Under the pieces are notes generated by a model. That model worked only from the letters and a program-made list of their open reading frames with translations. It had not been told where the DNA came from and made no database searches. A stretch of DNA of 64,000 bases, from the NCBI GenBank assembly GCA_017517705.1, contig JAFWYM010000002.1, forward strand, positions 1-64,000. The letters are read 5' to 3'. The stretch is from Alistipes sp. (GTDB taxonomy: Bacteria; Bacteroidota; Bacteroidia; Bacteroidales; Rikenellaceae). This document shows positions 1 to 64,000 of this stretch, in pieces. How positions within the stretch are numbered: the stretch's first letter is position 1; every line of letters starts with the position of its first letter. The translations under genes and the position numbers were made by a program.

Positions 1-228
1 AGCATCGTCTGCTACGCTCCACTCAACGCCCTTATTTGTGGCGTTCGCAGGGGCAACCGTAGCCGTCAGGGTGACACTATCGTCAACCTCAAGTGCGACA
101 GCGTTTGTATTGAGCGATACGCCGGTCACAGCAACAACCTTAGGCTTGTCCGTGCCAGGATCATTCTTCTTGCAGCCCGCAAACAACAGCGCCACAGCTG
201 CAAATGCTAAAAATAGATAGTTCTTCAT
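1..228 (-). CDS. Ig-like (Big_2-type) lipoprotein, N-terminal part only
   Basis: The first 76 codons of a minus-strand gene are present; the 3' end lies beyond the left edge. The protein begins MKNYLFLAFAAVALLFAGC, a lipoprotein signal ending in the lipobox LFAGC, followed by KKNDPGTDKP, then a segment (VTGVSLNTNAVALEVDD, then TLTATVAPANATNKGVEW) with the pattern of a bacterial Ig-like group 2 domain. It is therefore an exported lipid-anchored protein, but its role cannot be told from the fragment. The start is the ATG directly before the signal peptide. A TATATTTG -7 box lies about 200 bases upstream, giving a long leader that contains a ten-base homopolymer. Confidence 0.8.
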   Translation of the reverse strand, partial: MKNYLFLAFAAVALLFAGCKKNDPGTDKPKVVAVTGVSLNTNAVALEVDDSVTLTATVAPANATNKGVEWSVADDA

Positions 229-360
229 AGTACTAATATTTTATGGTTAGATAGGAACAAAACAAATGCTGTTCGCTACGAATGTAACGAACATCGAATT
301 ATATTGTTGCGGATTAAACTATTGCACAGAAGAGCTAATTCCCTGATAATCAGAGAAATA

Positions 361-370
361 CCCCCCCCCC
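361..370. repeat. C10 homopolymer in the leader of the Ig-like lipoprotein gene
   Basis: Ten consecutive C on the plus strand (G10 in the presumed minus-strand transcript). It lies between the predicted promoter near 435-442 and the start codon at 228. Confidence 0.9.
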
Positions 371-434
371 ATCAACAGGCTGACAGAGGCAGAGGTATGT
401 ATTACCCTGCATCATTGCTATACGAACTATAGCA

Positions 435-442
435 CAAATATA
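435..442 (-). promoter_or_regulatory. Bacteroidetes -7 box (TATATTTG) for the Ig-like lipoprotein
   Basis: The plus strand reads CAAATATA, that is TATATTTG on the minus strand, matching the Bacteroidetes TAnnTTTG consensus. No convincing -33 TTTG is present at the usual spacing, so this is tentative. Confidence 0.45.
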
Positions 443-579
443 GGTAAAAATAGTTTAATATGAAAGAAAAAACTCAGATTTTTTGTGACGGGTGAACAAT
501 GCAGCCATGGCAACAACGCGACAAGGCGACAGCCCAATAGCCACTTCGCCCAACATCGAACATGGCCCAGATGCCACAC

Positions 580-2007
580 CTATATCTGTTTACGCATACG
601 CGCAACGGGGATGTCGAGCATCTCGCGGTACTTAGCCACGGTGCGTCGTGCTATACGGTAGCCCTTGTCGTTGAGGATATCCATAAGATTCTCATCCGTG
701 AGCGGATGGCGCTTATCCTCGGTCGCGATACACTCCTGAAGGATGGTCTTAATCTCGTGGCTCGAGACCTCCTCGCCCGACGATGTCTGCATACCTTCCG
801 AGAAGAGCGACTTCAACAATATTATGCCGAAGGGCGTTTGTATGTATTTGCTATTCACCACGCGCGAGATTGTCGACACATCGAGACCCGTGCGGTCGGC
901 TATATCCTTAAGTATCATGGGGCGCAGCTTGCTCTTGTCGCCATCGACGAAGTACTCACGCTGGAAGTCGAGTATCGTCTGCATCGTGCGCATAAGCGTA
1001 TCGTGGCGCTGCTTGATGGCCGATATAAACCACTTCGCCGAGTCTATCTTCGACTTCACAAACTGCACAGCCTCCCTATCCTCGGCCTTAACCGTGCCGT
1101 CGGGAGCCACCATGTCGCGCATCATGTCGCGATAGCGGCGCGAGATGCGCACCTCGGGGATGCCCGCAGAGTTGAGAATAAGGCGCATGTTGCCATCGGT
1201 GGTGTCGAGCAGAAAGTCGGGGGTGATATATGGCGCAGCATCTATGCCTCCCTCGGTGTATAGGTTGCCGGGCTTGGGCGAGAGCGTGCGTATGTACTCG
1301 ATAGCCTCGCGAAACTCATCCTCCGTAACGCCAAGGCGTGACATGAGCTTCTCATAGTGTTTCTTGGCAAAGGCCTCGAAGTGAGCTTCTATAATCTTGT
1401 GTGCAAGACGCTTAGCATGGCTGTCGAGCATCTGGCGACGCATCTGTAACAGCAGGCACTCCTGCAACGAGCGAGCACCGATACCTGCAGGCTCGAGCTC
1501 ATGGACGATAGCGAGGATGCGCTCAAGCTCCTCGACCGAGACCTCCATGCCGCGCGTGAAGGCGAGGTCGTCAGATAGGGAGCTCATGTCGCGACGCAGG
1601 TAGCCGTCGTCGTCGATGCTGCCGACGATATAGGCGGCAACGACGAGCTCCTCCTCCGTGAGCGAGCGGAAGCGCAGCTGCTCGATAAGCGACTCGCCGA
1701 GCGAGCGCCCCTCGGTGATGTATACGGGGCGTTGCTTGTCGTCCTTCGAGAAGTTGTTGATACGCGCCTTGTACGAGGGGGTGTCATCCTCCTTGCCGAT
1801 ATACTCCTCTACCGATATCTTCTCGGGCGTGTCGCCCTCATCACTCTTGCTGTCGGCATCCTCCTCCAACACGATGTTTTCCTCAATCTCACGCTTGATG
1901 CGCTCCTCGAGCTGCATCGTGGGCAGCTCCAAGAGCTTTATCATCTGTATTTGCTGCGGTGAGATTTTGGTTTGCAGCGAAATTGTCTGTTGAAGTCTGT
2001 TTGCCAT
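580..2007 (-). CDS. rpoN: RNA polymerase sigma-54 factor
   Basis: Alternative sigma factor that directs core RNA polymerase to -24/-12 promoters and needs an AAA+ activator. The 475-residue length is normal. The N-terminal activator-interacting region is visible (residues about 4-50, rich in Leu and Gln, including SPQQIQMIKLLELP), followed by an acidic linker (about 50-75), a core-binding region (about 100-300) and a DNA-binding region. The RpoN box ARRTVAKYR lies at residues 453-461, close to the C terminus, as in the family. It follows asnS on the same strand, but a strong terminator sits between them, so it probably has its own promoter. No enhancer-binding activator gene is in this window. 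Confidence 0.96.
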   Translation of the reverse strand: MANRLQQTISLQTKISPQQIQMIKLLELPTMQLEERIKREIEENIVLEEDADSKSDEGDTPEKISVEEYIGKEDDTPSYKARINNFSKDDKQRPVYITEGRSLGESLIEQLRFRSLTEEELVVAAYIVGSIDDDGYLRRDMSSLSDDLAFTRGMEVSVEELERILAIVHELEPAGIGARSLQECLLLQMRRQMLDSHAKRLAHKIIEAHFEAFAKKHYEKLMSRLGVTEDEFREAIEYIRTLSPKPGNLYTEGGIDAAPYITPDFLLDTTDGNMRLILNSAGIPEVRISRRYRDMMRDMVAPDGTVKAEDREAVQFVKSKIDSAKWFISAIKQRHDTLMRTMQTILDFQREYFVDGDKSKLRPMILKDIADRTGLDVSTISRVVNSKYIQTPFGIILLKSLFSEGMQTSSGEEVSSHEIKTILQECIATEDKRHPLTDENLMDILNDKGYRIARRTVAKYREMLDIPVARMRKQI

Positions 2008-2024
2008 ACGCTTCGATTATTAGT

Positions 2025-2062
2025 AAAAAATGCGAACAAGGCAGATGCCGTTGTTCGCATTT
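2025..2062 (-). terminator. Rho-independent terminator after asnS
   Basis: Inverted repeat AAATGCGAACAA / TTGTTCGCATTT (2028-2039 with 2051-2062), with an extra GGC/GCC pairing at the tip. On the minus strand it runs into a T-tract, which fits termination of asnS upstream of rpoN. Confidence 0.85.
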
Positions 2063-2071
2063 CGGGATGGT

Positions 2072-3460
2072 TTAGAACTCGGCGTTCTTCGGTGTGCGCG
2101 GGAAGGGGATGACATCGCGGATGTTGCCCATACCCGTAACGAAGAGAAGTAGACGCTCAAAGCCCAAGCCAAAGCCCGAGTGAGGTGCCGAACCCCAACG
2201 ACGTGTGTCGAGGTACCACCATAGCTCCTTACGGCTCATGCCTAACTCGTCTACCCTTGCACAAAGCTTGCCAAAGTCGGCCTCGCGCTCCGAGCCACCG
2301 ATAATTTCGCCAATCTGGGGGAACAATACATCCATGGCACGCACGGTCTTGCCGTCGTCGTTCTGCTTCATATAGAAGGCCTTAATCTCCTTCGGATAGT
2401 TAATGAGGATAACAGGACGCTTGAAGTGCTCCTCGACGAGGTAGCGCTCATGCTCCGACTGAAGGTCGCAACCCCAGTCGCAGGGGAACTCAAACTTCTT
2501 GCCCGAGGCCTTCAATATCTCGATACCCTCGGTATAGTCTAAGCGCACGAAGTCGTTGTCGAGGACAAACTGTAGGCGCTCCAAGAGGCCCTTGTCCCAC
2601 ATCTTGTTCATAAACTCGAGATCCTCGCGGCAGTTGTCCAGCGCATAGCGTATGAGGTACTTGAGGAAGTCCTCAGCGAGATCCATATCATCCTGAAGCT
2701 CGTAGAATGCCATCTCCGGCTCAATCATCCAGAACTCGGCCAAGTGGCGCGGGGTGTTCGAGTTCTCGGCACGGAATGTGGGGCCAAAGGTGTAAATCTG
2801 ACCAAGTGCCAGAGCACCAAGCTCACCCTCGAGCTGTCCCGAAACGGTAAGGCTGCAAGGCTTGCCGAAGAAGTCCTGAGTGTAGTCCACGGTGCCATCC
2901 TCGTTGCGCGGAGGATTCTGCATGTCGAGTGTCGACACGTTGAACATCGCGCCTGCACCCTCGCAGTCCGAGGCTGTGATAAGTGGCGTATGCAAGTAGT
3001 AGAAACCCTTGTCGTTGAAATACTTGTGGATGGCGTATGCCATGGCGTGGCGGATACGCAATACAGCACCAAAGGTGTTGGTGCGGGGACGCAAATATGC
3101 TATGTCGCGCAAGAACTCGAGCGTGTGACCCTTCTTCTGTAGGGGGTATGTCTCGGGATCGGCAGTGCCGTAAATCTCGAGCTTCTCGGCCTGTACCTCT
3201 ACACCCTGACCTGCGCCGAGCGACTGCACGAGCTTGCCATCAACGCGCAAGCAGGCACCCGTAGTCACACTCTTAAGCTCCGCCTCGTCGATCTTGGCAA
3301 AGTCCACGACAACCTGTATGTTAGCCACCGACGAGCCGTCGTTGAGTGCGATGAACGCTACGTTCTTGTTGCCACGCTTCGTGCGCACCCAGCCCTTGAC
3401 GGTGATATCTCTGCCGTCACCCTCCATCTCGAGTATCTCGGCAATTCTTGTAAGTTTCAT
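2072..3460 (-). CDS. asnS: Asparaginyl-tRNA synthetase
   Basis: Class IIb aminoacyl-tRNA synthetase charging tRNA-Asn with asparagine in the cytoplasm. At 462 residues it has the usual length. An N-terminal OB-fold anticodon-binding domain (about residues 15-105, including [18 protein letters not shown]) precedes the catalytic domain. Motif 2 ([20 protein letters not shown]) and motif 3 ([15 protein letters not shown]) are present. The FRAENSNT sequence separates AsnRS from AspRS. The start codon is directly followed by a normal N-terminus ([10 protein letters not shown]). A -7-like box lies about 60 bases upstream, and a strong terminator follows the gene, so it is likely a single-gene transcript. 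Confidence 0.97.
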
Positions 3461-3519
3461 AGAGCAGTATATTATTTATTTCGTTTGTTTCGTTATTCGT
3501 ACAACGCCATAGTAGGCCA

Positions 3520-3527
3520 CAAAATTA
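3520..3527 (-). promoter_or_regulatory. Putative -7 box for asnS (TAATTTTG)
   Basis: TAATTTTG on the minus strand, about 60 bases before the asnS start, fits TAnnTTTG. No -33 element at correct spacing was recognised. Confidence 0.4.
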
Positions 3528-3545
3528 CTAATTTTTTTGCAAACG

Positions 3546-3576
3546 ATTGCCGTCTTATCACTTTTTTATACCTTTG
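3546..3576 (+). promoter_or_regulatory. Bacteroidetes promoter (ATTG - 19 - TACCTTTG) for the GH2-like gene
   Basis: A -33-like ATTG at 3546-3549 and a -7 TACCTTTG at 3569-3576 are separated by 19 bases. The expected transcription start is only about 10 bases before the ATG at 3592, so the leader would be very short. Confidence 0.7.
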
Positions 3577-3591
3577 TGCTAAATTTAGACT

Positions 3592-4923
3592 ATGAAAAGA
3601 TTACTTGTCCGCATATTTTTGCTCCTTGTAGCAGCACTTTTTTCTATTTACGACCTCACGGCTCAGGCACGCATAGCACGCACAGAGTTCGTATGCTACG
3701 ACAAGCGCGAGGATGCCAAGCGCGACATCCGCACCAACATCGACAAGCACATAGCACTGAAGCCTACACTTCAGTTCGAGACTGCGGAGGGCACTGTGCG
3801 CGCTGTCTATGAGCAGAGTTTCGATGTGCCTGCGGGGTGGAACGACTACAACGCCTACATCCATATCGAGAACGTGGGTGCCGACTATACCCTATTTGTT
3901 AATGGCGAGCAGATAACCTCACCCATAGACCAATTTACGCCTACGGACTTCTACATCTCGCCATACCTCGATCAGGGCGAGAATACAGTGGCTGTGGTCA
4001 TTGTCGACGAGGCCTTCATGTCGCTCTTGGACGAGGGGCTCGTGGAGGCCACGCGCGAGAAGTTTACCAACTGCTACATCTTCGCGCAGCGCCGCCTTGC
4101 CGTCTACGATTTCAACGTGCGCCTGCTACCCGACACGCTCGACCGCTTCGCACAGCTACACCTCGACGTCACGGTGGATAACTCATTCTCTACCAACGAG
4201 GTCATAGAGGTAGGCTACGACATCTACGACCCTGCGGGCAAGCTTATAGAGTATAGCGTTAATGACCTTACGTTGGAGGGATTTACGCGCGACACACTAT
4301 CCTTCAAGCCCTACATATACCACTCTAATCCCAACCGCTGGTCGGCAGAGAATCCTAAGCTCTACCCACTAACGCTCTACATCAAGCGCAGCGGCATCCT
4401 CTGGGAATATATACCTCTGAGTGTCGGCTTTGCCGAGTATGGCTATAACGATGCGGGGGAGATTACGCTCTTCGGCACACCTCTAAAGCTGAATAAATGT
4501 AGCTACAATGCTGCGGTGGACAGCGCCACCACGGAGCGCGAGATCAAGGCGCTCAAGGCTAAGGGCATCAACTGCCTAATGCCGAGCTACCCGCAGCCCA
4601 AGTGGTTCTACGCAATATGCGACAGGGTGGGTATCTACGTCATCGACACCGCAGCCATATCGTCGCCCACGAATGCCTCGAACCGCAATGTCGACGGCAC
4701 GCCGGCAAATGCCCCATGGCTCGAGGAGGAGTACCTACGTCGCGTAGAGACGATGTACCGACGAGCACAAAACCACGTGTGTATCATAGCCTTCCGTCTC
4801 GGCAACGGAGCTTCGGGCAATGGCTACAACATGTACCGCGCATACGAGCTGCTGAAGTCGTTTGGCGATAGCCGAGCTATCATCTACGAGGGTGCTGAGG
4901 GTGAGTGGAATAGCGATTTATAA
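3592..4923 (+). CDS. Secreted GH2-fold protein, truncated and lacking the catalytic glutamates
   Basis: A 443-residue exported protein (signal peptide about residues 1-24, ending LTAQA) with the architecture of a beta-galactosidase-type GH2 enzyme: jelly-roll sugar-binding domain (about 50-165, with DYTLFVNGEQI), Ig-like domain (about 170-285), then the start of a TIM barrel (about 290-443). In active GH2 enzymes the acid/base Glu sits in LGNES or LGNEA. Here residues 403-411 read LGNGASGNG, so the Glu is replaced and a residue is inserted, and the protein ends before the nucleophile region would begin. It is probably non-catalytic, perhaps carbohydrate-binding, or a decaying gene. The reading frame is otherwise clean, with a good promoter, and rlmH follows 9 bases later. 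Confidence 0.75.
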   Translation: MKRLLVRIFLLLVAALFSIYDLTAQARIARTEFVCYDKREDAKRDIRTNIDKHIALKPTLQFETAEGTVRAVYEQSFDVPAGWNDYNAYIHIENVGADYTLFVNGEQITSPIDQFTPTDFYISPYLDQGENTVAVVIVDEAFMSLLDEGLVEATREKFTNCYIFAQRRLAVYDFNVRLLPDTLDRFAQLHLDVTVDNSFSTNEVIEVGYDIYDPAGKLIEYSVNDLTLEGFTRDTLSFKPYIYHSNPNRWSAENPKLYPLTLYIKRSGILWEYIPLSVGFAEYGYNDAGEITLFGTPLKLNKCSYNAAVDSATTEREIKALKAKGINCLMPSYPQPKWFYAICDRVGIYVIDTAAISSPTNASNRNVDGTPANAPWLEEEYLRRVETMYRRAQNHVCIIAFRLGNGASGNGYNMYRAYELLKSFGDSRAIIYEGAEGEWNSDL

Positions 4924-4932
4924 TGGCTGGCT

Positions 4933-5406
4933 ATGAATATTGAGTTGATTGTTGTCGGCAAGACCGACATGAAGGAGGTTGAGACGCTTGTGGCGATGTA
5001 CGCGAAGCGCCTGAATCACTATGTACGCTTTGCCATAACGACAATTGCCGACGTGCGCAATACGAAGAAGCTCTCCGAGGGCGAACAGAAGCGTCTCGAG
5101 GGCGAGGCCATACTGCGCCTCTTGACCCCCTCCGACTATCTCATGCTCCTCGACGAGCATGGCGCAGAGCTGCGCTCCATAGAGTTTGCCGACCTTATCG
5201 AGAAGCGTATGTCTGCGGGCATCAAGCGCCTGGTCTTTCTGATAGGAGGTCCCTATGGCTTCTCCGAGGCGGTATATGCCCGCGCCAATGGCAAGCTATC
5301 CCTCTCGAAGATGACATTCTCACACCAGATTGTCCGCGCCATCTTCCTCGAGCAGCTCTACCGCGCCTTCACCATCCTAAAGAACGAGCCCTACCACCAC
5401 GAATAG
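4933..5406 (+). CDS. rlmH: 23S rRNA (pseudouridine1915-N3)-methyltransferase RlmH
   Basis: SPOUT-class enzyme methylating N3 of pseudouridine 1915 in helix 69 of 23S rRNA in assembled ribosomes, using S-adenosylmethionine. At 157 residues it has the family length. The trefoil-knot SAM site is visible as LIGGPYGF (about 104-111) followed by LSLSKMTFSHQIVRAIFLEQ. The C terminus EPYHHE carries the conserved tyrosine/histidine tail used in catalysis. It is probably cotranscribed with the GH2-like gene 9 bases upstream and converges on the acetyltransferase, whose stop lies 3 bases beyond. Confidence 0.95.
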   Translation: MNIELIVVGKTDMKEVETLVAMYAKRLNHYVRFAITTIADVRNTKKLSEGEQKRLEGEAILRLLTPSDYLMLLDEHGAELRSIEFADLIEKRMSAGIKRLVFLIGGPYGFSEAVYARANGKLSLSKMTFSHQIVRAIFLEQLYRAFTILKNEPYHHE

Positions 5407-5409
5407 CCC

Positions 5410-5961
5410 CTACCGCGATTGGGGGCGCAAGATAAGATGCCACATGTCGTGCCCAAGAAACCGTTTGGCACCCACACGCACAAAGCCAAGCTCGGTATAT
5501 AGGCGCTCGGCATCGGGGTTATCGACATCCACGATAAGTCCCACACGTGCATGGCCTGCAGCAAAGGCTCGTGTGCTAAGAGCCTCGAGCAGCCTACTCC
5601 CCACACCCATACCGCGAAAACGTGGCAGGACACCCAGCGAATCCAGGTAGAACTCTCCCGCCTCGGTCTCATCCTCGATATGGGGTATTGTGCCGAGATG
5701 TGTCTCCAGGAGCTCGAAGATGGGCTCGCGCAGCTCCGCAAGGCGTGCTCCATCATAACCCACAATGGCACCTGCAACGACGCCATCGACCTCGGCAACG
5801 AGGGCATTACGGTAGCTATATTGCGCCTTATCGCTGGCAGCAAGAGTGTGGAATACGTGGTATATCGGATGTGAGGTGTCGTAGCCCACGGCCATACACA
5901 CCACCTCGGCAATCAATGTTGCATCGTCACGCTCGGCCTGACGTATGGTTATCTTCGGCAT
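5410..5961 (-). CDS. GNAT family N-acetyltransferase
   Basis: Predicted acetyl-CoA-dependent N-acetyltransferase of unknown substrate. It has the GNAT fold: N-terminal strand MPKITIRQAERDD, a central region, and the acetyl-CoA pyrophosphate-binding motif RFRGMGVGSRLLEAL, followed by LIVDVDNPDAERLYTELGF near the C terminus, a typical motif B region. The longer frame starts at 5976, but the -7 box TACCTTTG (5981-5988) would place transcription initiation at about 5974. The second ATG at 5961, preceded by GGAAAG, is therefore preferred, giving 183 residues. It is convergent with rlmH. Confidence 0.88.
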   Translation of the reverse strand: MPKITIRQAERDDATLIAEVVCMAVGYDTSHPIYHVFHTLAASDKAQYSYRNALVAEVDGVVAGAIVGYDGARLAELREPIFELLETHLGTIPHIEDETEAGEFYLDSLGVLPRFRGMGVGSRLLEALSTRAFAAGHARVGLIVDVDNPDAERLYTELGFVRVGAKRFLGHDMWHLILRPQSR

Positions 5962-5980
5962 ATTCAATCTTTCCATGTGG

Positions 5981-5988
5981 CAAAGGTA
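5981..5988 (-). promoter_or_regulatory. -7 box (TACCTTTG) for the GNAT gene; decides its start
   Basis: CAAAGGTA on the plus strand equals TACCTTTG on the minus strand. The implied transcription start lies at or inside the upstream ATG codon (5974-5976), so translation should begin at the ATG ending at 5961. Confidence 0.6.
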
Positions 5989-6076
5989 TAAAAAAGTATG
6001 ATATAAAAAATCATTATTTTTATATTATAAACCAAAAAAAATTACACGTGAGCTATTTTTTTTGAGAAAAAATTTA

Positions 6077-6084
6077 TACCTTTG
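6077..6084 (+). promoter_or_regulatory. -7 box (TACCTTTG) for the NagB-like/PIG-L gene
   Basis: TACCTTTG matches the Bacteroidetes -7 consensus. The leader to the ATG at 6160 would be about 70 bases. The -33 element is unclear because the nearest upstream TTTG (6061-6064) is too close. Confidence 0.55.
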
Positions 6085-6159
6085 GGAGTTGTATAAATGC
6101 AATGCTGGCTGAAAAGCCGTTTAATAGTGTCGAAGAAGAGTAAATAAAACATAAAGTCT

Positions 6160-8109
6160 ATGACAAGCAAATATCAACTACCTAAGGATGGCGGACTTAT
6201 CAAGGAATCGGCGCCAAAAGACATCGTTCATCGTTACGAGCGTATGCCCACGCGCGTATTCGAGAGCGAGTACAATGGCGTGCAGTATGTCGCCGACATA
6301 ATCTGTCGCCTCGTGCGCAACCACTCCGACAACGCCTCGGCACGCGACATATACGAGGAGCTACCGCCCTTCGTCCTCGGACTAACAACGGGACGTACGC
6401 CCCTCGGGTTATATCGCGAGCTTGTACGCCGACACAAGGAGGGCGAGATATCGTTCAAAAACGTCGCCGTATACTCGCTCGACGAGTTCTACCCTATACG
6501 TAGCACCGAGCAGCAGAGCCGCAACTACCGCATACACGACGAGTTCCTAAAGCACATAGACATAGAACCCGAGAATGTGCATATCCCCGATGGCACGATA
6601 GCCGCAAAGGATATATCGGAGTACTGCGCCGAGTACGACAAGGCGATACGTAAGATAGACCTTATGATCATAGGCTTCGGCGAGCAGGGACAGGTGGGCT
6701 TCAACGAGCCCGGCTCGTACGCCAAGTCGCCAACACGCCTCGTAGAGCTCACTCACAACTCGCGAAAGGTGCAGTCGAGCCTCTTCTACGGCATAGAGAA
6801 CACCCCTAAGATGGCTATAACAATGGGCATAGGCACCATTATGCGTGCCGACCGCATAATACTTATGGCCTGGGGCGAGGATAAGGCCGCAGCCGTACAC
6901 CAGATTGTCGAGGGCGACATCACCGACCGCGTGCCCGCAAGCCACCTCCAAGAGCACACTAACATCGAGCTCGTCATCGACGAGAATGCTGCCGAGCAGC
7001 TCACACGCGAGCAGACACCATGGCTCGTGGGCCCCTGCGACTGGACACCCAAGTTCGTGCGCAAGGCTGTAGTATGGCTCTGCGGCATAGTAAACAAGCC
7101 GATACTCAAACTTACATACAAGGACTACATCGAGAACTCGCTCGGCGAGCTCCTGGAGAAGTGCGGCACATACGACAAGATCAACATCCGCGTATTCAAC
7201 GACCTGCAGCACACAATCACTGGATGGCCCGGAGGTAAACCCAATGCCGACGACTCGACACGCCCCGCACCATCGCTGCCATACCCCAAGCGCGCGCTCA
7301 TCTTCTCACCACACCCCGATGACGATGTAATATCTATGGGTGGCACATTCATACGCCTCGTGGAGCAGAACCACGACGTACATGTGGCATACCAGACATC
7401 GGGAAATGTCGCCGTGCATGACGACGTAGTATTGCAGAACGTAGACACCGCGCGCGAGTTAGGCCTCGGCAACGACTACGAAGAGGTGTCGAAGATCATA
7501 AGCTCGAAGCGTCGCGGCAAGCCCGAGCCACGCAAGCTCCTCGACATCAAGGGTGCCATACGCCGCGCCGAAGCACGTGCTGCCGTACGCTCATTCGGCC
7601 TGAACCCCGACACCAATGCCCACTTCCTAAATATGCCCTTCTACGAGACCGGAGGTATAAAGAAGGGAGCCCTGACAGAGAAGGACATAGACATCATCGT
7701 AAAGCTCCTACGCGAGATACGCCCGCACCAGATATACGCCGCAGGCGACCTCGCCGACCCCCACGGCACACACCGCACATGTATGGAGGCGATACTCGAG
7801 GCCCTGGAGATTACGCGCGACGACGACTGGCGCGAGGAGTGCCACCTATGGCTCTACCGCGGCGCCTGGATGGAGTGGAACCTAGGACTTGTGGATATGG
7901 CCGTGCCCCTCTCGCCCGACGAGATGCTCAAAAAGCGCCACGCCATATACCGCCACCTCTCGCAAAAGGATATCGTGCCATTCCCCGGCAGCGACAGCCG
8001 CGAGTTCTGGCAGCGTGCCGAGGAACGAACACAGAATACCGCAAAGCTATACGACAAACTCGGTATGGCTGAGTACCAAGCAATAGAGGTATTTGTCAAA
8101 ATGTTTTAG
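6160..8109 (+). CDS. NagB-like / PIG-L (LmbE) deacetylase fusion protein
   Basis: A 649-residue two-domain cytoplasmic protein. Residues about 35-290 are a glucosamine-6-phosphate deaminase/isomerase fold (GLTTGRTPLGLYREL; SLDEF at 106-110; GFNEPGS at 180-186). Residues about 375-560 are a PIG-L/LmbE-type zinc deacetylase with HPDDD (385-389) and HGTH (535-538) as metal ligands. In active NagB the loop reads GEDGH, giving Asp141 and His143; here it is GEQGQ (174-178), so both are Gln, while the Asp72 and Glu148 equivalents remain. The N-terminal domain may therefore bind an amino sugar phosphate without deaminating it. A canonical nagB follows 158 bases downstream on the same strand, supporting a joint role in GlcNAc/GlcN metabolism. 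Confidence 0.85.
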   Translation: MTSKYQLPKDGGLIKESAPKDIVHRYERMPTRVFESEYNGVQYVADIICRLVRNHSDNASARDIYEELPPFVLGLTTGRTPLGLYRELVRRHKEGEISFKNVAVYSLDEFYPIRSTEQQSRNYRIHDEFLKHIDIEPENVHIPDGTIAAKDISEYCAEYDKAIRKIDLMIIGFGEQGQVGFNEPGSYAKSPTRLVELTHNSRKVQSSLFYGIENTPKMAITMGIGTIMRADRIILMAWGEDKAAAVHQIVEGDITDRVPASHLQEHTNIELVIDENAAEQLTREQTPWLVGPCDWTPKFVRKAVVWLCGIVNKPILKLTYKDYIENSLGELLEKCGTYDKINIRVFNDLQHTITGWPGGKPNADDSTRPAPSLPYPKRALIFSPHPDDDVISMGGTFIRLVEQNHDVHVAYQTSGNVAVHDDVVLQNVDTARELGLGNDYEEVSKIISSKRRGKPEPRKLLDIKGAIRRAEARAAVRSFGLNPDTNAHFLNMPFYETGGIKKGALTEKDIDIIVKLLREIRPHQIYAAGDLADPHGTHRTCMEAILEALEITRDDDWREECHLWLYRGAWMEWNLGLVDMAVPLSPDEMLKKRHAIYRHLSQKDIVPFPGSDSREFWQRAEERTQNTAKLYDKLGMAEYQAIEVFVKMF

Positions 8110-8155
8110 ACAACGGGAAGGAAAGTGCTAACCTATAAGGCGATGTACTTCCCGA
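8105..8155 (+). repeat. Leader repeat unit 1 before nagB, hairpin-forming
   Basis: A 51-base unit starting at the stop codon of the NagB-like/PIG-L gene. About 80 percent of its bases recur in a second unit 81 bases later. With the next few bases it forms a hairpin: GACAACGGGAAG (8109-8120) pairs with CTTCCCGATTGTC (8148-8160) except for one bulged A. The core CTAACCTATAAGG is conserved between the units. Confidence 0.7.
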
Positions 8156-8185
8156 TTGTCCCACACTCCCGAAAGGGGTAACAAA

Positions 8186-8236
8186 TTTAGACAACGGGGA
8201 GGAAAGCACTAACCTACAAGGTGTTATACTTACCGA
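8186..8236 (+). repeat. Leader repeat unit 2 before nagB
   Basis: Second copy of the 51-base unit, with about nine differences from unit 1. Its 5' arm GACAACGGGGAG can also pair with the 3' arm of unit 1, so two mutually exclusive foldings are possible. It lies 32 bases before the nagB ATG. Confidence 0.7.
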
Positions 8237-8267
8237 CTAAAAAGAGAACATCAAAACAAAATATATA

Positions 8268-9050
8268 ATGAGAGTCATCATCAAGGATACCACCCCCGAG
8301 GTGGCACAGTGGGCAGCGCGTTACATCGTCGATGCCATCAAGGCTAAGGCCGCAAAGAGCGACGCCCCATTCGTATTGGGTCTTCCCACGGGCTCAACAC
8401 CATTGGAGACATACAAGGAGCTTATACGTCTGCACAAGGCGGGCGAGGTATCGTTCCAGAACGTCGTGACGTTCAACATGGACGAGTATATAGGCTTGGC
8501 GGAGGAGCACCCCGAGAGCTACCACTCGTTTATGTGGACAAACTTCTTCTCGCACATAGACATCAAGGCCGAGAATGTACACATCCTCAATGGCAATGCC
8601 CCCGACCTCAATGCCGAGTGCGAGGCCTACGAGGCGGCTATCGTAGCTGCGGGCGGCATAGATCTCTTCATGGGAGGCGTAGGCGAGGATGGACACATAG
8701 CCTTCAACGAGCCCTTCTCGTCGTTGCAGTCGCGCACACGCATTAAGACCCTCACACCTGACACCATCGCTGTAAACTCGCGATTCTTCGGTGGCGACAT
8801 CTCGAAAGTACCCACACAGGCACTCACCGTGGGCGTAGCGACAATACTCGCAGCACATACCGTGCTTATACTTGCCACCGGAGCAAAGAAGGCGCGTGCC
8901 CTACGCCACGCCATAGAGGGAGGATACAACCACCAGTGGACACTATCGGCCCTACAGACACACCCCCATGGCATCATCGTCTGCGACGACCGTGCCGCCG
9001 AGGAGCTCAAGGTGTCAACATACCGCTACTTCAAGGCTATAGAGGCATAA
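8268..9050 (+). CDS. nagB: Glucosamine-6-phosphate deaminase
   Basis: Converts glucosamine-6-phosphate to fructose-6-phosphate and ammonia, the last step of GlcNAc/GlcN catabolism. The 260-residue protein retains all catalytic residues, with numbering matching the E. coli enzyme: Asp72 in NMDEY, and Asp141, His143 and Glu148 in [11 protein letters not shown]. The substrate-binding [16 protein letters not shown] is at about 38-53. It follows the NagB-like/PIG-L fusion on the same strand. The 158-base gap contains the duplicated hairpin leader, which suggests post-transcriptional control of nagB (inference). A rho-independent terminator follows directly. Confidence 0.96.
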
Positions 9051-9076
9051 CAGAGCTAGTATATTTGTAATTATTG

Positions 9077-9115
9077 AAAAGTGACGAAAGGAGAGAGCCA
9101 TTCGTCACTTTTTTT
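9077..9115 (+). terminator. Rho-independent terminator after nagB
   Basis: Stem AAAAGTGACGAA with TTCGTCACTTTT around a 12-base loop, followed by a run of T. It separates nagB from the ECF sigma operon. Confidence 0.92.
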
Positions 9116-9172
9116 GTGGTTGCATGTCAGAAAAAAGCATCTTCGGTGTTATTAGGATAGAAGCGAACAAAG

Positions 9173-9652
9173 ATGACAACACGCGAGTTTGAAATATTCG
9201 TTGGCGATAACCGCAAGAGGCTGCTTTCGATAGCACGACAATATGTCGTAAGTCAGGATGAAGCTGAGGATGTCGTGCAGGATGCCCTGTTGAAGCTCCT
9301 TGCAATACACCAGAGGCTCGACACAAGAGAGGGAGCAGCACGTCTATCGACGGTCGTGGTAAAGCGTTTATCGCTAAACCGATTGCGCAGTCGCGGACGT
9401 CATCAAATAGAGAGCATAGATGCTCGACAAATAATTGCGGAGGAGGCAACTGCCAAGGAGGATATGTCCGAGCTGCTAAGTGCCATAGAGGCTCTCCCCT
9501 CGAAGCAACAGATGATACTACGACTAAAACACTTGGAGGGGATGGAGGTCGAAGATATAGCCTCCATGGTTCAGATGAGTCGAGATGCAATATATCAAAA
9601 CCTTAGCCGGGCACGCCGCGCAATACTTGAGAGATTTAAAACGAAAGACTAA
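9173..9652 (+). CDS. ECF-type RNA polymerase sigma factor
   Basis: A 159-residue extracytoplasmic-function sigma-70 family protein. Region 2 (about residues 8-75) contains QDEAEDVVQDALLKLL, and region 4 (about 103-155) contains the helix-turn-helix LKHLEGMEVEDIASMVQMS and RDAIYQNLSRARRAI. Region 3 is absent, as expected for the ECF class. It is the first gene of an apparent operon with a membrane protein starting 2 bases after its stop and two exported proteins. That arrangement is common in Bacteroidales, where the second gene acts as a membrane anti-sigma factor (inference). Confidence 0.93.
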   Translation: MTTREFEIFVGDNRKRLLSIARQYVVSQDEAEDVVQDALLKLLAIHQRLDTREGAARLSTVVVKRLSLNRLRSRGRHQIESIDARQIIAEEATAKEDMSELLSAIEALPSKQQMILRLKHLEGMEVEDIASMVQMSRDAIYQNLSRARRAILERFKTKD

Positions 9653-9654
9653 CT

Positions 9655-10101
9655 ATGAAGCATAAAGACGATATTAAGAAATTGGTGGAGCGGTTCTTAG
9701 AGGGCCGCACCACCAATGCCGAGGAGCACGAACTATATGAGTGGTTTTCCACGGCTGATGTCCCCGAGGAGTGGAGCAACCTTAAGAGGATGTTCGAGTG
9801 GTACGCAGCAGGCATGCCGGCAGACAGCAATGACACCTCGCAACACAAGAGTCACAAAATAGGTACACGGTGGGTTAGCTGGGCTGTAGGAGTAGCCGCT
9901 ATGGTTGCCATAGCAGTACTCATATTCCGCGATTACAGCACCAAAACAGAGATAGATATATACGAAGGAAGCTTCATAGTAGCCGAAGGTGTGCGGTATG
10001 ACGACACCGCACTTATCGAGCAAGAGATTGAAGCGGTACTCCTCCGTGCCGATGCTTTAGAACGCAAAGCTGATACTTTGTTGGCATGGGCCAACCTTTA
10101 G
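9655..10101 (+). CDS. Single-pass membrane protein, probable anti-sigma factor
   Basis: A 148-residue protein starting 2 bases after the ECF sigma gene. The N-terminal segment (KKLVERFLEGRTTNAEEHEL) has the pattern of the cytoplasmic sigma-binding region in FecR-like anti-sigma factors. It has one transmembrane segment at about residues 73-91 (WVSWAVGVAAMVAIAVLIF) and a short C-terminal part of about 55 residues rich in Glu and Ala, outside. It lacks the large periplasmic FecR domain, so it would not receive a TonB-receptor signal in the usual way. Function is inferred from position and topology. Confidence 0.7.
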   Translation: MKHKDDIKKLVERFLEGRTTNAEEHELYEWFSTADVPEEWSNLKRMFEWYAAGMPADSNDTSQHKSHKIGTRWVSWAVGVAAMVAIAVLIFRDYSTKTEIDIYEGSFIVAEGVRYDDTALIEQEIEAVLLRADALERKADTLLAWANL

Positions 10102-10142
10102 ATAGAAAACAGCGCTGTAAATATAAACGTAAAATGTAGAAT

Positions 10143-10544
10143 ATGAAGAGGTTATTAATAATTTGTTCGCTACTCATAGCCGGGGTTACGAGTAGCCACG
10201 CGCAGGAGCACATCGATGCCTTGCTCACGCGCGACATTGAGGGCAATAGACATGGCATGACACTGCGCTCGGCAGTGAAGCGCGACCCCGAGACGGGCGA
10301 AATCATCAAGCGCGTATATGAGCTCTCGGCCATAGACCACAAGAGCCTTGCTAAGGAGTTTATCGAGGCTTTCAAGAGAGATCGCGAGAGCGCCGATGTG
10401 TGGGATGAGAGCGAGAATGGCTCCATATACAACGTCACAGCCGTATGGCAGAATCCCAAGCGCGTATATTCGCTTGCCGTGGGAGGCTCAATGGTAACGG
10501 TATATGCCCAGACAATATACCGCGAAGAGAAGCAGAGTAAATAA
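10143..10544 (+). CDS. Exported protein in ECF sigma operon (DUF5024-like)
   Basis: A 133-residue protein with a clear signal peptide (about residues 1-20, ending SSHAQ). The mature part is small, charged and soluble (TRDIEGNRHGMTLRSAVKRD, later ITVYAQTIYREE-like end), with no catalytic motif. It resembles the uncharacterised DUF5024 group as I remember it, but I cannot confirm that here. It lies 41 bases after the anti-sigma-like gene and 17 bases before the DUF2807-like gene, so it is probably a target of the sigma factor acting in the periplasm. Confidence 0.7.
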   Translation: MKRLLIICSLLIAGVTSSHAQEHIDALLTRDIEGNRHGMTLRSAVKRDPETGEIIKRVYELSAIDHKSLAKEFIEAFKRDRESADVWDESENGSIYNVTAVWQNPKRVYSLAVGGSMVTVYAQTIYREEKQSK

Positions 10545-10561
10545 CGACAAACATACCGATT

Positions 10562-11368
10562 ATGAGAAGAGTAATATTTGTAGCAGTCATGGTTATAGGT
10601 GTTATATCGAGTGCTACAGCCCAGAATAGAGATGCCTATGTTGTAAGAGTCAAAGATGGCGTAATTACAACCTCCGAGAATGGCTTAGAGTATGATACAC
10701 AAATAATCGAAGCCCCGGACTTGGAGGAGATTGTTTCGCATCTTCCCGTTGTTGTAACATTAGTCGATGGTAGGGAGGGACATATAGAGATAAGCTACCC
10801 TAAGGTAGAGGCCGAGTACCTAAGATGCAAGGTGTATGATAACGGCAAGAGTCTAATCATCGGACGCAATGGGGATGTGGAACAGCCGAAGAGAAGCTAC
10901 ATAAGCGAGCACACGCCCGTGAGAGTGACACTCTCCGTGACTACGCTACGCTCCATCGCCAACATGGGAGATATGAGCCTTAATATCGAGCACGATAGCT
11001 TTGACAAGTGGTTGAATATTGTTAACAGCAGCACTCTCTTTATCAACGCCAGCAGCATCAGCGCCGAGGACAAAATAGAGCTCGTAAACCACGGCACGAT
11101 GACATGTCACGTTGATAATTGGAGGACAGAGAATCTAATGCTCACAAACGCAGGATACCTATTTGTCGAAGGTACGACGACGGCCAAATACATCGAGCAA
11201 AATAGCATAGGCATCGACAGCACCAACTTAGAAGTCGATTGTTCAAAGCTTGAGGTAATATCGACAGGCTCGGGCGTTATAGAGTACCGCGGCACGGCAG
11301 ACGAGGTAAACATCACCTCAATGGGACAGGCAACAATACGTACCTCAGAGCTGAATGGGCAGATGTAA
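10562..11368 (+). CDS. Exported GIN-domain (DUF2807-like) protein
   Basis: A 268-residue exported protein with a signal peptide (about 1-20, ending SATAQ). The rest is a repetitive beta-strand pattern (VRVTLSVTTLRSIANMGDMS, INASSISAEDKIELVNHG, TTAKYIEQNS, EVISTGSGVIEYRGTADE) typical of the head GIN/DUF2807 right-handed beta-helix. Such proteins are thought to be auto-transported or surface adhesin-like, but no enzymatic role is known. As the last gene of the ECF operon, followed by hairpins, it is likely an envelope protein controlled by that sigma factor. Confidence 0.75.
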   Translation: MRRVIFVAVMVIGVISSATAQNRDAYVVRVKDGVITTSENGLEYDTQIIEAPDLEEIVSHLPVVVTLVDGREGHIEISYPKVEAEYLRCKVYDNGKSLIIGRNGDVEQPKRSYISEHTPVRVTLSVTTLRSIANMGDMSLNIEHDSFDKWLNIVNSSTLFINASSISAEDKIELVNHGTMTCHVDNWRTENLMLTNAGYLFVEGTTTAKYIEQNSIGIDSTNLEVDCSKLEVISTGSGVIEYRGTADEVNITSMGQATIRTSELNGQM

Positions 11369-11393
11369 TTACGCGAAATAAGCAACAAAACAA

Positions 11394-11430
11394 GAAGGGG
11401 ATGACAAATTTGCTTTTAGTCATCCCCTTC
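11394..11430. terminator. Bidirectional-type hairpin between convergent genes
   Basis: A 12-bp stem GAAGGGGATGAC / GTCATCCCCTTC around a 13-base loop. It is followed by T-rich sequence on the minus strand (TTGTTTTGTTG). It can end transcription of the plus-strand ECF operon by its strong stem, and any read-through from the peptidase side. Confidence 0.75.
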
Positions 11431-11528
11431 CTATTAGGACATTTAATAAAAATGTGATTTTAGGCTTACGCACCTTTTCACGGCATAATTTGTTGTCAAA
11501 AGGTAGTAGATGCAACGCTCGGCAAAAA

Positions 11529-11580
11529 TGCCGTCGATGGGTAGTACTTGGATGTACGTCCCATTGACGGCACTTTTTGT
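11529..11580. terminator. Terminator with apical GTAC stem, for the peptidase gene
   Basis: Outer stem TGCCGTCGATGGG / CCCATTGACGGCA (11529-11541, 11560-11572) and an inner GTAC/GTAC stem in the loop. T-runs lie on both sides (ATTTTTG on minus, CTTTTTG on plus). The apical CGTACATC (minus strand) recurs in the terminator at 44383-44434. Confidence 0.8.
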
Positions 11581-11615
11581 TAGCGGCAGCAGATGCTGCC
11601 TTTTCACAACAAAGA

Positions 11616-12812
11616 CTACAAGCCGAGCTTCTTACGAATATCCTTAGGTATAGCGTTCTTATGAACAACGATGTTCATAGTCTTATAGCGCACGAAGGGC
11701 TTAGACACGTACCATATACCCTTATAAGTACCGGCCTCGCCCCATGAGTTCTTTACCATGTAGTACTCAGCACCTGTCTGATCCTTAGCGATACCGTAGA
11801 TTTGCATGCCGTGGTCGTCGGTGGTCTCCCAGTTGTCGTAAGCAGCCTGACGCTCCTCTTGTGTGCACCACTTCTCAGTTGCAGGCTTAGGAGTATTCTT
11901 ACGCTCCTCCTCGCTCATCTTAAGCCACTTAGCCATATCCGAGCCCTGAAGGTCAGCACCCTTCTCGTCAACGAGGACACCTGTACCCTGACGTGTAAAG
12001 CCCTTCTCGCTAACGTCGCTACCCCAAGCGATAGTGTAGCCCTCCATGATAGCGTTGTCGAAGACCTCCATCAACTCGTCGATAGGCAAGTTGTAAGACT
12101 GTGCCCAACGCCAGTTATCGGGAATCTCAAGAACGAAAGAATTATAGAAGGGGTGGTGAGTATACGACGTCAACGACACATAGTCCGAAGCGTTCAAGCC
12201 CAAAGACTCATAGAACGACTTAGGAGTATACTCCTTACCCTCGTAGGTGAAGGTCTCGGGGCGCTCACCGAGGTAGATGTCGTGGATAGCCTCGATTGTC
12301 TTCTTCCACAGAGGCTCACCCTCGGGGCTAAGCTGTAGGCTGCGGTGGTGACCCTTAGCAATAGCGGCAACAACTGCATCGCTAACAGCCGAAAGTTCAT
12401 TGTGAACGCTGAGCTCCTTGCCATACATCACACCCGGGCGCATCTCTGCCTCGGGAACAAGGCCGAAGGCCTCCATACCGTAGATAACATCGTAGAACGA
12501 GCCACCCTGTGAGAACGACACGTCACCATGGGTACGCACGGCCTTATCAGCACGGTCGAGGTAGGTGTTGTGCACGAGGTACATCTCCGAGAAGTCGTAC
12601 TCGCCCTTACCCATACGCAAAAGCTCCGACTCGATGAATGCCAACGATGAGTAGCACCAGCAGGTACCTGCCTGATTCTGATTCTTAATGCTCGTGATAG
12701 GATTCTCCTTAACCACCGTAAACTCAGGCGTAAACTCTGCCGTAGAGGCCTCCTGAGCCATAGCACCCATAGCCATCATAAGGCCGAGGGTCAATACAAA
12801 GATTTTCTTCAT
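11616..12812 (-). CDS. Exported C1B-family cysteine peptidase (bleomycin hydrolase/PepC type)
   Basis: A 398-residue papain-fold peptidase with an N-terminal signal peptide (about 1-20, ending GAMAQ), so it acts in the periplasm or outside, unlike cytoplasmic PepC. The catalytic Cys is in NQAGTCWCYSS (Cys51), the His in TTDDHGMQIYG and the Asn in YMVKNSWGE, near the C terminus. The C1B traits of an inserted helical region and the order Cys-His-Asn are all visible. It is transcribed alone: topA starts 72 bases away on the same strand and paired hairpins follow the stop. Likely role: oligopeptide or glycopeptide trimming (inference). Confidence 0.9.
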   Translation of the reverse strand: MKKIFVLTLGLMMAMGAMAQEASTAEFTPEFTVVKENPITSIKNQNQAGTCWCYSSLAFIESELLRMGKGEYDFSEMYLVHNTYLDRADKAVRTHGDVSFSQGGSFYDVIYGMEAFGLVPEAEMRPGVMYGKELSVHNELSAVSDAVVAAIAKGHHRSLQLSPEGEPLWKKTIEAIHDIYLGERPETFTYEGKEYTPKSFYESLGLNASDYVSLTSYTHHPFYNSFVLEIPDNWRWAQSYNLPIDELMEVFDNAIMEGYTIAWGSDVSEKGFTRQGTGVLVDEKGADLQGSDMAKWLKMSEEERKNTPKPATEKWCTQEERQAAYDNWETTDDHGMQIYGIAKDQTGAEYYMVKNSWGEAGTYKGIWYVSKPFVRYKTMNIVVHKNAIPKDIRKKLGL

Positions 12813-12884
12813 AATGTTAGATTCTGTTTTAGTGTTATTTATATTTAGGTTTGTTCTTTAAGTTCGTAAAATCGTCGCGCAGCG

Positions 12885-15188
12885 CTACTTCTTGCTCTTA
12901 GCGATTATGCGCTGGCAGTCGACATAGCTCAACGTATCTACCTTCGTGCCCTTAGGCAGGCGGTAGTTCTTGCCGTTATATGCTATGTAGGGGCCATACT
13001 GACCGCTCTTTACGACCATCGAGGCATCCTCCGCAAAGGTGCGCAGGGGCTCCGAGGCGGCACGCTGCTTGGCAGCACCCTCATCCAAGAGCGTAATGGC
13101 ACGCTCGCGCGTGATAGTATAGGGGTCGTCACCCTTCGCAAGCGAGGCGAAGGTCTTGCCGTGGCGCACATAGGGGCCGAACTTACCAACACCGACCATA
13201 ATATCCTCGCCATCCTTATCGCCGAGGTTACGAGGCAGAGCGAAGAGCTCCAAGGCCTCCTCCAAGGTGATAGACTCGATGAGTTGTCCCTTCTTCAGCG
13301 AGGCGAAATGACCCTTACCGCCATCCTTGGCCTCGAGCTCAACCATGGGACCATAGCGACCGATACGAGCCTTGACCGTAAGACCCGTCTTGGGATCAAC
13401 GCCGAGAACTCGCACAGACTGCAGGCTACGATCGCTCTGCGTGCCGATAGCGTTATTCACAAGATTATGGAACGGATCGTAGAAGTCGCGAATCATATCG
13501 CACCACGTAATCTCGCCCTCAGCAACACGGTCAAACTCCTTCTCGACATTTGCCGTGAAGTTATAGTCGATAATCGACGAGAACTGCGACTCGAGGTAGT
13601 CGTTGACAATCATACCTATATCCGTGGGAGCAAGGCGGTTCTTCTCCTTACCATAACTCTCCGTAACCATCTTCTCCGTAAGCTTGTCGCCCGTGAGTGT
13701 CATCTGCAACGTCTGGCGCTTCTGGCCATCACGGTTTTGCTTGACGACATATCCGCGGTTGATGATTGTCGTAATCGTAGGTGCATAAGTCGAAGGACGG
13801 CCAATGCCGAGCTCCTCGAGGCGCTTAACGAGTGCCGCCTCGTTATATCGCGGGGGTGCAACGGTATATCGCTCCGCAGCGGTGATAGTCGTAGCCTCTA
13901 CCCTATCACCCACAGCCATCTTGGGTAGGATGCCACCCTCGCCCTCGGGCTGCTGATCCTCATCAACACTCTCCGAGTACAAGCGCATAAAGCCATCGAA
14001 GCGTACAACCTCGCCCGTGGCAACAAACTGCTCCGAGCGACGACTGAGGTCGATGACTATCTGCGTGCGGTCTAACTCCGCAGGCACCATCTGCGATGCC
14101 ACGGTGCGCTTCCATATAAGATCGTAGAGGCGCTTCTCTGCCGCCGTGCCTTCAATCTCGTTACGCTCGATATACGAGGGACGTATAGCCTCGTGTGCCT
14201 CCTGAGCACCCTTAGACTTGGTCTTGAAGTTATGCGGATAGGAGTACTTAGCACCAAAGAGGCGCGTAATCTCGTTCTTACACTGCGTGATGGCCATAGC
14301 CGAGAGGTTCACCGAGTCGGTACGCATATAGGTGATAAGACCCTGCTCATACAGACGCTGTGCCACGGACATCGTCTGCGACACGCTCATGCCCAGCTTA
14401 CGACCCGCCTCCTGCTGCAACGTAGAGGTGGTAAACGGTGGCGCTGCATAGCGCTGAACGGGCTTCTCCTCTGCCTTAGTCACGGTAAACTGCTCGCCGA
14501 CACAGCTACGCAGGAACTGCTCAGCCTCATCGCGCGTAGCAAAGGGCTGTGACAACGACGCCTTGAAGAGCGTCTTGTTTGCATCCTCCGAGGCGTAGAA
14601 CTGTGCCACAACACGAAACAAAGGTTGCGACTTGAAGGCAATGATGTCGCGCTCACGCTCGACAATAAGGCGCACAGCAACACTCTGCACACGACCGGCC
14701 GAGAGAGCCGGACGCACCTTCTTCCACAACACCGGAGAGAGCTCGAAGCCCACCAATCGATCCAACACACGACGTGCCTGCTGGGCATTCACGAGATTGA
14801 GATCGATGGTACGAGGGTTCTCGATGGCATTGAGTATAGCACGCTGCGTAATCTCGTGGAAGACAATACGCTTGGTGCGGTCGATAGGAAGATCGAGCAC
14901 CTTGGCCAGATGCCAAGCAATGGCCTCACCCTCGCGATCCTCATCGGATGCCAACCACACGGTCTTGGCAGCACGCGACAAGCGTGTGAGCTCATCTACA
15001 ACCTTACGTTTATCCTCCGGTATCTCGTATATAGGCTCAAACTCGTTATCGAGATTGATGCCGAGTCCCCTCTTTGCCAAGTCGCGAATATGACCGAAGC
15101 TCGACTTGACCATATAATCCTTGCCGAGGAACTTCTCAATCGTCTTAGCCTTAGCCGGAGACTCCACAATAACTAAATTTTCCTGCAT
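12885..15188 (-). CDS. topA: DNA topoisomerase I
   Basis: Type IA topoisomerase relaxing negative supercoils. 767 residues. The Toprim domain (residues 1 to about 120) has VESPAKAKTIEKFLG and the acidic ASDEDREGEAIAWHL motif. The catalytic Tyr lies in GLITYMRTDSVNLS. Gate motifs GIGRPSTYAPT and RRVLDRLVGFELSP are intact. The C-terminal part carries Topo_C-type repeats (GRYGPMVELEA, GKFGPYVRHGK, GQYGPYIAYNG), ending RIIAKSKK. The four-cysteine zinc fingers of E. coli TopA are missing, as is common in Bacteroidetes. The gene follows the DUF4270 gene, with a hairpin between. Confidence 0.97.
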   Translation of the reverse strand: MQENLVIVESPAKAKTIEKFLGKDYMVKSSFGHIRDLAKRGLGINLDNEFEPIYEIPEDKRKVVDELTRLSRAAKTVWLASDEDREGEAIAWHLAKVLDLPIDRTKRIVFHEITQRAILNAIENPRTIDLNLVNAQQARRVLDRLVGFELSPVLWKKVRPALSAGRVQSVAVRLIVERERDIIAFKSQPLFRVVAQFYASEDANKTLFKASLSQPFATRDEAEQFLRSCVGEQFTVTKAEEKPVQRYAAPPFTTSTLQQEAGRKLGMSVSQTMSVAQRLYEQGLITYMRTDSVNLSAMAITQCKNEITRLFGAKYSYPHNFKTKSKGAQEAHEAIRPSYIERNEIEGTAAEKRLYDLIWKRTVASQMVPAELDRTQIVIDLSRRSEQFVATGEVVRFDGFMRLYSESVDEDQQPEGEGGILPKMAVGDRVEATTITAAERYTVAPPRYNEAALVKRLEELGIGRPSTYAPTITTIINRGYVVKQNRDGQKRQTLQMTLTGDKLTEKMVTESYGKEKNRLAPTDIGMIVNDYLESQFSSIIDYNFTANVEKEFDRVAEGEITWCDMIRDFYDPFHNLVNNAIGTQSDRSLQSVRVLGVDPKTGLTVKARIGRYGPMVELEAKDGGKGHFASLKKGQLIESITLEEALELFALPRNLGDKDGEDIMVGVGKFGPYVRHGKTFASLAKGDDPYTITRERAITLLDEGAAKQRAASEPLRTFAEDASMVVKSGQYGPYIAYNGKNYRLPKGTKVDTLSYVDCQRIIAKSKK

Positions 15189-15212
15189 CCTTATATATCG
15201 TTTCTTTACACA

Positions 15213-15242
15213 GCAAAACCTAAGCGTCGAACTTAGGTTTGC
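15213..15242 (-). terminator. Hairpin between the DUF4270 gene and topA
   Basis: GCAAAACCTAAG (15213-15224) pairs with CTTAGGTTTGC (15232-15242) around a short loop. On the minus strand it is followed by TTTTGC, a weak T-run. It probably terminates the DUF4270 transcript. Confidence 0.65.
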
Positions 15243-15259
15243 TATAATGCTATATTACA

Positions 15260-16909
15260 TCAATTTATAATAGTATACGTCAACTCCAGCTTCATCGGAG
15301 CCGCCTGCGTGCCACCCGCGACATCACCACTCATACCCTCGAGCATCTGTCGGCGGAAGTCGTACATCGAGTAGGCCTCGGGGCCGAGATAGAAGCGGCG
15401 AAGCGTAACGAGCGAGCTGCCCTCGCTATAATCCTCCCTGAAGCGTGCGAAGTCTACGACACCATCCTCGTTGGCACTTCGTGCCGCCTCGAGCATAAGC
15501 GTCTGCACGTATGTCGACACATCCATCACGTAGCACGCCAGCGAGCGGTTCATATAGCCACCGTAGGGCAACGTATACTGCGCCTCGACGCCATAGTTGT
15601 AGTCGGCAACGGCAATCCTACCCTCGTAATCGACATATATACCCATACGCACCATAGCGTCATCCAACAGTGGCGTGAGGGTGATGGGGTTAAGCTGCAG
15701 ATAGTCGTAATTAGAGCCTGCGGGGTAGACACCATCGAGGTAGAAGTGTACGAGAGCCTGGTTTACGGACACCGTAGCATCGCCAGCGTCGAGGACAATG
15801 TCCGCCAACGACTGTATGCACTCATCCGTGAACGACACCTCCGTAACGACACCACCCATACCCTCGACATAACATACGTCAACATCGAGACCCTCCGTAA
15901 GGGCGGCATCTATTGCCGTACCCTCGTAGTTGTGTCTTACAGAATTTATCGAGACATTACCCGCCTTAACGCCATACTGCGAAGGGTCGAGGTAGAGGTT
16001 GTATATCATATAGGTAGAATCGCGGATAATCGTAGGATCCTCCTCGTAGCGACTGCGCGAGAAGAGCAAAAGTGCCGTATTCTCGAGCTCCGTAGCAAAC
16101 ATAGCACCCTCATCCCCGAAGCTATCATCCACAGGGGCAATATAGATACCGCGCACAACATCCACAAACCTCTCCTCGTTGCCGGTAACATAGAGACTAT
16201 CGCTATCCAGAGCATAGCCATCGTTATCCTCGATGTCGGTCATTAGCATAAGGCGCTTGATGTACTCCCTCGTTGCGGGGGTCTCCTCAAGAAGTACCTC
16301 GCAGTTCTTCGGGTTAAGCACATCGCCCACATACACACCCTTATCGGGATTGGGATAGGTAAACTCAAAGATAGGCTCCGAAGAGATGTATGGCGTAGGG
16401 TCGAAGCTCGCGTAGAATGTCGTATCGGCACTAAGCGCGAGGTAGTCATTCGACGTTATCTCGTATATCGCAAAGCGATGCTTGCGTGTAGTATCGCCAT
16501 GATAGTCACAAACATATAGCGACAGCTGCATAGAGTCGAATATGGGACGATAGCCCCAGCCACGACCCTCAGGGAGCGTTAGGCTAAAGACCATCTGCGA
16601 GAGGAAGCCTGCACGACGCTGGCCATACTCCGCACTCTTTTCGAGGCCGAAGAAGCCGAGCTTGACGTTCGACGACGCTATAGAGTCGCTCTTATATAGG
16701 CGCGTAGAGAAGAGCGAGCAACGGCTCTCATTGCTCCCCTCCTTCACCTCGCCGAGTTCGTAAACACGGCGGCGAAGCTCCATATTTTGATTCGTCGGCA
16801 CAAACTCCGATCCCATAGTATAGTCTACCTCGGTGGTACATCCCACGAGCGCAAACAGCGCCGAGAGATAGATCACCGCCAAGACCATGACCCTCCTACA
16901 ACTCGTCAT
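15260..16909 (-). CDS. DUF4270 family lipoprotein
   Basis: Exported lipoprotein of the uncharacterised DUF4270 family, widespread in Bacteroidetes. The open frame extends to 17044, but the first part overlaps the preceding gene and is not signal-like. The ATG at 16909 gives MTSCRRVMVLAVIYLSALF followed by the lipobox ALVGC, and the alternative ATG at 16888 lies right after GGAGG. The mature part of about 520 residues has the family beginning (EVDYTMGSEFVPTNQNM) and repeated beta-rich segments (DSMQLSLYVCDYHGDTT, TLFYLDGVYP-like later), with a final MKLELTYTIIN. The start overlaps the upstream GT5-like stop by 14 bases, so the two are translationally coupled. Confidence 0.85.
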   Translation of the reverse strand: MTSCRRVMVLAVIYLSALFALVGCTTEVDYTMGSEFVPTNQNMELRRRVYELGEVKEGSNESRCSLFSTRLYKSDSIASSNVKLGFFGLEKSAEYGQRRAGFLSQMVFSLTLPEGRGWGYRPIFDSMQLSLYVCDYHGDTTRKHRFAIYEITSNDYLALSADTTFYASFDPTPYISSEPIFEFTYPNPDKGVYVGDVLNPKNCEVLLEETPATREYIKRLMLMTDIEDNDGYALDSDSLYVTGNEERFVDVVRGIYIAPVDDSFGDEGAMFATELENTALLLFSRSRYEEDPTIIRDSTYMIYNLYLDPSQYGVKAGNVSINSVRHNYEGTAIDAALTEGLDVDVCYVEGMGGVVTEVSFTDECIQSLADIVLDAGDATVSVNQALVHFYLDGVYPAGSNYDYLQLNPITLTPLLDDAMVRMGIYVDYEGRIAVADYNYGVEAQYTLPYGGYMNRSLACYVMDVSTYVQTLMLEAARSANEDGVVDFARFREDYSEGSSLVTLRRFYLGPEAYSMYDFRRQMLEGMSGDVAGGTQAAPMKLELTYTIIN

Positions 16910-17702
16910 AGAACCTCTTGTAATTATCGAATACCTCCTTAGGCTCCGCCTCAACATAGTCCAACACCCTCTTGCCACAACTGCGAGCATACTCAACAAG
17001 CTCCTTGTCGGCATCGGGCGACGTAACAACGACGCCATCGGCATACTCTATAACGAAGCGATAGAGATTTTGGTATGAGGGCTCCTCCAAAATCTTCATG
17101 GCGCTATCCATGATACCCTCACCCTCGAGCTTCTGCTTGAAGTCGGCAGCAAGTCTCTCGTCGAACTGATCGTTGGAGAGCGACAGCACGATCTTCACAT
17201 CGCGGAAGAGTGGATCGTCGTAGAATACCTTCTTAAGATACATAGGTACAATGGCCGAGAACCACCCGTGGCAGTGAACAATCGTGGGCGACCAACGCAA
17301 CTTCTTGACCGTCTCCAACATACCACGTGCGAAGAAGATGGCGCGATCGTCGTTATCCTCAAACATCTTGCCATCGGCATCGCGCAACACCGCACGACGC
17401 GAGAAGTAGTCGTCGTTGTCGATGAAGTATATCTGTATGCGGGCAGCAGGGATAGAGGCCACCTTGATGATAAGCTGGTGGTCGTTATCGTTGATAATGA
17501 GGTTCATGCCCGAGAGGCGTATAACCTCATGCAACTGATTTCTACGCTCGTTGATGCAGCCGTAGCGCGGCATAAACGTGCGAACCTCGGCACCACGCTC
17601 CTGCATCTGGCGGGCCATCTCGAGACTCAGCTTCGAAAACTCGTTCTCGGGAAGATAGGGAGATATCTCCTGACAAACGTACAATATCTTGTTTGTTGCC
17701 AT
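16896..17702 (-). CDS. GT5-like N-terminal domain protein (glycogen/starch synthase-like)
   Basis: A 268-residue cytoplasmic protein matching only the N-terminal Rossmann domain of GT5 glycogen synthases. It opens ILYVCQEISPYLPENEFSKL, the place where the ADP-glucose-binding KxGGL motif sits in true synthases; here it reads ENEFSKL, so that lysine-glycine motif is not kept. PTIVHCHGWFSAIVPMYL matches the conserved HxHDWxxA region. The C-terminal glucosyltransferase domain is absent, so it is unlikely to make glycogen by itself. Full-length candidates are not in this window. It is coupled to the DUF4270 gene by a 14-base overlap. Confidence 0.8.
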   Translation of the reverse strand: MATNKILYVCQEISPYLPENEFSKLSLEMARQMQERGAEVRTFMPRYGCINERRNQLHEVIRLSGMNLIINDNDHQLIIKVASIPAARIQIYFIDNDDYFSRRAVLRDADGKMFEDNDDRAIFFARGMLETVKKLRWSPTIVHCHGWFSAIVPMYLKKVFYDDPLFRDVKIVLSLSNDQFDERLAADFKQKLEGEGIMDSAMKILEEPSYQNLYRFVIEYADGVVVTSPDADKELVEYARSCGKRVLDYVEAEPKEVFDNYKRFYDEL

Positions 17703-17725
17703 AATAATATACGTTCTTTACTATG

Positions 17726-17756
17726 CAAATGTAGTAATTTTTTTCTACAAAATCAA
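17726..17756 (-). promoter_or_regulatory. Promoter for the GT5-like/DUF4270 pair (TTG - 20 - TACATTTG)
   Basis: -7 box TACATTTG (17733-17726) and a -33 TTG (17756-17754) inside the last codons of queA, 20 bases apart. This makes the pair a transcription unit separate from the queA operon. Confidence 0.55.
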
Positions 17757-18794
17757 CATTGCGTCACCATAAGTGCCGAAACGATAGCCCTCCTGGCGTG
17801 CCACATCGTAGGCATTCATCACCAAATCGTAGCCACCAAAGGCTGCCACCATCATCAACTGCGTAGAGTAGGGAAGGTGGAAGTTTGACACAAACGCATC
17901 GGCCGAGGTGAACTGATAGGGATGGAAGATGAACTTATTGGTCCAACCATCCATAGGCTTGAGCATACCACCCACCGACACAGCGGTCTCCATAGCACGC
18001 ATGACAGTGGTACCGATAGCCACAACCTTACGGCCATCGCGCTTCGTAGCATTTATCTGCTCCACAGTCTCGGGCGTGATGATAAACTGCTCCGAGTCCA
18101 TCTTGTGCTTCGACAAATCCTCAACATCTACCGTGCGGAAGTTACCCAGGCCCACATGCAACGTGAGAAAGGCGCGCTCGATACCCTTAATCTCCATCCT
18201 TTTCATCAGGTGCTTCGAGAAGTGAAGACCTGCCGTAGGTGCTGCCACAGCACCCTCCTTATCGGCATATATCGTCTGATACCACTCAGCATCCTCGGGC
18301 TCGACCTTCTCTCGCACCCAGCGCGGGAGTGGCGTCTCGCCAAGGTTGTAGAGCGCCTCCTTGAACTCCTCATACGAGCCATCGAACAGGAAGCGTAACG
18401 TACGGCCTCGCGACGTGGTGTTGTCGATAACCTCAGCGCCCATAAGCTCGTCGTCGCCGAAATAGAGCTTATTGCCAATACGTATCTTACGTGCCGGATC
18501 GACCAGAACATCCCACAGACGAAGCTCGCTGTTGAGCTCACGAAGGAGGAAAATCTCAATGTCGGCACCCGTCTTCTCCTTGCATCCCTGCAAGCGCGCG
18601 GGGAACACCTTCGTGTCGTTGAACACGAACATATCCTTCTCGTCAAAGTACTCGATAATATCCTTGAAGATGCGATGCTCGATCTCTCCCGTCGCGCGGT
18701 GCAACACCATAAGACGTGCATCATCACGATTTACCGTAGGATACTTCGCGATCATATCCTCGGTAAACTCATAACCATACTGCGATAACTTCAT
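17745..18794 (-). CDS. queA: S-adenosylmethionine:tRNA ribosyltransferase-isomerase
   Basis: Transfers and isomerises the ribosyl part of SAM to preQ1 in tRNA, making epoxyqueuosine. 349 residues, family length. Characteristic signatures include [19 protein letters not shown] near the N terminus (within residues about 48-70), [14 protein letters not shown] and FRTVDVEDL, and the C-terminal [19 protein letters not shown]. Last gene of the six-gene operon that begins with the YfhO-like gene. truB lies 52 bases upstream. No tgt or queG gene is in the window. Confidence 0.95.
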
Positions 18795-18846
18795 ATAAGC
18801 TATTCAAAAAAAACGTGTAACAATCAAATATTATACGTAAAACTCG

Positions 18847-19560
18847 TTATTTTGTTTCACACTCGCGTAGCTTTTCCATAAAAAGATCGAGCGTATGGGC
18901 CTCCTCGACCCTGAAATCGCCACTCCTAGTACGACGCAGCGACGTGAGATAGGCACCACTCGAAAGGGCCTCGCCAATCTCGAAGGCCAACGAGCGTATA
19001 TACGTGCCCTTACTACACTCCACACGTATCTTTATCCTCGGAAGGTCACACTCCAGAAGCTCCATAGCGTAGATATTGATGAGTGCGCGCTTGAGCTCCA
19101 CCTCCTCGCCAGCACGTGCAAACTCATAGGCACGCACACCCTGCACCTTCTTTGCCGAGTAGAGCGGGGGTAGCTGTTCGCGCTCGCCGGTGAGCGACAG
19201 CAGTGCCGCCTCGACAGCCTCGCGCGTGATATGCTCAGTAGGATAGGTGGCGTCAACCTCGTGCTCCATATCGCCACTTGGTGTGGTGGCGCCAAGCATC
19301 AACTCCGCAACATACTCCTTACGCTCCGCCTGAAGAGCATCTACACGCTTCGTAGCGCGACCTATGCACACAAGCAGTATGCCCGTAGCCAAGGGATCGA
19401 GCGTGCCAGCATGGCCTATCTTAATCTTCGGATGGCCACACTTGCGTAGCTGAAACTTTATCTTTCTAACGACATCGGCCGATGTCCACTCGTAGGGCTT
19501 ATCTATAACGGCGACATACCCCTCGGGGAAGTCGACACCCTGCAACGTAAAATTATCCAT
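18847..19560 (-). CDS. truB: tRNA pseudouridine(55) synthase
   Basis: Makes pseudouridine 55 in the T-loop of tRNAs. The catalytic Asp55 is in HAGTLDPLATGILLV, and the upstream VIDKPYEWTSADVVRKI and downstream LTGEREQLPPLYSAKKVQG motifs are those of TruB. 237 residues is short but normal for Bacteroidetes, which lack the C-terminal PUA extension seen in longer TruB proteins. It lies 6 bases from uppP and belongs to the same operon. Confidence 0.96.
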   Translation of the reverse strand: MDNFTLQGVDFPEGYVAVIDKPYEWTSADVVRKIKFQLRKCGHPKIKIGHAGTLDPLATGILLVCIGRATKRVDALQAERKEYVAELMLGATTPSGDMEHEVDATYPTEHITREAVEAALLSLTGEREQLPPLYSAKKVQGVRAYEFARAGEEVELKRALINIYAMELLECDLPRIKIRVECSKGTYIRSLAFEIGEALSSGAYLTSLRRTRSGDFRVEEAHTLDLFMEKLRECETK

Positions 19561-19566
19561 CTATAA

Positions 19567-20361
19567 CTAAAGTATATATGAGCAAATAGCCACACAGCCA
19601 ACAACGGCGCAGTAGAGGGCAAACCATATAAGCCTACCCCGCTTGACAATGTTTATCATAAAACGACACGCCAGGCACCCCACAACGAAGGCTGTCACAA
19701 AACCCGCCAAGAGGGGCACAACACCAATACCCGTAAGTGCCATGCCACCATCCATGATATCCAGGAGCGACTGCCCGATGATAGGCGCCAAGACCATAAG
19801 GAACGAAAAGGTGGCCACCGCCGCCTTGTTGTTACCCAGCAGCAGACCCGTGGCGATAGTCGTGCCCGAGCGCGACAATCCGGGCATCGAGGCCACAGCC
19901 TGGCTGAGACCTATGATGAAGGCATCGCGATAGGATATCGACGCCTTAGGACGCGGATGCGCATAGTAGGCAAACGAGAGTAATAGCGCCGTAAGTAGCA
20001 GCATAGCACCCACAATCACCATAATATAGTCGGCCGAGAGCATGGCATCTATCTGATTCTTAAACACAAGCCCCACGATACCTATCGGTATCATCGATAT
20101 TATGAGCTTGATAACGAGCGCCTTCTCGTCGTTCATGCCACGCATAAAGAGCCCCTTGAGAAGCCCCCATATCTCCGCCCAGAGCACAACGATGGTGCTC
20201 AGCACCGTGGCGGCGTGCAACATAACATCGAACGTCAGGTTCTCCTCAATCTCGACACCAAGGAGTGCCTTAGCCAGCTGCAGGTGACCGCTACTCGACA
20301 CGGGAAGGAACTCCGTGAGTCCCTGCACCGCGCCCAAGATTATAGCCTCAATAATCTCCAT
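19567..20361 (-). CDS. uppP: Undecaprenyl-diphosphatase
   Basis: Integral inner-membrane enzyme (BacA/UppP) that dephosphorylates undecaprenyl diphosphate to recycle the lipid carrier for peptidoglycan and glycan synthesis. 264 residues, about eight hydrophobic segments. Both active-site motifs are present: [17 protein letters not shown] (about residues 12-28, with the catalytic Glu) and [16 protein letters not shown] (with the catalytic Arg and Ser). It is surrounded by ftsX, DUF3098 and the YfhO-like gene, which links it to envelope synthesis. Confidence 0.96.
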
Positions 20362-20367
20362 AGCTCG

Positions 20368-20622
20368 CTACTGCTTATCGTCAGACTTAAAACGCTTCAT
20401 TATGCCGACACCCACAGTCACAAAGCCCGCAATGACAACGATAGGGGCCACCGTAATACGTCGTGCCGAGAATATCGACGTATCGAACTCCGTGGCGCTA
20501 TGCTCCGCACCACCCGACATAAGCACAAAACCGAGGATTACAACAACAACGCCCGCAAGCATAAGGGCATAATTGCGACGCGTAAAGGGCATACGCTCCT
20601 TGTTATTATCTCTGTTATCCAT
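20368..20622 (-). CDS. Small DUF3098 membrane protein
   Basis: An 84-residue protein with two hydrophobic segments (about residues 17-38, ALMLAGVVVVILGFVLMSGG, and about 54-74, ITVAPIVVIAGFVTVGVGI). It opens with a charged N terminus and carries a short polar loop between. This matches DUF3098, which in Bacteroidetes regularly lies between ftsX and uppP. That position suggests a role with FtsX or lipid-carrier recycling, but no function is known. Distances are 4 bases to ftsX and 6 to uppP. Confidence 0.85.
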   Translation of the reverse strand: MDNRDNNKERMPFTRRNYALMLAGVVVVILGFVLMSGGAEHSATEFDTSIFSARRITVAPIVVIAGFVTVGVGIMKRFKSDDKQ

Positions 20623-20626
20623 CTTA

Positions 20627-21517
20627 TTAATAGAGGTAAATCTTGTTAGACTTCATATTTACGAACTTGTTGACAGCCACAGCGCTGAAGCATACGGTGA
20701 TGATGATGCCCACACCTATAAGGCCGCCGAGAACAATGCCCACCTCGCGAATATCGAGCATGGCGATACCCTCGGGTGTAAATATCTCGGCACCATAGAC
20801 CACGCCCGCAAGCATCACACCCGCAATGATACCCGCAACGACACCCTGCTTCAGGGCACTCGCCAACAGCGGACGCATAATATACCACTTGGTAGCACCC
20901 ACAAGCTTCATGGTGTTTATGAGGTAGCGCTTAGAGTATATCGCCAAGCGGATGGTGTTGTTAAGCAGTATCATCGAGATGAAGAGTAGCACGCCAACGA
21001 AGATAATCAGTGCGATGCTCACACGTGTGATGGTAACGTGCATCTTCTCGATGACATCCACGGGAGGCACAGCGACATACTCCACGCCCTCCATCGACTC
21101 AACCGCCGCAACAAAACCATCGACAGCCTCACGTGTCGACATCGCGCTGTCGAGCGTAACCTCATAGCTATCGTATAGAGGGTTCTCACCAAGCAGTAGG
21201 TCGAGATCCACCTCGAACTGACGGCGAAACTCCTCGTCGTAGAGCTTCTCATCCTTCGATATAAAGGCGACCCTACGACACCCCTCCATTCGCTCGATTG
21301 CACGACGTATCTCGCCGTGGTGCTCATCGGTAAGTGAGTCGGCAACCTCCACCGACAGAACAACACTATCGCGCAGTGTCGATGCCGCCGTGACGGCCGA
21401 GAGAGCCACATAACTCACAGCACCCAGCATAAAGAGTACCAGAGCAATGCTTATTGTCGATATAACATACGAGCGACGCACCTTGCGCCTAACACGCTTA
21501 TCCCTACCTGCTGACAT
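20627..21517 (-). CDS. ftsX: Cell division protein FtsX
   Basis: Permease-like partner of FtsE that couples septal peptidoglycan hydrolases to the divisome. 296 residues: a positively charged N terminus (GRDKRVRRKVRRSY), a first membrane segment (about 19-40), an extracellular loop of about 130 residues, then three membrane segments towards the C terminus (VSIALIIFVGVLLFISMILL, ALKQGVVAGIIAGVMLAG, VLGGLIGVGIIITVCF). The family motif KLVGATKWYIMRP precedes the last pair. ftsE is not adjacent, as often in Bacteroidetes. It is coupled to DUF3098 and lies 6 bases after the YfhO-like gene. Confidence 0.93.
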   Translation of the reverse strand: MSAGRDKRVRRKVRRSYVISTISIALVLFMLGAVSYVALSAVTAASTLRDSVVLSVEVADSLTDEHHGEIRRAIERMEGCRRVAFISKDEKLYDEEFRRQFEVDLDLLLGENPLYDSYEVTLDSAMSTREAVDGFVAAVESMEGVEYVAVPPVDVIEKMHVTITRVSIALIIFVGVLLFISMILLNNTIRLAIYSKRYLINTMKLVGATKWYIMRPLLASALKQGVVAGIIAGVMLAGVVYGAEIFTPEGIAMLDIREVGIVLGGLIGVGIIITVCFSAVAVNKFVNMKSNKIYLY

Positions 21518-21523
21518 AAGACC

Positions 21524-24112
21524 CTATTTTCTGTTTTTATATATTGCTGCAGCTGCCACGGCGATACACCCGAGGAGGATGACCACAGAGGCTATACCCA
21601 TAATCAACGACGTTGCACGCCACGCAGGAGCTCGGAAGTACCACTCCACAGTGTGCTCCCCCGCAGGGAGCTCCATACCTCGCAGGATGTAATCCGCGGC
21701 GAAATACTCGACCGCATGGCCATCAACCTTAACACTCCAACCCTCGGGGAAATATATCTCCGAGAATACGGCAAGCGAGACCTCTGGTGCCGAGTACTCA
21801 TATTTCAAGTAGTTGGGTGCATACTCCGTCAAGGCGATGCTTCCCGAGGCGTCATACTCACCACTGAGGCCCTCGACGCCCTCCGACACCACAACGGTAT
21901 CCCTGAGATTCGTCACACCTATAGCCTCAAGCTCCTGACCGGGCGTAGCCATCGTCTCCACACGCGACACAAACCACGCAGCACCATAGGGCGCAACACC
22001 CATGATGCTCTCAAGACTGCGAGCCTCACCGCCATATATAACGTAGCGCGTATTGAGTGCCGCATACACCTCCGGGTTGAACTTCGAGAGGTGCGCATCG
22101 ATAACCTCCTGGTAGCGTCCGAGCTTAGCGCCATGATAGCCTCCCACCGAGCGGTGGAAGTATGATGCACGGGCACTATTGAAGGGGTCGCCCGAGAGGT
22201 CGAGGACGCGGTAACCAAGCTCCTCGTCCTGAAGAATATCCCTATCTGCTGCCGTGGGACTCTGCTCCATAGGCTTACTCTCTGCCCACTTGCCATCGAA
22301 CATATAGCGGCCATCAACACCCACAAGGTCGAGAACAACGACAACACCTACCACCGCAACAAAGAGCGCAGCAAGCATGCTCCTACGTTCTGCAAATCTA
22401 TCCCGCAAGACGACATATCCACCAACAAGCGCTGTGGCAATGGTCACATATCCCAATGTTCGCCACATGTCCGCCATAAATGCTGCGTGACGCGAGTTAT
22501 ACGCCGCCTCCCTGAGTTGCTCAACCCATAGCGCATCACCATACTTGGCGTATATATCCTCCAAGCCATAGTCCGCCATGAGAGCCATAGCACCAACGAG
22601 CATAAGCACGACACCAAAGGCTGCACCTGCACGCACAAGCAAGCTACGCATAGGTAACTCCGAGCGCACGAGCTGCCACAACGCCACAGCCGCAAGCAGA
22701 GGAGCACTCCACTCCAGCACGACAAGCGCCATAGATACCGTGCGGAAACTCTTATATCCCGGAAGCACGTCGTACATAAGCTCGTAGAAGCCCATAATGT
22801 TACCACCCCATGCCAGGAGCAGCGCCAAGATACTCACAGCGAGCACCCACCAGCGCATCCTCGGCGTGGCAAGCATCAATCCCATCACCGCCAAGAACAC
22901 AACAACAGCACCTAAGTATGTCGGGCCGGCAGTATAGGGCTGCGTGCCCCAATAGTTCGAGGCATACGCCGACACCTCGCCACTGACATCCTCATATACA
23001 TATTGCAACTCCGCAGCAAGCTCCTCATCACCAGCACCGAGGAAGTACTCCACATCGCTACGTCGCAACTCGGGCATATCCCTCTGCAGCTGTGCCGTGA
23101 GCTCATCAAGCGCCACATCGAAGAGCGCATTCTGCACGCCGGGACTCTGCAACACCTCGACAACATCGTTGCTAACATCGCCCGACCATGCACCCATATA
23201 CGAGGGCACCAACATATTGAAGCTCTCCTTGCATCCATAGCTCCACGCTGTGTTATAGGCAATCTTCTCCTTGCGCGCATCCTCCTCCGCAACAGCCTCC
23301 TGCACACCTCGCGTCGTGTACTTCTGATGCTCCATAGTATACCACAAGGGCGAGAGGTTGGAGCCCAGAGCAAGGAGCGCTGCGGCAACCAACAAAAGCG
23401 TGCGATAGGCAAACGTCGACACCACCCTATCCTTTATGGCAAAGATCAACTCGCTAATCCACATCGCAAGGCATACCAACAGGAAGTAGTATGTTATCTG
23501 CGGATGGTTAGCACCCAGCTCCAGTGAGCCAAAGAGCGCCGCGAGGATGGCTCCCACCCACATATTACGCCTCAGAGCATACCACACCGAGGCAACCAAA
23601 GGTGGCGCATATACCAACGCCCACATCTTCGTTATATGTCCCGCATCGATGATAAGGAAGAAGTAGGTCGAGAGACCATAAGCCAAACCCGCAATGATGC
23701 CTATCCATGGATTTACGCCCATCATGACCACAGCAACCATCATCAGCACCATGGCACACAACGTCATATTCATCGGGCTATCCACAGCCTTCGCAAGGCC
23801 ACCAACCCACCGCTTGACATACTGCGTAGGATACTCCACGTCGATAAGATATGCCGGCATACCCGAGAACATGCTCCCCGTCCACTGCGGATCCTCACCC
23901 GTAGTCGCACGATGTGCGCGAATCTCCTCAGACATACCCGCATACTGAGCTATATCGCCCTGCGACAACGACTTACCCTCGAACTGAGGCGCATAGAAGT
24001 GATGACTCACCACCCAGAATAGCAACAAGCCCACAATCCATGGAGCCGCCATACAAACATAGCGCATCCACCCTTTATCGCATATATCATTATTGCACTT
24101 TATCAACGCCAT
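21524..24112 (-). CDS. YfhO family multi-spanning membrane protein
   Basis: An 862-residue polytopic membrane protein with a GT-C glycosyltransferase-like fold. The N-terminal part includes the luminal-loop GDIAQYAGMSEEIR and GSMFSGMPAYLIDVEYPTQY (conserved Asp in a DxxQY-like context) and LELGANHPQITYYF. There are about 12 hydrophobic segments, followed by a soluble C-terminal region (about 610-835) and a last helix (LIMGIASVVILLGCIAVAAA). B. subtilis YfhO glycosylates lipoteichoic acid using an undecaprenyl-phosphate sugar. A similar use of a lipid-linked sugar here would fit its operon with uppP, but the substrate is unknown. Confidence 0.88.
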   Translation of the reverse strand: MALIKCNNDICDKGWMRYVCMAAPWIVGLLLFWVVSHHFYAPQFEGKSLSQGDIAQYAGMSEEIRAHRATTGEDPQWTGSMFSGMPAYLIDVEYPTQYVKRWVGGLAKAVDSPMNMTLCAMVLMMVAVVMMGVNPWIGIIAGLAYGLSTYFFLIIDAGHITKMWALVYAPPLVASVWYALRRNMWVGAILAALFGSLELGANHPQITYYFLLVCLAMWISELIFAIKDRVVSTFAYRTLLLVAAALLALGSNLSPLWYTMEHQKYTTRGVQEAVAEEDARKEKIAYNTAWSYGCKESFNMLVPSYMGAWSGDVSNDVVEVLQSPGVQNALFDVALDELTAQLQRDMPELRRSDVEYFLGAGDEELAAELQYVYEDVSGEVSAYASNYWGTQPYTAGPTYLGAVVVFLAVMGLMLATPRMRWWVLAVSILALLLAWGGNIMGFYELMYDVLPGYKSFRTVSMALVVLEWSAPLLAAVALWQLVRSELPMRSLLVRAGAAFGVVLMLVGAMALMADYGLEDIYAKYGDALWVEQLREAAYNSRHAAFMADMWRTLGYVTIATALVGGYVVLRDRFAERRSMLAALFVAVVGVVVVLDLVGVDGRYMFDGKWAESKPMEQSPTAADRDILQDEELGYRVLDLSGDPFNSARASYFHRSVGGYHGAKLGRYQEVIDAHLSKFNPEVYAALNTRYVIYGGEARSLESIMGVAPYGAAWFVSRVETMATPGQELEAIGVTNLRDTVVVSEGVEGLSGEYDASGSIALTEYAPNYLKYEYSAPEVSLAVFSEIYFPEGWSVKVDGHAVEYFAADYILRGMELPAGEHTVEWYFRAPAWRATSLIMGIASVVILLGCIAVAAAAIYKNRK

Positions 24113-24440
24113 ACTTTATTATAAAAGTTAATCGGACAAAGTTACGAAAAAACACCGGAATAACCAACCAAAATCGCAATAATAGTATATCATACACTGA
24201 TAATAAGCACATTACGCTTAAAACATCGGAAATATAGGTAAAAGCAAATTCGCAAAGAAACGCCAAGGAATAGAGTGTAAACTATCCATGGCCTCGGCAA
24301 TATTTATAAAAATTGGCTACCCTTAAAACAATAAATAACAATAGTTGTTCGTTACATCGAAAATGGTTGATTTGTGCATAGCGTATGGCAGTTGTCACCT
24401 GTCTTACCGATATTGCATATAATTTACCATTGCTTGATAT
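24113..24440. other. AT-rich intergenic region between divergent genes
   Basis: About 330 bases, noticeably more AT-rich than the flanking core genes. Apart from the YfhO operon promoter at its left end I see no gene, repeat or strong hairpin. A promoter for the small gene at 24441 should be here but was not recognised. Confidence 0.5.
24137..24167 (-). promoter_or_regulatory. Promoter (TTG - 20 - TAACTTTG) of the yfhO-like to queA operon
   Basis: -7 box TAACTTTG (24144-24137) and a -33 TTG (24167-24165) with 20-base spacing, about 25 bases before the YfhO-like start. All six genes downstream lie within 4-52 bases of each other. Confidence 0.65.
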
Positions 24441-24800
24441 ATGGAATATTTTAGGCGCAACATAATAGGGGTAATAACAGCCGTATTAATAATGGTTGTT
24501 GCTACTCAAGGTGGAATGTTTGGATACATGTTAGAGACCCAAACCACACCCATTGTGAACTTGGAGGATGTCATGGGTCACAATACGACCCAGTATGCTG
24601 ATACGGAAAACGAGTCCAATGACGAGGGTTGCCCAAGAAGAGTGAAAAACCACTCAATCAGAGTTATAGCCTCCCCATTTACGAGTTTTAATTTTTCTCA
24701 TTATATCAAGCGGCAGACAAATCATATTGCCACACATATCACTCACCCGACTAAAACATCAAGACCTCTGTCTACGCTGTTTTGCACACTCCTTATTTGA
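24441..24800 (+). CDS. Small predicted membrane protein, unknown
   Basis: A 119-residue frame starting MEYFRRNIIGVITAVLIMVV, with one hydrophobic segment at about residues 8-30. The rest is polar and without a recognised domain (VNLEDVMGHNTTQY, DEGCPRRVKNHS). The length, the position 142 bases upstream of the CNNM gene on the same strand, and the basic-then-hydrophobic N terminus make it plausible. Codon use is AT-rich like the following potassium block. It could also be a chance frame; I do not recognise a family. Confidence 0.4.
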   Translation: MEYFRRNIIGVITAVLIMVVATQGGMFGYMLETQTTPIVNLEDVMGHNTTQYADTENESNDEGCPRRVKNHSIRVIASPFTSFNFSHYIKRQTNHIATHITHPTKTSRPLSTLFCTLLI

Positions 24801-24821
24801 TTTATTGCAGTCTATGCTATA

Positions 24822-24851
24822 CCCCTGCTATGACCTTTTGCAAATCAGGGG
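24822..24851 (+). terminator. Possible weak terminator after the small membrane protein
   Basis: CCCCTG (24822-24827) pairs with CAGGGG (24846-24851) around an 18-base loop, followed by TTCGTTTGTT. The stem is short and the loop long, so this is tentative. Confidence 0.35.
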
Positions 24852-24911
24852 TTCGTTTGTTATAAGCAGTAATAATATTATCGTTTAAAAACAATCATTA
24901 TTTTTATTATT

Positions 24912-24929
24912 CCGATGCAGACGCATCGG
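24912..24929 (+). promoter_or_regulatory. Hairpin directly upstream of the CNNM/potassium operon
   Basis: CCGATGC-AGAC-GCATCGG, a perfect 7-bp stem with a four-base loop, ending 13 bases before the ATG at 24943. It is positioned to affect translation start or mRNA stability. No T-run follows on the plus strand. Confidence 0.5.
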
Positions 24930-24942
24930 TAAATCTTCGTAT

Positions 24943-25968
24943 ATGGAATTAGTTATATTATATCTATTTTTGGCACTGTCTGTGTCGTTTTTATGTTCGG
25001 TATTGGAGGCTGTATTGCTCTCTACGCCAATGTCGTTTATTACGATGAAAGAGAGGGAGGGGGCCAAGAATGCCTCTATTATGATGAAGCAGAAACAGAA
25101 TATAGACCGCCCCATTTCTGCGATTCTATCCCTTAATACCATAGCCCATACCGTAGGCTCGGCAGGTGTGGGAGCAGAAGCAGTAAAAGTATTTGGCGAA
25201 GCCTATTTCGGCATTATCTCTGCCGTACTAACAATTCTGATACTTGTCCTCTCGGAGATTATCCCTAAAACCATAGGCTCATATTACTGGAGACAATTAG
25301 CAATGCCCGCATCAAAGATAATTCACTGGTTGGTAATTGTTTCATACCCCTTAGTATGGTTCTCAGAACTTATCACTAACTTGATAGCTGCAAAAAAGCA
25401 ACCCCTATCTGTCAGCCGTGAGGAGGTATCAGCAATGGTTAGCGTAGGCACCAAGGAGGGTATATTTGAAGCTACGGAGAGTGACATGATTCAAAACATC
25501 TTTAAGCTCAAGAGCATCGCCTTGTATGAGATTATGACACCACGAACCGTAGTGATAACGGCCTCGGAGAGTACAAAATTGAAGGAGTTTTATGCAAATA
25601 AGATGCACGGTATTTTCTCGAGAATACCCGTCTATAGCGACAATCCCGACTTTATCACGGGCTTTGTCCTCAAACAGACCGTTCTCGAGAAGATGGCAGA
25701 AGACGACTTTGATAAATCGTTAGCAGTGATAAAGCGCCCCATACTATCATTCAATGAGGATACCTCGGTAAGTGTCGCGTGGGAGGAGATGCTCAAACGA
25801 AAAGAGCACATCGCCCAAGTACAGAATGAGTTTGGCTGTTTTCTTGGTGTTGTAACGATGGAGGATATTATCGAAACCATCATCGGACGGGAGATTGTCG
25901 ACGAGAGTGATACGGTAGTAGATTTACAGGCGTATGCACGTGAGAAATGGCGAAAACAGATGAAATAA
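24943..25968 (+). CDS. CNNM/CBS-domain transport protein (hemolysin C/CorC-like)
   Basis: A 341-residue membrane protein with a CNNM (DUF21) transmembrane domain (about residues 1-165; hydrophobic segments around 3-25, 60-80, 85-110 and 125-145; SEIIPKTIGS is the conserved Pro-containing membrane motif) and a pair of CBS domains (about 185-310; IMTPRTVVIT begins the first). The C-terminal CorC_HlyC domain found in longer relatives is missing. Family members move or regulate Mg2+ or Co2+. It is the first of three closely spaced ion-transport genes (31 and 14 base gaps), so a supporting role in cation homeostasis with the potassium channel is likely. Confidence 0.85.
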   Translation: MELVILYLFLALSVSFLCSVLEAVLLSTPMSFITMKEREGAKNASIMMKQKQNIDRPISAILSLNTIAHTVGSAGVGAEAVKVFGEAYFGIISAVLTILILVLSEIIPKTIGSYYWRQLAMPASKIIHWLVIVSYPLVWFSELITNLIAAKKQPLSVSREEVSAMVSVGTKEGIFEATESDMIQNIFKLKSIALYEIMTPRTVVITASESTKLKEFYANKMHGIFSRIPVYSDNPDFITGFVLKQTVLEKMAEDDFDKSLAVIKRPILSFNEDTSVSVAWEEMLKRKEHIAQVQNEFGCFLGVVTMEDIIETIIGREIVDESDTVVDLQAYAREKWRKQMK

Positions 25969-25999
25969 ACGGCCTATCGCCAATAAAGCTAATAAGCCA

Positions 26000-27799
26000 A
26001 TGATTGACCTTAAACCTATTGTTTCGAGAGCAGACTATATTGTAAGGATAGTCTCTATACTGACATCTATATGTGTTGTTGCGGCCATAATAGTTGATTA
26101 TGGTTTCGAGCTTGATGCCCATGAGATGTCTTTCATCTTGTCGGTATATAACACTAGTTGGTGGGTATATTTCATATCATTTGCCTATAAGATTATAGTT
26201 CATTGGGGTGAGGTTTGGCGTAAGGGGGTGTCATTTACCTTTATTTTAGGTATTATGCTTTGTGCTTCAGCATTACCGAAGCTTTTCACTACGCCCGGGG
26301 ATAGTCCATTTCTCACCATATTATGGGCTGTGCTGACTCATAAATACTTTATTATAAGCATCATAGGCCTATTGTCGCTGATTACAATATCGCAATGGAT
26401 AGTAAACTTTGTAAACAAAAGGACAAATCCTGCGCTTTTAATTGTAGTATGTTTTATGACGGTAATAGCCTTTGGTGCTCTGCTACTCTTGCTACCACGC
26501 TCCACATTGGAGCATATCCGACTACCTGTGGTAGATGCCCTCTTCATATCAACAAGCGCGGTTTGTGTTACGGGATTAAGCCCCGTAGAAATTGCACATA
26601 CGTTTACCCCCGAGGGGCAAATAATCATAGCCCTGTTGATTCAGATCGGAGGTTTGGGTATTATGACAATAACGAGTTTCTTTGCCCTGTTTTTCATGGG
26701 CGGCATCGGATTGTATTCTCAATTTTCACTGAAGAATATGATAGCGTCAAGTTCCGCATCACTGAAATCTGTGTTGACAAGTGTTTTAGGGTTTACTTTC
26801 GTGATAGAGATAATAGGAGCTCTTTTCATATGGCTTAGTATTCATTCAACAATGGGTATGACCCTCCGAGATGAGATATTCTTCTCTCTCTTTCACTCCG
26901 TATCAGCATTCTGCAATGCAGGATTCTCCACGCTGGAAGGAAATCTCGGGAATGATTTGATATTATACAATCATAACATTTTCTATCTGGTAATCTCGCT
27001 TCTTATAGTTTTGGGCGGTATCGGATTTCCTATACTCATGAGTATAAAAAGGGTTCTTTCATATTATGGTTCGGAACTCTTGCATAAGGTGTTCAGAAAG
27101 AACGGGCAGCGGTCACGATATATGCACATTGCCGATATCAACACTAAGATTGTACTATATTCCTCTCTGGCGCTGATATTTATCGGAACTGTCGGCATTG
27201 CCTTCTTTGAGTGGAATGGAGCGTTAGCCTCATTCTCATCTGATGAAAAGATTGTACAGTCTCTATTCAATGCTGTGTCACCACGAACAGCAGGATTTAA
27301 CAGCGTTGCACTAAGTGATTTCTCGAGAGTGACTATCATACTATATTTGGTGCTGATGTGGATAGGTGGTGGCTCTCAATCAACGGCAGGTGGTATCAAA
27401 GTAAACACATTTGTGGTGGCTCTCGCTTCGTTGAAGTCGCTGATTAAAGACGAACACTCCACAACACTGTTTAACCGCGAGATCACATATAGCTCGATAC
27501 GAAGAGCATTAGTCGTCGTATTTGGCTCAATATGTATCATTGCACTCTTCTATGTCGCACTACTACTGTTAGAGCCGAGCATACCATCAATCGACCTGCT
27601 GTTTGAAAGTGTGTCGGCATTCTCCACCGTAGGCTCCAGCCTGGGCATTACACCACTTTTGGGCGATAGCAGTAAGGTTCTGTTAGTGGTGCTTATGTTC
27701 TTGGGGCGCGTAGGCTTCATTACAGTACTTATGAGCATACTGCCACAAAAAGAACAGCCCAAATACCGTTTACCAAAAGAAGATATAATAATAAACTAA
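26000..27799 (+). CDS. TrkH/KtrB-type potassium transporter
   Basis: Integral membrane K+ translocating subunit with four membrane-pore-membrane units. 599 residues, longer than KtrB because of an N-terminal extension with about four extra membrane segments (about residues 10-135), typical of Bacteroidetes. All four selectivity-filter glycines are visible: AVCVTGLSPV, AFCNAGFSTL, SPRTAGFNSV and AFSTVGSSLG. The intramembrane gating loop GGSQSTAGGIKVNTF is present in the third unit. It needs a cytoplasmic RCK subunit, which is the next gene, 14 bases downstream. Confidence 0.94.
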   Translation: MIDLKPIVSRADYIVRIVSILTSICVVAAIIVDYGFELDAHEMSFILSVYNTSWWVYFISFAYKIIVHWGEVWRKGVSFTFILGIMLCASALPKLFTTPGDSPFLTILWAVLTHKYFIISIIGLLSLITISQWIVNFVNKRTNPALLIVVCFMTVIAFGALLLLLPRSTLEHIRLPVVDALFISTSAVCVTGLSPVEIAHTFTPEGQIIIALLIQIGGLGIMTITSFFALFFMGGIGLYSQFSLKNMIASSSASLKSVLTSVLGFTFVIEIIGALFIWLSIHSTMGMTLRDEIFFSLFHSVSAFCNAGFSTLEGNLGNDLILYNHNIFYLVISLLIVLGGIGFPILMSIKRVLSYYGSELLHKVFRKNGQRSRYMHIADINTKIVLYSSLALIFIGTVGIAFFEWNGALASFSSDEKIVQSLFNAVSPRTAGFNSVALSDFSRVTIILYLVLMWIGGGSQSTAGGIKVNTFVVALASLKSLIKDEHSTTLFNREITYSSIRRALVVVFGSICIIALFYVALLLLEPSIPSIDLLFESVSAFSTVGSSLGITPLLGDSSKVLLVVLMFLGRVGFITVLMSILPQKEQPKYRLPKEDIIIN

Positions 27800-27813
27800 T
27801 AAAACGAATTCGT

Positions 27814-28233
27814 ATGAAATACCTTGTGATAGGATTAGGAAATTTTGGGAGTACTCTTGCTGCCACTCTTACCGATATGGGGCACTCTGTCATTGGCGTT
27901 GATTGCAATGAGCACTGCATCGAAGAGATTAAAGATAGAATAGACTTAGCCTATATTATGGATGCAACCGAAAGAGCATCATTACGGAGCCTGCCTTTAG
28001 ATGAAATCGATTGTGTAATTGTTGCCATCGGACAGAGTATGGATAGCTCATTAAGAACCGTGGCTTCACTGAAGGAACTAAATGTGAAGAATATCATAGC
28101 ACGCGCACTCGACACCACACACTCCTCAATTCTTAGGGCTATGGATATTAAGAAAATTCTGATCCCCGAGAGTTATGCTGCTCGAATTTTTGCCGAGAAG
28201 ATACTCTCAAACGATTCAGAAGAGCTATTATAA
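27814..28233 (+). CDS. RCK_N-only K+ channel regulator (KtrA/TrkA-like, lacking RCK_C)
   Basis: A 139-residue cytoplasmic protein with the Rossmann fold of RCK_N: YLVIGLGNFGSTLAATL supplies the GxGxxG nucleotide-binding loop, VIGVDCNEHCIEEI ends the second strand with an acidic residue, and YIMDATERASLRSL follows. KtrA/TrkA proteins normally have about 220 residues, with a C-terminal RCK_C domain that binds c-di-AMP in several species. Here the frame stops at residue 139, and the downstream bases show no continuing frame. It should still bind ATP/ADP or NAD and gate the neighbouring channel, but not in the c-di-AMP-responsive way (inference). Confidence 0.85.
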   Translation: MKYLVIGLGNFGSTLAATLTDMGHSVIGVDCNEHCIEEIKDRIDLAYIMDATERASLRSLPLDEIDCVIVAIGQSMDSSLRTVASLKELNVKNIIARALDTTHSSILRAMDIKKILIPESYAARIFAEKILSNDSEELL

Positions 28234-28420
28234 AATTGCTGAGAAAATAGAAAGGAGAGCAAAATCACACCACCAATCTTAGCCTTAAAAACTCATAAAA
28301 CAATATACCTACACTACCACAAAGCGAAAGACGGAAAACATACATCCCCATACAACACACTAATTATCAACGTATTGCACCATTACACTCGATGATATGT
28401 AAAAAATATTTATAAAAATA

Positions 28421-28452
28421 TTTGGCAGAATGGAATTAATGTCATACCTTTG
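28421..28452 (+). promoter_or_regulatory. Promoter (TTTG - 20 - TACCTTTG) of tRNA-Ser
   Basis: TTTG at 28421-28424 and TACCTTTG at 28445-28452, with exactly 20 bases between. This is a textbook Bacteroidetes promoter, and transcription would begin at or next to the first base of the tRNA. Confidence 0.85.
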
Positions 28453-28458
28453 TCCGTT

Positions 28459-28543
28459 GGAGAGGTGGCAGAGTGGTCGATTGCGGCGGTCTTGAAAACC
28501 GTTGAGCTGCGAGGCTCCGGGGGTTCGAATCCCTCCCTCTCCG
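28459..28543 (+). tRNA. tRNA-Ser (anticodon TGA)
   Basis: An 85-base class II tRNA. The 7-bp acceptor stem GGAGAGG/CCTCTCC, the anticodon loop CTTGAAA flanked by CGGT/ACCG, the long variable arm (GAGCTGCGAGGCTC) and the T-arm GGGGGTTCGAATCCCTC fold in full, with discriminator G. CCA is not encoded. It reads UCN-type serine codons. Its 3' end (AATCCCTCCCTCTCCGC) recurs several times in the next 700 bases. Confidence 0.95.
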
Positions 28544-28553
28544 CATCAAGCGT

Positions 28554-28679
28554 AAAAATAGCACGACTCGCATTTTGCGAGTCTTTTTTTTGTCAAACGG
28601 TCATCGGTAAATAAATTTACCAGTGGCCGTTTGTCAAATAAAAGTAAGTCTCGGCTCTGCCGATACTCGTGCTATTTTT
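28554..28679. repeat. Palindromic core 1 of the tRNA-Ser array
   Basis: Outer arms AAAAATAGCACGA (28554-28566) and TCGTGCTATTTTT (28667-28679) are a perfect 13-bp inverted repeat. Inside is a second hairpin: CAAACGG (28594-28600) with CCGTTTG (28627-28633), continuing inward to GGTAAAT-AA-ATTTACC (28606-28621) with only two loop bases. Confidence 0.8.
28565..28590 (+). terminator. Rho-independent terminator after tRNA-Ser
   Basis: GACTCGC-ATTTT-GCGAGTC followed by eight T, about 22 bases after the tRNA. Confidence 0.9.
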
Positions 28680-28772
28680 CTGCTTGCAAGTTAAGGAGTA
28701 AAGGGAAAGACGAGCGAAGCGATGTCAATCCCTCCCTCGGTTTTCAAGTACCGCCTGTTGCCGCGATTGATA

Positions 28773-28833
28773 CTTTTTTACACCACAGGTCTGGCTGTAA
28801 AAAAGCATCTACCTACGGCAAAATGAATTTGCC
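28773..28833. repeat. Palindromic core 2 of the tRNA-Ser array
   Basis: CTTTTTTACA (28773-28782) pairs with TGTAAAAAAG (28796-28805) around a 13-base loop. A further hairpin GGCAAA / TTTGCC lies at 28817-28833. Confidence 0.65.
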
Positions 28834-29020
28834 TTCGGTTGCGGCGGTCAAAGGTATAGGACTCTCTCGAATTCATTCGGAAGAGGTCCTCTGCTGCATA
28901 AAATGGGTGGTTATGTACCACCTGCGTCTATCTCTATTTTTTCCGCTTGCAAGTTAAGGAGTAAAGGGAACGGCGACCGCAGGAAGTCAATCCCTCTCCG
29001 CAAACGCAACGAAGCAAGAA

Positions 29021-29052
29021 GGTGTCGATTACTCGACACCTTTTGTTTTTTA
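29021..29052 (+). terminator. Terminator-like hairpin after the second tRNA-tail copy
   Basis: GGTGTCGA-TTAC-TCGACACC followed by TTTTGTTTTTT, about 20 bases after the tail ending at 29001. This is the same spacing as the real terminator after tRNA-Ser. Confidence 0.75.
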
Positions 29053-29098
29053 TGCCTCGGCATAAGCTTGCTTATAGACGTAGGCATGGAAAACAAAA
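29041..29098. repeat. Palindromic core 3 of the tRNA-Ser array
   Basis: Arms TTTTGTTTTTTATGCCT (29041-29057) and its near reverse complement (29082-29098), 15 of 17 matching. The centre ATAAGC-TT-GCTTAT (29062-29075) again has a two-base loop. Confidence 0.75.
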
Positions 29099-29230
29099 AT
29101 GGTTGATTTATCAACTTCTTGCGAAGTGTAGTTTGCAAGGGCCCCCGCGGCAAGCGGAGGGGAAAGGCGTTAAGCGGAGCAGACCGCAGGGATGCGTAGT
29201 AGCCAATCCCTCCCTCTCCGCTGGATTGAA

Positions 29231-29338
29231 TGCAGGGCAGACGACGGAAGTCGTCTGTTTTGTTTTTGTGGTGTGTCGTCGTTTGCAAGCCACCGCCACA
29301 CACCGCAAAAACAAACCGCCACGGGCGATTGCCCTGCA
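29231..29338. repeat. Palindromic core 4 of the tRNA-Ser array
   Basis: Outer arms TGCAGGGCA (29231-29239) / TGCCCTGCA (29330-29338) and inner arms TTGTTTTTGTGGTGTG (29260-29275) with its near complement (29299-29314, 15 of 16). Within the left arm lies a terminator-like hairpin CAGACGAC-GGAA-GTCGTCTG followed by TTTTGTTTTT (29238-29267). Confidence 0.75.
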
Positions 29339-29484
29339 TCCTGCTGTTGGTGAGGCATTGCTCACTAATAAGGGGTTGAGCCGATAGACAGGTTGTTTAT
29401 TGCTCGGGACTACGCCCTGCGCCTTTGGGGTATCGTCTCTTCGACTACGTCGCCCTCCCCCACAATTCAAATTTTAGCTCTGAT

Positions 29485-29513
29485 GAGAAGTTTATTCTTC
29501 TCGCGCTTTTTTT
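29485..29513 (+). terminator. Hairpin with T-run at the right edge of the array
   Basis: GAGAAG-TTTATT-CTTCTC followed after GCGC by seven T. It may mark the end of the array. From here to the agmatinase gene I see only its promoter and AT-rich sequence. Confidence 0.5.
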
Positions 29514-29694
29514 GGGCAATCTCTCCCAGGTTGCTTTGCAAATACAAATACCATAAACAGAAAAATAGATCTGGTAATTTCTATAGCGATGACATCGATA
29601 TAAAATTATTACCTACATAACCCAACAACCGCCCCGGAGAGGCGTGTAGTGGCATAAAGAAAATAAGAAGATATGCAAAAAAATGATGAAAATG

Positions 29695-29725
29695 GTTGTA
29701 TATAAAACTAAAATACTTATATTTG
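29695..29725 (+). promoter_or_regulatory. Promoter (GTTG - 19 - TATATTTG) of the polyamine operon
   Basis: GTTG at 29695-29698 and TATATTTG at 29718-29725. The leader to the agmatinase ATG would be about 125 bases. Confidence 0.6.
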
Positions 29726-29857
29726 CGACGTCGAAATAGTGGTAATCGACAGATAAAAAACCACATTTATACTATGTCGAGGCAGACTATACGTGGCATA
29801 GATTTTTGTGGAGGGTATATGAGAATTGAGAAAAGACGATATTAGCGGTATTTAGAG

Positions 29858-30712
29858 ATGAGAGCATTTGGTGACTTCACCCCCGAAGAGATCTGTTACG
29901 AGAGGGCTGCAATAGCCATACTCCCCGTGCCATACGATGGTACAAGCACCTGGATAAAGGGTGCCGACCGTGGCCCCGAGGCGTTGCTCGAGGCGTCATA
30001 CAACCTCGAGTTTTACGACATTGAGACTCGGAGCGAGGTCTTTCGCCGTGGCATTGCCACGTTAGGGCCCGTAACCGAGAGCAGCTCGCCCGAGGCCATG
30101 GCCTATGCGGTGGAGGCAAGGATGCGACAGATTATCGAGGATGGTAAGTTTCCCGTGCTTATAGGTGGGGAGCACTCGGTGTCGATAGGGGCTTTTCGTG
30201 CCATGGCGCAACGCTACCCCGGGCTATCGATTCTTCAGCTCGACGCCCACAGCGACATGCGCGATGAGTACGAGGGCTCGGCCTGCAACCACGCCTGCGT
30301 AATGGCGCGTGCCAAGGAGCTGACATCGAGCATCACACAGGTGGGAATACGCTCGTCGGCACGCGAGGAGCAGCACAACATCGACCCCGAGCGAATCTTC
30401 TATGCTCATAGCATTGCCGAGGATAGCAAGTGGCAGGAGCGTGTATCGGAACAATTGGGCAACGAGGTATACATAACGATAGACCTCGACGTCTTTGATC
30501 CCGCATACCTCCCCTCAACGGGGACGCCCGAGCCCGGAGGCCTAAACTACCGCGAGGTGATGGGGCTCCTGCGACGTGTGATTCGCGAGCATCGCGTTGT
30601 CGGCATTGACGTTGTCGAGCTGTGTCCCAACCCCACGGCTAAGGCTTCTGACTTCCTCGCTGCAAAGCTCGTATACCAACTACTTAGCGAGGTCTTTGCC
30701 CATCGAGAATAA
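29858..30712 (+). CDS. speB: Agmatinase (arginase/ureohydrolase family)
   Basis: Hydrolyses agmatine to putrescine and urea with a binuclear Mn centre. 284 residues. Metal ligands lie in GGEHSVSIG, LDAHSDMRDEY and TIDLDVFDPAY, and the substrate-loop region STGTPEPGGLNYREV is present. The sequence could also be another ureohydrolase, but the context of arginine decarboxylase and carboxynorspermidine genes in the same operon favours agmatinase. Many Bacteroidetes use agmatine deiminase and N-carbamoylputrescine amidase instead; neither is in this window. Confidence 0.9.
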   Translation: MRAFGDFTPEEICYERAAIAILPVPYDGTSTWIKGADRGPEALLEASYNLEFYDIETRSEVFRRGIATLGPVTESSSPEAMAYAVEARMRQIIEDGKFPVLIGGEHSVSIGAFRAMAQRYPGLSILQLDAHSDMRDEYEGSACNHACVMARAKELTSSITQVGIRSSAREEQHNIDPERIFYAHSIAEDSKWQERVSEQLGNEVYITIDLDVFDPAYLPSTGTPEPGGLNYREVMGLLRRVIREHRVVGIDVVELCPNPTAKASDFLAAKLVYQLLSEVFAHRE

Positions 30713-30725
30713 GAGATGTGAGTCC

Positions 30726-30751
30726 GCAGGGTCCTCCATTCTGTACCCTGC
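30726..30751 (+). other. Intercistronic hairpin between speB and the dehydrogenase gene
   Basis: GCAGGGT (30726-30732) pairs with ACCCTGC (30745-30751), loop of 12. No T-run follows, so it is more likely an mRNA processing or stability element than a terminator. Confidence 0.5.
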
Positions 30752-30774
30752 ACATTAATAACCTAATAACCTAA

Positions 30775-31965
30775 ATGTCAAAAGTTTTAATTATTGGTGC
30801 CGGTGGCGTCGGAACAGTGGTGGCACACAAGGTCGCTCAAGATAGTGCCTTTACCGAGATTATGCTGGCAAGCCGTACGAAGTCGAAGTGCGATGATATT
30901 GCGAAGGCCGTGGGTGGTAACCGCATACAGACAGCACAGGTAGATGCCGACAGCGTAGAGGAGCTTGTGAGACTGATGAAGGCGTTTCAACCTGACATTG
31001 TAATTAACGTCGCTCTTCCCTACCAGGATTTGACGATTATGGATGCTTGCCTTGAGTGTGGCGTAAACTACCTTGACACGGCAAACTACGAGCCCAAGGA
31101 TGAGGCGCACTTCGAGTACAGCTGGCAGTGGGCATACCACGACCGTTTCAAGCAGAAGGGCCTTATGGCCATACTCGGATGTGGCTTTGACCCTGGCGTG
31201 TCGGCCATATTTACGGCATACGCCGCCAAGCATCACTTTGACGAAATCCACTATCTTGACATTGTGGACTGCAATGCCGGAAATCATGGCATGGCTTTCG
31301 CCACGAACTTCAACCCCGAGATTAACATCCGCGAGGTGACACAGAAGGGTCGATACTGGGAGAATGGCGCATGGGTGGAGACTGCACCCCACGAGATTCA
31401 CAAGCCACTGAACTACCCCGAGATTGGAGAGCGAGAGTCGTACCTTATCTTCCACGAGGAGCTTGAGTCGCTCGTAAAGCACTACCCCACGATTAAGCGC
31501 GCGCGCTTCTGGATGACCTTCGGACAGGAGTACCTCACGCACCTGCGCGTGATACAGAACATAGGTATGGCACGCATCGATCCCATACTCTACAACGGCG
31601 TGGAGATTGTCCCCATACAGTTCCTCAAGGCCGTATTGCCCGATCCCAAGTCGCTCGGTGCCAACTATCACGGCCAGACATCTATAGGCTGCCGCATACG
31701 AGGCATCAAGGATGGCAAGGAGCGTACATACTACATATACAACAACTGCGACCACGAGGTTGCCTTCCGTGAGACAGGAACGCAGGCCGTGAGCTTCACA
31801 ACGGGAGTGCCCGCAGCACTCGGTGCCTCGATGTTCGCACGTGGTATATGGCGCGGTGCCGGCGTATTCAACGTCGAGCAGCTCGACCCCGACCAGTTCC
31901 TTAAGGAGCTCGGCGAGCGTGGACTACCGTGGATCGAGAAGTTCGACATCGACCTCGAGCTATGA
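30775..31965 (+). CDS. Carboxynorspermidine/carboxyspermidine dehydrogenase
   Basis: Saccharopine-dehydrogenase-fold enzyme that condenses putrescine (or diaminopropane) with aspartate semialdehyde and reduces the product with NADPH to carboxyspermidine (carboxynorspermidine). 396 residues. The N-terminal Rossmann loop is VLIIGAGGVGTVVAHKVA, followed by LASRTKSKCDDIA. Other family features are MAILGCGFDPGVSAIFTAY and DIVDCNAGNHG. The assignment over lysine-pathway saccharopine dehydrogenase rests on the next gene, nspC, whose ATG overlaps this stop (ATGA). Confidence 0.92.
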   Translation: MSKVLIIGAGGVGTVVAHKVAQDSAFTEIMLASRTKSKCDDIAKAVGGNRIQTAQVDADSVEELVRLMKAFQPDIVINVALPYQDLTIMDACLECGVNYLDTANYEPKDEAHFEYSWQWAYHDRFKQKGLMAILGCGFDPGVSAIFTAYAAKHHFDEIHYLDIVDCNAGNHGMAFATNFNPEINIREVTQKGRYWENGAWVETAPHEIHKPLNYPEIGERESYLIFHEELESLVKHYPTIKRARFWMTFGQEYLTHLRVIQNIGMARIDPILYNGVEIVPIQFLKAVLPDPKSLGANYHGQTSIGCRIRGIKDGKERTYYIYNNCDHEVAFRETGTQAVSFTTGVPAALGASMFARGIWRGAGVFNVEQLDPDQFLKELGERGLPWIEKFDIDLEL

Positions 31966-33125
31966 TAACCAAGGATGATATGTTGGCGGCGTGGGATCTG
32001 AGCAAGATCCCCACCCCGGCATATATCGTTCACGAGGGTATGCTACGTGCAAACCTTCGTGAGATAGATCGTGTGCGTAGCGAGGCAGGCGTCGAGATCA
32101 TCGTGGCACTCAAGGCTAACGCCACATGGCAACTATTCCCGCTACTAAAGGAGCACGCCGATGGTGCCACGGCAAGCTCACTCGCGGAGGCGCGACTTGT
32201 GCTCGAAGAGATGGGCTGCAAGGCTCACACCTACGCCCCCGTATACACCGATGAGGAGATAGACGACATACTCGAGGCCTCAAGCCACATCACGTTTAAC
32301 TCGCTCGGCCAGCTTGCGCGCTACGGTGAGCGTGCTCTACGTCGCGGCATATCGTGCGGCCTAAGGGTCAACCCCGAGTATAGCACCGTGGAGACCGATC
32401 TCTACAACCCTTGCATCCCGCAGTCGCGCTTAGGGGTCCTTGCTGCCGACATAGCAGAGTGGCCCGAGGGTGTCGACGGATTGCACTTTCATGCACTGTG
32501 CGAGTCGCGACCCGCAGACCTCGAGGCGACGCTCAAGGCTGTCGAGGAGCGCTTTGGGCGCCACTTCGATCGCCTCAGATGGATAAACTTGGGGGGTGGG
32601 CACCTGCTTACGCATAAGGACTACGACGTAGACCACCTTATAGCTATCCTCCGCGACTTCCGCTGCCGACACCCTCATCTACGTGTCATCCTCGAGCCCG
32701 GCAGTGCCTTCACATGGGACACAGGCGTGCTTGTTGCCCGCGTCGAGGATATCGTTCGCAACGGAGGACGCAACACCCTGATGCTCAACGTGTCGTTTGC
32801 CTGCCACATGCCCGACTGTCTGGAGATGCCGTACAAGCCGACGATATGCCGCATGCACGACCCGAAGGATGGAGAGATTGAGTGGTGGATGGGAGGTAAC
32901 TCCTGCCTCGCAGGCGACATGTACGGAGCGTGGTCCTTCGACGACGGCCACATAGCAGAGGTTGGCGAGCGCATCATATTCCGCGACATGATTCACTACA
33001 CGATGGTTAAGACCACGATGTTTAACGGCGTCACACATCCATCGATTATGCTCTACAGCCCCGAGCGTGGCTTCCAGACGCTACGCACCTTCGGCTACGA
33101 CGACTACAAGCGACGTATGGGATAG
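31962..33125 (+). CDS. nspC: Carboxynorspermidine decarboxylase
   Basis: PLP-dependent fold-III decarboxylase converting carboxy(nor)spermidine to (nor)spermidine. 387 residues from the ATG at 31962, which overlaps the previous stop by ATGA. The longer frame from 31929 lies inside the upstream gene and is not preferred. The PLP lysine is in IIVALKANATWQLFP, with HFHALCESRP, NLGGGHLLTHKDYD and ILEPGSAF typical of NspC, and the second active-site Cys in HMPDCLEMPY. It completes spermidine synthesis with the dehydrogenase upstream. The last step uses no decarboxylated SAM. Confidence 0.95.
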   Translation: MITKDDMLAAWDLSKIPTPAYIVHEGMLRANLREIDRVRSEAGVEIIVALKANATWQLFPLLKEHADGATASSLAEARLVLEEMGCKAHTYAPVYTDEEIDDILEASSHITFNSLGQLARYGERALRRGISCGLRVNPEYSTVETDLYNPCIPQSRLGVLAADIAEWPEGVDGLHFHALCESRPADLEATLKAVEERFGRHFDRLRWINLGGGHLLTHKDYDVDHLIAILRDFRCRHPHLRVILEPGSAFTWDTGVLVARVEDIVRNGGRNTLMLNVSFACHMPDCLEMPYKPTICRMHDPKDGEIEWWMGGNSCLAGDMYGAWSFDDGHIAEVGERIIFRDMIHYTMVKTTMFNGVTHPSIMLYSPERGFQTLRTFGYDDYKRRMG

Positions 33126-33189
33126 CATCCCCGCGCGGCAACGAATAACCTATTTACTAATTTATAGAACATCCCGATACTAAGACGAA

Positions 33190-35088
33190 ATGAGAAAGTG
33201 GAAGGTTGACGACTCTATAGAGTTATACAACATAAACAGCTGGGGCAAAGACTACTTCTCGGTGAACAACGAGGGCAACATCGTCGTGCGACCCAAGGAG
33301 GGAGGCCCCGAGGTAGACCTGCGCAAGCTTATGGATGAACTGCAGTTGCACGACATATCGCTACCGCTACTACTGCGCTTCCCCGACATCCTGCACAACC
33401 GCATCACCAAGATATCGAAGTGCTTCGACCGCGCGGCTAAGGAGTATGACTATAAGGCTGAAAGCTACATAGTATACCCCATAAAGGTCAACCAGATGCG
33501 CCCCGTAGTCGAGGAGCTCATAAGCCACGGCAACCACTACCATGTGGGGCTGGAGGCGGGATCGAAGCCCGAGCTACATGCCGTACTATCGCTCAACTTC
33601 GACAGCGACTCGATGATCATTTGTAACGGATATAAGGATGAGAGCTACATAAAGTTAGCACTCCTGGCGCATAAGATGGGGCGCAAGATATTCCTCGTGG
33701 TAGAGAAGATGATGGAGTTGCGCACCATAGCACGGCTATCTAAGGCGATGAACATAAAGCCCAACATCGGCATACGCATAAAGCTCGCAAGCTCGGGGAG
33801 CGGCAAGTGGGAGGAGTCCGGTGGCGACATATCGAAGTTCGGACTCAACTCCTCGGAGTTGATAGAGGCTTTAGATCTTCTGCATCACGAGGGCATGGAG
33901 GACTGCTTCCGCCTGATACACTTCCACATAGGCTCGCAAGTGACCAACATACGACGCATAAAGACAGCACTCAAAGAGGCAACGCAGTTCTACGCTCAGC
34001 TACGTAAGACAGGCTACAACATACGCTTCGTGGATATAGGCGGTGGCCTCGGCGTGAACTACGACGGCTCACACTCATCCATCAGTGGCAACAGCATAAA
34101 CTACTCGATACAGGAGTATGTCAACGACGCCGTATATGCCATCGTCGACATCTGCCAGAAGAATAACCTCGAGCAGCCCAACCTCATCATCGAGTCGGGA
34201 CGCTCGCTTACGGCACACCACTCGGTGCTTGTATTCGAGGTGCTGGCACGCACACAGCTACCGGCCTTTGGTCAGGAGGAGATTGCCGAGGATGCCCACG
34301 AACTCGTGCGCGACCTCTACGATATATGGAATAAGCTAACACCGAGTCGCCTTATCGAACAGTGGCACGACGCCCTACAGGCGCGTGAGGATGCCCTGGA
34401 GCTCTTCAACATCGGGCTTGTGGATCTACACACACGAGCAACCGTCGAGCGTCTCTTCTGGTCGATAGCGCGTGAGGTAAACACTATGGCAGGGAAGAGC
34501 AAGCACGCACCCGAAGAGCTACGAGCCATAGCCCGCAGCCTGCCGGACAAGTACTTCTGTAACTTCTCGCTCTTCCAATCGTTACCCGACTCGTGGGCTA
34601 TAGATCAGATATTTCCAGTCGTGCCCTTAGCCCGGCTCAACGAGCCCCCGACATGCTCGGCAACGCTCCAGGATATAACGTGTGACTCGGATGGCAAGAT
34701 CGACAACTTCATATCGACATCGAACAATGCCTACCACCTCCCCGTACACGAGCTACGCGAAGGCGAGACATATTATGTTGGTGTATTTCTGGTGGGTGCC
34801 TACCAGGAGATTCTCGGCGATATGCACAACCTCTTTGGCGACACCAACGCCGTGCATATCTCGATAAAGGATGGAGAGTATGTCGTCGACAAGATTATCG
34901 AGGGTGAGACCATAGCTGACGTTCTGGACTACGTGCAGTTCGACCACAAACGCATGGTACGCGCCATAGAGATATGGGTATCGAAGTCCGTAAAGAGTGG
35001 CGCCATAACCTTAGAGGAGGGCAAGGAGTTCATCTCGAACTACCGCTCGGGCCTCTACGGCTACACCTACCTTGAGCCTACGCTATAG
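33190..35088 (+). CDS. speA: Biosynthetic arginine decarboxylase
   Basis: Decarboxylates arginine to agmatine, the entry point of this operon's pathway. 632 residues, normal for SpeA. The PLP lysine is in YIVYPIKVNQMRPVVEEL, and other fold-III barrel motifs include GLEAGSKPELHAVLSL, FHIGSQVTNI, DIGGGLGVNYDGSHS and IIESGRSLTAHHS. The C-terminal VGVFLVGAYQEILGDMHNLF carries the substrate-binding Asp. It lies 64 bases after nspC and ends 5 bases before the convergent GH109 gene with no terminator between, so antisense read-through is possible. Confidence 0.96.
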   Translation: MRKWKVDDSIELYNINSWGKDYFSVNNEGNIVVRPKEGGPEVDLRKLMDELQLHDISLPLLLRFPDILHNRITKISKCFDRAAKEYDYKAESYIVYPIKVNQMRPVVEELISHGNHYHVGLEAGSKPELHAVLSLNFDSDSMIICNGYKDESYIKLALLAHKMGRKIFLVVEKMMELRTIARLSKAMNIKPNIGIRIKLASSGSGKWEESGGDISKFGLNSSELIEALDLLHHEGMEDCFRLIHFHIGSQVTNIRRIKTALKEATQFYAQLRKTGYNIRFVDIGGGLGVNYDGSHSSISGNSINYSIQEYVNDAVYAIVDICQKNNLEQPNLIIESGRSLTAHHSVLVFEVLARTQLPAFGQEEIAEDAHELVRDLYDIWNKLTPSRLIEQWHDALQAREDALELFNIGLVDLHTRATVERLFWSIAREVNTMAGKSKHAPEELRAIARSLPDKYFCNFSLFQSLPDSWAIDQIFPVVPLARLNEPPTCSATLQDITCDSDGKIDNFISTSNNAYHLPVHELREGETYYVGVFLVGAYQEILGDMHNLFGDTNAVHISIKDGEYVVDKIIEGETIADVLDYVQFDHKRMVRAIEIWVSKSVKSGAITLEEGKEFISNYRSGLYGYTYLEPTL

Positions 35089-35093
35089 CACAC

Positions 35094-36512
35094 CTACTTG
35101 GTGTGGAACGTAACGCCCGTGAGCCTATTCCACTCACCACGTGTGAAGTCGGGAATGGCCACGGGCATACTATTATGCTTGGCCGATGTTGCCGTGAGCT
35201 CGCCTATCGACGACCACTCGGCAGCGTCGTAGACATCCTGATCCAGAGGCAGACCATTACGCAGGCAGTAGACAAGGCGGTAGTCCATAACATAGTCCAT
35301 GCCGCCATGGCCACCCACACGGCGTGCCACATCCTCAATCTCGCGATGTATAGGGTGCTTGTATGCCTCCATGATGGCAGCCTTAACATCCTCAGCAAGG
35401 AAGTTGTGCTGGTCGACGTACGCACCCTCGGAAAGAAGCTCCGCAGGTAGTACTCCCTCGACGAAGGTAAAGCCCTCGATGGGGTACTTATTGGCGAAGC
35501 CATGCGTGCCCGTAAGCTGATACAGACGGTTATAGGGACGGGGCGTGAAGACGTTGTGCTGGAGCATGATGCTCTGACCCCGCGAGGTCTTTATCATCGT
35601 CGTAGTGTGGTCGCCATTGGCAAACTCCGTGACGCCCATCCTATCGCGCGCTATGGCCAAGCCATTCACCGACTTCGTATCCATCGACACGAGGTACTCA
35701 AGACGGTTGCCACGGTGTATGTCAAGAGCCATACATATAGGGCCAAGACCGTGCGTAGCGTATACATCGCCACGGTGTGTGCTGTTGAACTCCAAGCGCC
35801 AATTGTCGTGGTAGGCATCCCAATACTCTGTAAGATTGTGTATATATGCACCCTCGGCATGGAGTATCTCGCCAAAGAGTCCCTGCTCGACCATATTGAG
35901 CGTCGTGAGCTCGAAGAAGTCGTAGACACAATTCTCGAGCATCATACAGTGGCAACGTGTGCGCTCCGACATATCTACCAGCTGCCAACACTCCTTGACG
36001 GATGTTGCGGCAGGCACCTCTATGGCTACGTGCTTGCCCTGCTCCATGGCATAGAGGGCGATGGGCACGTGACTCGACCAGTCGGTAGAGATATATACGA
36101 GGTCTATGTCGTCGCGACGGCATAGCTCCTTATATGCCTCCTCGCCCACATAACCCTCAGCCTGCGGCCAGCCGACACTCTCGAGGTAGCCACGGCAGTA
36201 ATCCACATTGCGCTGCACGAGATCCGCGAGAGCCTTTATCTCCACGCCCTCGATATGGGTGAAGCGGCTGACGGCATCCCTGCCACGCATACCCAAGCCC
36301 ACGAAGCCTACTCTTACGACATCAAGGGGTGCGGCTGCATAGCCCAACATCGACTGCTGATTGGCGGCACGCTGGGGCTCGTCGAAGTGTATCATGCCAC
36401 TCTCAGCCGAGAATGAGTAATTCTCGCCCTTAATAATCACCGGCGTGGCATCGCCACAACCACAGAATACAAGTGCCACAACAAGCACTACGAAGGTGTA
36501 GATGTTTCGCAT
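35094..36512 (-). CDS. GH109-type Gfo/Idh/MocA lipoprotein
   Basis: NAD+-dependent glycosidase family (founding activity alpha-N-acetylgalactosaminidase), acting by a redox-elimination mechanism. 472 residues. The signal peptide (MRNIYTFVVLVVALVF) ends in a lipobox with Cys18 or 20 (VFCGC), so the protein is lipid-anchored and probably faces the periplasm or surface. The Rossmann part has VRVGFVGLGMRGRDAVSRF and EVPAATSVKECWQL; family-specific stretches are MMLENCVYDFFEL and, near the C terminus, GGHGGMDYVMDYRL. Other Gfo/Idh/MocA oxidoreductases cannot be excluded, but these motifs favour GH109. It is on its own transcription unit, convergent with speA. Confidence 0.85.
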   Translation of the reverse strand: MRNIYTFVVLVVALVFCGCGDATPVIIKGENYSFSAESGMIHFDEPQRAANQQSMLGYAAAPLDVVRVGFVGLGMRGRDAVSRFTHIEGVEIKALADLVQRNVDYCRGYLESVGWPQAEGYVGEEAYKELCRRDDIDLVYISTDWSSHVPIALYAMEQGKHVAIEVPAATSVKECWQLVDMSERTRCHCMMLENCVYDFFELTTLNMVEQGLFGEILHAEGAYIHNLTEYWDAYHDNWRLEFNSTHRGDVYATHGLGPICMALDIHRGNRLEYLVSMDTKSVNGLAIARDRMGVTEFANGDHTTTMIKTSRGQSIMLQHNVFTPRPYNRLYQLTGTHGFANKYPIEGFTFVEGVLPAELLSEGAYVDQHNFLAEDVKAAIMEAYKHPIHREIEDVARRVGGHGGMDYVMDYRLVYCLRNGLPLDQDVYDAAEWSSIGELTATSAKHNSMPVAIPDFTRGEWNRLTGVTFHTK

Positions 36513-36578
36513 GTATGATATCTTAATTAAAGTTCATTGAAGGGTCGGCTACAACGGTAGCGAGCCACACTTAAAGGG

Positions 36579-37973
36579 TTACCTCTTGACTATACCTCGC
36601 TTTGTGGCCTCCTCCTCCATAAGTCGGTAGGCTGCATCGTAGTCATTGGGAATGATACCATCGAGAATGGCATTCTTGATTACCTCCTTAATCTCGCCTA
36701 TGACGCTCGATGGGGGCAGATTGTAGGTACGCATGATGACGTCGCCCGTGATCGGCGGCTGGAAGTTACGTACCCTATCGCGCTCCTCGAGGTCGTGCAT
36801 CTTAGCCCTCACAAGCTCGAAGTTCTTGAGAAAGAGCCTTACCTTGGCATCGTTGCCCGAGGTTATATCGGCCTCGCAGAGGGTCATGAGCTCCTCGACA
36901 TCGTCGCCCGCCTCGAACAAGAGACGACGCACAGCAGAGTCCGTAACCAAATCCTCCGACAGCACGATAGGTCTCATGTGCAGGAACACCATCTTCTGCA
37001 CAAAGCGCATAGGCTCGTTCATCGGCAGCTTCAAGCGACGGAAGAGCTGCGGTATCATCTTCGAGCCCACAGCCTCGTGCTGATGGAACGTCCACCCCTG
37101 ACGCGGGTCGTAGGCCTTAGTCAGAGGCTTACCAATATCGTGGAAGAGTGCAGCCCAGCGCAGCCATATATTGTCGGAGCGCTTGGCGAGGTTGTCGAGC
37201 ACCTTCATCGTGTGCTCGAAGTTATCCTTATGTGCATGCTTGCCACGACGCTCAATGCCCGCCATGCGGTCGAGCTCGGGAAGTATATACTTCAAGAGTC
37301 CCGAGGTGCGCATAAGCGTGAGACCTATAGAGGGCACGGGTGATGCCATTATCTTATTGAGCTCCACAGCAATACGCTCCTTCGATATAATCTTTATGCG
37401 CTCGGCCTGGCGCGTGATGCCCTCGAACGTATCGTCGTCGATATCGAAGCCGAGTTGCGAGGCAAACCTCACGGCACGCATCATACGCAGGGGGTCGTCC
37501 GAGAAGGTGGTATCGGGCTCGCACGGCGTACGTATGATGCAGTCGTCCATATCATCCATACCACCAAACGGGTCAACAAGCTCACCAAAATTGTGGCCAT
37601 TGAGTGACCATGCCATGGCATTTATCGTGAAGTCCCTACGGCGCTGATCATCCTCCAACGTGCCGGGCTCGACATGGGGGTTACGCGACTCGGGGCTATA
37701 GCTCTCCTTACGTGCGCCGACAAACTCCACCTCCGTGTCTCTCCAGCGGAGCATGGCCGTACCGTAGGTCTTGTATATCGTGACCTTCGCTCCCAACTGT
37801 CGCGCCAGCTCCTGGGCAACAGCCACTCCACTGCCCACAACCACAACGTCGACATCCGACGAGCGACGATGCAGGTAGTAGTCGCGCACATAGCCCCCGA
37901 CAACATAGGCCTCAACGCCCATATCGTCGACAACACGGGTTATATGCTTGAATATGGGGTGTCTGAGTGGCAT
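36579..37973 (-). CDS. cca: CCA tRNA nucleotidyltransferase / poly(A) polymerase family, with HD domain
   Basis: Adds or repairs the 3'-CCA of tRNA (poly(A) polymerase activity is a family alternative). 464 residues from the ATG at 37973, which follows the pdxJ stop by one base and has AGGAG upstream; the frame extending to 38054 lies inside pdxJ. The nucleotidyltransferase head has VVGGYVRDYYLHR and SSDVDVVVVGSG (catalytic Asp pair), ERRRDFTINAMAWSL-like RRDFTINAMA, then an RNA-binding region. An HD domain follows (RWAALFHDIGKPLTK). Since tRNA-Ser in this window lacks an encoded CCA, such an enzyme is needed. Confidence 0.85.
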   Translation of the reverse strand: MPLRHPIFKHITRVVDDMGVEAYVVGGYVRDYYLHRRSSDVDVVVVGSGVAVAQELARQLGAKVTIYKTYGTAMLRWRDTEVEFVGARKESYSPESRNPHVEPGTLEDDQRRRDFTINAMAWSLNGHNFGELVDPFGGMDDMDDCIIRTPCEPDTTFSDDPLRMMRAVRFASQLGFDIDDDTFEGITRQAERIKIISKERIAVELNKIMASPVPSIGLTLMRTSGLLKYILPELDRMAGIERRGKHAHKDNFEHTMKVLDNLAKRSDNIWLRWAALFHDIGKPLTKAYDPRQGWTFHQHEAVGSKMIPQLFRRLKLPMNEPMRFVQKMVFLHMRPIVLSEDLVTDSAVRRLLFEAGDDVEELMTLCEADITSGNDAKVRLFLKNFELVRAKMHDLEERDRVRNFQPPITGDVIMRTYNLPPSSVIGEIKEVIKNAILDGIIPNDYDAAYRLMEEEATKRGIVKR

Positions 37974-37974
37974 A

Positions 37975-38709
37975 CTACTCCTCGGTTTTTGTGGCACGCG
38001 CAATGCAGCGCTGATAGATGCCCACCGTATTCTCCAAGCCCCAGTAGAGGGCATCGCTGATAAGGGCGTGGCCTATAGACACCTCGTCAACCCACGGTAT
38101 GCGTTCGATGAAGTATTGCAGATTCTGGGTATTGAGGTCGTGGCCCGCATTGAGGCCGAGGCCTACGCGACGTGCCTCCTCGGCAGCTGCAACATAGGGG
38201 GCAATCGCCTCCTCGCGATCCTTGGCATAGCCCGAAGCATAGGCCTCGGTATATAGCTCCACGCGGTCGGCACCACACTCCTTGGCGGCACGAACCATCT
38301 CGACAACAGGGTCTACGAAGATAGATACACGTATGCCCGCCCTATGGAAGCGCTCCGACATCTTAAGCAGAAAGTCGCGATGCTTGACGGTATCCCAGCC
38401 CGCCGACGAGGTGATGGCATCCTCAGCATCGGGGACAAGCGTAACCTGCGCAGGACGTACCTCCTCGACAAGTTCACAGAAGCTCTCGATGGGATTACCC
38501 TCGACATTCAACTCTGTGGCGATGTTGGCCTTCAACTCGCGCACATCCGAATAGCGTATGTGTCGTGCATCGGGGCGCGGGTGTACGGTGATGCCATCGG
38601 CACCAAAGCGCTCAATATCGAGTGCCGCCCTCAACAAGTTGGGCACATCGCCGCCACGCGAATTGCGCACAACAGCAATCTTATTTACGTTTACACTTAA
38701 CTTTGTCAT
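37975..38709 (-). CDS. pdxJ: Pyridoxine 5'-phosphate synthase
   Basis: Condenses 1-deoxyxylulose-5-phosphate with 3-amino-2-oxopropyl phosphate to pyridoxine 5'-phosphate (DXP-dependent vitamin B6 synthesis). 244 residues. Family motifs: [17 protein letters not shown] at the start, [27 protein letters not shown] and GLNAGHDLN. It heads a two-gene unit with the CCA enzyme, one base apart, and is divergent from nadK, with overlapping promoters between. Confidence 0.96.
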
Positions 38710-38736
38710 ATTTGTTGTAATAAATGGGCTCCAACT

Positions 38737-38767
38737 ATTGAAACCACAATTCTTTTTCTTACCTTTG
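38737..38767 (+). promoter_or_regulatory. Promoter (ATTG - 19 - TACCTTTG) of nadK
   Basis: ATTG ends at 38740 and TACCTTTG lies at 38760-38767. The expected transcription start falls inside the -7 box of the divergent pdxJ promoter. Confidence 0.65.
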
Positions 38768-38773
38768 TAGTAG

Positions 38774-38805
38774 CAAAGTTACGATTTTTTTTCATTCTGC
38801 GACAA
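38774..38805 (-). promoter_or_regulatory. Promoter (TTG - 21 - TAACTTTG) of pdxJ-cca
   Basis: On the minus strand TAACTTTG is at 38781-38774, with a -33 TTG at 38805-38803. It interleaves with the nadK promoter, so the two probably compete for RNA polymerase. Confidence 0.55.
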
Positions 38806-39668
38806 TGAACATTATACTTTTTTCGCGCAAGCAGCTTAACCACCGCAAGGAGCAACTCGCCACGATGCTTCACGAGATAGAGCGCTTAGGCCTTGACTAC
38901 ACTGTGAATGAGGACTTTGCAGCAGTAATAGAGGCTCTCTTAGGCGTACATATACCCACCGAGCGTATCTTCACCGAGCGCATCGTAGGTCGTGGCGACG
39001 ACGTGGTCATAACGTATGGTGGCGACGGCACGCTCCTGGATGCCGTCACACTCCTGGAAGATAGCATGATACCCGTCGTGGGCATCAACTGTGGACGCTT
39101 AGGCTACCTTACAGCCGACGATGGCCAGAGCATCGCGACACTCTTCGAGCAGATAGCGTGTGGCACGCTCAAGTTTGAGCCCCGCGCGATGCTCGCTGTC
39201 GAGGGCGACATCCCCACCACACTCACAGCCCTCAACGAGGTGACCATACACCGCCATGGTGCAACAATGATTTCGGTCGACACGTTCATAAACGGCAAAC
39301 CCGTAGCTACGTACCACGGCGATGGCCTGATTGTTGCTACACCCACAGGCTCAACGGCCTACTCGCTTAGCGCCGGAGGCCCCGTATTAGACCCCCTATG
39401 TCGCTGCTTCATACTCTCGCCCTTAGCCCCTCACAACCTCACTATGCGTCCCGTGGTCATCCCCGACAATAGCGAGGTGCGTCTGCGTGTGCATACCCGC
39501 AGTGGCGAGGCATTTCTCTCGGCAGACAACCGCACATACTCGCTCAAAGATGGCGCCGAGGTGACACTGCGCAAGGCCTCGAGCGAGCTGATTTTGGCTG
39601 TGCCACATAATAATACGTTCTACGACACGTTAAGAGAGAAGATGATGTGGGGCGTGGACAAACGCTAA
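38805..39668 (+). CDS. nadK: NAD kinase
   Basis: Phosphorylates NAD+ to NADP+ in the cytoplasm. 287 residues. The kinase signature VITYGGDGTLLDAV is at about residues 66-79, followed by INCGRLGYLT, the NE-type contact ALNEVTIHRHG and the glycine-rich GDGLIVATPTGSTAYSLSAGGP. Normal length and one clear start. It is divergent from pdxJ and followed by a 150-base gap before uppS, so it is likely transcribed alone. Confidence 0.97.
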   Translation: MNIILFSRKQLNHRKEQLATMLHEIERLGLDYTVNEDFAAVIEALLGVHIPTERIFTERIVGRGDDVVITYGGDGTLLDAVTLLEDSMIPVVGINCGRLGYLTADDGQSIATLFEQIACGTLKFEPRAMLAVEGDIPTTLTALNEVTIHRHGATMISVDTFINGKPVATYHGDGLIVATPTGSTAYSLSAGGPVLDPLCRCFILSPLAPHNLTMRPVVIPDNSEVRLRVHTRSGEAFLSADNRTYSLKDGAEVTLRKASSELILAVPHNNTFYDTLREKMMWGVDKR

Positions 39669-39697
39669 GATTCGATGCTATTTCGATAAATTCACGC

Positions 39698-39738
39698 CGC
39701 GAGTATTATCCACTGGTAGTCAGTGTATTAACCTCGCG
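39698..39738. repeat. Inverted repeat between nadK and uppS
   Basis: CGCGAG (39698-39703) pairs with CTCGCG (39733-39738); CACTG/CAGTG pairs further in. No T-run follows, so its role as a terminator is uncertain. Confidence 0.4.
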
Positions 39739-39797
39739 CACCGCGCACACGTGATAAAAATTGCTGCCAAGAGTGGGATTTTTGTAAATAAATTTAC

Positions 39798-39805
39798 TAC
39801 TTTTG
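39798..39805 (+). promoter_or_regulatory. -7 box (TACTTTTG) of the uppS-bamA operon
   Basis: TACTTTTG overlaps the alternative TTG start at 39803, which argues for translation from the ATG at 39824. The -33 element was not clear. Confidence 0.5.
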
Positions 39806-39823
39806 CGAGATATTACGGCTATT

Positions 39824-40546
39824 ATGAGCAGGGATAGAGCTATACCAAAACACGTAGCTATCATCATGGATGGCAACGGTCGCTGGGCCAAGCAGCGCAA
39901 TAAGGAGCGCTACGAAGGTCACATCGCGGGCGTAGAGTCGGTGCGTGCTGCCGTGCGTGCTGCCGTGCGTAATGGTGTAGAGTGGCTCACGCTATATGCC
40001 TTCTCGACAGAGAACTGGGGGCGCCCCACAGCCGAGGTTGATGCCATTATGGAGCTCTTCTGCCGTACGGTGATGGGCGAAGCCAAGGAGTTGGCAAGCC
40101 AGGGTGTTAGGGTAAAGGTTATGGGCGAGCGTACACGCTTCAGTGCCGAGGTGCTCGCTATGATCGACCATATTGAGCGTAGCACAGCCGAGGGCGCAAG
40201 GCTAACACTCGTATTGGCATTCAACTACTCGGCACGCCGCGAGATTATTTTAGCAGCACAAGCACTTGCTGAGCGTGTCGCTAAGGGCGATATTAGGGTC
40301 GACGACATCGACGAGGAGCTCTTTGCCTCGGAGCTTATGAGCAGCGGTATGCCCGACCCCGATTTTGTGATACGCACAAGCGGCGAGTGCCGCCTGAGTA
40401 ACTTCCTGCTATGGCAGTCGTCGTATGCCGAGCTATACTTCCCCGATGTGCTATGGCCCGACTTTGGGGAGGAGGCCTTCGACAAAGCAATGGAGGTGTA
40501 TGCTCAGCGCGAGCGACGCTACGGATTAGTGACTGAAGATTGTTAG
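39824..40546 (+). CDS. uppS: Isoprenyl transferase / undecaprenyl diphosphate synthase
   Basis: Cis-prenyltransferase making undecaprenyl diphosphate by adding isopentenyl units to farnesyl diphosphate. From the ATG at 39824 the protein has 240 residues. It opens HVAIIMDGNGRWAKQR with the catalytic Asp, then LYAFSTENWGRP, and near the C terminus PDFVIRTSGECRLSNFLLWQ and YAELYF. The longer frame begins with a TTG inside the -7 box and is rejected. bamA starts 7 bases after its stop, so lipid-carrier synthesis and outer-membrane assembly share a transcript here. Confidence 0.95.
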   Translation: MSRDRAIPKHVAIIMDGNGRWAKQRNKERYEGHIAGVESVRAAVRAAVRNGVEWLTLYAFSTENWGRPTAEVDAIMELFCRTVMGEAKELASQGVRVKVMGERTRFSAEVLAMIDHIERSTAEGARLTLVLAFNYSARREIILAAQALAERVAKGDIRVDDIDEELFASELMSSGMPDPDFVIRTSGECRLSNFLLWQSSYAELYFPDVLWPDFGEEAFDKAMEVYAQRERRYGLVTEDC

Positions 40547-40553
40547 AGAGAGG

Positions 40554-43112
40554 ATGAAATATACGAAGATACTATTTTTAATCATCGCCACGATGCTTGT
40601 TGCCGCCTCGGAGCTATCTGCTCAGGTGGCAGCGTCGCGTTATACCATTGGCGAGGATGCCAATAACGAGATTAGCGACAGCGTGGACTTCGACCGTAGC
40701 GCCCCCATCCTCACAGAGAGCGACGGCAAGCTATACTACATACGCCACATCAACCTCCACGGTGTCAAGTACCTCAACCACGACATACTGAAGTCGTCGG
40801 CAGGATTGCAGGAGGGCGACTCTATATATCTGCCAAGCAAGTTCATATCGAATGCCATGCAGCGTCTGTGGGCTCCGCGCTACTTCTCGAACATACAGAT
40901 AGGCGCAACCATCGAGGGCGACTCTCTCGACTTGGAGGTGTTCCTCAAGGAGCGTGCCCGCATCCTCAAGTGGGATATACAGGGAGTATCGAAGTCGAAG
41001 GCTAAGGATCTTATGGAGGAGGTGCTCAAGCTGCGCCGCAACACCGAGCTCTCGGACTACGTCATCGACAAGAACGTAAAACTCATTAAGGAGCACTTCT
41101 CGGAGAAGGGTTTTCGCACGTGCGATGTCGATGTAATCATCACCAACGACACGGTATACGAGCAGTGCGTGAACGTCACCTTCGACATCGACCGTGGCCC
41201 GAAGGTTAAGGTCGGCGCCATCAACTTCGAGGGCAACGAGGCCTTCGACGACAAGCGTCTGCGCCGCACGTTCAAGAAGACACACCAGAAGAGCATCCTC
41301 TTCTTCCAAAATCAGAAGCTGCTGGAGGAGGAGTATGAGAACGACAAGGAGCTACTCCTGGACTTCTACAACTCGCGAGGCTACCGCAATGCCACAATCC
41401 TCAAGGACTCAATATACTTTATCGACGACCAAACCCTCGGCATCGACATCGCCGTGTCGGAGGGCAACAAATACTATATCCGCAACATCAACTGGGTGGG
41501 CAACTCGGTGTATACCACCGAGCAACTCGAGACGATGTTCGGCGTGCAGTCGGGCGACGTGTACGACAAGAAGTCGATGCACAAGCGACTCGGTATAGGC
41601 AAGGAGATGAATCCCGAGGAGATGTCTATATCGTCGCTCTACAACAACAACGGCTACCTCATGTCGCAGATCGAGCCTGCCGAGATTGTCGTAGGCCCCG
41701 ATTCGCTCGACCTCGAAATACGCATATACGAAGGTAAGCCATTCACCATCAACGAGGTGGGCATCTCGGGTAATATGCGTGTCAATGACGAGGTTATACG
41801 TCGTGAGCTCTATGTTCGTCCCGGTGAGCTATACAACCGAGCCCTTCTGATGCAGACGATGCGTACGCTTATGAGTATGGGGCACTTCGACGAGCAGGCC
41901 ATCATGCCCGACATTCAGCCCGTATCAGACGAGCTTGTCAACATCAACTGGCCACTACAGGAGAAGGCATCCGACCAGTTTAACATCGCGGGTGGTTGGG
42001 GCTCGGGCACATTCGTAGGCTCTATAGGTGTGACGCTCAACAACCTCTCGATACGTAACTTCTTCAAGCGCGGAGCTTGGCGCCCCTATCCCTCGGGACA
42101 AAACCAGCGCCTCTCGATATCGGGACAAACTAACGGTACGTACTACAAGGCTCTGTCGCTGAGCTTCACCGACCCATGGCTTGGAGGACGTCGTCCCAAC
42201 TCGTTCTCTATATCGGGATATATCTCGGAGCAGAACGACGCATACTACGTATGGCAGAATGCCACGATGTACTACCGCTCGATGGGTCTCTTCGTCGGCC
42301 TGGGTAAGCGTCTGCAGTGGCCTGATCCATACTTCACGTTCTACGGCGAGCTGGGATATCAGCGCTATGGTCTGCGCGGATGGAAGTCGTTCATCCTCAG
42401 CGATGGTAACGCTAACACCCTCTCACTGAAACTCGTGCTGCAGCGCTCATCTGTCGATGCCCCCTTCTTCTCGCGCTCGGGCTCGGACTTCACCCTCTCG
42501 GTGCAGGCAACACCTCCCTTCTCGCTTTGGGATGGCAAGAACTACGCCGACCCCACGCTCTCGGATCAGGATCGCTACCGCTGGATAGAGTTCCACAAGT
42601 GGCTGCTTAAGGGACGCTGGTACTTCCCGCTCACGAACAACCAGAATCTCGTGCTTATGCTCGGCGCCGAGATGGGTTACCTCGGTAACTACAACAAGAA
42701 TAAGGTATCGCCGTTCGAGCGCTTCGAGATCGGTGGCGACGGTATGACGGGATACAACATCTACGGTGTCGACATCATCGCCCTACGCGGTTACGAGGAT
42801 GGTGCCCTCGACCCCTCGAACTACTACTCGGTGGCATATAACAAGTATACCATGGAGCTACGCTACCCCATCATCCTTAAGCCCAACTCGTCGATCTACG
42901 TGCTTGGCTTCCTCGAGGGAGGTAACGGCTTCGACTCATGGAAGGAGTTCTCGCCATTTAAGATTAAGCGCTCGGCAGGTGTGGGCGTGCGCCTCTACCT
43001 CCCCGTAGTCGGCATGCTCGGCATAGACTGGGGTTACGGCTTCGATGCCCCCTATGGCTCGACAAAGCGTAGTGGCTCGCAGTTCCACTTCGTCATGGGT
43101 CAGCAATTTTAG
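40554..43112 (+). CDS. bamA: Outer membrane protein assembly factor BamA
   Basis: Omp85-family beta-barrel that inserts outer-membrane proteins. 852 residues: signal peptide (about 1-24, ending ELSAQ), five POTRA domains (about residues 60-450; for example VKVGAINFEGNEAFDDKRLR), and a C-terminal 16-strand barrel (about 480-852). The lid-loop LRGYEDGALDPSNYYSVA holds the R-G-F/Y motif, and the last residues HFVMGQQF end in the aromatic barrel signature. It is followed by two skp-like chaperone genes in the same operon. Confidence 0.96.
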   Translation: MKYTKILFLIIATMLVAASELSAQVAASRYTIGEDANNEISDSVDFDRSAPILTESDGKLYYIRHINLHGVKYLNHDILKSSAGLQEGDSIYLPSKFISNAMQRLWAPRYFSNIQIGATIEGDSLDLEVFLKERARILKWDIQGVSKSKAKDLMEEVLKLRRNTELSDYVIDKNVKLIKEHFSEKGFRTCDVDVIITNDTVYEQCVNVTFDIDRGPKVKVGAINFEGNEAFDDKRLRRTFKKTHQKSILFFQNQKLLEEEYENDKELLLDFYNSRGYRNATILKDSIYFIDDQTLGIDIAVSEGNKYYIRNINWVGNSVYTTEQLETMFGVQSGDVYDKKSMHKRLGIGKEMNPEEMSISSLYNNNGYLMSQIEPAEIVVGPDSLDLEIRIYEGKPFTINEVGISGNMRVNDEVIRRELYVRPGELYNRALLMQTMRTLMSMGHFDEQAIMPDIQPVSDELVNINWPLQEKASDQFNIAGGWGSGTFVGSIGVTLNNLSIRNFFKRGAWRPYPSGQNQRLSISGQTNGTYYKALSLSFTDPWLGGRRPNSFSISGYISEQNDAYYVWQNATMYYRSMGLFVGLGKRLQWPDPYFTFYGELGYQRYGLRGWKSFILSDGNANTLSLKLVLQRSSVDAPFFSRSGSDFTLSVQATPPFSLWDGKNYADPTLSDQDRYRWIEFHKWLLKGRWYFPLTNNQNLVLMLGAEMGYLGNYNKNKVSPFERFEIGGDGMTGYNIYGVDIIALRGYEDGALDPSNYYSVAYNKYTMELRYPIILKPNSSIYVLGFLEGGNGFDSWKEFSPFKIKRSAGVGVRLYLPVVGMLGIDWGYGFDAPYGSTKRSGSQFHFVMGQQF

Positions 43113-43197
43113 CATATAGCAGCGAAAATAGCTGCGCATGGCAATATATTTGAGATGTAGAGCATTATATATGTAGCACACATAAAACTAAAGGAGT

Positions 43198-43704
43198 ATG
43201 AGAAGAGTTATTTTAGCAATTGTCGCAATGGTCATAACCGCAGGCTTCGCCTCGGCACAGAACTATATGGTCGTGGATAGCGAGAAGGTATTTAAATCTA
43301 TCGAGGCATACAACGATGCCTTAGAGCTTATCGAGAAGCTCTCGGCCGAGTACCAGAAGCAGGTAGATGCTAAGTTCCAGGAGGTGGAGACGCTATATAA
43401 CACATATATGCAGCAGCGCAGCTCGCTCTCGAGCGCTATGCGCCAGCAGCAGGAGCAGGCCATCCTTGCCAAGGAGGCCGAGGCTACCAAGTTCCAGGAG
43501 TCGCTCTTCGGCACCGATGGTATGCTTATGAAGAAGCGTCTGGAGCTTATCCAGCCCATACAGAAGCAGGTGTTCGACGCCATCGAGAGTTTCTCGAAGC
43601 AGTATGGCTACGACCTTGTCATCGACATCTCGGCCAACCCCATTGTGCTCTACTACTCGGAGAAGATAAACTTCACGGAGCGCATCATCGAGATATTGAA
43701 ATAG
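43198..43704 (+). CDS. OmpH/Skp-family periplasmic chaperone (copy 1)
   Basis: Periplasmic holdase for unfolded outer-membrane proteins. 168 residues, signal peptide about 1-21 (ending FASAQ). The mature part starts with the short strand YMVVDSEKVFKSIEAYNDAL, followed by a long coiled coil rich in Gln and Glu (about 45-125), and ends with strand elements YDLVIDISANPIVLYYSEKI, the Skp/OmpH pattern. It lies 85 bases after bamA, and a second related gene follows 30 bases later. Confidence 0.9.
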   Translation: MRRVILAIVAMVITAGFASAQNYMVVDSEKVFKSIEAYNDALELIEKLSAEYQKQVDAKFQEVETLYNTYMQQRSSLSSAMRQQQEQAILAKEAEATKFQESLFGTDGMLMKKRLELIQPIQKQVFDAIESFSKQYGYDLVIDISANPIVLYYSEKINFTERIIEILK

Positions 43705-43734
43705 GACGAATTATAACATAAATACACTATTGTA

Positions 43735-44265
43735 ATGAAGAATTTTTTGAAACTGACCCTTGCCGTTGTGCTTATGTTTAGCACCACGACACTCTTCGCC
43801 CAGAAGTTTGGCCGCGTAGACCTTGCTGCCATTGTTACCGTTATGCCCGAGTTCAAGGAGGCACAGACAAACCTTGAGGCCTATGGCCGCGATCTCCAGG
43901 ATCAGCTCGAGCAGATACAGGTGGAGTTTAACACCAAGTATGCTGAATATGAGAAGAACGTGGGCACATATACGGATGCTGTACGCCAGCTTAAGGAGGC
44001 TGAGCTCCAGCAGCTCCAGCAGCGCTTCACGGACTTCCAGCAGATCGCACAGCAGGATATGCAGAAGAAGGAGGCCGATGTTATGAATCCTATATACGAC
44101 AGGGCAAACGAGGCTGTTAAGAAGGTTGCTACCGAGGGTGGCTACCTCGCTATCTTCAGCACTACGCAGGATCAGCCCGCAGCTGCCGGTCTCGCCTACT
44201 TCGACGCTGCAGCCCTCACCGACATCACCGCAGCAGTTAAGGCGGAGCTCGGTATTACGGAGTAA
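43735..44265 (+). CDS. OmpH/Skp-family periplasmic chaperone (copy 2)
   Basis: A second Skp-like protein of 176 residues. Signal peptide about 1-22 (ending TLFAQ), then KFGRVDLAAIVTVMPEF, a long coiled coil (about 45-120; DLQDQLEQIQVEFNTKY, LQQLQQRFTDFQQIAQQD) and the terminal strands EGGYLAIFSTTQDQPA. It may have duplicated from copy 1 but is not very similar, so the two could serve different clients or form hetero-oligomers. A terminator follows about 120 bases later. Confidence 0.9.
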   Translation: MKNFLKLTLAVVLMFSTTTLFAQKFGRVDLAAIVTVMPEFKEAQTNLEAYGRDLQDQLEQIQVEFNTKYAEYEKNVGTYTDAVRQLKEAELQQLQQRFTDFQQIAQQDMQKKEADVMNPIYDRANEAVKKVATEGGYLAIFSTTQDQPAAAGLAYFDAAALTDITAAVKAELGITE

Positions 44266-44382
44266 CAACATCGGCGCAAAAGCAGAACAGCGTACTGCAA
44301 AGAGTTGTTGAGGCAGATAAGACGCGCTTGGAGGGGAGCGTAGCATCGGTTGTCTTAAGCCATCTCCCTGCGCTAACAAATC

Positions 44383-44434
44383 ATCCCAACAATGGGTCGT
44401 ACATCAACAGTACCTCCCGTTGTTGGGATTTTTT
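44383..44434 (+). terminator. Terminator of the uppS-bamA-skp operon, with apical GTAC stem
   Basis: Outer stem ATCCCAACAATGGG / CCCGTTGTTGGGAT (44383-44396, 44416-44429) followed by six T. The loop holds CGTACATC and a second GTAC, as in the hairpin at 11529-11572. Confidence 0.85.
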
Positions 44435-44446
44435 CATCATTACCGA

Positions 44447-44489
44447 AACAAACGAGGGGAGTGTCCAGCAAGTTAAGACACTCCCCTCG
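44447..44489 (-). terminator. Terminator of the surface-lipoprotein operon
   Basis: A 13-bp stem CGAGGGGAGTGTC / GACACTCCCCTCG (44453-44465, 44477-44489). On the minus strand it is followed by TTTGTTTCGG. It ends the run of lipoprotein genes that begins at 56227. Confidence 0.8.
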
Positions 44490-44505
44490 TGCATGAAGAT
44501 ACAAC

Positions 44506-45897
44506 CTACAGCTTTCGAAGAGTTATTTCGCGCTTAGCGCTCTTCTGGAGCGAGTCGTTATACTCATCCTCGCGAGCCATAATAGAGATATACGTAGGCA
44601 CATCCTCCTCCAACGAGAGCGAGTAGGGCTCACCGTCGATATATGCCATAAAGAACATCTGCTCAAACTTGGGATAGTCCGAGACACCCACGCCATAGCG
44701 CACAATGGCATGACCTCCATCGTCGAGGATGCCGGCGATGCCTATGTAGTAGTAACCCTCGGCATTGTCGTAGAAGTAACCATCCTCGTCGCAGCCAAAG
44801 AGGTAGATGTCGGCAGCACCATACTTCTCGCCGAGGTCGTAGTCCTCAGCCACAAGCTGTGAGAAGAAGAAGAGCGAGTTGAGCTCGCTATTATACTCAA
44901 CCTTGACCTTGAGGTCGTCGAAGCCCTCCCAGCCTGTCATCCACATCGACCTATTGGCGATGTCGCGCGTGAGATTCACGTGGCACACAGCATTGTTCAT
45001 ACCTACAACATACCACTCGCCAAGCCACTCGTTATACGCCTCCGAGGCAATGGGTTCCATCACCTCGAACTCCTCAGATGCAGCATATAGATAGCTAAGC
45101 TCAGCATCGGGAGTAATACCTATGGCCACAGCACGATACTTGCCCGGGATGATGTCGAAGGCATCGTAGCCATCGCCTACGCAGAGCATATCGGCAATTG
45201 TGTAGAGCGTATCGTTCTCCTCGTTATATCTGTTGAGGTAGTCGAGCATATCCACAAGGAGCGCCTCACACATACCCTTGAACGACTCCGTAGCCCACTG
45301 CTCAGCAGTGACAATAGCAATGACATAGTGGTTATTATCGAGGCTCTCGACCCTCACGACATGGTCGTAGACGAGCCCCTCGACAGTATCGCTACCAACG
45401 TATGTCACGCGCCAAGCATCGTTCTTCTTCATACCCGCGAGGTTATCTCCGGGAGTATCACCACCGCCGCTATTTGTAAGCGTGGTGAACTCCACAGACG
45501 TGATATCGCCATACGTCACACCCGCCTTGGTGCAGCCCACAGCAACATACTTATACGTTGTAGCAGGCTCGAGACCCTCGAGGATAGTGACATACTGACG
45601 GCTTGAGTGAATCTCCGAGGCATCGAAGCCCTCGGCAATATGCTCGGCAACAAGCTCCTGAAGCGTTGCCGACATATCGGCAGTAACGAAGCCCAGCCAC
45701 GACTTAGCAGCATCGTCATCGTGCGTAACCTTTACCTTTGCAGTAGTTGCAGTAATATTGTCGACATCGACATGTAGCGTAAGGCCTTCAGGGATAGGCA
45801 TCGTGCCATTATCGTCATCGCCATTACAGCCCACGACAATGGCTATGGCCGTAAGCACGACCATAGCCTTTGTAAGAAGATGTTTTACGAAATTCAT
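44506..45897 (-). CDS. Surface lipoprotein with fibronectin-III-like domain
   Basis: 463 residues. The signal peptide ends in AIVVGCNGDDDNG; the acidic residues just after the Cys match the Bacteroidetes lipoprotein export signal for surface exposure. Residues about 38-142 look like a fibronectin type III/Ig-like domain (ITATTAKVKVTHDDDAAKSW, ILEGLEPATTYKYVAVGCTK). The rest (about 150-463) is an unrecognised region rich in Trp, Tyr and acidic residues (AYNEWLGEWYVVGMNNAV, YGVGVSDYPKFEQMFF), possibly ligand-binding. It is the last gene of the BACON operon and probably works with the other surface proteins encoded there. Confidence 0.8.
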   Translation of the reverse strand: MNFVKHLLTKAMVVLTAIAIVVGCNGDDDNGTMPIPEGLTLHVDVDNITATTAKVKVTHDDDAAKSWLGFVTADMSATLQELVAEHIAEGFDASEIHSSRQYVTILEGLEPATTYKYVAVGCTKAGVTYGDITSVEFTTLTNSGGGDTPGDNLAGMKKNDAWRVTYVGSDTVEGLVYDHVVRVESLDNNHYVIAIVTAEQWATESFKGMCEALLVDMLDYLNRYNEENDTLYTIADMLCVGDGYDAFDIIPGKYRAVAIGITPDAELSYLYAASEEFEVMEPIASEAYNEWLGEWYVVGMNNAVCHVNLTRDIANRSMWMTGWEGFDDLKVKVEYNSELNSLFFFSQLVAEDYDLGEKYGAADIYLFGCDEDGYFYDNAEGYYYIGIAGILDDGGHAIVRYGVGVSDYPKFEQMFFMAYIDGEPYSLSLEEDVPTYISIMAREDEYNDSLQKSAKREITLRKL

Positions 45898-45927
45898 ACT
45901 GTTCGCTTTTTAATATTGCACTACGCA

Positions 45928-48900
45928 CTATTCGTAGTACTTAAATAAATATATAGCTCCCTTGCCTGTATCGGTAGGCTTGTAAATACTAAACGACTGA
46001 TAGGATGTGGTATAGTTGAGCATTATAGTATCTTTACTGCTATATGCCTTGGAAACCTTTAGCGTAGCTGCACCATTATTAGCCGAATCGATCGTCACGC
46101 TCCAAGAGGTGTACTCGCCAAGTGTTGTGCTTGTCTTCAACGATCCACTTGAATTGCTTAGATATCTACCGTCGGCACGTACAAATGCGAAGGTACCGGG
46201 ATAAGCCTCAGCTCCACTTGCAAGTGTAAACTGCTCAAGGCCTGTTGCATCCTTAATGCTATTACCCATAAGAGTTATTTGCATAGGGGTAGATGTGCTT
46301 GTATTAGTCCAAGTCTTAATCGCATAATCCTCATCGCCATCAGGATTCTTAGCAGCAATAATCACCTTATCGCCCACTGCAAGCTCATTAACGTCGGTAA
46401 CAAGGAACCAGCCAACCTTTACATCGGGGTGGTTGTACTGTCCAATAGTAACGTTAGCAGAGGCCAAGCCGAAGGTAAAGTTAAACTCTGCACTGCGTGC
46501 GGCACCTGTGTTCTGAGCAAATGTTGCAGTTGCGGTTGCAGCATTCTCGGTATAATCGAAGGTTACAAAGTCGTAAGCATCGGCCATAGAGCCCTTGATA
46601 GTCTCGCCTGCAGGCAGCAAATTACCCTCAGTGGTAAGCGTGACGGTTGCTGTGTCACCCTCGTAACCCACAAGATCCTTATCGGCAGTTGCCGTAAGTC
46701 GGTAATAACCCTTGAAGTAAGATGGATATGACTTGCTACCACCAGTACCCTTGGTTGTCGTTGTGACAACCGTAGTAACGGTGATAACGTCGCCAACCCT
46801 AACATCGAGGGTATCGTCCTCAACTACATAGTTGCCATCTTCGGTCTCGAGGTACTTGATGTTTGCCTTATTACCAGCTCCATCCTCGATTACGTAAGCA
46901 TAAGAATAAGAACTTGGAACAGTGGTTACAACACCCGTTAGTCGGTATGTAATATTTTCATCCTTGCCCTTAGTGATAAACTCGGCAATAGTAACCTCCT
47001 CGGGAGCACCCTTCTGGAGTACGTTGAATGTCCACGTGAGCGGCTCCTGACCCTCCAACGTCGCCGTGATGGTAGCAGTGGCATTACGCACCGTGCCCTC
47101 ATTTGCCTGAGCTGTGTAAGTAAGGCAGTTATTAACCTTGTCGAAGCTAAATGTAATCCAGTCGACGTCAGCCGCTGCCGTGATTGTCCAGTCGCCTACA
47201 TAGTTGAATACAACCGCGTTGATATCTGTGGCCTCCGCAGCACCCTCCTCGGGAACAACGACAGACTCATCGCTATCGGGCACGGTAACATCGGCATGAG
47301 CTACAGGAATAGAGCCCTTGATGCCTACAAGACGATAGAGCGAGAGAGCCTGTTTCTCCGTTTCTCCACTATAGAAGTAGTTGTACGAGCTACCATCGCG
47401 ATAGTACATCTTGTTTTCAGCGTAATCGCCCTCCTTATTGCCAATGGTTGCTACACCTTCCGCAATAGTTACGGTGAACGAGGCGTCAGCATCAACATAG
47501 TTCTTGTTGTTGAGTTTATACGATGTGCTGGTCGATGCAAGGAAGCCCTTGTTCGTGTCATCGTAGAAGGCAAAGGTGCCCGCAGCCGAGCCATTAGCCA
47601 AAACGAAGGTCTGCACTGCGTCGGTAGGTGTGAGGTAGTAGTTACCAAGTTTGGTGACCTCGGTAGCAACACGACGCTCGCTCGTTATAGTTTTGCTCAT
47701 AGCCACATCGAAATCCTTGGCAGCAATAATCACCTGGTCGCCGGCCTCGAGAGTAGAGGCATCGGTAACAAGCTCCCAAGTGTTACCCTTCGAGGTGTCG
47801 GCACTCTGCACAATGATAGTAGAAGTCTTAGCATAGCCATCAGTGAAGGTTACAACAACTGTGCGGGGCGCGCCATCGTTAGCCGGCAACGTAACCGTAG
47901 CCTTATCAGCGTTGGTCGTATACTCGAGCTCGGCATAGAGCGCATCAACCATACAAGAGATATCGCCTGCAGGGCTCAAGGTACCCACCTTGTTGAGTGA
48001 TACCTCAACGCTACCACCTGTGTAAGCAACGAGGTCGTTATTCACAGATGCCTCCAAGTTGTAGTAGCCCTTACAGATGGCGTGGGCTGAGCTCGATCCA
48101 CCGGTGGCTTCAGCAGATACCGCAGCTATGATGGTAACGATATCACCGATGTTGATGCTTGTATTGTCGATGAACAAGTCGCCATTAGCCATATCAATAT
48201 ACTTGAAGGTCGCCACATTGCCAGCAGCATCGGCAATAGTAGTGCTACCAGATGCAGATGTAGCCTTCTTGGTAAGTATACCCGTAACCTCATACTCCAC
48301 ATTTGCATCTACCTCCTTAGTGATAAACTCGGCTACGGTAGCCTTAACGGGAGCGCCCTTCTGAACGACAGCGAAGCTCCAGATCTTACTCTCCTCGCCC
48401 TCGTGAGTAGCGGTGATGGTGACATTAGCATAGCGTGCTACGCCTTCGTTGGCCTCTGCGAGGTAGCTAAGAACACCATCAGCATAGTTGAGGGTGAGCC
48501 ACTGAGCATCTGTAGCAACCTCAATAGCCCAGTCGCCTACATACGTGAACGTCACCTCCTCGAAAGGAGTCGCCTCCGTTACGCCCTCAACAGCAATAAC
48601 TACAGACTCGTCAGCATCGGGAACAGTGACAACAGCACCTGCAACAGGCACAACACCCTTAACACCCACCATCTTATAGAGGCATACATCATCGTGCTTA
48701 GCAGCATTGATACTAGCTGCATCGATACAACCAAAGCGACGATACGTACTGGTTGTTGAAGAAGGATTATAATTATAGAACTTCAAGAGAGTGTTGTCCC
48801 ACTCGCTACCCTTAGCCTCGATTGTCGCCACACCATCATTAACAGCAATCTCAAACGATGAATTCCTTGTGGGATATGCCGAAAGCTTGAGGTAGTTATC

Positions 48901-50091
48901 TGTCTGAGCATTGGTCAAGTATCCACTCTTGGTGTCACCCTCGTAATCTTCAGCATTGTAGAAATCGAAGGCCGCCTTACTAGCATCCTGCTTAGTGAGG
49001 ATGAGCGGCTGAACCATATGCTGATACTTGGTCGCATCCGTAACAATGGGGTGATAGAGATAATCGCCAGCCTTAATAATGTTGGTATTGTATGATGCGT
49101 ACGGATAAGTTGTTGTGCTGTTACATCCCAATACAAAGTCGCCGTTTACGGCAGCAATCGTCACAATATCACCCTCGGCAAGTGTCGAGGCATCACGCAC
49201 GAGCTCCCACCTATGGCTGGCCACAACACCCTCCATATTCACACCAAAGCGGTTAACCATACCGCCCTCGAGCGTGAGGGTCTTACCCTCGCCGATAGTG
49301 CCACGCTTAACATATAGCTTATCGCTGGTTAGAACCGTGACAGTGTAGCTATCGCCACCCTCCAAAGCCGTAGGCAGCACGTTGAAGTATACATCTGTAT
49401 TCGACGTGGTGGCAACACTGACACTGCTGACGCCCTCAGCTACGGTAAAGGCGTGGGGAAGAGCAAGGTCTGTAGTAATGGTACCTGCAAGGCTCTTACC
49501 CTCGGCTGTGAAGATAACCTTCTCAACCTGCTCGGCAGTGAAGTTCTTTAGCGTCATCTTAACAACAGCCACGAGGCGTGTGAACTGCACCTGCTGTGCC
49601 TCGGTGGGCTGAACGTCGGTAGTGACAACCTTCGACACCATAAGGTCGGCATCGGGATCGTACGAGCCCTCGGCCATCGTCTGGTGAGCAGGGAGTCTAA
49701 GGGTTGCTGCGTTGATGCTCTCAGCCTCAACATACGCACTTGCGGGATATACCGTAACATACTTATACTCGCCTTGGCCTACATTACCGTTAAATGTGGC
49801 AGTGATATGCGCCTTGCCCTCGACCTTCGCGTATGCTACATCCGTAGCCGCTGCCAGGACATCCGTCTGCTCCAACACGGCGAAGCTCTCGCTATCGTTC
49901 CAGCTAAACACAGGAGCATCGTCGCTCGACGTATCGACAGATGTACGTGTTGCCTCGGGCTCGGCAACGAAGGTTACCACAACATCTCCCTGATTAGAGT
50001 TGCTATTAGGCTCATCAAACTCATTTGAGCAAGCTGTAAGACCCATTGCTGCTACAGCAACGACGGTCAAGAGTTGAAACATCTTTTTCAT
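45928..50091 (-). CDS. Giant modular surface lipoprotein: fimbrillin-like head plus A-B-C-A-B-C-A repeats
   Basis: 1387 residues with lipobox GLTAC (Cys21) and acidic export signal SNEFDEP. Residues about 35-290 resemble the fimbrillin-like (Mfa/FimA-type) two-domain head, with FSWNDSESFAVLEQTD and LRLPAHQTMAEGSYDPDADL. The remainder is a repeat: module A (WELV-DASTLAEGD...), at 293-478, 770-926 and 1226-1387; module B, a BACON-like Ig domain (PD-DESVV, VGDW-I, QKGAP), at about 479-580 and 927-1030; module C, an OB-fold-like domain (VAEFITK...ITGI-type, DIVTIIAAV), at about 582-766 and 1031-1225. Each A ends LYKMVGVKG or LYRLVGIKG. The role is probably adhesion or glycan binding on the cell surface. 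Confidence 0.8.
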   Translation of the reverse strand: MKKMFQLLTVVAVAAMGLTACSNEFDEPNSNSNQGDVVVTFVAEPEATRTSVDTSSDDAPVFSWNDSESFAVLEQTDVLAAATDVAYAKVEGKAHITATFNGNVGQGEYKYVTVYPASAYVEAESINAATLRLPAHQTMAEGSYDPDADLMVSKVVTTDVQPTEAQQVQFTRLVAVVKMTLKNFTAEQVEKVIFTAEGKSLAGTITTDLALPHAFTVAEGVSSVSVATTSNTDVYFNVLPTALEGGDSYTVTVLTSDKLYVKRGTIGEGKTLTLEGGMVNRFGVNMEGVVASHRWELVRDASTLAEGDIVTIAAVNGDFVLGCNSTTTYPYASYNTNIIKAGDYLYHPIVTDATKYQHMVQPLILTKQDASKAAFDFYNAEDYEGDTKSGYLTNAQTDNYLKLSAYPTRNSSFEIAVNDGVATIEAKGSEWDNTLLKFYNYNPSSTTSTYRRFGCIDAASINAAKHDDVCLYKMVGVKGVVPVAGAVVTVPDADESVVIAVEGVTEATPFEEVTFTYVGDWAIEVATDAQWLTLNYADGVLSYLAEANEGVARYANVTITATHEGEESKIWSFAVVQKGAPVKATVAEFITKEVDANVEYEVTGILTKKATSASGSTTIADAAGNVATFKYIDMANGDLFIDNTSINIGDIVTIIAAVSAEATGGSSSAHAICKGYYNLEASVNNDLVAYTGGSVEVSLNKVGTLSPAGDISCMVDALYAELEYTTNADKATVTLPANDGAPRTVVVTFTDGYAKTSTIIVQSADTSKGNTWELVTDASTLEAGDQVIIAAKDFDVAMSKTITSERRVATEVTKLGNYYLTPTDAVQTFVLANGSAAGTFAFYDDTNKGFLASTSTSYKLNNKNYVDADASFTVTIAEGVATIGNKEGDYAENKMYYRDGSSYNYFYSGETEKQALSLYRLVGIKGSIPVAHADVTVPDSDESVVVPEEGAAEATDINAVVFNYVGDWTITAAADVDWITFSFDKVNNCLTYTAQANEGTVRNATATITATLEGQEPLTWTFNVLQKGAPEEVTIAEFITKGKDENITYRLTGVVTTVPSSYSYAYVIEDGAGNKANIKYLETEDGNYVVEDDTLDVRVGDVITVTTVVTTTTKGTGGSKSYPSYFKGYYRLTATADKDLVGYEGDTATVTLTTEGNLLPAGETIKGSMADAYDFVTFDYTENAATATATFAQNTGAARSAEFNFTFGLASANVTIGQYNHPDVKVGWFLVTDVNELAVGDKVIIAAKNPDGDEDYAIKTWTNTSTSTPMQITLMGNSIKDATGLEQFTLASGAEAYPGTFAFVRADGRYLSNSSGSLKTSTTLGEYTSWSVTIDSANNGAATLKVSKAYSSKDTIMLNYTTSYQSFSIYKPTDTGKGAIYLFKYYE

Positions 50092-50106
50092 AGTTCAAAT
50101 AAGTTT

Positions 50107-50247
50107 TTAGAGATCCTCATCATAGTCGTTATATCCGGAATCCTGTCCCGGATCACCACCATCGCCAAAGCCACTAAGGCCAAAGCCATGCTCCACTTCA
50201 ATCTGCTCTACATCGAGCGAGGGAGCCACGTAAATAATCTTGTTCAT
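50107..50247 (-). CDS. 46-residue peptide in surface lipoprotein operon
   Basis: From the ATG at 50247 the protein reads MNKIIYVAPSLDVEQIEVE, then HGFGLSGFG, then an acidic Gly/Asp-rich tail ending YNDYDEDL. The longer frame to 50340 overlaps the upstream gene and has no matching start context. No signal peptide, transmembrane helix or Cys residues. The layout (basic N terminus, V-E-V-E-x-G-F core, acidic tail) is shared by many small Bacteroidetes proteins found beside surface lipoproteins, as I recall, and their function is unknown. It lies 23 bases after the FISUMP-like gene and 15 before the giant lipoprotein, clearly within one transcript. Confidence 0.65.
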   Translation of the reverse strand: MNKIIYVAPSLDVEQIEVEHGFGLSGFGDGGDPGQDSGYNDYDEDL

Positions 50248-50270
50248 AATCGTTTGTGTTATAATAATTG

Positions 50271-51911
50271 TTAATCGTTGTTTGTCTCCTTCACGCAGCG
50301 CACCGAGGCGGCATAGGCACGGGCACCATAAGAGTACCATGAGGCCGCAACGCTCTCATCCAAGAGCGGGTAGACACCATAATATATCTCGTTGTAGGCA
50401 ACAAAGAGTGTCGCAGCCTTACCCAACGGCAGCATCGTCTCATTGTCGCTCTCGGCAGTCCAGTAGAGCATACGCTCTGAGGTCTCGCCCACGAGTCCCG
50501 AGACATCGAAGTTACCCACGGCGGGGAAGTAGCTATCGCCATCGGTCCACGTCCAGCCACACCTCTCCTTACGCCACTTGCTATTCACATAGGCACAGGC
50601 AAAGTCCTTGTCGAGGTACCCAAAGGCACCGGCAGGGGGCACACAGTAGCCCGCAGGACAGGGGTCAAATATGGTTTTATAGGACGTGCCTGCCTCAGCC
50701 GAGCCCCACAGCTGCGATGTGGACTGCATGGCCACATTCGAGCTATTGACCAAATCCTGCTGCATATACCAATCGAAGAGGTACTCACCGATGGGTATGT
50801 CGGTACGGCAGCCGAGGATTGTTGTGGGATGGTTCAAGGCGTACTCTATATTTCCCGGAGCATTGAGCGCCACGGGAGCCTCGAAGCCTACATAGCGCCA
50901 CTCGTGCGAGCCATCGCCACGTTGCGTGTTATTCACGTTAAGCACAACACGCTTAGCCTCTATCTCCTGCTCTATGGCGTTATACTCCTCCTCCGTCTCG
51001 GCAATGTTATACTCCTCGTCATAGCGGTGTGTAGGCACCTCCATATACTCCACAGGCGAGGGTAAGAAGGGCTCCTTACGTCCCCACTGGTAGAGCATAC
51101 CGCGGTTGTTGATATCGTCAGGCTCGTTATTCAGAGCTCCGAGGTTACGATCCATCCATTCGAGACCGTTAGATGTCACGGTCGTGAGGTTGTCGTTGCT
51201 AACCCATATATGCCAGCTCCAGAGTATGCGGCCACCGCCATCCATAAGCGCCACAAGGGCATTACCCTCCGTCGTACCCGTAGTGAGGTATATACGCTCC
51301 TCAGCAGCCGAGTAGAAGGGCTCGCCTGCGATGATGCGCGTACTCCGCGTCTTGTCGCCATCGAACGTCGACTCCCAGATAAGCTCGGCGTAGCTGCCAC
51401 CCTCAAGCATGGCGCTATGGGTGGCTATATAGCGCGAGTTGCCATCAGCACCTCCATTACCCTTGACGTCGGCACGGAACGATAGCGTCGTCTCGGTGGG
51501 TGCCTTGTAGCAGTTGGCCGTAGCCGTAGCCGAGAGATCGATTGCCGGGATGCCCATCTGCAGCAGCTTGAAGCGTGCCACGGCAGTATCAGGCTTACTG
51601 CCTGCGGTGATGGTGATGACGGCGAGGCGCTCCTCTGAGGCACTATTCTCGTCGACAAAGAGTGTAAGGGTATTCCCCTCGATACTTACATCTATCCAGT
51701 CGGCCTCGGTAGTGGCATCCCACACCTCACGGTTGGTGGCAACAAAGAGCTCCTTGCTTCCACCCTCGCGTGCGATAGTAGCAGAGGTCGACGAGAGCGT
51801 CACGTTAGCATAGTCGGGCTCGGCATAGCACACCTCGCGAGACTCATTCGTACAGCCCACAATAAAGAGCAGGGCGATGGTAGCAATATGGTATATATAT
51901 CCAATTTTCAT
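50271..51911 (-). CDS. BACON-domain surface lipoprotein with FISUMP-like C-terminal domain
   Basis: 546 residues. Lipobox FIVGC (Cys20), then TNESREV. Residues about 37-120 form a BACON-like Ig domain (SATIAREGGSKELFVATN, WDATTEADWIDVSIEGN). From about 225 the sequence matches the Fibrobacter succinogenes paralogous (FISUMP) type: GLEWMDRNLGALNNEP, GMLYQWGRKEPFLPS, DPCPAGYCVPPAG and YSYGARAYAASVRCVKE. Such domains are lectin-like and common on Bacteroidales surface proteins, suggesting carbohydrate or host-ligand binding. Confidence 0.8.
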   Translation of the reverse strand: MKIGYIYHIATIALLFIVGCTNESREVCYAEPDYANVTLSSTSATIAREGGSKELFVATNREVWDATTEADWIDVSIEGNTLTLFVDENSASEERLAVITITAGSKPDTAVARFKLLQMGIPAIDLSATATANCYKAPTETTLSFRADVKGNGGADGNSRYIATHSAMLEGGSYAELIWESTFDGDKTRSTRIIAGEPFYSAAEERIYLTTGTTEGNALVALMDGGGRILWSWHIWVSNDNLTTVTSNGLEWMDRNLGALNNEPDDINNRGMLYQWGRKEPFLPSPVEYMEVPTHRYDEEYNIAETEEEYNAIEQEIEAKRVVLNVNNTQRGDGSHEWRYVGFEAPVALNAPGNIEYALNHPTTILGCRTDIPIGEYLFDWYMQQDLVNSSNVAMQSTSQLWGSAEAGTSYKTIFDPCPAGYCVPPAGAFGYLDKDFACAYVNSKWRKERCGWTWTDGDSYFPAVGNFDVSGLVGETSERMLYWTAESDNETMLPLGKAATLFVAYNEIYYGVYPLLDESVAASWYSYGARAYAASVRCVKETNND

Positions 51912-51926
51912 AGTCGTAATATCGTA

Positions 51927-54900
51927 TTATTTCCAATCTATAGGCATATCGTAGTAGTCGCTGAGATTCCTACAATCGGCGAAGCATTCGGTATGTGCCG
52001 AAGCCGATGAGGGCACCATAAGGAAGTGGTCGCCACGCTCACGCTCGTAGAGGTGTACCTTACTCTGGGTGCCATCCTCGGCGGTGATGATGGTATAGGG
52101 CGACTCACCGGAAAGCTGTATGCAGCCTGCGAAGCAGCCGTCGATATAGTTTATGCGACGCACGGTGTCGAAGAGCGATACCGGGATGCTTCGTAGCGAT
52201 GTACACTGCGCGAAGCAATCCGAGAAGGTTATGCTCGACGACGTAGTGCCTATGGCCGAGAAGAGGCCCTCGGGAACACTTGTGAGGCTCTGACACTCGG
52301 CAAACGTAGCCTCGAAGTATTGTATCGAGGGGTTGTTGGCAAAGAGTCCCGCAGGTATCGTCTTAAGCGATGTGCAGCCGTGGAACATACCCTTGACAGT
52401 AGTGATGTCGGGGCACGACGCGAGGAGACCCTCGGGGATGCTCTCCAATGCAGTGCAGTCGGCAAAGGTCTCCGAGAACTGCTTAGCCTTGGTATTCGAG
52501 GCAAAGAGATCGGCCGGGATACTCTTGAGCGACGAGCAGCCAGCAAAGGTGGCTGTGAACTTAAGCTTTGTCTCGCCAAAGGGAACAAACAGATCCGCAG
52601 GAATATACTCCAGCTGCGGGCAGTTGCAGAAGGCATAAGCGATAGATGACACCGACGTAGTCTCGGGGAATATCGAGCCCTCAATGCGCTTAAGGTTGGG
52701 ACAGTTCTCAAACACGCTCTCGAAGCCACTCGACACCTTCACGTTCTTTGCAAAGAGACCTGCGGGGATGGTCTCGATGCCCGAGCCGTCGAAGAGGTTT
52801 TTGAAGCCCGGCGAGGTGACGGTGGTGAAGTGATCGAATAACGCCGCAGGCACGGTCTTAAGGTTGGGACACTCCGAAAGCATATACGTGAAGTCGGCAG
52901 AAGAGTAGTCCCTAACCTCGCTGAAGAGAGCTTCGGGGATGCTCTCTAGGGCTGTGTTGTGGAACATATATGTGAACTCGTAGGCCAGCGACATACCGCG
53001 AAGCAGACCCTCGGGGATGGTGCGCAATGCCGTGCAATCGGCAAAACAGTAGCGGAACGACTTAGCTCCCGTCAGTCCATCGAAGAGACCCTCCTCTACC
53101 TCCGTGAGGCTCTTACAATCCTGGAATACGGCACCTATGGTCTTAACGCCCGTGAGTCCCTCGAAGATGCCGGCTTGCAGCTTCGTAACGCCCGTACGAT
53201 AGAAGATATACTCAAGGTTGGTCACGGTGCTATTGTTTACGAAGATGCCCGAGGGTATCGAGGTGATAGACGAGCAGCCAGCGAACATATATTTAATGTC
53301 GGTTACGGTTGTGGCACCGAGCATGAGCTTCTCGGGGATAGACTCCAGAAGCACACACGCCGAGAAGGCACCCGTGAGCTTCGTGACATTGGCACTCGCA
53401 GCAAAAAGATCCTCGGGGAGGCTCTTGAGAGCTGTAGCGCCAAATACGTAGTCCATCTGCTTGATATTAGGGCACTTGGCAAAGAGCCCTGAGGGTAAGG
53501 TATGGAGTCTACCTGCACGCACCATGGCGCTCACCTCGTCGAAACCTCCAAGCGTAGCAGTTGTTATGACAACACCCGTACCCGTAGCGTAGAAGGCATA
53601 CGAGAAATCCTCGGCTGCAGCACAGTTGTCGAAGAGACCTGCAGGAATCTCCTCAATAGACTCCGAATATGAGAAGCACTCCTCGAAGTTCTTGGCAAGG
53701 GTGGCGTAGCGGAACAACCCTGCGGGAATCTCCTTAAGCGACAGACAGCACGAGAAGGCGCCAAGGAACGTCTTAACGTTGGCAAACGAGCCTGCCACAT
53801 CATTGGGGATATACTCGAGGTTGACACATCCGAGGCACATATCCCGGAGATTGGTATATCCGAGTTTACCCCACGAGAAGATATTGCGCAACTCGGTGGT
53901 GGCCTCAGTGTCGTCGCCGAACATTAGCGACGATGCCTCGCCGGCAATTGTTATGGTGTAGAGTCCCGGCTCCTTGTACTGGTGCATACCGCGACGCCCC
54001 TCGAAGCTCTCGAGCTCGCTGCCATCACCCCAATCCACGGTGATCGCTCCCGTAGAGTTAGACGTGAGCACAGGGGCTGCCGTGAGCTTATAGTCGGCCT
54101 CGGGAATCTCCACCTCGTAGATGAGCTCCTCGGTGTCGGGGCCTATCTGCAAGATGCTGATGGTTGCCGTGGCCGAGTTATTCTGGTCTCCAACGACGAT
54201 ATCTATGCTACCACGACGCTCATTGCCACCCGCATTTGGCTCCACGGTGATGGCCACACTATCGCCCTCAAGCACGGCGCTAAACCAGCTATCCGTAACA
54301 TTGACAATGGCACGCTCAAGCTCGGGGTTGGAATCGAACGTAAGGGTACGTCTGCCTCCGTCGTCATCCGTAGCCACATTCTTGCTCCTCAACGTAATGA
54401 AGGCACTACCATCCTGCGTGACGGTGATGCTATCCTTAGCTATGTCGTCGCCCTCGCCCACAACAGCCGTAATCGTAGTGCTACGCTTAACGTGTGCAAG
54501 GTTGTCATCGGCCGTGAGTATCAGGTTGTCGCCATCCTTCTCGACAAGAAGCCAGCTGCAGGTACACTCCACATCCCAATCCTCGCGACTGCTATCTACA
54601 GCCACGGTCGTGGTGAGCGAGGTGTGAGCCTCGAAGTTGTGCTCCGCAACAGAGAGAGATATGTCACTGCTGGCCGTGCCCGCCTGCGTGATGCTTAGCG
54701 TAGCGGTCGTAGTGCGCTCGGCATCGTCCGTAGCCGTGATAGTAAGGGTTGCCGTGCGGCGCTCCTCAGCGCCATTAGCCTCGGCAGCAAGTGTGAGGAA
54801 GTAGCTATCGGCAGTTATCTCGAGCCAGTCGCCATCGCTGGTGGCATAGCTCCAGCTATCGCCGTTTGTGACCACGTCGATAAGAATCTCTCCTCCGCGA

Positions 54901-55073
54901 GCCTTGAACCTAACGCCACACTCCTCGCGGTCGAAGAGGTCGCTCTGGCTGCTAAGCTCGATAGTTAGACGTCCCTCCGATGCGGGAGGTGCAATCTCCA
55001 CATCGGGATCCTCGCCACAAGCTACAGCAGCGAGAACAAGCATTGACCATAGTACTATTTTCGATATCTTCAT
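51927..55073 (-). CDS. BspA-like leucine-rich-repeat surface lipoprotein with BACON-like domains
   Basis: 1048 residues from the ATG at 55073 (the frame starts with GTG two codons earlier). Lipobox AAVAC followed by GEDPDVE. Three BACON/Ig-like domains at about residues 35-135, 138-225 and 228-325 (VRFKARGGEILIDVVT, TATLTITATDDAERTT). Then a PKD-like turn (ITVDWGDGSELESF) and 20 repeats of about 25-30 residues with pattern L.SIP.GLFA....V..F...FA.C.S, the DUF285/BspA type, between about 395 and 985. This kind of repeat forms a solenoid and is used in adhesion. The C terminus (SDYYDMPIDWK) has no sorting signal. Confidence 0.85.
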   Translation of the reverse strand: MKISKIVLWSMLVLAAVACGEDPDVEIAPPASEGRLTIELSSQSDLFDREECGVRFKARGGEILIDVVTNGDSWSYATSDGDWLEITADSYFLTLAAEANGAEERRTATLTITATDDAERTTTATLSITQAGTASSDISLSVAEHNFEAHTSLTTTVAVDSSREDWDVECTCSWLLVEKDGDNLILTADDNLAHVKRSTTITAVVGEGDDIAKDSITVTQDGSAFITLRSKNVATDDDGGRRTLTFDSNPELERAIVNVTDSWFSAVLEGDSVAITVEPNAGGNERRGSIDIVVGDQNNSATATISILQIGPDTEELIYEVEIPEADYKLTAAPVLTSNSTGAITVDWGDGSELESFEGRRGMHQYKEPGLYTITIAGEASSLMFGDDTEATTELRNIFSWGKLGYTNLRDMCLGCVNLEYIPNDVAGSFANVKTFLGAFSCCLSLKEIPAGLFRYATLAKNFEECFSYSESIEEIPAGLFDNCAAAEDFSYAFYATGTGVVITTATLGGFDEVSAMVRAGRLHTLPSGLFAKCPNIKQMDYVFGATALKSLPEDLFAASANVTKLTGAFSACVLLESIPEKLMLGATTVTDIKYMFAGCSSITSIPSGIFVNNSTVTNLEYIFYRTGVTKLQAGIFEGLTGVKTIGAVFQDCKSLTEVEEGLFDGLTGAKSFRYCFADCTALRTIPEGLLRGMSLAYEFTYMFHNTALESIPEALFSEVRDYSSADFTYMLSECPNLKTVPAALFDHFTTVTSPGFKNLFDGSGIETIPAGLFAKNVKVSSGFESVFENCPNLKRIEGSIFPETTSVSSIAYAFCNCPQLEYIPADLFVPFGETKLKFTATFAGCSSLKSIPADLFASNTKAKQFSETFADCTALESIPEGLLASCPDITTVKGMFHGCTSLKTIPAGLFANNPSIQYFEATFAECQSLTSVPEGLFSAIGTTSSSITFSDCFAQCTSLRSIPVSLFDTVRRINYIDGCFAGCIQLSGESPYTIITAEDGTQSKVHLYERERGDHFLMVPSSASAHTECFADCRNLSDYYDMPIDWK

Positions 55074-55084
55074 AGTCACAAGGG

Positions 55085-56227
55085 TTATTTCTGGTACTTA
55101 ATAAACTTGATGTTGCCCATAGGATACATCGTAGGATACATATTCGAGCCAAAGGCCTCCTTATCGCCATTGTCGTCATACGACCATAGGCCGAAGCCCA
55201 CATAGTTGTAACCGCTGACTCCAGGCATCTTAAGCGTAAGTATCGTATGGTCGGCAGAGGGCTCTACAGCAACCTCAAGGGCGGCGTATGAGAATTGATT
55301 GGCATTGATGAGCGTGATGTAGAGGAATACCTCATAGGCGTATACGCTCCAACCAAAGGGTATGATGAAACCCTCCGTGGCGGGGTCGTAGCGCACCTCG
55401 AGCGATGTACCCGGATAGAGGAAGTCACGCATATAGAGCGTCTCATTATAGGTACCCTCGACGATGTCGAAGATAAGGTAGTACTGCGAGGCACTGGGGC
55501 TGCCATCCATAGTGTTGAGCGAGCCATTTGTCGTGTAGAACCATTTGTCGGCGGTGATCTCCCACTTACCCGTGAGTTTGTAGTAGGGATTCTTCTCGTG
55601 CGTACTCTGGCTGAGAGCGATGGTAGCACTAAGGGTATTATCTCCCTCACCCGCCGTTATCGTTGCCGTAGCACTGCGATCCTCATGTGCGGTATTTGCC
55701 TCAGCCGTAAGCATCACACAACCGCTCTTGTCGTCGTTGACAGTAATCCAGTCGGCATCGACAGTGACATTCCACGCATAGTTCGACACGAGGTTGAAGG
55801 TGTAGGTGCTACCCTCCGAGTCGAAGGTGTGAGCCTCAGCAGCCGAGTGGCTGAGCTCCACAGCCGTGGCACCCTCCTGAATGATAGCAATGGTGCTATC
55901 ATCGAAGCTCGACGTGGGGCTTGTCACCACCACCTCAGCACGACGCGAGAATGTCGATAAATTCTTCGAGACATTGATAGTAAGCGTATTACCATCCACA
56001 GAGTAGCTAAACCACTCCTGCGCATCACCCCTTACAGCCCAGCCTTCCGTCGCAGGAAAGGGGCATACATCGATCGTTGTGCTACCTCCCGTAGCGTCGA
56101 ATACTGCGGCATGATTACTGAGACTGAGGCTACTAACGACGAGCCTCTCCTCCTCAGCACATCCTACATACACCAGGGGTACAAGTGTAAGCAAAGCACA
56201 ACAAAATTGTTGTAGTATACGTATCAT
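55085..56227 (-). CDS. BACON-domain surface lipoprotein, first gene of the operon
   Basis: 380 residues, lipobox VYVGC with acidic AEEERLV after it. Two BACON-like domains at about residues 35-118 (SNHAAVFDATGGSTTIDVC, EWFSYSVDGNTLTINVS) and about 120-210 (YAWNVTVDADWITVNDDKSG). The C-terminal region (about 215-380) has the sequence FIIPFGWSVYAYEVFLYIT and ends PMGNIKFIKYQK, and I do not recognise it. The operon promoter lies directly upstream, and the gene 11 bases downstream is the LRR lipoprotein. Probably part of a surface complex. Confidence 0.82.
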   Translation of the reverse strand: MIRILQQFCCALLTLVPLVYVGCAEEERLVVSSLSLSNHAAVFDATGGSTTIDVCPFPATEGWAVRGDAQEWFSYSVDGNTLTINVSKNLSTFSRRAEVVVTSPTSSFDDSTIAIIQEGATAVELSHSAAEAHTFDSEGSTYTFNLVSNYAWNVTVDADWITVNDDKSGCVMLTAEANTAHEDRSATATITAGEGDNTLSATIALSQSTHEKNPYYKLTGKWEITADKWFYTTNGSLNTMDGSPSASQYYLIFDIVEGTYNETLYMRDFLYPGTSLEVRYDPATEGFIIPFGWSVYAYEVFLYITLINANQFSYAALEVAVEPSADHTILTLKMPGVSGYNYVGFGLWSYDDNGDKEAFGSNMYPTMYPMGNIKFIKYQK

Positions 56228-56265
56228 AATTGTTTGTTGTTTGTTTTTCCGGAATCCGTAAACGC

Positions 56266-56296
56266 AAATATATAAATAAATATGGGAATTTCCAAA
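56266..56296 (-). promoter_or_regulatory. Promoter (TTTG - 19 - TATATTTG) of the surface-lipoprotein operon
   Basis: -7 TATATTTG (56273-56266) and -33 TTTG (56296-56293), 19 bases apart, with a 30-base leader. It is one of the best-formed promoters in the window and is the likely single promoter for all six downstream genes. Confidence 0.85.
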
Positions 56297-56343
56297 TTAA
56301 ACGGGTATAACTTAACACATTAGCACCATATTATCGTTTGACG

Positions 56344-56375
56344 CTTGCGGATGAGGACAAAAAAACATAAATTTG
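56344..56375 (+). promoter_or_regulatory. Promoter (CTTG - 20 - TAAATTTG) of the SDR gene
   Basis: CTTG at 56344-56347 and TAAATTTG at 56368-56375 with 20-base spacing, back to back with the lipoprotein operon promoter. Confidence 0.7.
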
Positions 56376-56406
56376 CACTACCGTCCACCAAAGGCGGGAA
56401 ATATCT

Positions 56407-57171
56407 ATGGTAGGGAGAATAGAACGAATGATAATAGTGGGTGCCACGTCGGGCATAGGGCGCGAGGTGGCCGAGAGGATGGCTGAGCGTGGTGTTCGCC
56501 TGGGCTTAGCGGGGCGACGCTTAGAGCTTTTAGAGAAGCTACAGGCAAAATATGGCCACCAGCGCATAGCCATAGCACAGCTGGATGTCACCGAGCCCAC
56601 AGCTGCCGAAGCGCTGGAGACGCTGCTTGAGGAGGTAGGCGCTCCCGATGTGCTACTCTACGCCTCGGGCGTGGGCAAGCAGAATCCCGACCTCGAGGAG
56701 GTGAGGGAGTTAAACACCGTGCGCACCAACTGCGAGGGTATGGTGCGCATCGTAGATCGTTTTGTTAACTATGTTAAGGGCAAGACCTCGTACAGCAAGC
56801 GGCACAAGGCTCACGTTGCCGTCATCACCTCCGTAGCGGGAACTATGGGTATGGGGCAGGCACCCGCATACTCAGCATCGAAGAGTATGCAGAGCGCCTA
56901 TATTGTGGCTCTTGCACAGCACGCACGAATGCAACATATACCGGTAACGTTCACCGACATACGCCCTGGATTTGTCGCCACAGAGCTCCTCAACCCCGAC
57001 AAACATTACCCTATGCTTATGACCAAAGCCGAGGCGGCACGACACATTATACGAGGCATCGAACGACGCAAACGCATCGTCATCTTCGACTGGCGCTTTC
57101 GATGTATCGTAGCACTCTGGCGCCTCATCCCACGTTGGCTGTGGGAGCGTATTACGATAGTCAAGAATTAG
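56407..57171 (+). CDS. Short-chain dehydrogenase/reductase
   Basis: SDR-family NAD(P)-dependent oxidoreductase of unknown substrate. 254 residues from 56407; an ATG 21 bases later (MIIVGATSGIG) is also possible and gives a start closer to the Rossmann strand. Cofactor loop VGATSGIGREVA, structural LYASGVGKQN (NNAG-like), catalytic Ser in ITSVAGTMG, and YSASKSMQ with the Tyr and Lys pair. The C-terminal end is hydrophobic and basic (FRCIVALWRLIPRWLWERI), suggesting membrane association. Convergent with the PAS-like gene, whose stop lies 5 bases beyond. Confidence 0.88.
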   Translation: MVGRIERMIIVGATSGIGREVAERMAERGVRLGLAGRRLELLEKLQAKYGHQRIAIAQLDVTEPTAAEALETLLEEVGAPDVLLYASGVGKQNPDLEEVRELNTVRTNCEGMVRIVDRFVNYVKGKTSYSKRHKAHVAVITSVAGTMGMGQAPAYSASKSMQSAYIVALAQHARMQHIPVTFTDIRPGFVATELLNPDKHYPMLMTKAEAARHIIRGIERRKRIVIFDWRFRCIVALWRLIPRWLWERITIVKN

Positions 57172-57176
57172 GCTCG

Positions 57177-57518
57177 TTACTCCCTCACGTAGTGGGGCAT
57201 ATCCTCGGGTATCTCCAACGAGAACTCCACAAGGCCGGCAACATCCTCACCTTCGTACCACGGCGTCTGGTATATAAGCTTCTTGAGGCCGCGCTTAGAG
57301 ATGGTATAGGCGTTGTTCGCACCCTCACTCATTAGGCGGGCGATGATCTCGCGCGAGCGCTGCGAGTGGCAGGGAATCATCGACTTGCCACGCACATCGC
57401 CATTAACATCTATCGAGCGCTTATTCTGGTAGAGAACCACACCATCGAGGTCGCAAACCGTGATAGCACATGTCTTGAGCGTATCGCTCCACGGGGTACG
57501 TATATTTTCAAAGTCCAT
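57177..57518 (-). CDS. PAS-like small protein
   Basis: 113 residues of a single PAS-like fold (WSDTLKTCAITVCDLDGVVL, YQNKRSIDVNGDVRGKSMIPCH, ISKRGLKKLIYQTPWYEGED). No transmitter, receiver or DNA-binding domain is attached. The pattern of Cys and His (C-H-S) could bind a cofactor, but that is only a suggestion. It lies 32 bases after the RelA/SpoT gene on the same strand and is probably the last gene of that transcript. Confidence 0.7.
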   Translation of the reverse strand: MDFENIRTPWSDTLKTCAITVCDLDGVVLYQNKRSIDVNGDVRGKSMIPCHSQRSREIIARLMSEGANNAYTISKRGLKKLIYQTPWYEGEDVAGLVEFSLEIPEDMPHYVRE

Positions 57519-57550
57519 AATCGTTTATGTGTTATAGCTTAATAGTTAAG

Positions 57551-59776
57551 TTAGTTTATCCTGAAGGCATTTTTCACACCCTTAATGCGGCGCAACGAGT
57601 GTAGCAACATGTCGGTAACGCTGCTGCTGGGCACCTCGACCGTAAGTTGTGCCGTGGCCGTACCATCGCCCTTAGGCGTGAAGTTGATGCCACGCACCGA
57701 GAGCTTCAGCTCCTTGCTCGCCACATCCATGATAGTTGTTGCCAAGCCCGGGATGTCGGCTGCCGTTATGGCCACGGTGATACGGAATGCTCCCGAGGCA
57801 CCCTCCCTCCAGCGTGCCTCCATAACACGATAGGGGTAGCGCTCGCGCATACGGCGGGCATTGGGACAGTCGGCGCGATGTATGGTGATGCCTGAGCTGA
57901 TGGTGACAAATCCGAATATATCGTCACCCTTGATGGGATTACAGCAACGGCCAAGCTTATACTCTATGTTGTTGATCTTCTCGTCGATAACAAGAGCATC
58001 GCTACTTCGCGGTGCCGTCTCCTCACGCTCCTCGCGCAGCTTCATCTTGCGCTCCTCAACCTCGGCGGCAGCCTGACGACGCTCCTCATCGGCCTTGCCC
58101 GAGAGCCAATGTGTGAGAATCTCCTTGATGCTGAACATATCGATCTTCTGGTCGGCGATATGTACGTAGAGCTCATTACCACTGCGTATCTTGAAGTGCT
58201 TGCATAGGTAGGCTACAGCCTCGTCGATAGCGACATCTATCTTCCAATTCTTGAGTTTGCGTTCGAGCTCCTCGCGACCGAGACGTGCATTCTTCTGTCG
58301 CTCCTCGCGTAGATGCAGGCGTATGCGTGAGCGTGCCTTCTGCGTGACACATATCGAGAGCCAGTCGGCCTTGGGCGTCTGATCCTTGCGCGTGAGCACC
58401 TCGCAGATGTCGCCATTCTTGAGCTGCTCCTTGATGGGCACGATGCGGTTGCCCACCTTTCCACCTACGCATATAGCACCGAGCGAGGTGTGTATGTCGA
58501 AGGCGAAATCCAACACCGTAGCACCCTCGGGGAGCTTGCGTATATCGCCCGAAGGGGTAAAGACAAATATCTCGCCCGTGGCAGGCTTCGACTCGAAGCG
58601 TCGTGCTATAGACTCCGACGTAGTATCCTCCAGAAGCTCGCGTAGGCGTCCCAGCCACTCCTCGGCACCCATGCCTCCCTGCTTGACACCCTTATATCGC
58701 CAGTGTGCAGCAATGCCACGCTCAGCAACCTCATCCATACGCTCGGTGCGTATCTGCACCTCCACCCAGCGGCCATCACCTGTTACAACAGTCGTGTGCA
58801 ACGACTCGTAGCCGTTGGACTTAGGGATAGATATCCAGTCGCGCATACGGTCAGGATTGGGGGTGTAGAGGTCTGTGACGTGCGAGAACACCGTCCAGCA
58901 GAGGCGCTTCTCCACCTCGCGCGGACAGTCGATGATGATGCGCAGGGCAAAGATGTCGTAGACCCCTTTGAAGCCCACCTTCTGCTTGCGCATCTTCTGG
59001 AATATCGAAAATACCGACTTCGTGCGACTCTTGATGTGGTACTTGATGCCATCCTTATCCAGGAGCTTGCGTATGGGTTCCAGGAAGCGCTCAATGAAGG
59101 CCATACGCTCTGCCTCGCTCTCCTTGAGTTCCTCGACAATATGGCGATACTCCTCAGGCTCGAGGTATTTCAACGACAAGTCCTCCAACTCGCTCTTTAT
59201 GTTGTAAAGGCCGAGCTTATGGGCAATCTGCGCATAGAGGTTGAGGCTCTCCCAGCTCTTCTTGCGACGCTTCTTCTCGGGAAAGATGTCGAGCGAGCGC
59301 ATAACCTCGAGACGATCGGCCAGCTTGATGAGTATGACGCGCGGATCCTCGGAGTACGACACTATCATATCGCGGAAATCCGACGCCTGCTCCTTCGATG
59401 CCTTGAGCTTAATGTCCGATATCTTGCATAGAGCCAGCGCAATGCCGAGCACCTCCTCGCCATAGGCCGTGCGTATGTGCGCGGTGAGGGCGTCGAGCTC
59501 ATCGCTATGCTCCTGTACGGCAATGCGTACAACATCGTGGACGATGGCCGCAATCGTGGAGTTACGACCAAGACCCACCTCCTCGACAACGATACGTGCT
59601 ACGGCAACACCGTGATCGAGCATCGGCGTATTGTCGTAGCGCACAACAGCACTTAAGTGCTCCGTGGCAAAGCTCAGGGCGTCGTCGACCATAGCCACCG
59701 TCTTTGCGGAGAACTGCGCGGTAATAAGCGTTCTAAAATCGTTATATCTCTCAGGTATAGCTACAGCACTGCTCAT
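57551..59776 (-). CDS. RelA/SpoT family (p)ppGpp synthetase with degenerate hydrolase motif
   Basis: Stringent-response enzyme of 741 residues: HD hydrolase-like domain (about 30-200), synthetase (about 240-350), TGS (about 390-455) and C-terminal ACT (about 660-740). In the HD domain, metal ligands His55, His80 and Asp81 remain, but the catalytic E-D pair of HDxxED reads HDVVRI (Arg84, Ile85), so ppGpp hydrolysis may be lost. The synthetase part is intact, with GVYDIFALRIIID, RMRDWISIPKSNGYESLHTT and VEVQIRTERMDEVAERG. The R-x-R-D motif is close to the bifunctional RxKD type. A partner hydrolase would be needed elsewhere in the genome. Confidence 0.9.
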   Translation of the reverse strand: MSSAVAIPERYNDFRTLITAQFSAKTVAMVDDALSFATEHLSAVVRYDNTPMLDHGVAVARIVVEEVGLGRNSTIAAIVHDVVRIAVQEHSDELDALTAHIRTAYGEEVLGIALALCKISDIKLKASKEQASDFRDMIVSYSEDPRVILIKLADRLEVMRSLDIFPEKKRRKKSWESLNLYAQIAHKLGLYNIKSELEDLSLKYLEPEEYRHIVEELKESEAERMAFIERFLEPIRKLLDKDGIKYHIKSRTKSVFSIFQKMRKQKVGFKGVYDIFALRIIIDCPREVEKRLCWTVFSHVTDLYTPNPDRMRDWISIPKSNGYESLHTTVVTGDGRWVEVQIRTERMDEVAERGIAAHWRYKGVKQGGMGAEEWLGRLRELLEDTTSESIARRFESKPATGEIFVFTPSGDIRKLPEGATVLDFAFDIHTSLGAICVGGKVGNRIVPIKEQLKNGDICEVLTRKDQTPKADWLSICVTQKARSRIRLHLREERQKNARLGREELERKLKNWKIDVAIDEAVAYLCKHFKIRSGNELYVHIADQKIDMFSIKEILTHWLSGKADEERRQAAAEVEERKMKLREEREETAPRSSDALVIDEKINNIEYKLGRCCNPIKGDDIFGFVTISSGITIHRADCPNARRMRERYPYRVMEARWREGASGAFRITVAITAADIPGLATTIMDVASKELKLSVRGINFTPKGDGTATAQLTVEVPSSSVTDMLLHSLRRIKGVKNAFRIN

Positions 59777-59800
59777 ATATGATATTATGAATTTTCCGGT

Positions 59801-60574
59801 TTAAAAATGTTTATGTACAACAACAAGGTCGTCGTTACCCACAGCATAGAGCCTGCGCTCCTCAGCGGTGAGCATTTCGGCAAAGGCCACGCGCTCAACA
59901 ACGAAGCCCGCCTCGCGCAGTCTGTCGTCGTAGTCACGGCCATAGATACGACGGTGGTCGTACTGCCCAAAGAGGCGCGTGCGCTCCGCAGGGTCGGTAA
60001 TCGTGTCATCCTCGAAGGTCGTGGCACGACTCCTATCCTCGGGTACAACCATTATGCCCCACCCTCCCGGGCGCATGATGCGAAACAGCTCGCGCATAGC
60101 ACGGCGGTCATCCTCGATATGCTCAAGAAGGTGGTTGCAGATGACAACATCTACTGAACGATCCTCCATAGGTATATGTTGCACGTCGAAGTGCATATCG
60201 GCTAATGGAGACTCCAAATCGGCCGTGATATAGGCCTCCGTGCCTCGATAGAGAGGCTTGAAATGGCGCATGAGCGACACCTCAGGGGCTATATGCAGTA
60301 GGCGCGGGCGACTATCGAAAAGGTCTGTATGGCGCTCCATCCACAACCATATCATGCGGTGACGCTCGAGAGCCAAGCATCGAGGACATAGGGCATCCTC
60401 GCGCGAGGTGATATAGCCGTAGGGAAGGAACCTACGCCTACGACAACCACATATCGGACATCTGCGACCACGACCTACGTAGAGCAACCCCACGATGGGG
60501 ACTGCCCAACCGGCGATACGTTGCAGCCAGCTGCGCGGGATATGGTTTAGCGCCCAGCGGATGATACCCTTCAT
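59801..60574 (-). CDS. Class I SAM-dependent methyltransferase with zinc-ribbon-like N terminus
   Basis: 257 residues. After a hydrophobic patch (about 20-33), two CxxC pairs (CPICGC at about 39-44, CPRC at about 63-66) can form a zinc site. The Rossmann methyltransferase part follows: LLHIAPEVSLMRHF, ITADLESP, FDVQHIPMEDRSVDVVICN with HLLEHIEDDRRAMREL, a Methyltransf_11 pattern. The substrate is unknown. The gene starts 4 bases after xseB and may be only a passenger of the operon. Confidence 0.82.
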   Translation of the reverse strand: MKGIIRWALNHIPRSWLQRIAGWAVPIVGLLYVGRGRRCPICGCRRRRFLPYGYITSREDALCPRCLALERHRMIWLWMERHTDLFDSRPRLLHIAPEVSLMRHFKPLYRGTEAYITADLESPLADMHFDVQHIPMEDRSVDVVICNHLLEHIEDDRRAMRELFRIMRPGGWGIMVVPEDRSRATTFEDDTITDPAERTRLFGQYDHRRIYGRDYDDRLREAGFVVERVAFAEMLTAEERRLYAVGNDDLVVVHKHF

Positions 60575-60578
60575 AGCA

Positions 60579-60776
60579 CTACGCCTCGGGATTTATTAGT
60601 TGCTCGACCTCCTCCTCAGCCGTAAGAAGCATCTTGCGGCACTCTGCGATAAGCTCCGAGGCACGACGCACGGCCGTAGACAGCTCATCCACACCAAGCT
60701 CCCCAGAGCGTAAACGCGCCAGGATGGCATCCACCTCGGCCATAGCATCAGCGTATGTTAACTTCTTCTTTGCCAT
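60579..60776 (-). CDS. xseB: Exodeoxyribonuclease VII small subunit
   Basis: 65 residues with the family pattern TYADAMAEVDAILARLRSGE, LGVDELSTAVRRASELIAEC and a coiled-coil end. XseB binds several copies to each XseA to form the exonuclease that degrades single-stranded DNA from both ends. Located 4 bases after xseA, in the usual order. Confidence 0.93.
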   Translation of the reverse strand: MAKKKLTYADAMAEVDAILARLRSGELGVDELSTAVRRASELIAECRKMLLTAEEEVEQLINPEA

Positions 60777-60780
60777 ATTG

Positions 60781-62061
60781 TTATATTTTATTCGTTCGTT
60801 TCTTTGTCACCACACTATCTATCGTTCCACCATGAACCTCGATGCTAAGATTATCGCCCGAGGCTACCCTATCGATATTTACGGCTCTGCCATCCTCACC
60901 CCGCACTATGGCGAAGCCAAAGCGCAGGATCTTCGCTGGCGAGGCGCCATCAATTACGCTCTCAGCCGCTGCCGTGCGCTGCTTCTCGCGGCATATCATA
61001 TTGCGTGCCTCGTCACGCAGTCGCAACTCGGCATTATCCAGACGCAGGCGACAGCCATTGAGCATCACGGCCGTGGTACGCGCAAGCTCCGAGGTGCTGC
61101 GCTCAAGGCGTAGACGCTCGTTTGCGATACGAGCCACGACGCTGTCACGCAGCTGCTGCGCAAGGCTCTCAATGGTGTTATACTCCGCATCGGCAAGCTC
61201 CACAAGGAGGGTAGCTACAGCCGTGGGCGTCTTGCACGAGGTATGAGCCACCATATCTGCCACCGAGACATCCTTATCGTGGCCTATGCCCGTGATTACG
61301 GGAAGTGGAAATTGTGCTACGTGCGAGGCGATACGGTAGGAGTCAAAGAGGGCGAGGTCGCTTGTCGAGCCACCACCACGAATGATGGCAACGACGTCAA
61401 AGGAGTCCTCACGCTCAGCGATATGATCGAGTGCCGCGACGACACTCGCCTCAGCAGCATCGCCCTGCATGAGACTCTCGAAGAGGGTCACCGAAAAGCG
61501 ATAGGGGGCACGCCGCAGCTCGTTCATAAAGTCCTGATAGCCCGCGGCCGTACTACTCGACACAACAGCTATGCGAAGCGTGGGGCGTGGCATATCCATC
61601 TCGCGATTCATATCCCATACGCCATCGGCCTGAAGCTGTGCTATGGTCTGGCGGCGGCGGCGCTCCACCTCGCCGAGCGTAAAGCTCGGGTCGATGTCCA
61701 CTATCTGCAACGAGAAACCATAGACCTCGTGATAGGTGACAACGACACGTACGAGGATGGTTATTCCAGCCGTGAGCGTAGCACCCGTGGCTGCGGCAAA
61801 CTTTGCTGCGATGGCCGTATATGCCGAGCGCCATATCACAGCGCGAGCCTCGGCACGTGGGGCGCCATCATTCGCACCCTTCTCCACAAGATTAAGGTAG
61901 CAGTGTCCCGAGCGGTTGAGCTTCAACTCCGACACCTCGGCACTAATCCATACAGGCGTGTCGAAGCGCATCTCAAGCGTGGCGCGTACCATACGCTGAA
62001 GATCCAGGAGCGTAAGACTCTCGGTGGGTGTCGTGGCGATATCTCGAAATAGCGATGTCAT
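60781..62061 (-). CDS. xseA: Exodeoxyribonuclease VII large subunit
   Basis: Catalytic subunit, 426 residues. N-terminal OB-fold (about 25-110; PVWISAEVSELKLNRSGHCY), then the catalytic domain with VAIIRGGGSTSDLALFDS and PVITGIGHDKDVSVADMVA, and a coiled coil (about 290-370). The C-terminal region ends with a small beta domain (GASPAKILRFGFAIV). It overlaps nothing and is followed 4 bases later by xseB. Confidence 0.95.
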   Translation of the reverse strand: MTSLFRDIATTPTESLTLLDLQRMVRATLEMRFDTPVWISAEVSELKLNRSGHCYLNLVEKGANDGAPRAEARAVIWRSAYTAIAAKFAAATGATLTAGITILVRVVVTYHEVYGFSLQIVDIDPSFTLGEVERRRRQTIAQLQADGVWDMNREMDMPRPTLRIAVVSSSTAAGYQDFMNELRRAPYRFSVTLFESLMQGDAAEASVVAALDHIAEREDSFDVVAIIRGGGSTSDLALFDSYRIASHVAQFPLPVITGIGHDKDVSVADMVAHTSCKTPTAVATLLVELADAEYNTIESLAQQLRDSVVARIANERLRLERSTSELARTTAVMLNGCRLRLDNAELRLRDEARNMICREKQRTAAAESVIDGASPAKILRFGFAIVRGEDGRAVNIDRVASGDNLSIEVHGGTIDSVVTKKRTNKI

Positions 62062-62065
62062 AGTA

Positions 62066-62608
62066 TTAGCGTAGTATTACGGCGTGTTCTACAGGGAGAT
62101 TCTTGCCCTCGGGAAGAAGCAGGTTGACCAAGACGATGCTCGCCACAGGCCTGCCCTCTCTCACAGCAGGCGTCCAGCGTGGTGAGACATCGATAGCCTT
62201 AGCTACACGCTTAAGGAATTGGCGCGACGTAGACTGCAGCACCTCCGTGATGGTTGCCCTACCCTCCGTATCGATTGTCAGACGTAGCGACACGCGCGCC
62301 GCGGGCATCTTATCACTCCACTGCACACTATCGGCAAGGTATGACGTGTAGTTGTCGTAGCCCTCGACATCGAAGCGTGCCGGCGAGTCATAGACGAGGC
62401 GAAGAAGAATGACACCCTCCAGAGCACCCTCGCCCCACTCGGCAATAGTCTCCTCGTTGGCGGGGAGGATGTCGATACTCTCGATATCCTCCTGCGGGAT
62501 GGCATCGATGCTCTGGACAATGACGCCATTGACGACATATAGAGGCTCGCGAGCACTAAGCGTCGCACAACACACAAGGGCAATGATGGCAAGTAACGCG
62601 CGGCACAT
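62066..62608 (-). CDS. Exported protein with TonB-receptor plug-like segment and TonB C-terminal-like domain
   Basis: 180 residues with a signal peptide (about 1-19). Residues about 22-70 resemble the plug motif of TonB-dependent receptors: PLYVVNGVIVQS, then DIESIDILPANEETIAEWG and ALEGVILLRL. The C-terminal half (about 95-178) resembles the TonB C-terminal domain (RVSLRLTIDTEGRATITEV, SPRWTPAVREGRPVASIVLV). It has no N-terminal membrane anchor or proline-rich linker, so it is not a normal TonB. Its role is unclear. It starts 2 bases after the DUF2490 stop. Confidence 0.7.
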   Translation of the reverse strand: MCRALLAIIALVCCATLSAREPLYVVNGVIVQSIDAIPQEDIESIDILPANEETIAEWGEGALEGVILLRLVYDSPARFDVEGYDNYTSYLADSVQWSDKMPAARVSLRLTIDTEGRATITEVLQSTSRQFLKRVAKAIDVSPRWTPAVREGRPVASIVLVNLLLPEGKNLPVEHAVILR

Positions 62609-62610
62609 GG

Positions 62611-63396
62611 TTAGAGTTTGAATTTATACGATATACCAAACGTGTGGCGGAACTCATTCTCCTGGACATAACCCTTGAGAGCACCACTGTTACCCTTATA
62701 ATCGATGTTATAACCACGATCGTAGTCGAAGTAATAGTAGAAGTCGAGACGATGATAGCGCGATATGCGGAACTTGGCACCCACACCAAGGCGATAGCGG
62801 GTAATGTAGTTGTCGGTGCGCAGCACCTCACTCTTGTAGTTGGCCACAACCTGCGGGGCATTGAGCGTATTGTTCATCTCAAACAGAGCATAAGGGCTCC
62901 AGCGCGAGTGGCGCAAGCTATACTCTGCCATAAGGCGAGAACGGAGCACAAGCTCGGGGTTCATCTTCTCGTAACGGTTGACCGAGTCGGTGCGGAAGGT
63001 TGTCTGCAGGCGCTCCCTGAGCGACAGCTCCACGCGACCCACCTTGACAGTACCACGCACATTCACATTAGCACGGTGACGTGGCTTATCCCAGCTCTTG
63101 ACGTCCGACTCATAGCCATTGATGAGGATATAGTCGGCGCCAAAGTCGAAATATTTGTTCACCCTATAGTTGACGCCTACGCCTGTCTGTATGCGGTCTA
63201 CCGAGCCGAGGTCGTTATTCAGGCGCAGCTGCACGGCGGCCTCCAACGTCAGGTCGTCCACAACCTCCCACTCCACAGCACCCTCCACGCGACCACGAAA
63301 GTCGTTTGTCGTGCTACGAGTGGGTGTGAGCATCTCCTGCGCATAGGCTCCAAACGATGTGCATATCAGGGCTAAAACTATTGTTATCTTTCTCAT
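62611..63396 (-). CDS. DUF2490-like outer membrane beta-barrel protein
   Basis: The ATG at 63396 gives a normal signal peptide (MRKITIVLALICTSFGAYAQ), mature from about 21; 261 residues. The frame upstream overlaps the DUF4956 gene, and an ATG at 63408 adds four residues. The mature part is repeating amphipathic strands with aromatic girdles (VEWEVVDDLTLEAAVQLRL, GVGVNYRVNKYFDFGADYI, DFYYYFDYDRGYNID) and the last strand ends ISYKFKL, as in outer membrane barrels of the DUF2490 type. Function unknown. Confidence 0.78.
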   Translation of the reverse strand: MRKITIVLALICTSFGAYAQEMLTPTRSTTNDFRGRVEGAVEWEVVDDLTLEAAVQLRLNNDLGSVDRIQTGVGVNYRVNKYFDFGADYILINGYESDVKSWDKPRHRANVNVRGTVKVGRVELSLRERLQTTFRTDSVNRYEKMNPELVLRSRLMAEYSLRHSRWSPYALFEMNNTLNAPQVVANYKSEVLRTDNYITRYRLGVGAKFRISRYHRLDFYYYFDYDRGYNIDYKGNSGALKGYVQENEFRHTFGISYKFKL

Positions 63397-63409
63397 ACTG
63401 GCATCCATA

Positions 63410-64000
63410 TTACTCGTTAAAAGCATTCTTCTCGTTAATCTTAAGCGTGCTATCCGTAGGTGGCACCTCACCCCTCTCGGGTGTGTAGTACACCTTCAGA
63501 AAGGCGACATCGCGCAGAAAATCCACATTGCCCACATCGACCCTTAAAACCTTATGTCCGAGGCGCTCCTCGAGGTCAGCAATAAGCTCCCCACGGCGCT
63601 CGGGACGTATAAGTTCGATGCGCTCGTAGCATACGAGCCTCGAGGCCTCCTTGCGGCGCATAACGTGGTACTCCAAGATGTAGAGGATGGCGATGATAAG
63701 GCCGTTAGCTAACGCCAACTCGGCATACGACACCATAAGGTTTATGCCATTGATGACAGCCACGGCGATGGATAGAAAGAGGTAGGTCATCTCGCGTATG
63801 GGCACCATCTCCGTACGGTAGCGCATAATGCCGAAGATCATAAAGAGGCCGAGACCTATGCTCACATCGATGCCAACGCTCTTCATGAAGAAGAGAAGCA
63901 TGAAGACTGCCGACGAAAAGAGCATAAACGTCACAGCAAAGTCCTTACGATGGCTCTTGGGGTAGTAGAAGAGCCACACTATGGCACTGCAGACGATGAG
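63410..64000 (-). CDS. DUF4956 membrane protein, 5' part beyond the window
   Basis: The frame runs unbroken to the right edge, so the start is missing; at least 196 residues are visible. At least four hydrophobic segments (FAVTFMLFSSAVFMLLFF, VSIGLGLFMIFGIM, YLFLSIAVAVINGINLMV, LIIAILYILEYHVM), then a cytoplasmic tail (RPERRGELIADLEERLGHKV) and the end LKINEKNAFNE. In other genomes DUF4956 genes often lie next to VTC polyphosphate or CotH genes, which would be just outside the window. It starts the operon with the DUF2490 and plug/TonB-C genes. Confidence 0.78.
   Translation of the reverse strand, partial: LIVCSAIVWLFYYPKSHRKDFAVTFMLFSSAVFMLLFFMKSVGIDVSIGLGLFMIFGIMRYRTEMVPIREMTYLFLSIAVAVINGINLMVSYAELALANGLIIAILYILEYHVMRRKEASRLVCYERIELIRPERRGELIADLEERLGHKVLRVDVGNVDFLRDVAFLKVYYTPERGEVPPTDSTLKINEKNAFNE

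Follow-up and report, generated by a model that had tools for sequence, protein, structure and literature searches.

What is the gene-free DNA behind the tRNA-Ser(TGA) gene of this Alistipes sp. genome, and how did copies of the tRNA 3' end come to be repeated in it? The initial annotation of the window (the whole 64,000-nucleotide stretch that was analysed) suggested repeated insertion or excision at a tRNA attachment site, or a dispersed repeat family with variable hairpins. The results described below support both the tRNA 3' end as the anchoring site and a dispersed repeat family with variable hairpins. The best explanation, to which we give a probability of roughly 0.56, is that the locus is a tRNA-anchored array of noncoding, RtT-like cassettes that is shuffled by recombination at the tails.

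The array of the window consists of tRNA-Ser(TGA) followed by four units in the order C, F/C', B, and A (the type letters A to F are labels of this analysis), and all of the features given here lie on the plus strand. The anchoring tRNA gene (28459..28544) was identified with ARAGORN and Infernal, and the repeated tail is the 3' end of this tRNA beginning at A58 of the T-loop. Unit 1 (type C, 28545..28726) has a multibranched 5' domain with a terminator hairpin, followed by a pseudo-T-arm. The intrinsic-terminator-like hairpin at 28565-28583 and its T run occupy 28565..28590, and the pseudo-T-arm (AGGGA ... AATCCCT, 28702..28731), which was determined from the sequence and the predicted fold, has a 5' arm that pairs with the tail. 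The first tail copy, AATCCCTCCCTC (28727..28738), is shortened. It is followed by a decayed type-F module (28739..28849) that contains an inverted copy of the anticodon arm at 28739-28755 and a direct copy, TCGGTTGCGGCGGTC, at 28835-28849. This remnant alone is not significant (local score of 28 versus a maximum of 31 in 300 shuffles), and sequence related to the module is found at loci L226-L229. At L229 the type-F unit ends in a 67-nt near-copy of tRNA-Ser that begins before the anticodon arm, which shows the use of a second tRNA sub-site.

A truncated type-C unit (C', 28850..28988) comes next, as determined from repeat D1 (89% identity over 45 nt) and from comparison with L227 and L229. A letter-by-letter check found the 26-mer at 28682-28707 to be identical to the second copy within C' at 28945-28970; the initial annotation was thus correct that a 26-base module is present twice, and this module turns out to be merely the 3' part of one unit type (C). 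The second tail copy reads CAATCCCTCTCCGC at 28988-29001 or, counted as a part of the array, AATCCCTCTCCGC at 28989..29001, and has a 4-nt deletion. Unit 3 (type B, 29002..29204) has a terminator hairpin at 29017-29044, a 3' domain that is matched by the covariance model R1 at 29137-29215 with 90.3 bits, and a pseudo-T-arm (GGGGA ... AATCCC, 29159..29210) taken from alignment A1 and the consensus fold. The third tail copy, CAATCCCTCCCTCTCCGC at 29204-29221 (AATCCCTCCCTCTCCGC at 29205..29221 as an array part), is the same as the tRNA end. Unit 4 (type A, 29222..29451), which is absent from the initial annotation, was delimited with repeats I2 and I4. It has a terminator hairpin at 29232-29263 and a long-range stem formed by GAGCCGATA (29378-29386) and TATCGTCTC (29431-29439), for which stem variants are found in other A units, and the array closes with a degenerate last tail, CCCTCCCCCAC (29452..29463), that was read from the sequence.

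The same letter-by-letter check placed the tRNA and the three tails where they had first been reported, and the hairpins that had been noted after the tRNA and after two of the tails are the three same-strand terminator-like hairpins listed above for units 1, 3, and 4. On both strands of 28300-29600 there are 10 terminator-like sites compared with a shuffle mean of 1.8. The array is without a gene, as had been proposed: none of its four ORFs of at least 100 amino acids has a Pfam match, and an integrase-bearing element between the tRNA and a tail was not found. An Rfam search of 27500-30500 returned the tRNA alone above its gathering score, and sX4, a plastid UTR, a miRNA, and others below theirs.

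Arrays of this kind are not confined to one tRNA. The loci that were read contain 64 arrays with 82 tail-delimited units behind 18 isoacceptors (up to three mismatches were allowed in the tail, and E. coli and outgroup loci were left out), and the median unit is 204 nt long without its tail. In each case the tail copies the resident tRNA, and the earlier expectation that copies would always sit next to tRNA-Ser is not supported, while the expected variation of copy number is found between species and extends to the type of unit. The 5' domain starts at the tRNA 3' end and carries the terminator hairpin inside a longer stem. The 3' domains differ by type: GGGGTTGAGCCGATA...TATCGGCTC...TTCGAATCC (type A), GGGGAAAGGCGTTAAGC...GTAGTAGCCAATCC (type B), GTAAAGGGAAAGRC...GYCAATCC (type C), GGGGTTACCTC...ATTCAAATCC (type D), an inverted tRNA copy with a largely intact T-arm (type E), and the anticodon arm (type F). 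In types A and B the domain replaces the T-loop of a second T-arm.

The local origin of the tails was examined by asking whether the last 16 nt of a tRNA recur with at most one mismatch on the same strand within 1 kb downstream. The source genome contains 38 tRNAs, and 9 of the 35 with at least 200 nt downstream score by this rule (Ser twice, His, Lys, Thr twice, Gly, Pro, and Leu) compared with 0 of 1154 controls using the tails of other tRNAs and 0 antisense matches, which sets aside the concern of the initial annotation that the tails match by chance. A blastn search of the source genome with 28545-29480 found matches 3' of tRNA-Ser(CGA), His, Lys, Thr(CGT), and Pro, and the tRNA scan added arrays at Thr(GGT), Gly(CCC), and Leu(TAA). 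The same family behind other tRNAs had not been part of the initial annotation. In a second species (G064) 7 of 30 tRNAs score (Val, Gly-GCC, Thr-CGT, Asp, Ala, Cys, and His; other-tail control 1 of 842). An array on contig C12 of this genome and a tRNA-Ser(TGA) on contig C8 both lie at contig edges, so the C12 array may continue that of C8. Two more genus members, with 45 and 47 tRNAs and 15 loci of each covered by the tail scan, gave 1 of 17 (control 1 of 254) and 0 of 17. Seven genomes of other families, sampled at 30 loci, gave 5 scoring tRNAs out of 54 (control 12 of 2714), and these matches are mostly repeated tRNA copies at a single locus, L275. This locus, in a genome of another Bacteroidales family (G038), holds repeated copies of the 3' part of tRNA-Val with altered anticodon arms. 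One other-family match is an E-type array at tRNA-Gly(GCC) (L292 in G044), and an E-type unit with an inverted tRNA copy lies behind tRNA-Gly(GCC) both there, outside the genus, and at L261 in G087. The E-type layout may, given L292, be older than the genus.

The pseudo-T-arm follows the local tRNA as well, in that its 5' strand covaries with the tail and tends to match the T-stem. Arms at Pro tRNAs are CAAGA/TCTTG, CTGGA/TCCAG, and CAGGA/TCCTG, and those at Ser, His, Glu, and Val are mostly RGGGA/TCCCN. For 77 type-B units with a tRNA, arm and tail pair at 352 of 385 positions (4.57 of 5 per unit) compared with 4.26 for shuffled arms (maximum 4.44), and none of 10000 shuffles, which ignore phylogeny, was as high. 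The 22 type-A units with a readable junction pair at 92 of 110 positions versus 84.5 when shuffled, again ignoring phylogeny, with 25 of 10000 shuffles as high; A-type arms fail to match at Cys (2 of 5) and, with 3 of 5 each, at Pro and two His units. A wider type-B test of 109 rows, which takes in chance pattern matches without a tRNA and is superseded by the test on the 77 units, gave 4.44 versus 4.07, with a maximum of 4.24 in 1000 shuffles.

The units are strongly structured, with fold z-scores of -9.8 for type C (over 28545-28744), -5.9 for type B, and -4.9 for type A. In the type-B consensus 6 of 15 pairs have two-sided, compensatory changes. For the type-A stem, 26 units share a common form, and eight further forms are also fully complementary (CGCGGATA, CGAGGATA, CGGGAATA, CGCGCTCA, AGCGAACA, AGCCAACA, CGGGGATA, and CCGAAATA), as counted from 55 matches to a loose pattern from which 16 that looked unrelated by eye and 3 variants with one mismatch had been removed. 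Among 31 full B units there are 54 G-U cells and 9 A-C cells, and this excess indicates that the structure acts on the tRNA-sense strand, either as RNA or as a single strand of that DNA.

By blastn a match was found in 26 of 36 other members of the genus and in 0 of 24 from other families. R1, a covariance model of the type-B 3' domain built from 71 sequences (71 of 77 listed B domains entered alignment A1), matched 62 of 101 genomes of the genus. Of 247 genomes sampled from the whole order, the source genome alone had a match, which leaves 0 of the 246 others; both searches used stricter filters, which lose weak matches. When 84,980 species genomes were scanned with an exact type-B pattern, 71 stretches matched. 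Their labels are Alistipes sp. or Rikenellaceae bacterium, and their titles name the gut of cattle, buffalo, goat, sheep, yak, or deer in 61 cases and no host in 10. We group the source genome with these herbivore-gut bacteria on the basis of how closely its elements are related to theirs. The pattern fixes RGGGA, so the pattern and R1 favour tRNAs with TCCC T-stems. A same-strand tRNA lies within 1.5 kb upstream for 59 of 78 pattern matches, and for 18 of the 19 remaining matches the stretch examined reaches less than 1.5 kb upstream. Twenty R1 matches that were picked by hand, low scorers included, comprise 16 with a tRNA, 2 cut by contig ends, and 2 without one (L209 and L212).

Several loci depart from this placement. 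At L212 a run of N lies upstream of the tRNA-less type-B domain, and at L123 and L209 the type-B 3' domain is clearly without a nearby tRNA; from these last two, the domain also exists as a dispersed, REP-like hairpin. At L210 the domain is in tandem without tRNA tails, with a period of about 165 bp, at a contig end. At L057 B-type units lie on the strand opposite a tRNA-Arg and face it, and they probably close an array whose tRNA-Ser lies past the end of the contig. The minus strand of L010 has a repeat-like GTCATCCTGAGCGGAGCGTTAGCGGAGTCGAAGGATC at about positions 50-90, which we take to be dispersed, with GAGCGGAGC/GCGGAGT motifs in common with the type-B hairpin. The type-B 3' domain at L123, L209, and L210 resembles REP-like dispersed palindromes in this respect, whereas in the arrays the domain forms part of a larger unit, with arms that tend to match the resident tRNA.

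Comparisons between loci indicate what is gained and lost. The named records are MAGs and the rest are other assemblies; short-read assembly can misjoin identical units of about 200 bp, and junctions at tails of 16-26 nt are less prone to this. Unit C of the window with both of its tails matches the unit in second position behind tRNA-Ser(TGA) of another species (G080) at 98.6% identity over 216 bp, and a comparison of 27100-30700 with G080 at 1e-80 gave no match beyond unit C. One His unit is 97-99% identical in three records from different isolates of three species. In L102 it adjoins the tRNA, whereas in L124 an A unit and in L135 a C' unit comes before it. The flank that comes next is common to L102 and L124 (95.8% over 265 bp), and no similarity was detected between these two loci in about 690 nt upstream of the tRNA. 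Within the source genome, the order of A and B is reversed between the Ser(CGA) and Ser(TGA) arrays: unit 3 (B) of the window is 98% identical to a unit behind Ser(CGA), and unit 4 (A) is 98% identical to unit 1 there. G080 has the order A-B-flank at L128, behind Ser(CGA), and A-C-flank at L225, behind Ser(TGA), where the A units are 96.5% identical, the 671-bp flanks are 93% identical, and the B/C swap lies between tails. This is a unit difference between paralogous arrays of one genome with a duplicated flank and not a transfer; the 671-bp flank is itself a duplicated segment present at two tRNA-Ser genes. Taken together, these four comparisons indicate that the tail-to-tail unit appears to be what is gained, lost, and exchanged. 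No unit was found to have spread to a tRNA carrying a different tail, as pairs that are at least 88% identical share the same or nearly the same tail. An empty-site comparison for the window was sought in 8 relatives that have the agmatinase gene, and no tRNA was found in about 3 kb upstream of that gene.

The closest known system is found in E. coli. Like the arrays, the 178-bp repeats of tyrT/tyrV, which encode RtT RNA (RF00391), are units behind a tRNA with tails that start at A58 (AATCC...). The tyrV repeat tails lie at +158, +336, and +514, a spacing of 178 nt, and in the predicted fold an GGGGAAGGAT arm pairs with the tail ATCCTTCCCC, which is the same 3' architecture. Taken as a whole, the E. 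coli unit has a fold barely better than that of shuffled sequence (z of -0.9), unlike the array units, and the arrays differ further in having several unit types, many tRNAs, a terminator within the units, and exchange of units. In E. coli K-12 an RtT match lies between tyrT and tyrV (L236:1364-1495, minus strand), so units can lie between two tRNAs. RF00391 gave 4 matches of 133-138 bits in the E. coli control and none in 27500-30500 or in seven other array loci, relaxed thresholds included. Since the tail start and the arm-tail pairing are shared but RF00391 does not match, the arrays work like RtT repeats and are not members of the RF00391 family as modelled. A limited literature search returned, among the matches listed, no description of such arrays in Bacteroidota.

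Under the preferred reading, a cassette consists of about 200 nt plus a 16-nt tail and starts at the mature 3' end of the tRNA or of the preceding tail. An intrinsic terminator within the multibranched 5' domain is followed by the pseudo-T-arm, whose 5' strand tends to match the local T-stem and whose 3' strand is the tRNA tail from A58 to the discriminator base. The array structure most likely acts as a trailer RNA of the RtT kind, ending tRNA transcripts, and where transcription reads through, the unit RNA could be freed by tRNA 3'-end processing; we infer both the transcription and the release of this RNA. The repeated tail would act as the crossover, as the junctions suggest, and whole cassettes would be added, removed, duplicated, or swapped, for the most part between tRNA genes that have the same tail.

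The means of exchange can be read in more than one way. It is possible, at somewhat less than even odds, that homologous recombination and tandem duplication account for the arrays, with one ancestral tail-ending unit per tRNA followed by unequal crossing-over and exchange at identical tails and units. The near-perfect tandem arrays (96-98%) at Gly-CCC, Thr-GGT, Leu-TAA, His, and Pro, the position of highly similar unit pairs behind tRNAs with matching or nearly matching tails, and the duplicated flank of the G080 pair all fit this account, but it leaves unexplained the first origin of tail-matched units behind about 18 tRNAs and the unrelated unit type between the tRNA and the shared unit in L124 versus L102. 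Integron cassette arrays are likewise ordered, hairpin-ended, anchored at one end, and shuffled as units, and the array cassettes have hairpin ends and tail-bounded unit differences in the assemblies. An integron-like system, which we consider doubtful, would use the T-arms (the anticodon arm for type F) as attI/attB and the pseudo-T-arm as an attC-like site for a tyrosine recombinase acting in trans. It would account for units that are oriented like the tRNA and end in a hairpin whose 3' arm lies at the junction, for unrelated units that adjoin the tRNA ahead of a shared unit, and for the use of both the T-arm and the anticodon arm as sub-sites. The anticodon arm and the T-arm are reportedly the usual tRNA integrase sub-sites, as Williams is said to have described in 2002. 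Set against this, the arrays have no linked integrase and no genes in the units read, their anchor is a tRNA gene, and their 3' arm is tRNA sequence; the junctions share about A58 onward and not the full 7-nt T-loop, and the bias of G-U over A-C points to RNA or the top strand. A linked integron integrase gene was not found: PF00589 has four matches in the source genome and none in the window, which agrees with the initial annotation that no recombinase is nearby, and all four fall below the TIGR02249 and NF011946 cutoffs. These are XerD (above its cutoff), a XerC-like protein below the XerC cutoff, one weak match, and one without an NCBIfam match at 1e-10. XerD does score above the cutoff of NF040815, a broad model that lists integron integrase in its description as well. 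None of the four proteins could be tied to the arrays. At L235 (G000:C44) a tyrosine recombinase lies beside a gene that is presumably NusG/UpxY-like, and it is likely a capsule phase-variation invertase. The further proposal of a new integron-like principle is a little more doubtful still. In it, tRNA genes would be the anchoring attachment sites, a recombinase in trans would insert and shuffle gene-free, RNA-structured cassettes, each with an attC-like pseudo-T-arm fitted to the host tRNA, and the tyrT repeats would be a relic.

Two other origins are less probable. The units could be scars of islands or phages integrating at tRNA 3' ends, each being the leftover end of a lost island, which we find quite improbable. 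Genomic islands borne by tRNAs also have a duplicated tRNA 3' end at the far end and T-arm or anticodon-arm boundaries, and integration ordinarily leaves a partial copy of the tRNA there, according to PMC9897764. Four arrays begin at a non-tRNA flank with a tail, which is possibly an island right end. The array units are, unlike islands, about 0.2 kb, noncoding, tandem, and without an integrase, and they are alike in size, conserved in structure with compensatory changes, and spread through a genus; a carrier was not found either, as two patterns had no exact match in IMG/VR and blastn gave no match in phage or plasmid records. The four arrays (the starts of L096, L117, and L125, and L140 on the minus strand) have a tail but no tRNA, preceded by AT-rich DNA, and lie about 0.15-0.9 kb from contig ends. 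A reading as insertions at T-arm-like sites was given up; they may be right ends of islands that integrated between a tRNA and its array, or may continue an array from another contig, and nothing rests on them. Alternatively, a unit RNA with a tRNA-like 3' end could have been reverse transcribed into the tRNA locus, with the tail as a target-site duplication. A tail that starts at A58, a structured sense strand, and the local origin of the tail would suit such retro-insertion, but the PF00078 reverse transcriptase domain, present in 33 of 101 genus genomes, was not found in the source genome (96% complete), which nevertheless has 98% identical units at two loci. Retro-insertion was dropped as very unlikely on this ground. 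No array gene, phage, plasmid, or reverse transcriptase thus accounts for the arrays, and with reverse transcription unlikely, no carrier phage or plasmid, and recombinases not tied to the arrays, we hold the exchange at the tails to be a crossover, for which homologous recombination is somewhat more likely than a site-specific recombinase in trans.

The arrays are real, conserved, unannotated, and unusual, and they represent a known layout, that of the tyrT/RtT repeats, in a new variant with several unit types and many tRNAs. To our knowledge, the tyrT repeats of E. coli have been a curiosity of unclear origin for decades. The arrays spread a tyrT-like layout over many tRNAs and species and several unit types, so its rules can be read comparatively and tested: a tail that starts at A58, a pseudo-T-arm that tends to match the local tRNA, and exchange of whole units. 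If the tails are true recombination sites, tRNA genes would seed gene-free cassette arrays, which would be a new route of genome plasticity. If the unit RNA matters, the ends of tRNA transcripts would harbour a large RNA family that has gone unannotated.
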